Of a stretch of DNA of 6,619 nucleotides, positions 1 to 6,619 are shown in pieces. The position numbers and the translations under genes were made by a program. This DNA comes from Patescibacteria group bacterium (GTDB lineage: Bacteria > Patescibacteria > Paceibacteria > Moranbacterales > UBA1568), in the NCBI GenBank assembly GCA_030916685.1, contig JAUPWD010000078.1, positions 1 to 6,619 on the forward strand. The letters are read 5' to 3'. Under the pieces are notes generated by a model. That model did no database searches, had not been told where the DNA came from, and saw only the letters and a list, made by a program, of their open reading frames with translations. Position 1 is the first letter of the stretch. Each line of letters starts with the position of its first letter.

Positions 1-1
1 A

Positions 2-208
2 AATCCGAAACAACGGCATACCAAACAGCGTCGCGATCGTGCACGCGAGCAGTTCAAGATGACTCCGACGGATGTGAAGGTCTGTGAAAAGTGCTCTGCT
101 CCAGTACTTCCTCACCGCGCTTGCCCAAAGTGTGGCAATTATCGTGGTCGTGAAGTCGTGAAACAAGTAGCTCCAAAGTTGAAAAAAGCCGAGAAGAAGG
201 AGGCCTAG
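2..208 (+). CDS. rpmF: 50S ribosomal protein L32, 5' end cut off by the window
   Basis: The frame opening at base 2 encodes 68 residues up to a TAG stop. The start codon is missing; since L32 proteins usually begin with a short stretch before the PKxRxT-type motif, probably only about two residues are lost. The visible N-terminus NPKQRHTKQRRDRARE is the basic rRNA-binding tail typical of L32. It is followed by a four-cysteine zinc ribbon, CEKC at residues 28-31 and CPKC at 41-44, then GNYRGREV, which is the family's closing motif. The protein ends in a lysine/glutamate tail (KLKKAEKKEA). L32 is a small protein of the large ribosomal subunit. The gene next downstream is nusB, in the same direction 80 nt away, and a possible terminator overlaps the rpmF stop codon. 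Identification is secure. Confidence 0.95.
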   Translation, partial: NPKQRHTKQRRDRAREQFKMTPTDVKVCEKCSAPVLPHRACPKCGNYRGREVVKQVAPKLKKAEKKEA

Positions 209-235
209 GCAGGTCTTCCGCATCTTCGTTTTTTT
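193..235 (+). terminator. Possible intrinsic terminator overlapping the rpmF stop
   Basis: Bases 199-206 pair with 211-218 (8 bp with two G-T wobbles, loop AGGC). An outer GAAG/CTTC helix (193-196 with 224-227) lies beyond a small internal loop. A G and a run of seven T follow at 229-235. The stop codon at 206-208 lies inside the hairpin. The wobble pairs and internal loop make it weaker than the terminator after rnc. Confidence 0.45.
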
Positions 236-267
236 CTTGTAGAAGCAGTCTGAGTATTTGTTACCAA

Positions 268-273
268 TAGAAT
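268..273 (+). promoter_or_regulatory. Possible -10 element for nusB
   Basis: TAGAAT differs from the consensus TATAAT at one base and lies 15 nt before the nusB ATG. Transcription from it would begin about 8 nt before the start codon, giving an almost leaderless mRNA, which fits the absence of a Shine-Dalgarno site. I see no convincing -35 at the right distance, so this is weak support. Confidence 0.3.
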
Positions 274-288
274 TAAAATAAAAATCGT

Positions 289-873
289 ATGGCGAATCGT
301 CATCTTCAGCGCTCGATAGCGATGCAATCTCTCTTCGAATGGGATTTTCGAGAGCAGTCTGACGTGGAGGCAAATGTGATCGTGAGTCACAATATCGATG
401 AGTTCGCTCCCGGATTGGAGGAGGCTGACTTCGCGGTGAAGCTCGTTCGCGGGACACTGCGGGAGCGTCCGGTCATCGACAAGCTTATCGAGAAATGTGC
501 ACCGGAATGGCCAATCGATCAGGTGGCGGTGGTGGATCGCAATATTCTCCGTCTCGGCATTTTCGAACTCATGTTCGGAAATTATGATGAGGTGCCACCG
601 AAGGTCGCCATCAATGAGGCGATCGAGATGGCGAAATCCTTCGGAAGTGATGCGAGTCCTCGATTCGTCAATGGGGTGCTCGGGACGATTTATCGAGAAA
701 TGGGCGAACCGATGAAAGATGATGACTCGACGAAGCATCACGAGCGCATGGCCGTCTCGAAGAATGAAAAGGGTGAAGCGGCATCGAAAGAAGTTATTGA
801 AGAAGTCGTGAAAACACCTGCTGAGGAACCAAAGAAGAAGATTGTTAAAAAAGCAGTCAAGAAAAACGCATAA
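289..873 (+). CDS. nusB: Transcription antitermination / rRNA biogenesis factor NusB, with lysine-rich tail
   Basis: The product has 194 residues. Residues 1-137 cover the whole NusB fold: the N-terminal helix resembling RxxAxxxLFxWD ([13 protein letters not shown], 8-20), the central [23 protein letters not shown] block (72-94), and the C-terminal [19 protein letters not shown] ... [12 protein letters not shown] region (102-137). These are the most conserved parts of the family. NusB binds boxA RNA with NusE (S10) and promotes complete transcription and processing of rRNA operons in the cytoplasm. Typical NusB proteins stop near residue 140. Here a further ~57 charged, low-complexity residues end in [13 protein letters not shown], probably disordered and RNA-binding by inference. 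The ATG at 289 is supported by homology at residue 8 onward, but the upstream bases carry no Shine-Dalgarno site. The neighbours rpmF and rnc share a ribosome-related role. Confidence 0.94.
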
Positions 874-883
874 GGCGTTTTTT
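862..883 (+). terminator. Possible intrinsic terminator overlapping the nusB stop
   Basis: AAAAACGC (862-869) pairs with GCGTTTTT (875-882) around the loop ATAAG, followed by one more T and CTTT. The TAA stop is within the loop region. Only three G-C pairs support the stem and the T-tract is part of it, so read-through into rnc is likely. Confidence 0.4.
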
Positions 884-906
884 CTTTAGAAATCTGAATA
901 TTTACT

Positions 907-941
907 GGTTATTGGATTTTGGTCATTGGTTATTAAATTTT
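907..941 (+). repeat. Degenerate 7-nt tandem repeat upstream of rnc
   Basis: The bases divide into five heptads: GGTTATT, GGATTTT, GGTCATT, GGTTATT and AAATTTT. The first four share the pattern GGNNNTT. The block ends 3 nt before the rnc ATG, so it occupies the position where a ribosome-binding site would be expected, and none is present. In composition it resembles the heptanucleotide STRR repeats known from filamentous cyanobacteria (for example GGTCATT units), though no relationship is shown. Confidence 0.6.
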
Positions 942-944
942 ATT

Positions 945-1634
945 ATGCCCTTTTCACACGAAACATTTGCAGCGAAGCTTGGTATCATGATCAATGAGCC
1001 GAAGTTTTTTCAGGAAGCGATCACTCATCGCTCTTATTTGAACGAGCATCGGAGTTATGAATTGAGTCATAATGAGCGTTTGGAATTTCTCGGCGATGCG
1101 GTGCTCGAGCTCGTGGTGACGGAGTATCTCTATCATGAGTATACGAATCCCGAAGGAGATCTCACTTCGTGGCGGGCGGCGCTGGTGAACGGAGAGATGC
1201 TTGCGGGTATTTCGAAGGGTCTCGGCGTGGAGGAATTCCTTCTCATGAGCAAAGGCGAGGCGAAGGACTTGGGACGCGCCAGGCAGTATCTCTTGGCCAA
1301 TGCGATGGAGGCGATCATCGGAGCGCTTTATTTGGATCAGGGATACGACGCTGCCAAGGTATTTATCATGGATAATGTGGTTTCACATTTGCCGGAAGTT
1401 TTGAAGGAAGGATCGTATGCGGATCCGAAGAGTCGTTTTCAAGAAATCGCTCAGGAGAAAGTCGGGCTGACGCCGAATTATCGGGTGCTTCGCGAATCAG
1501 GGCCGGATCACGATCGGCATTTCGTCTCGGGTATTTATCTCGGCGAAGAACTCGTTGCCGAGGGCGAGGGGAAATCCAAACAGGAGGCACAGCGCGAGGC
1601 GGCGAAGAATGGCCTCATTGCGAAAGGCTGGTAA
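945..1634 (+). CDS. rnc: Ribonuclease III
   Basis: The product has 229 residues, the usual size for bacterial RNase III, which cleaves double-stranded RNA and releases rRNA precursors from the primary transcript. The catalytic domain (about 1-152) carries the signature NERLEFLGDAVLE at 43-55, giving metal-binding residues E44, E47 and D51. The second motif is LANAMEAIIGALYLD (117-131) with essential E122; the position equivalent to E. coli D114 is N119. A dsRNA-binding domain (about 159-228) ends with the usual GxGxSKQEAQREAA block at 207-220. I chose ATG 945. A TTG at 912 in the same frame would add 11 residues read from the heptad repeat, which look non-coding. No Shine-Dalgarno site precedes the ATG. 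The gene follows nusB and is closed by a strong terminator. Confidence 0.95.
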   Translation: MPFSHETFAAKLGIMINEPKFFQEAITHRSYLNEHRSYELSHNERLEFLGDAVLELVVTEYLYHEYTNPEGDLTSWRAALVNGEMLAGISKGLGVEEFLLMSKGEAKDLGRARQYLLANAMEAIIGALYLDQGYDAAKVFIMDNVVSHLPEVLKEGSYADPKSRFQEIAQEKVGLTPNYRVLRESGPDHDRHFVSGIYLGEELVAEGEGKSKQEAQREAAKNGLIAKGW

Positions 1635-1639
1635 GGAGT

Positions 1640-1674
1640 CAATTAACAAAAAGCAATTAACAGTCAGCAAAATA
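1640..1674 (+). repeat. Degenerate 7-nt tandem repeat downstream of rnc
   Basis: The bases divide into five heptads that all begin with CA: CAATTAA, CAAAAAG, CAATTAA, CAGTCAG and CAAAATA. The first and third are identical, 14 nt apart. The block starts 5 nt after the rnc stop and ends just before the terminator stem. It has the same length (35 nt) and period as the block before rnc but a different unit. Confidence 0.55.
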
Positions 1675-1675
1675 T

Positions 1676-1713
1676 AAGAAGGCGATTCGAGAGAGTCGCT
1701 TTCTTGTTTTTTT
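1676..1713 (+). terminator. Strong intrinsic terminator after rnc
   Basis: AAGAAGGCGATTC (1676-1688) pairs with GAGTCGCTTTCTT (1693-1705). This 13-bp stem has two wobbles and is closed by a GAGA loop of the stable GNRA class. One G and seven T (1707-1713) follow. This is the best terminator in the window and ends the nusB-rnc transcription block. Confidence 0.85.
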
Positions 1714-1740
1714 GGGGAAAATGAGGTAGAAATATATATC
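1712..1740 (+). promoter_or_regulatory. Promoter for the small-gene cassette, abutting the terminator
   Basis: A -35-like TTGGGG (1712-1717) uses the last two bases of the terminator T-run. After 17 nt comes a -10-like TATATC (1735-1740). The match is moderate on its own. It gains support because the spacer starts with AAAATGAGG at the same place as in the smc promoter at 2331-2359, also in a 17-nt spacer directly after a terminator. A short inverted repeat (TTCGCAT/ATGCGGA, 1751-1767) lies in the expected leader. Confidence 0.5.
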
Positions 1741-1788
1741 TTTAACAAGATTCGCATATCATGCGGATAGAGAAATGAGGAGGACACG

Positions 1789-1998
1789 ATGAATAAGGAT
1801 TTATCTCATGTTCCATGTGTCGGCTCAGAACTGACGCATCCGATCGACGGTCGCTTGTATGGCCAAAGTACCAAAGGCAAGTTGACTTCTCCGTCGGCAG
1901 CGCCGGATGGACAGCATGAGGTTTGCGGTACGGAACCAAATGAAATTCCTAATGCCCTTACATGGCTTACAGAACTTGCTCACAGTAAAGGGAGGTGA
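1789..1998 (+). CDS. Small unrecognised protein, first gene of the small-gene cassette
   Basis: The gene encodes 69 residues that I do not recognise. The start is well supported: AGGAGG at 1778-1783 lies 5 nt before the ATG. The protein has no membrane segment. It is polar, rich in Ser, Thr, Pro and Gly in the middle (about 26-42), has two cysteines (C10 and C46), and has a possible short helix near the C-terminus (NALTWLTELAHS, 55-66). The stop TGA is embedded in the Shine-Dalgarno site of the next gene, which begins 1 nt later, so the two are probably translated together. Position between a terminator and the next two membrane peptides suggests one operon. A regulator, a secreted peptide without an obvious signal, or a partner of the membrane peptides are all possible; nothing in the sequence decides between them. 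Confidence 0.65.
   Translation: MNKDLSHVPCVGSELTHPIDGRLYGQSTKGKLTSPSAAPDGQHEVCGTEPNEIPNALTWLTELAHSKGR
1991..1998 (+). promoter_or_regulatory. Full-length Shine-Dalgarno site containing the upstream stop codon
   Basis: GGAGGTGA matches the complete anti-Shine-Dalgarno region of 16S rRNA. Its last three bases are the TGA stop of the preceding gene, and the ATG of the next follows after one base. This arrangement is typical of translational coupling. The spacing from GGAGG to the ATG is only 4 nt. Confidence 0.7.
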
Positions 1999-1999
1999 A

Positions 2000-2092
2000 A
2001 TGAATATTCTTCTTGCAATCTTAGCGGTCCTTGCCATCGCTGCGGGAGCATACACGTTTGCTGCTCTGTGGCGCCTCTTCTGGGATACCTAG
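2000..2092 (+). CDS. 30-residue single-helix membrane peptide
   Basis: The product is almost entirely one hydrophobic helix: MNILLAILAVLAIAAGAY (1-18) continues as TFAALWRLFW, with one arginine (R25) and a final Asp-Thr. It should span or insert into the cytoplasmic membrane once, with very little exposed outside it. The start is set by the full Shine-Dalgarno site that overlaps the end of the previous gene. The same frame is open further upstream from 1907, but that would run through the previous gene and has no ribosome-binding site. I do not recognise a family. Peptides of this size are often regulators or stabilisers of membrane complexes, or toxins of the type I kind; this is only a size-and-shape comparison. 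Confidence 0.6.
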   Translation: MNILLAILAVLAIAAGAYTFAALWRLFWDT

Positions 2093-2135
2093 GTAGAGGT
2101 TCTGTTCACCAATGTCAAAACGAAGGAGATGGGAC

Positions 2136-2291
2136 ATGAACAATGATTTTACGGCTCATGGGATGATGATTGGTGTCTGTCTGCTGGCGTTTCTCGGTCT
2201 CTTGCTGTCGCATATCGAGGTGCTCTGGGGTCAGGCGAAGGATTTTGTACGGAGAAACTGGGCTGAATGGATCAGGATCACCGGTTGGTGA
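2136..2291 (+). CDS. 51-residue single-helix membrane protein with aromatic, basic tail
   Basis: The protein has a short polar N-terminus (MNNDFTAHG), a hydrophobic helix at about residues 10-26 (MMIGVCLLAFLGLLLSH), then an amphipathic tail with four tryptophans and several arginines (WGQAKDFVRRNWAEWIRITGW). The tail probably lies along the membrane surface. I chose ATG 2136 because AAGGAG (2123-2128) lies 7 nt before it. An in-frame ATG at 2112 would add eight residues (MSKRRRWD) but has no suitable ribosome-binding site. It is the third gene of the cassette, 43 nt after the second, and is followed directly by a terminator. No family is recognised. A small holin- or toxin-like peptide is conceivable by shape, as is a membrane anchor for another protein. 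Confidence 0.62.
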   Translation: MNNDFTAHGMMIGVCLLAFLGLLLSHIEVLWGQAKDFVRRNWAEWIRITGW

Positions 2292-2297
2292 ACGCAA

Positions 2298-2332
2298 GGG
2301 CTTTGGCGGATTCCGCTGGGGCCTGTTTTTTT
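2298..2332 (+). terminator. Intrinsic terminator after the small-gene cassette
   Basis: Bases 2298-2309 pair with 2313-2324: 12 positions, with G-C pairs at both ends of the stem and five G-T wobbles, loop ATT. One G and seven T (2326-2332) follow. It begins 6 nt after the stop codon of the third small gene. The T-run feeds directly into the -35 box of the smc promoter. Confidence 0.7.
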
Positions 2333-2359
2333 GTCTAAAATGAGGAAAAACGATATACT
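2331..2359 (+). promoter_or_regulatory. Promoter for smc
   Basis: TTGTCT (2331-2336), then 17 nt, then TATACT (2354-2359). Four of six and five of six bases match the sigma-70 consensus. The first two bases of the -35 box belong to the terminator T-run. The spacer begins with AAAATGAGG, the same nonamer as in the promoter at 1712-1740. Predicted transcripts begin near 2366, leaving a leader of about 80 nt before smc. Confidence 0.6.
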
Positions 2360-2448
2360 GGAGCTAATTTCAAAATATCCTGTTTTTTGGTATTTTCGTT
2401 TTGATTTTTTGTTTTAAAATTTGAAATTTAAAATTTGAAATTGTACTC
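2360..2448 (+). other. A+T-rich leader of smc with heptad repeat
   Basis: This leader has no open reading frame of note. It contains a weak hairpin (AAAATATC 2372-2379 with GGTATTTT 2389-2396), a T-rich stretch (about 2397-2415) and the heptad repeat at 2416-2443. There is no Shine-Dalgarno site before the smc ATG at 2449. The unstructured A+T-rich sequence may itself allow ribosome entry; that is inference. Confidence 0.45.
2416..2443 (+). repeat. 7-nt tandem repeat upstream of smc
   Basis: Four heptads: AAAATTT, GAAATTT, AAAATTT and GAAATTG. The repeat can equally be read as a 14-nt unit present twice with one difference. It ends 5 nt before the smc start codon. The unit differs from those flanking rnc, but the period is the same. 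Confidence 0.7.
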
Positions 2449-4731
2449 ATGTATCTCAAGCGTCTCGAACTGAATGGATTCAAATCATTCGCCAATAAAA
2501 CGGTGCTTGATTTTTTGCCTGAGTGTGAGGTAGGAGCGGGGAAAAAATGTGGTATCACTGCGATCGTCGGACCGAACGGTTCGGGGAAGTCGAATGTGGC
2601 GGACGGTATCCGATGGGCCATCGGTGAACAATCATCGAAGAATCTCCGCGGGAAGAAATCCGAAGACGTCATTTTTTCCGGATCAGGGAAAAAGGCACGG
2701 CAGGGGAGCGCGTCGGTTACGCTTCATTTCGATAATTCCGACAAGCGAATTCCCATTGAATATACGGATGTCTCGGTGACGCGTAAGGTATATCGCAGTG
2801 GCGAGAGCGAGTATCTCATCAATGGGAATAAAGTGCGGTTACTCGATGTCGTCGATCTCCTCGCGCGAGCGGGAGTGGGGCGTGACAGCTACTGTGTGAT
2901 CACGCAGGGGATGTCAGATTCGCTCCTCGCAGCGACACCGGTTGAGCGACGATCGCTCTTCGAGGATGCGGCCGGGGTGAAACCGTATCAGATCGAGAAA
3001 GATCGCGCCAAGCGAAAAATGGATTCTTCGCGGGAGAACTTGATTCAAGTGGCGACGCTTCTTTCCGAAATAGAACCGCATTTGAAGCATCTTCGGAGGC
3101 AGGCTGAGAAATTCGCTCAGGCAAAAACGATTGGAGAGCGTCTGCGCGGGAGGCAGATGGAACTCTATGGATTTCTCTGGGCAGAGTTTCATGGTGAACG
3201 TGAACGACTCATGAAGGATCGGGATCGTTCGATGGAGCGGGTGGCGACACTCGATATTGCTGTCGCGGCTTTGCAGAAAGAAACGGAAGCTCTCGCCGGG
3301 ACGATGGAGGAGGATGGATCAATCGATCTTTTGAGCGAGGCGATTGCGAAATTTCGTACAGAAAAGAATGAACGGGAACGGGAATCGGCTGTTATCGATG
3401 GTCGTATTCAAATTGAAGAAGAAAAGAAGAAGGACCGCGAGGAAGTGGCTGTCATCACGGTTGACCTCACATATGTTCGGAGTGCTTTGGAACGGATTCG
3501 CAAGGATCAGGAGATGCTCATCGCGAAGATACTGGATGGAAAAGAAAATCCATCTTCATGGGAGGAGATCGCGAAGGATGCTCAAGTGATAGCGGCATCC
3601 ATTCATGAGCTTGATGAAAAAGCAGGAAAGGGATCGGTCGTGGAGAAGAAGATCATCTCCCTTCCCGAAGCGGAGCGGAAAATTATCGATGAAAAGCTCG
3701 CTGAATTGAATGAGGAGCATGCTCGTCTCAGAAAGATGATGTCGGAGCTTGAAAAAAATATCCTTGAAAAGGAAGAAGAGGTCAGGGTTGCGCGTGAAAA
3801 AGGTCGCGCCGCACGGGAACGATATTTCCATTTGGAGAGGGAGCTTCGCGAGAAAGATCAGTTGCTTCAGGGGGAGAAAGACAGTTTGAATGAGATGAAG
3901 GTGGGTCTCGCGCGTGTGGAAGTGCGAGAAGAAGATCTTATTGCCGAGGTACGGCTCGAATTGAATATGGAACCAGTGAGTCTCACTTGGGATGGCGTAT
4001 CTCGCGATCGAGAGAAGCTTACACGGGAAATCAGTCGATTGAAAGTGGAATCCGAACAGGCAGGTGGTATTGATCCATTGGTGCTCGAGGAATATACCGA
4101 AACGGAAAAACGATTTCAATTCCTCACACAGGAATCGGAAGATTTGCGCAGGGCGATGGAGTCGCTCGATACGGTGATCAAGGAAATGGATACGAAAATC
4201 GATCATGCTTTCGGGGAGGCATTCGAAAATATTTCTCAGGAATTCGAGCGATATTTCCAATTGATTTTCAATGGAGGGAAAGCGGAATTGAAGAAAATCC
4301 GCATTCGTCCTCGTCGGAAAGAAACTGAAGAAGGGGATGAAGAGCAGGGTACCGATGAGGCTCCTGAAGAAGGAGAGCTGGGTATTGAAATCACCGCATG
4401 CCCTCCGGGGAAGCGTATTGAGAGTCTAGCTTCGCTTTCGGGAGGGGAGCGGTCGCTTACTTCGCTCGCGCTTCTCTTCGCGATCATCTCGCATAATCCG
4501 CCGCCATTCGCAGTACTTGATGAAGTGGAGGCTGCTCTTGATGAGGCGAATTCTCGACGCTTCAGTCGTATTCTCCAGGATCTCGGCACATCCACGCAAT
4601 TCATCGCCATTACGCATAATCGTGAGACGATGCGGCAGGCATCGCTTCTCTATGGTGTCACTATGGGTGCTGATGGTGTTTCACAGCTTCTCTCGGTCAA
4701 GCTTGATAAGGCCGAAGCAATCGCGAAATAG
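2449..4731 (+). CDS. smc: Short SMC-type chromosome ATPase without a recognisable hinge domain
   Basis: The 760-residue product begins with the canonical MYLKRLELNGFKSFA. The N-terminal head has Walker A GPNGSGKS (41-48), the Q-loop (Q153 in VITQG) and FEDAAGV (171-177). The C-terminal head has the ABC signature LSGGERSL (663-670), Walker B AVLDEVEAALDEA (688-700) and the switch histidine H723 in ITHNRETM. All ATPase motifs are intact. Charged coiled-coil arms span about 180-355 and 410-600. SMC proteins usually have about 1150-1200 residues, with a ~150-residue globular hinge that dimerises two chains. Here only a ~50-residue link (about 360-410, with GKENPSS and KAGKGS turns) joins the arms, with no hinge glycine motifs and no zinc-hook cysteines. 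An acidic insertion (about 622-644) lies in the C-head. SMC compacts and segregates DNA; partners ScpA/ScpB are not in the window. A Rad50/SbcC-like role is less likely from head motifs. Confidence 0.9.
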   Translation: MYLKRLELNGFKSFANKTVLDFLPECEVGAGKKCGITAIVGPNGSGKSNVADGIRWAIGEQSSKNLRGKKSEDVIFSGSGKKARQGSASVTLHFDNSDKRIPIEYTDVSVTRKVYRSGESEYLINGNKVRLLDVVDLLARAGVGRDSYCVITQGMSDSLLAATPVERRSLFEDAAGVKPYQIEKDRAKRKMDSSRENLIQVATLLSEIEPHLKHLRRQAEKFAQAKTIGERLRGRQMELYGFLWAEFHGERERLMKDRDRSMERVATLDIAVAALQKETEALAGTMEEDGSIDLLSEAIAKFRTEKNERERESAVIDGRIQIEEEKKKDREEVAVITVDLTYVRSALERIRKDQEMLIAKILDGKENPSSWEEIAKDAQVIAASIHELDEKAGKGSVVEKKIISLPEAERKIIDEKLAELNEEHARLRKMMSELEKNILEKEEEVRVAREKGRAARERYFHLERELREKDQLLQGEKDSLNEMKVGLARVEVREEDLIAEVRLELNMEPVSLTWDGVSRDREKLTREISRLKVESEQAGGIDPLVLEEYTETEKRFQFLTQESEDLRRAMESLDTVIKEMDTKIDHAFGEAFENISQEFERYFQLIFNGGKAELKKIRIRPRRKETEEGDEEQGTDEAPEEGELGIEITACPPGKRIESLASLSGGERSLTSLALLFAIISHNPPPFAVLDEVEAALDEANSRRFSRILQDLGTSTQFIAITHNRETMRQASLLYGVTMGADGVSQLLSVKLDKAEAIAK

Positions 4732-4767
4732 GATTCATATCGAAGTCGTGTATGTATTTTGAATAAT

Positions 4768-4912
4768 TGTTTCTTCTTCACTTCTCTTTGCTGCCGTTTG
4801 TCTGCCAGCGCAGACAAACTGAAGTTAAACTCGAAACTTTTTTACCAAGAGTATTGGTAAAAAAGACCGTGCTTTCGAGTTTAAATTCGCATCAAAGAGA
4901 AATGAAGAAACA
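4768..4912. repeat. Nested inverted repeat able to fold as a three-way junction
   Basis: Three helices nest almost without gaps. P1 pairs 4774-4794 with 4889-4909 (19 of 21 positions); a 3-nt slip extends it outward to TGTTTCTTC/GAAGAAACA at 4768 and 4912. P2 pairs 4796-4805 with 4810-4819 (10 bp perfect, loop CAGC). P3 pairs 4821-4836 with 4873-4888 (15 of 16), then 4837-4848 with 4854-4865 (12 bp perfect, loop GAGTA), with a 7-nt bulge ACCGTGC on one side. Only bases 4795 and 4820 are unpaired at the junction. No T-run follows, so it is not a standard terminator. It could be a structured RNA in the smc 3' region, a MITE-like insertion, or a DNA cruciform site. I find no clear target duplication at the edges. 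Confidence 0.75.
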
Positions 4913-4951
4913 TATAAATGAAAGAGTTTATGAAATCAGGATTTGAAATAA

Positions 4952-4957
4952 TATACT
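4952..4957 (+). promoter_or_regulatory. Possible -10 element for the acetyltransferase gene
   Basis: TATACT is identical to the -10 of the smc promoter and lies 20 nt before the ATG at 4978. A -35 is poor: TTATGA at 4928-4933 with an 18-nt spacer is the best I see. A transcript would have a leader of about 14 nt without a Shine-Dalgarno site. Confidence 0.35.
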
Positions 4958-4977
4958 AAAAAATAACTTCTCGTATT

Positions 4978-5598
4978 ATGGAAAAGTTTTCCGCATCTAT
5001 CGAAGGGAAAAAGAAATTTGTTTCTCAGAGAAAATCTGAGGAACCTGATGCCGAACGAATTGAATATTCGTTTAACGTTGCTGTGTACGATGAGAATCAT
5101 ACGAGGATCGGCGCCGTCTCCCTTGAACATCTCAAAGGCATGAATTTATCAGAAAGGATAGGGGAAGTCTTTTATATAAAAGAGATTGAGGTGACTCAGT
5201 CACAAAGAGGTAGGGGAAATGGCTCTGAAATAATCGAAGGTATTAATAGATTTTTAATTTCGCGAGGAAATGCCATCGGAGTGTTAAACGATGGAATAAT
5301 GAAACGAAATGCCGAGAGAGCGCTCTACGGATTGTATGAAAGACACGGATGGAAAGATATTAAGAGCGACAGACGATTGCTTGAGATAGGTAAGAAGTTT
5401 TCCGGTCTTGATTGGCGATCGAAAGTTGACAGGTTTTATGGAGGTAATTGGAAGTATTTTTATCAGGGAAAAGATATTGATGATACTGAATATGAGCGAT
5501 TGTGCTGTGATGCTTTTATCGGAACCGGCTTTTTCTTCAGGGAAAAAGATAAATCGGGTACATTGATGGAGAAAGGAATAAAACAATATGAATCCTGA
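4978..5598 (+). CDS. GNAT-family N-acetyltransferase, substrate unknown
   Basis: The 206-residue product contains the core of the GNAT fold. A beta strand rich in I/E/V leads into the acetyl-CoA pyrophosphate loop QRGRGNGSEI (76-85), matching the R/QxxGxG/A motif A. The following helix is IIEGINRFLISRG (85-97), and ALYGLYERHGWK (115-126) is the usual motif-B helix ending in a strand. These enzymes transfer an acetyl group from acetyl-CoA to an amine; the acceptor cannot be told from sequence. The N-terminal ~25 residues are charged, and ~75 residues beyond the GNAT core (130-206) have no recognised fold and include paired cysteines C176-C177. There is no Shine-Dalgarno site before the ATG. 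Arginine is encoded by AGA, AGG and CGA, unlike the genes upstream, which favour CGC/CGT/CGG. The next gene starts inside its last codons. Confidence 0.75.
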   Translation: MEKFSASIEGKKKFVSQRKSEEPDAERIEYSFNVAVYDENHTRIGAVSLEHLKGMNLSERIGEVFYIKEIEVTQSQRGRGNGSEIIEGINRFLISRGNAIGVLNDGIMKRNAERALYGLYERHGWKDIKSDRRLLEIGKKFSGLDWRSKVDRFYGGNWKYFYQGKDIDDTEYERLCCDAFIGTGFFFREKDKSGTLMEKGIKQYES

Positions 5599-6619
5599 AG
5601 CGCCAAAACCTGTAGTAATAGAAAATAAACCAGAAAACCGAGATACTTTACGGGCAGAGTATTATTCCTTGCTTGAGCGTAGAAAAAAAGTCAATGCTCG
5701 TTTAGGATACCTCATGCAACATGCAAGTCCTGATAATGATCTATTACTGAGTTTGGATAAAGAAAAACACGATGTGCATGTTCGCGCTCAGGAAGTAGGA
5801 CAGAAACTCGGGAAGACTCTGACAGAAATGGATCTCGACGTGATGATGATGGATGGCAACGCTGAAGATTTTGGTCTAGAAGCCCCGATCATTTTTCCTG
5901 AGAACGAGCCAGCGTATCGTAGATATTCAGAAACCTTATTTGAGGTAATGAAACTTGTGGAAGATGTTGGCGACAACCCAGATAAACTGTCTCTATTCCG
6001 GGAGCGACTCAGAAAATATAAAAATCAAGTGTATCCAAAAGCAAGGGCGGATTTGCCACTTTGGACACCTGGAGAGACGAACTTACAATTAGACGTGTTA
6101 ATGAAAACCAACAAACCGAGTGGTTATTTTCCACCGGTGGATATCTTAGCGGATAACCATCCGATATTGCCGAATGAGGTGGTACTCATTTATGGTGTGG
6201 AGAGATTTACTTATGCCGATCAGGAAGGAAAAGTAGGTTATGACTATGACTGTCATCAGCAGAGTGTATTTTCTGCAAATTTTTCTAAAAGGATAGGTGG
6301 TCTAGTAAATTTAACCGAGGACTTTCCTGCCAATGTTCGAATGTTCGCTAGCGGAGGACTTGCTTTTCATGGTTCTCATCGGGTGTATGGCGTAGCCGTT
6401 GATCGAGACCGTCTCGTCGAAATAGTGAAAAAAATCAAGGGCAACAGAAGTAAATATTGGACAACAATTCATGATGATAGAGATGCGCGGGAGACAGTGT
6501 GCGTAGATCCAGACTTTAGTGATCCAAACATCGAGTATGTTGAACCGGCCGAGAAAAAGGCAATTCCACTTTATCTTCGGCGTGGCATGGACTATGGTGT
6601 ATCAACGGATCAAGAAAAA
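5588..6619 (+). CDS. Unrecognised protein, 3' end cut off by the window
   Basis: An uninterrupted frame from ATG 5588 to the last base gives 344 residues with no stop. I do not recognise it. The start overlaps the acetyltransferase gene by 11 nt in another frame and has AAGGA at 5573-5577, 10 nt upstream, so the two are probably cotranscribed and coupled. Residues 15-80 look helical and charged (AEYYSLLERRKKVNARL). Residues 105-150 form a second helical stretch. From about 195 the chain turns to alternating hydrophobic strands (EVVLIYGVERFTYAD 197-211, RVYGVAVDRDRLVEIVKKIKG 265-285) suggestive of a mixed alpha/beta domain. There is no signal peptide or membrane segment. The A+T-rich composition matches the acetyltransferase. 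The pair may be an accessory module; the function is open. Confidence 0.75.
   Translation, partial: MNPEAPKPVVIENKPENRDTLRAEYYSLLERRKKVNARLGYLMQHASPDNDLLLSLDKEKHDVHVRAQEVGQKLGKTLTEMDLDVMMMDGNAEDFGLEAPIIFPENEPAYRRYSETLFEVMKLVEDVGDNPDKLSLFRERLRKYKNQVYPKARADLPLWTPGETNLQLDVLMKTNKPSGYFPPVDILADNHPILPNEVVLIYGVERFTYADQEGKVGYDYDCHQQSVFSANFSKRIGGLVNLTEDFPANVRMFASGGLAFHGSHRVYGVAVDRDRLVEIVKKIKGNRSKYWTTIHDDRDARETVCVDPDFSDPNIEYVEPAEKKAIPLYLRRGMDYGVSTDQEK

Follow-up and report, generated by a model that had tools for sequence, protein, structure and literature searches.

The hairpin behind smc and its surroundings

What is the long hairpin that stands directly behind smc in the window, by which we mean the whole 6,619-nt stretch analyzed here? 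The initial annotation described positions 4768-4912 as a nested inverted repeat forming a tight three-way junction and considered so much exact nested pairing very unlikely to arise by chance. The repeat is real and beyond chance, with its arms where that annotation had placed them (none of 200 and none of 1000 shuffles equaled the fold). The self-complementary arms lie at 4774-4794/4889-4909 (I1) and 4821-4836/4873-4888 (I2), with further arms of the same hairpin at 4791-4805/4810-4824 (I3) and 4837-4848/4854-4865 (I5). Positions 4760-4920 have a minimum free energy of -65 kcal/mol (z -10.1), which none of 200 dinucleotide shuffles matched, and the whole gap between the flanking genes (4732-4977) folds at -79.2 against a shuffle mean of -42.3 (sd 4.4; best shuffle -61.9, n=1000). 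By GC-corrected folding energy, the hairpin ranks second among 18,392 150-nt windows drawn from this stretch and 45 smc loci of relatives; a fold-back scan with 10-bp seeds, which overlooks the window hairpin itself, was excluded from this ranking. Several other strong hairpins in the ranking resemble MITEs of different sequence.

What stands out is the nesting. Exact 12-bp inverted repeats, part of that argument, are by themselves not rare: the window holds two, and 6 of 200 shuffles hold at least two. The statement that the hairpin is not a terminator is correct, as no T-run follows on either strand and the stem-then-T-run arrangement of an intrinsic terminator is absent. The minus strand gives the better fold (-69.4 against -64.2 for the plus strand, over 145 nt). 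Read from 4912 to 4768, it runs through the outer helix P1, a first hairpin with a 7-nt one-sided bulge, a second hairpin and the return of P1, with the following parts and neighbors:

4768..4912, minus (probable strand under selection, read 4912 to 4768): whole element, matched at full length by covariance models R1-R3
4889..4910, minus: outer helix P1, the arm that is 5' on the folded strand; the helix has 21 bp when the minus strand is folded
4773..4794, minus: outer helix P1, 3' arm on the folded strand, from the minus-strand fold
4873..4888, minus: 5' arm of the 15-bp lower stem in the first hairpin, pairing with 4821-4836
4866..4872, minus: conserved one-sided bulge GCACGGT (GCANGGU in the family, with N absent in some copies)
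4854..4865, minus: 5' arm of the 12-bp apical stem in the first hairpin, pairing with 4837-4848
4837..4848, minus: 3' arm of this apical stem, from the minus-strand fold
4821..4836, minus: lower stem of the first hairpin, 3' arm, from the minus-strand fold
4796..4819, minus: second hairpin, 10-bp stem, 4810-4819 pairing with 4796-4805
4805..4810, minus: conserved loop CGCTGG (CGCNGG in the family), which can be closed by pairing of its first C with its last G
2449..4731, plus: smc, with its stop codon 37 nt before the element start
4978..5598, plus: GNAT-like gene, downstream

The window derives from a Moranbacteria-like genome. Its smc protein is at most 61% identical to those of 80 relatives' loci, the top ones assigned to Candidatus Moranbacteria/Moraniibacteriota, and the closest relatives with long enough contigs share the gene order rpmF-nusB-rnc-smc. 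Behind smc, rpsP (S16) follows within about 650 bp in 17 of the 19 relatives' loci that have a full-length smc match at ≥56% identity (L001-L017, L025, and L049); where these relatives have rpsP, the window has the inverted repeat, the GNAT-like gene, and a gene of unknown kind. Thus, the border that the initial annotation saw behind smc is real, with two rare genes beyond it, but the element is not a general border marker, since other copies adjoin ordinary genes.

The two genes at 4978-6619 overlap and encode the GNAT-like protein and a second product that belongs to no known family and has 371 aa in a close relative. For each product, a search of 5.8 billion proteins gave only three matches, of which one is nearly identical to the window's own protein, and neither gene is matched in the 128 genomes of the order. 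A defense-system reading was rejected, as the neighbor genes and their relatives gave only matches with E above 0.01 in PADLOC and PHROGs, and a retron reading was dropped with no reverse transcriptase among the six window proteins (Pfam, E 1e-3). The neighbor gene was not found in the viral contigs searched, and the structure models of the neighbor proteins are too poor for use (pLDDT 42 and 39). On the other side of smc, three small ORFs at 1789-2290, between rnc and smc, are unmatched at E 1e-4 in 48 related loci.

Other repeats were seen in the relatives' loci. At L010:7399-7596, behind smc, a run of N is flanked by the arms of a long perfect inverted repeat, which is probably a scaffolding artifact. 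Alike long hairpins (CCGTCCACAGC ... CTGTGG) occupy a matching locus position in two genomes (L035:2177-2302 and L031:2161-2310) and have no Rfam match at the gathering score. MITE-like repeats with ends of TCATTGCGAG-, TCATCCCGAG-, or TCATTCTGAG-type occur at L014:9181, L036:4421, L039:4531, and L019:3631, and a palindrome at L020:12511-12603, with arms that start GGTTCGAATCC like a tRNA 3' end, is a possible integration scar.

A dispersed, covarying hairpin family

Plain sequence searches returned no clear relative of the element, and plain DNA similarity gave no match in plasmids or phages; two patterns were also unmatched in viral contigs. Short BLAST pieces (E ≤0.05) occur in 57 of the 128 genomes of the order, and the best of them (28-38 nt) were discarded as lying within genes read as ftsK or cysS, or in an inverted repeat of genome G100. 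The latter, a near-perfect repeat of ~195 bp (L106:1195-1389 and 3111-3303), flanks three ORFs on a short contig and is a transposon or an assembly product. The palindrome of the second hairpin was tried as a known repeat and likewise discarded: it is found in one of 383 genomes at ≤2 mismatches, and no like hairpin recurs in the loci.

The initial annotation had proposed to look in related genomes for the element and for compensatory changes with a covariance model, and this search did find further copies in other genomes. In the 128 genomes of the order, model R1, built from the window copy as its single sequence, found five full-length relatives (E 8e-14 to 2e-7), all of them in 2 genomes; it matched neither the other 126 nor the 45 relatives' smc loci. 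Model R2 (six sequences) matched 7 of the 128 genomes at E ≤0.1 and found two copies in relatives' smc loci (L046:287-408 and L006:3680-3821), neither of them behind smc; together with the blank result of R1, this means that no examined relative has a copy at the window's place. Model R3 (17 sequences) gave at least 64 matches in at least 10 of the 128 genomes of the order (E ≤0.01), and it matched at least 65 of 383 genomes of the class (E ≤0.01) and at least 8 of 295 genomes of the phylum (E ≤0.001), where at most 26, 8, and 11 candidates per genome were scored in the order, class, and phylum, the three genome sets overlap, and the E-values, like those of the other models, come from a shortened calibration. 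The 118, 318, and 287 genomes without an R3 match (order, class, and phylum) are the nearest thing to a negative control. Relatives were found with pairing and some letters in the model, and pair and motif counts lean towards the model; two copies from genome G006 were already among the BLAST matches before any model (E 0.16, not significant). The R3 matches per genome in the order reach 12 among the matches listed, and in a 939-kb contig of genome G083, a scan for the motifs alone gave 10 places against 11 model matches (E <1e-3).

The window hairpin is one copy of a dispersed hairpin family, ~120-170 nt in length, in Patescibacteria-type genomes, the carriers presumably being Patescibacteria themselves. 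The family is apparently undescribed so far; we found no report of one in open PMC text. Rfam 15 gave nothing at the gathering score over the window. On positions 4700-5000, seven weak matches appeared at E ≤5, the best being MIR6459 (E 0.006, 23 of 100 bits) and RUF1 (E 0.013, 24 of 70 bits). The loci of the five relatives gave only a T-box beside L134 (E ≤1), and among 12 loci at E ≤10, the only matches over elements were anti-hemB (E 1.1) and STnc560 (E 8.4). With no Rfam family at the gathering score, no known ribozyme class is recognized.

The stems of the family are free in sequence yet remain paired. Between the window and its five first relatives, 92% of cells are paired and 32 of 58 pairs changed on both sides, with a covariation of 0.492 against 0.156 in shuffled and at most 0.121 in slid controls. 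Covariation is 0.811 in 17 sequences (0.209 shuffled, ≤0.185 slid), where 52 of 54 pairs change on both sides, and 0.934 in 61 copies (0.211 shuffled, ≤0.200 slid), in alignments that were fitted to the model. Two of the five measures reach saturation in the 61-sequence set: 185 of 500 shuffles equal the observed pair types, and 3 of 500 equal the number of pairs changed on both sides. The compensatory changes that had been proposed as a check are thus present among the homologs above both types of control, as in a covarying structured element. Stem lengths differ widely among copies: the 12-bp apical stem of the window copy is longer than those of the five first relatives, and like copies in genome G144 have different second-hairpin stems, each of them paired. 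One copy (L150:1501-1658, genome G077) has an extra 18-bp palindrome (ATCCGCCAGCTGGCGGAT) in its second hairpin compared with the paralogs L142 and L148.

Unpaired motifs, folded strand, and placement of copies

The folded unit is a three-way junction composed of a long P1, a hairpin with the GCANGGU bulge, and a hairpin with the CGCNGG loop. We surveyed it in an aligned set of 123 distinct places (128 alignment rows), which is a subset of the R2 and R3 matches. On the folded strand, GCANGG is found in the 5' half at 105 of the 123 places and CGCNGG in the 3' half at 112, with both at 95; on the opposite strand, the counts are 4, 5, and 1. A motif is absent in its strict form at 28 of the 123 places, one of which (L226) is without both. 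The bulge N is U in 85 of the 105 copies even though the window, the sole sequence behind the first model, has C; since later models included U-bearing copies, some pull to U is possible. The lengths of the stems from the junction to the two motifs are uncorrelated (r -0.02 in 95 copies). Beyond the match, GCGA stands just before in 14 of 122 and GAGC just behind in 18 of 122, with both in 8 (shifted controls, 2 and 3). These flanks, seen in genomes G144, G187, G435, and G446, would allow two G-C pairs plus tandem G.A pairs.

In 58 of 61 copies, the better fold is that of the strand complementary to the model and to the window plus strand. Over 122 sequences, the non-Watson-Crick cells of the model strand include 268 A.C against 124 G.T, and 299 T.C/C.T against 65 A.G/G.A. 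Since A.C and T.C on the model strand are G.U and G.A on the opposite strand, where such pairs are commonly tolerated, the folded strand under selection is probably the window minus strand, read from 4912 to 4768. Taken by sequence, 78 of the 122 lean to the minus type, 25 lean to the opposite, and 19 tie, where copies in one genome are not independent and binomial values for the strand are thus optimistic.

Copies are mostly intergenic, with 17 of the 123 places inside an ORF of ≥80 aa by a crude rule. Based on neighbors assigned by a longest-ORF rule, both neighboring genes are antisense to the folded strand at 61 places and both are sense at 20; relative to the folded strand, 17 places lie between convergent and 13 between divergent genes, and the rest are one-sided in their sequence stretch. 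On the 3' side of the folded strand, 81 of 116 neighbors are antisense, with stop codons a median of 24 nt away; on the 5' side, 79 neighbors are antisense, with starts a median of 79 nt away. The elements face 119 gene 3' ends and 114 gene 5' ends, nearly equal numbers, so it is solely this difference in distance that would place them behind stop codons. Neighbors named from their translations are smc, uvrA, ychF and groEL, murD, SUF genes and a ferredoxin, and an anaerobic reductase activator followed by a T-box and ileS; in G083, they include miaA, metG, and typA. The folded strand has no clear bias relative to GC skew in G083 (6 one way, 4 the other, and 1 undecided). Element ends show no enrichment of promoters (TATAAT-type, 0.48 and 0.43 on the two strands of 122 places) or of T-runs within 25 nt (0.16 and 0.14 of the 122 places), so an independent transcript is not indicated on either strand. 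Inverted pairs of neighboring elements occur at L139:650-779/821-957 and L153:1349-1480/1499-1653, in opposite arrangements.

Several observations bear on mobility. In 186 of 256 copy-copy alignments, the homology breaks off close to the two ends of the element (from 25 nt inside to 12 nt outside), copies L227 and L228 are 99.3% alike over 148 nt, and G083 has three copies ~97% alike at 80, 795, and 896 kb. In the 18 nt outside the shared core, the same-side score of like copies averages 9.1 against 8.6 for shuffled partners; within a copy, these outer flanks pair with each other at a mean of 13.8 against 8.6 shuffled, and 18 of 49 exceed the 95th percentile. Orthologous sites with and without the element were found (L156 and L162 vs. 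L303; L164 vs. L265), with flanks that are 74-85% alike and place the insertion point only approximately. Other sites are shared: L132 and L147 lie before the same ferredoxin-like gene and L158 and L165 at one orthologous site, a pattern as compatible with a retained function as with a parasite. In genome G446 (L199-L203), five aligned copies lie inside a ~233-bp MITE with inverted ends GGGTAAAGTYYGA... and ~7-bp direct repeats, which by eye are 7 bp in four of the five and 6 of 7 in the fifth. Across the 123 places, direct repeats at the ends reach ≥4 bases at 17 (6.9 expected), ≥5 at 6 (1.6 expected), ≥6 at 3 (0.4 expected), and ≥7 at none. In the 939-kb contig of G083, a crude scan for motifs, which is a weak test, found no Y1-type transposase or tyrosine recombinase, and the four candidates of its Y1 regex were read as other proteins.

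Known systems and competing explanations

The attC sites of integrons lie behind ORFs, are free in sequence, and carry the box sequence GTT..AAC. They are imperfect palindromes whose bottom strand is folded and active, with unpaired features that set the strand (PMC8946536, excerpt), and in our family too, the strand antisense to the genes folds better than the gene-sense strand. The family differs in having no cassette array, a place beside housekeeping genes, a three-way junction, and no common end sequence. The copies read share no GTT..AAC ends corresponding to R and L boxes, and the crude regex scan of G083 gave no tyrosine recombinase. REPs, which are shorter than the present family, offer a second comparison. 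In the REP/REPIN-TnpA_REP (RAYT) system, the proposed mover of dispersed intergenic palindromes is an enzyme that acts on single strands (PMC8266576, PMC6006769, PMC3116915; excerpts), usually with above 100 REPs per genome (PMC2817692, excerpt), whereas the family has at most 12 per genome among the matches listed and the crude scan of G083 found no Y1 enzyme. By these tests, the family appears to belong to neither attC nor REP, though these two are the nearest working models. MITEs (Correia/NEMIS, ERIC, and RUP) are ~100-200 nt, non-coding, intergenic, stably folded, and present in several copies (PMC2229807, PMC10969869; excerpts). Our family is likewise small, multi-copy, non-coding, and intergenic, but its stems covary and carry conserved unpaired motifs, its target duplications are few, and no terminal inverted repeat is shared family-wide, such repeats being conserved in G446. 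In twister-sister ribozymes, too, the conserved residues are distributed over two parts of a junction, one internal loop and one hairpin loop (PMC5660989, excerpt); compared with small self-cleaving ribozymes, the family is without an Rfam match at the cut-off, and ribozyme activity is putative.

The initial annotation had left three options, a structured RNA, a MITE-like element, and a recombination or cruciform site; its interpretation is partly supported, and both the unpaired motifs and the strand had been missed. Our own reading, held tentatively and just short of an even balance, is that the window element belongs to its dispersed family as a non-autonomous mobile hairpin that is recognized as a folded single strand, an account that fits best because of the strand, the sharp ends, the free stems, and the patchy presence. 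We infer that a trans-acting protein would recognize one strand, folded as single-stranded DNA (or RNA), via the bulge and loop, and that the same protein would move or copy the unit into intergenic gaps, as IntI does with attC or TnpA_REP with REP. The palindrome, which would also lie in the 3'-UTR of the smc transcript, could protect that message or be cut by RNase III; this would be a side effect. Several points count against the mobile hairpin: the crude scan of G083 gave no partner enzyme, direct repeats at the ends are above chance but uncommon, the folded strand in G083 has no clear GC-skew bias, the elements face gene 3' and 5' ends in similar numbers, some sites are shared, and stem lengths differ widely. 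The main rival, which we judge unlikely but take seriously, is a structured RNA from the window minus strand, either a small RNA or a self-cleaving ribozyme, in which bulge and loop would dock across the junction and which would have spread by duplication and hitch-hiking in MITEs. It fits the unpaired motifs equally well: two of them are conserved on different helices, covariation comes with G.U- and G.A-type cells on one strand, many copies have no fixed neighbor gene, and in twister-sister, the conserved internal and hairpin loops meet (PMC5660989, excerpt). However, such an RNA is without a transcription signature, since neither strand has an excess of TATAAT or T-runs at the element ends, it corresponds to no Rfam family at the gathering score, and the variable, uncorrelated stem lengths to the motifs give no sign of strict docking geometry.

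The remaining explanations account for parts of the evidence. Behind smc and other genes, the element could act on the sense message (window plus) from its 3'-UTR, as an mRNA stabilizer, RNase III site, or weak transcription barrier; we consider this improbable, as the non-Watson-Crick pattern indicates the other strand, the other strand folds better in nearly all copies compared, and 35 of 116 places are reversed on that side, even though the preceding co-directional gene ends close by in the other 81, the plus strand also folds strongly, and RNase III-cut MITE RNAs are known (PMC10969869, excerpt). That the outer 18 nt differ between like copies yet pair within a copy, with no terminal sequence common to the copies read, makes it very improbable that the family is a classical MITE whose terminal inverted repeats are acted on by a DDE transposase and whose internal structure arose by chance; its small size, copy number, and mostly intergenic placement would agree with this, as would the inverted ends and direct repeats in G446 and the mild family-wide excess of short direct repeats. 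A neutral DNA palindrome, with arms corrected by template switching that mimics covariation, would explain the swapped stems in like copies (five from G144 plus L195). We give it hardly any credence, because the 7-nt bulge should then be erased, there would be no reason for strand asymmetry or a fixed loop, and the unpaired motifs are conserved between distant genomes.

To our knowledge, few mobile elements or non-coding RNAs have been described from Patescibacteria, whose genomes are very small. A covarying multi-copy family with two near-fixed motifs, in at least 65 of 383 genomes of the class, points to an unknown enzyme or RNA activity, one that is directly testable with short synthetic molecules. 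It is possible, though somewhat less likely than not, that the family represents a new class of mobile element read as a single strand, or a new class of self-cleaving ribozyme, that has spread through the ultra-small Patescibacteria. If so, the stems would be freely exchangeable, and the information would reside in the GCANGGU bulge and the CGCNGG loop, held by the three-way junction.
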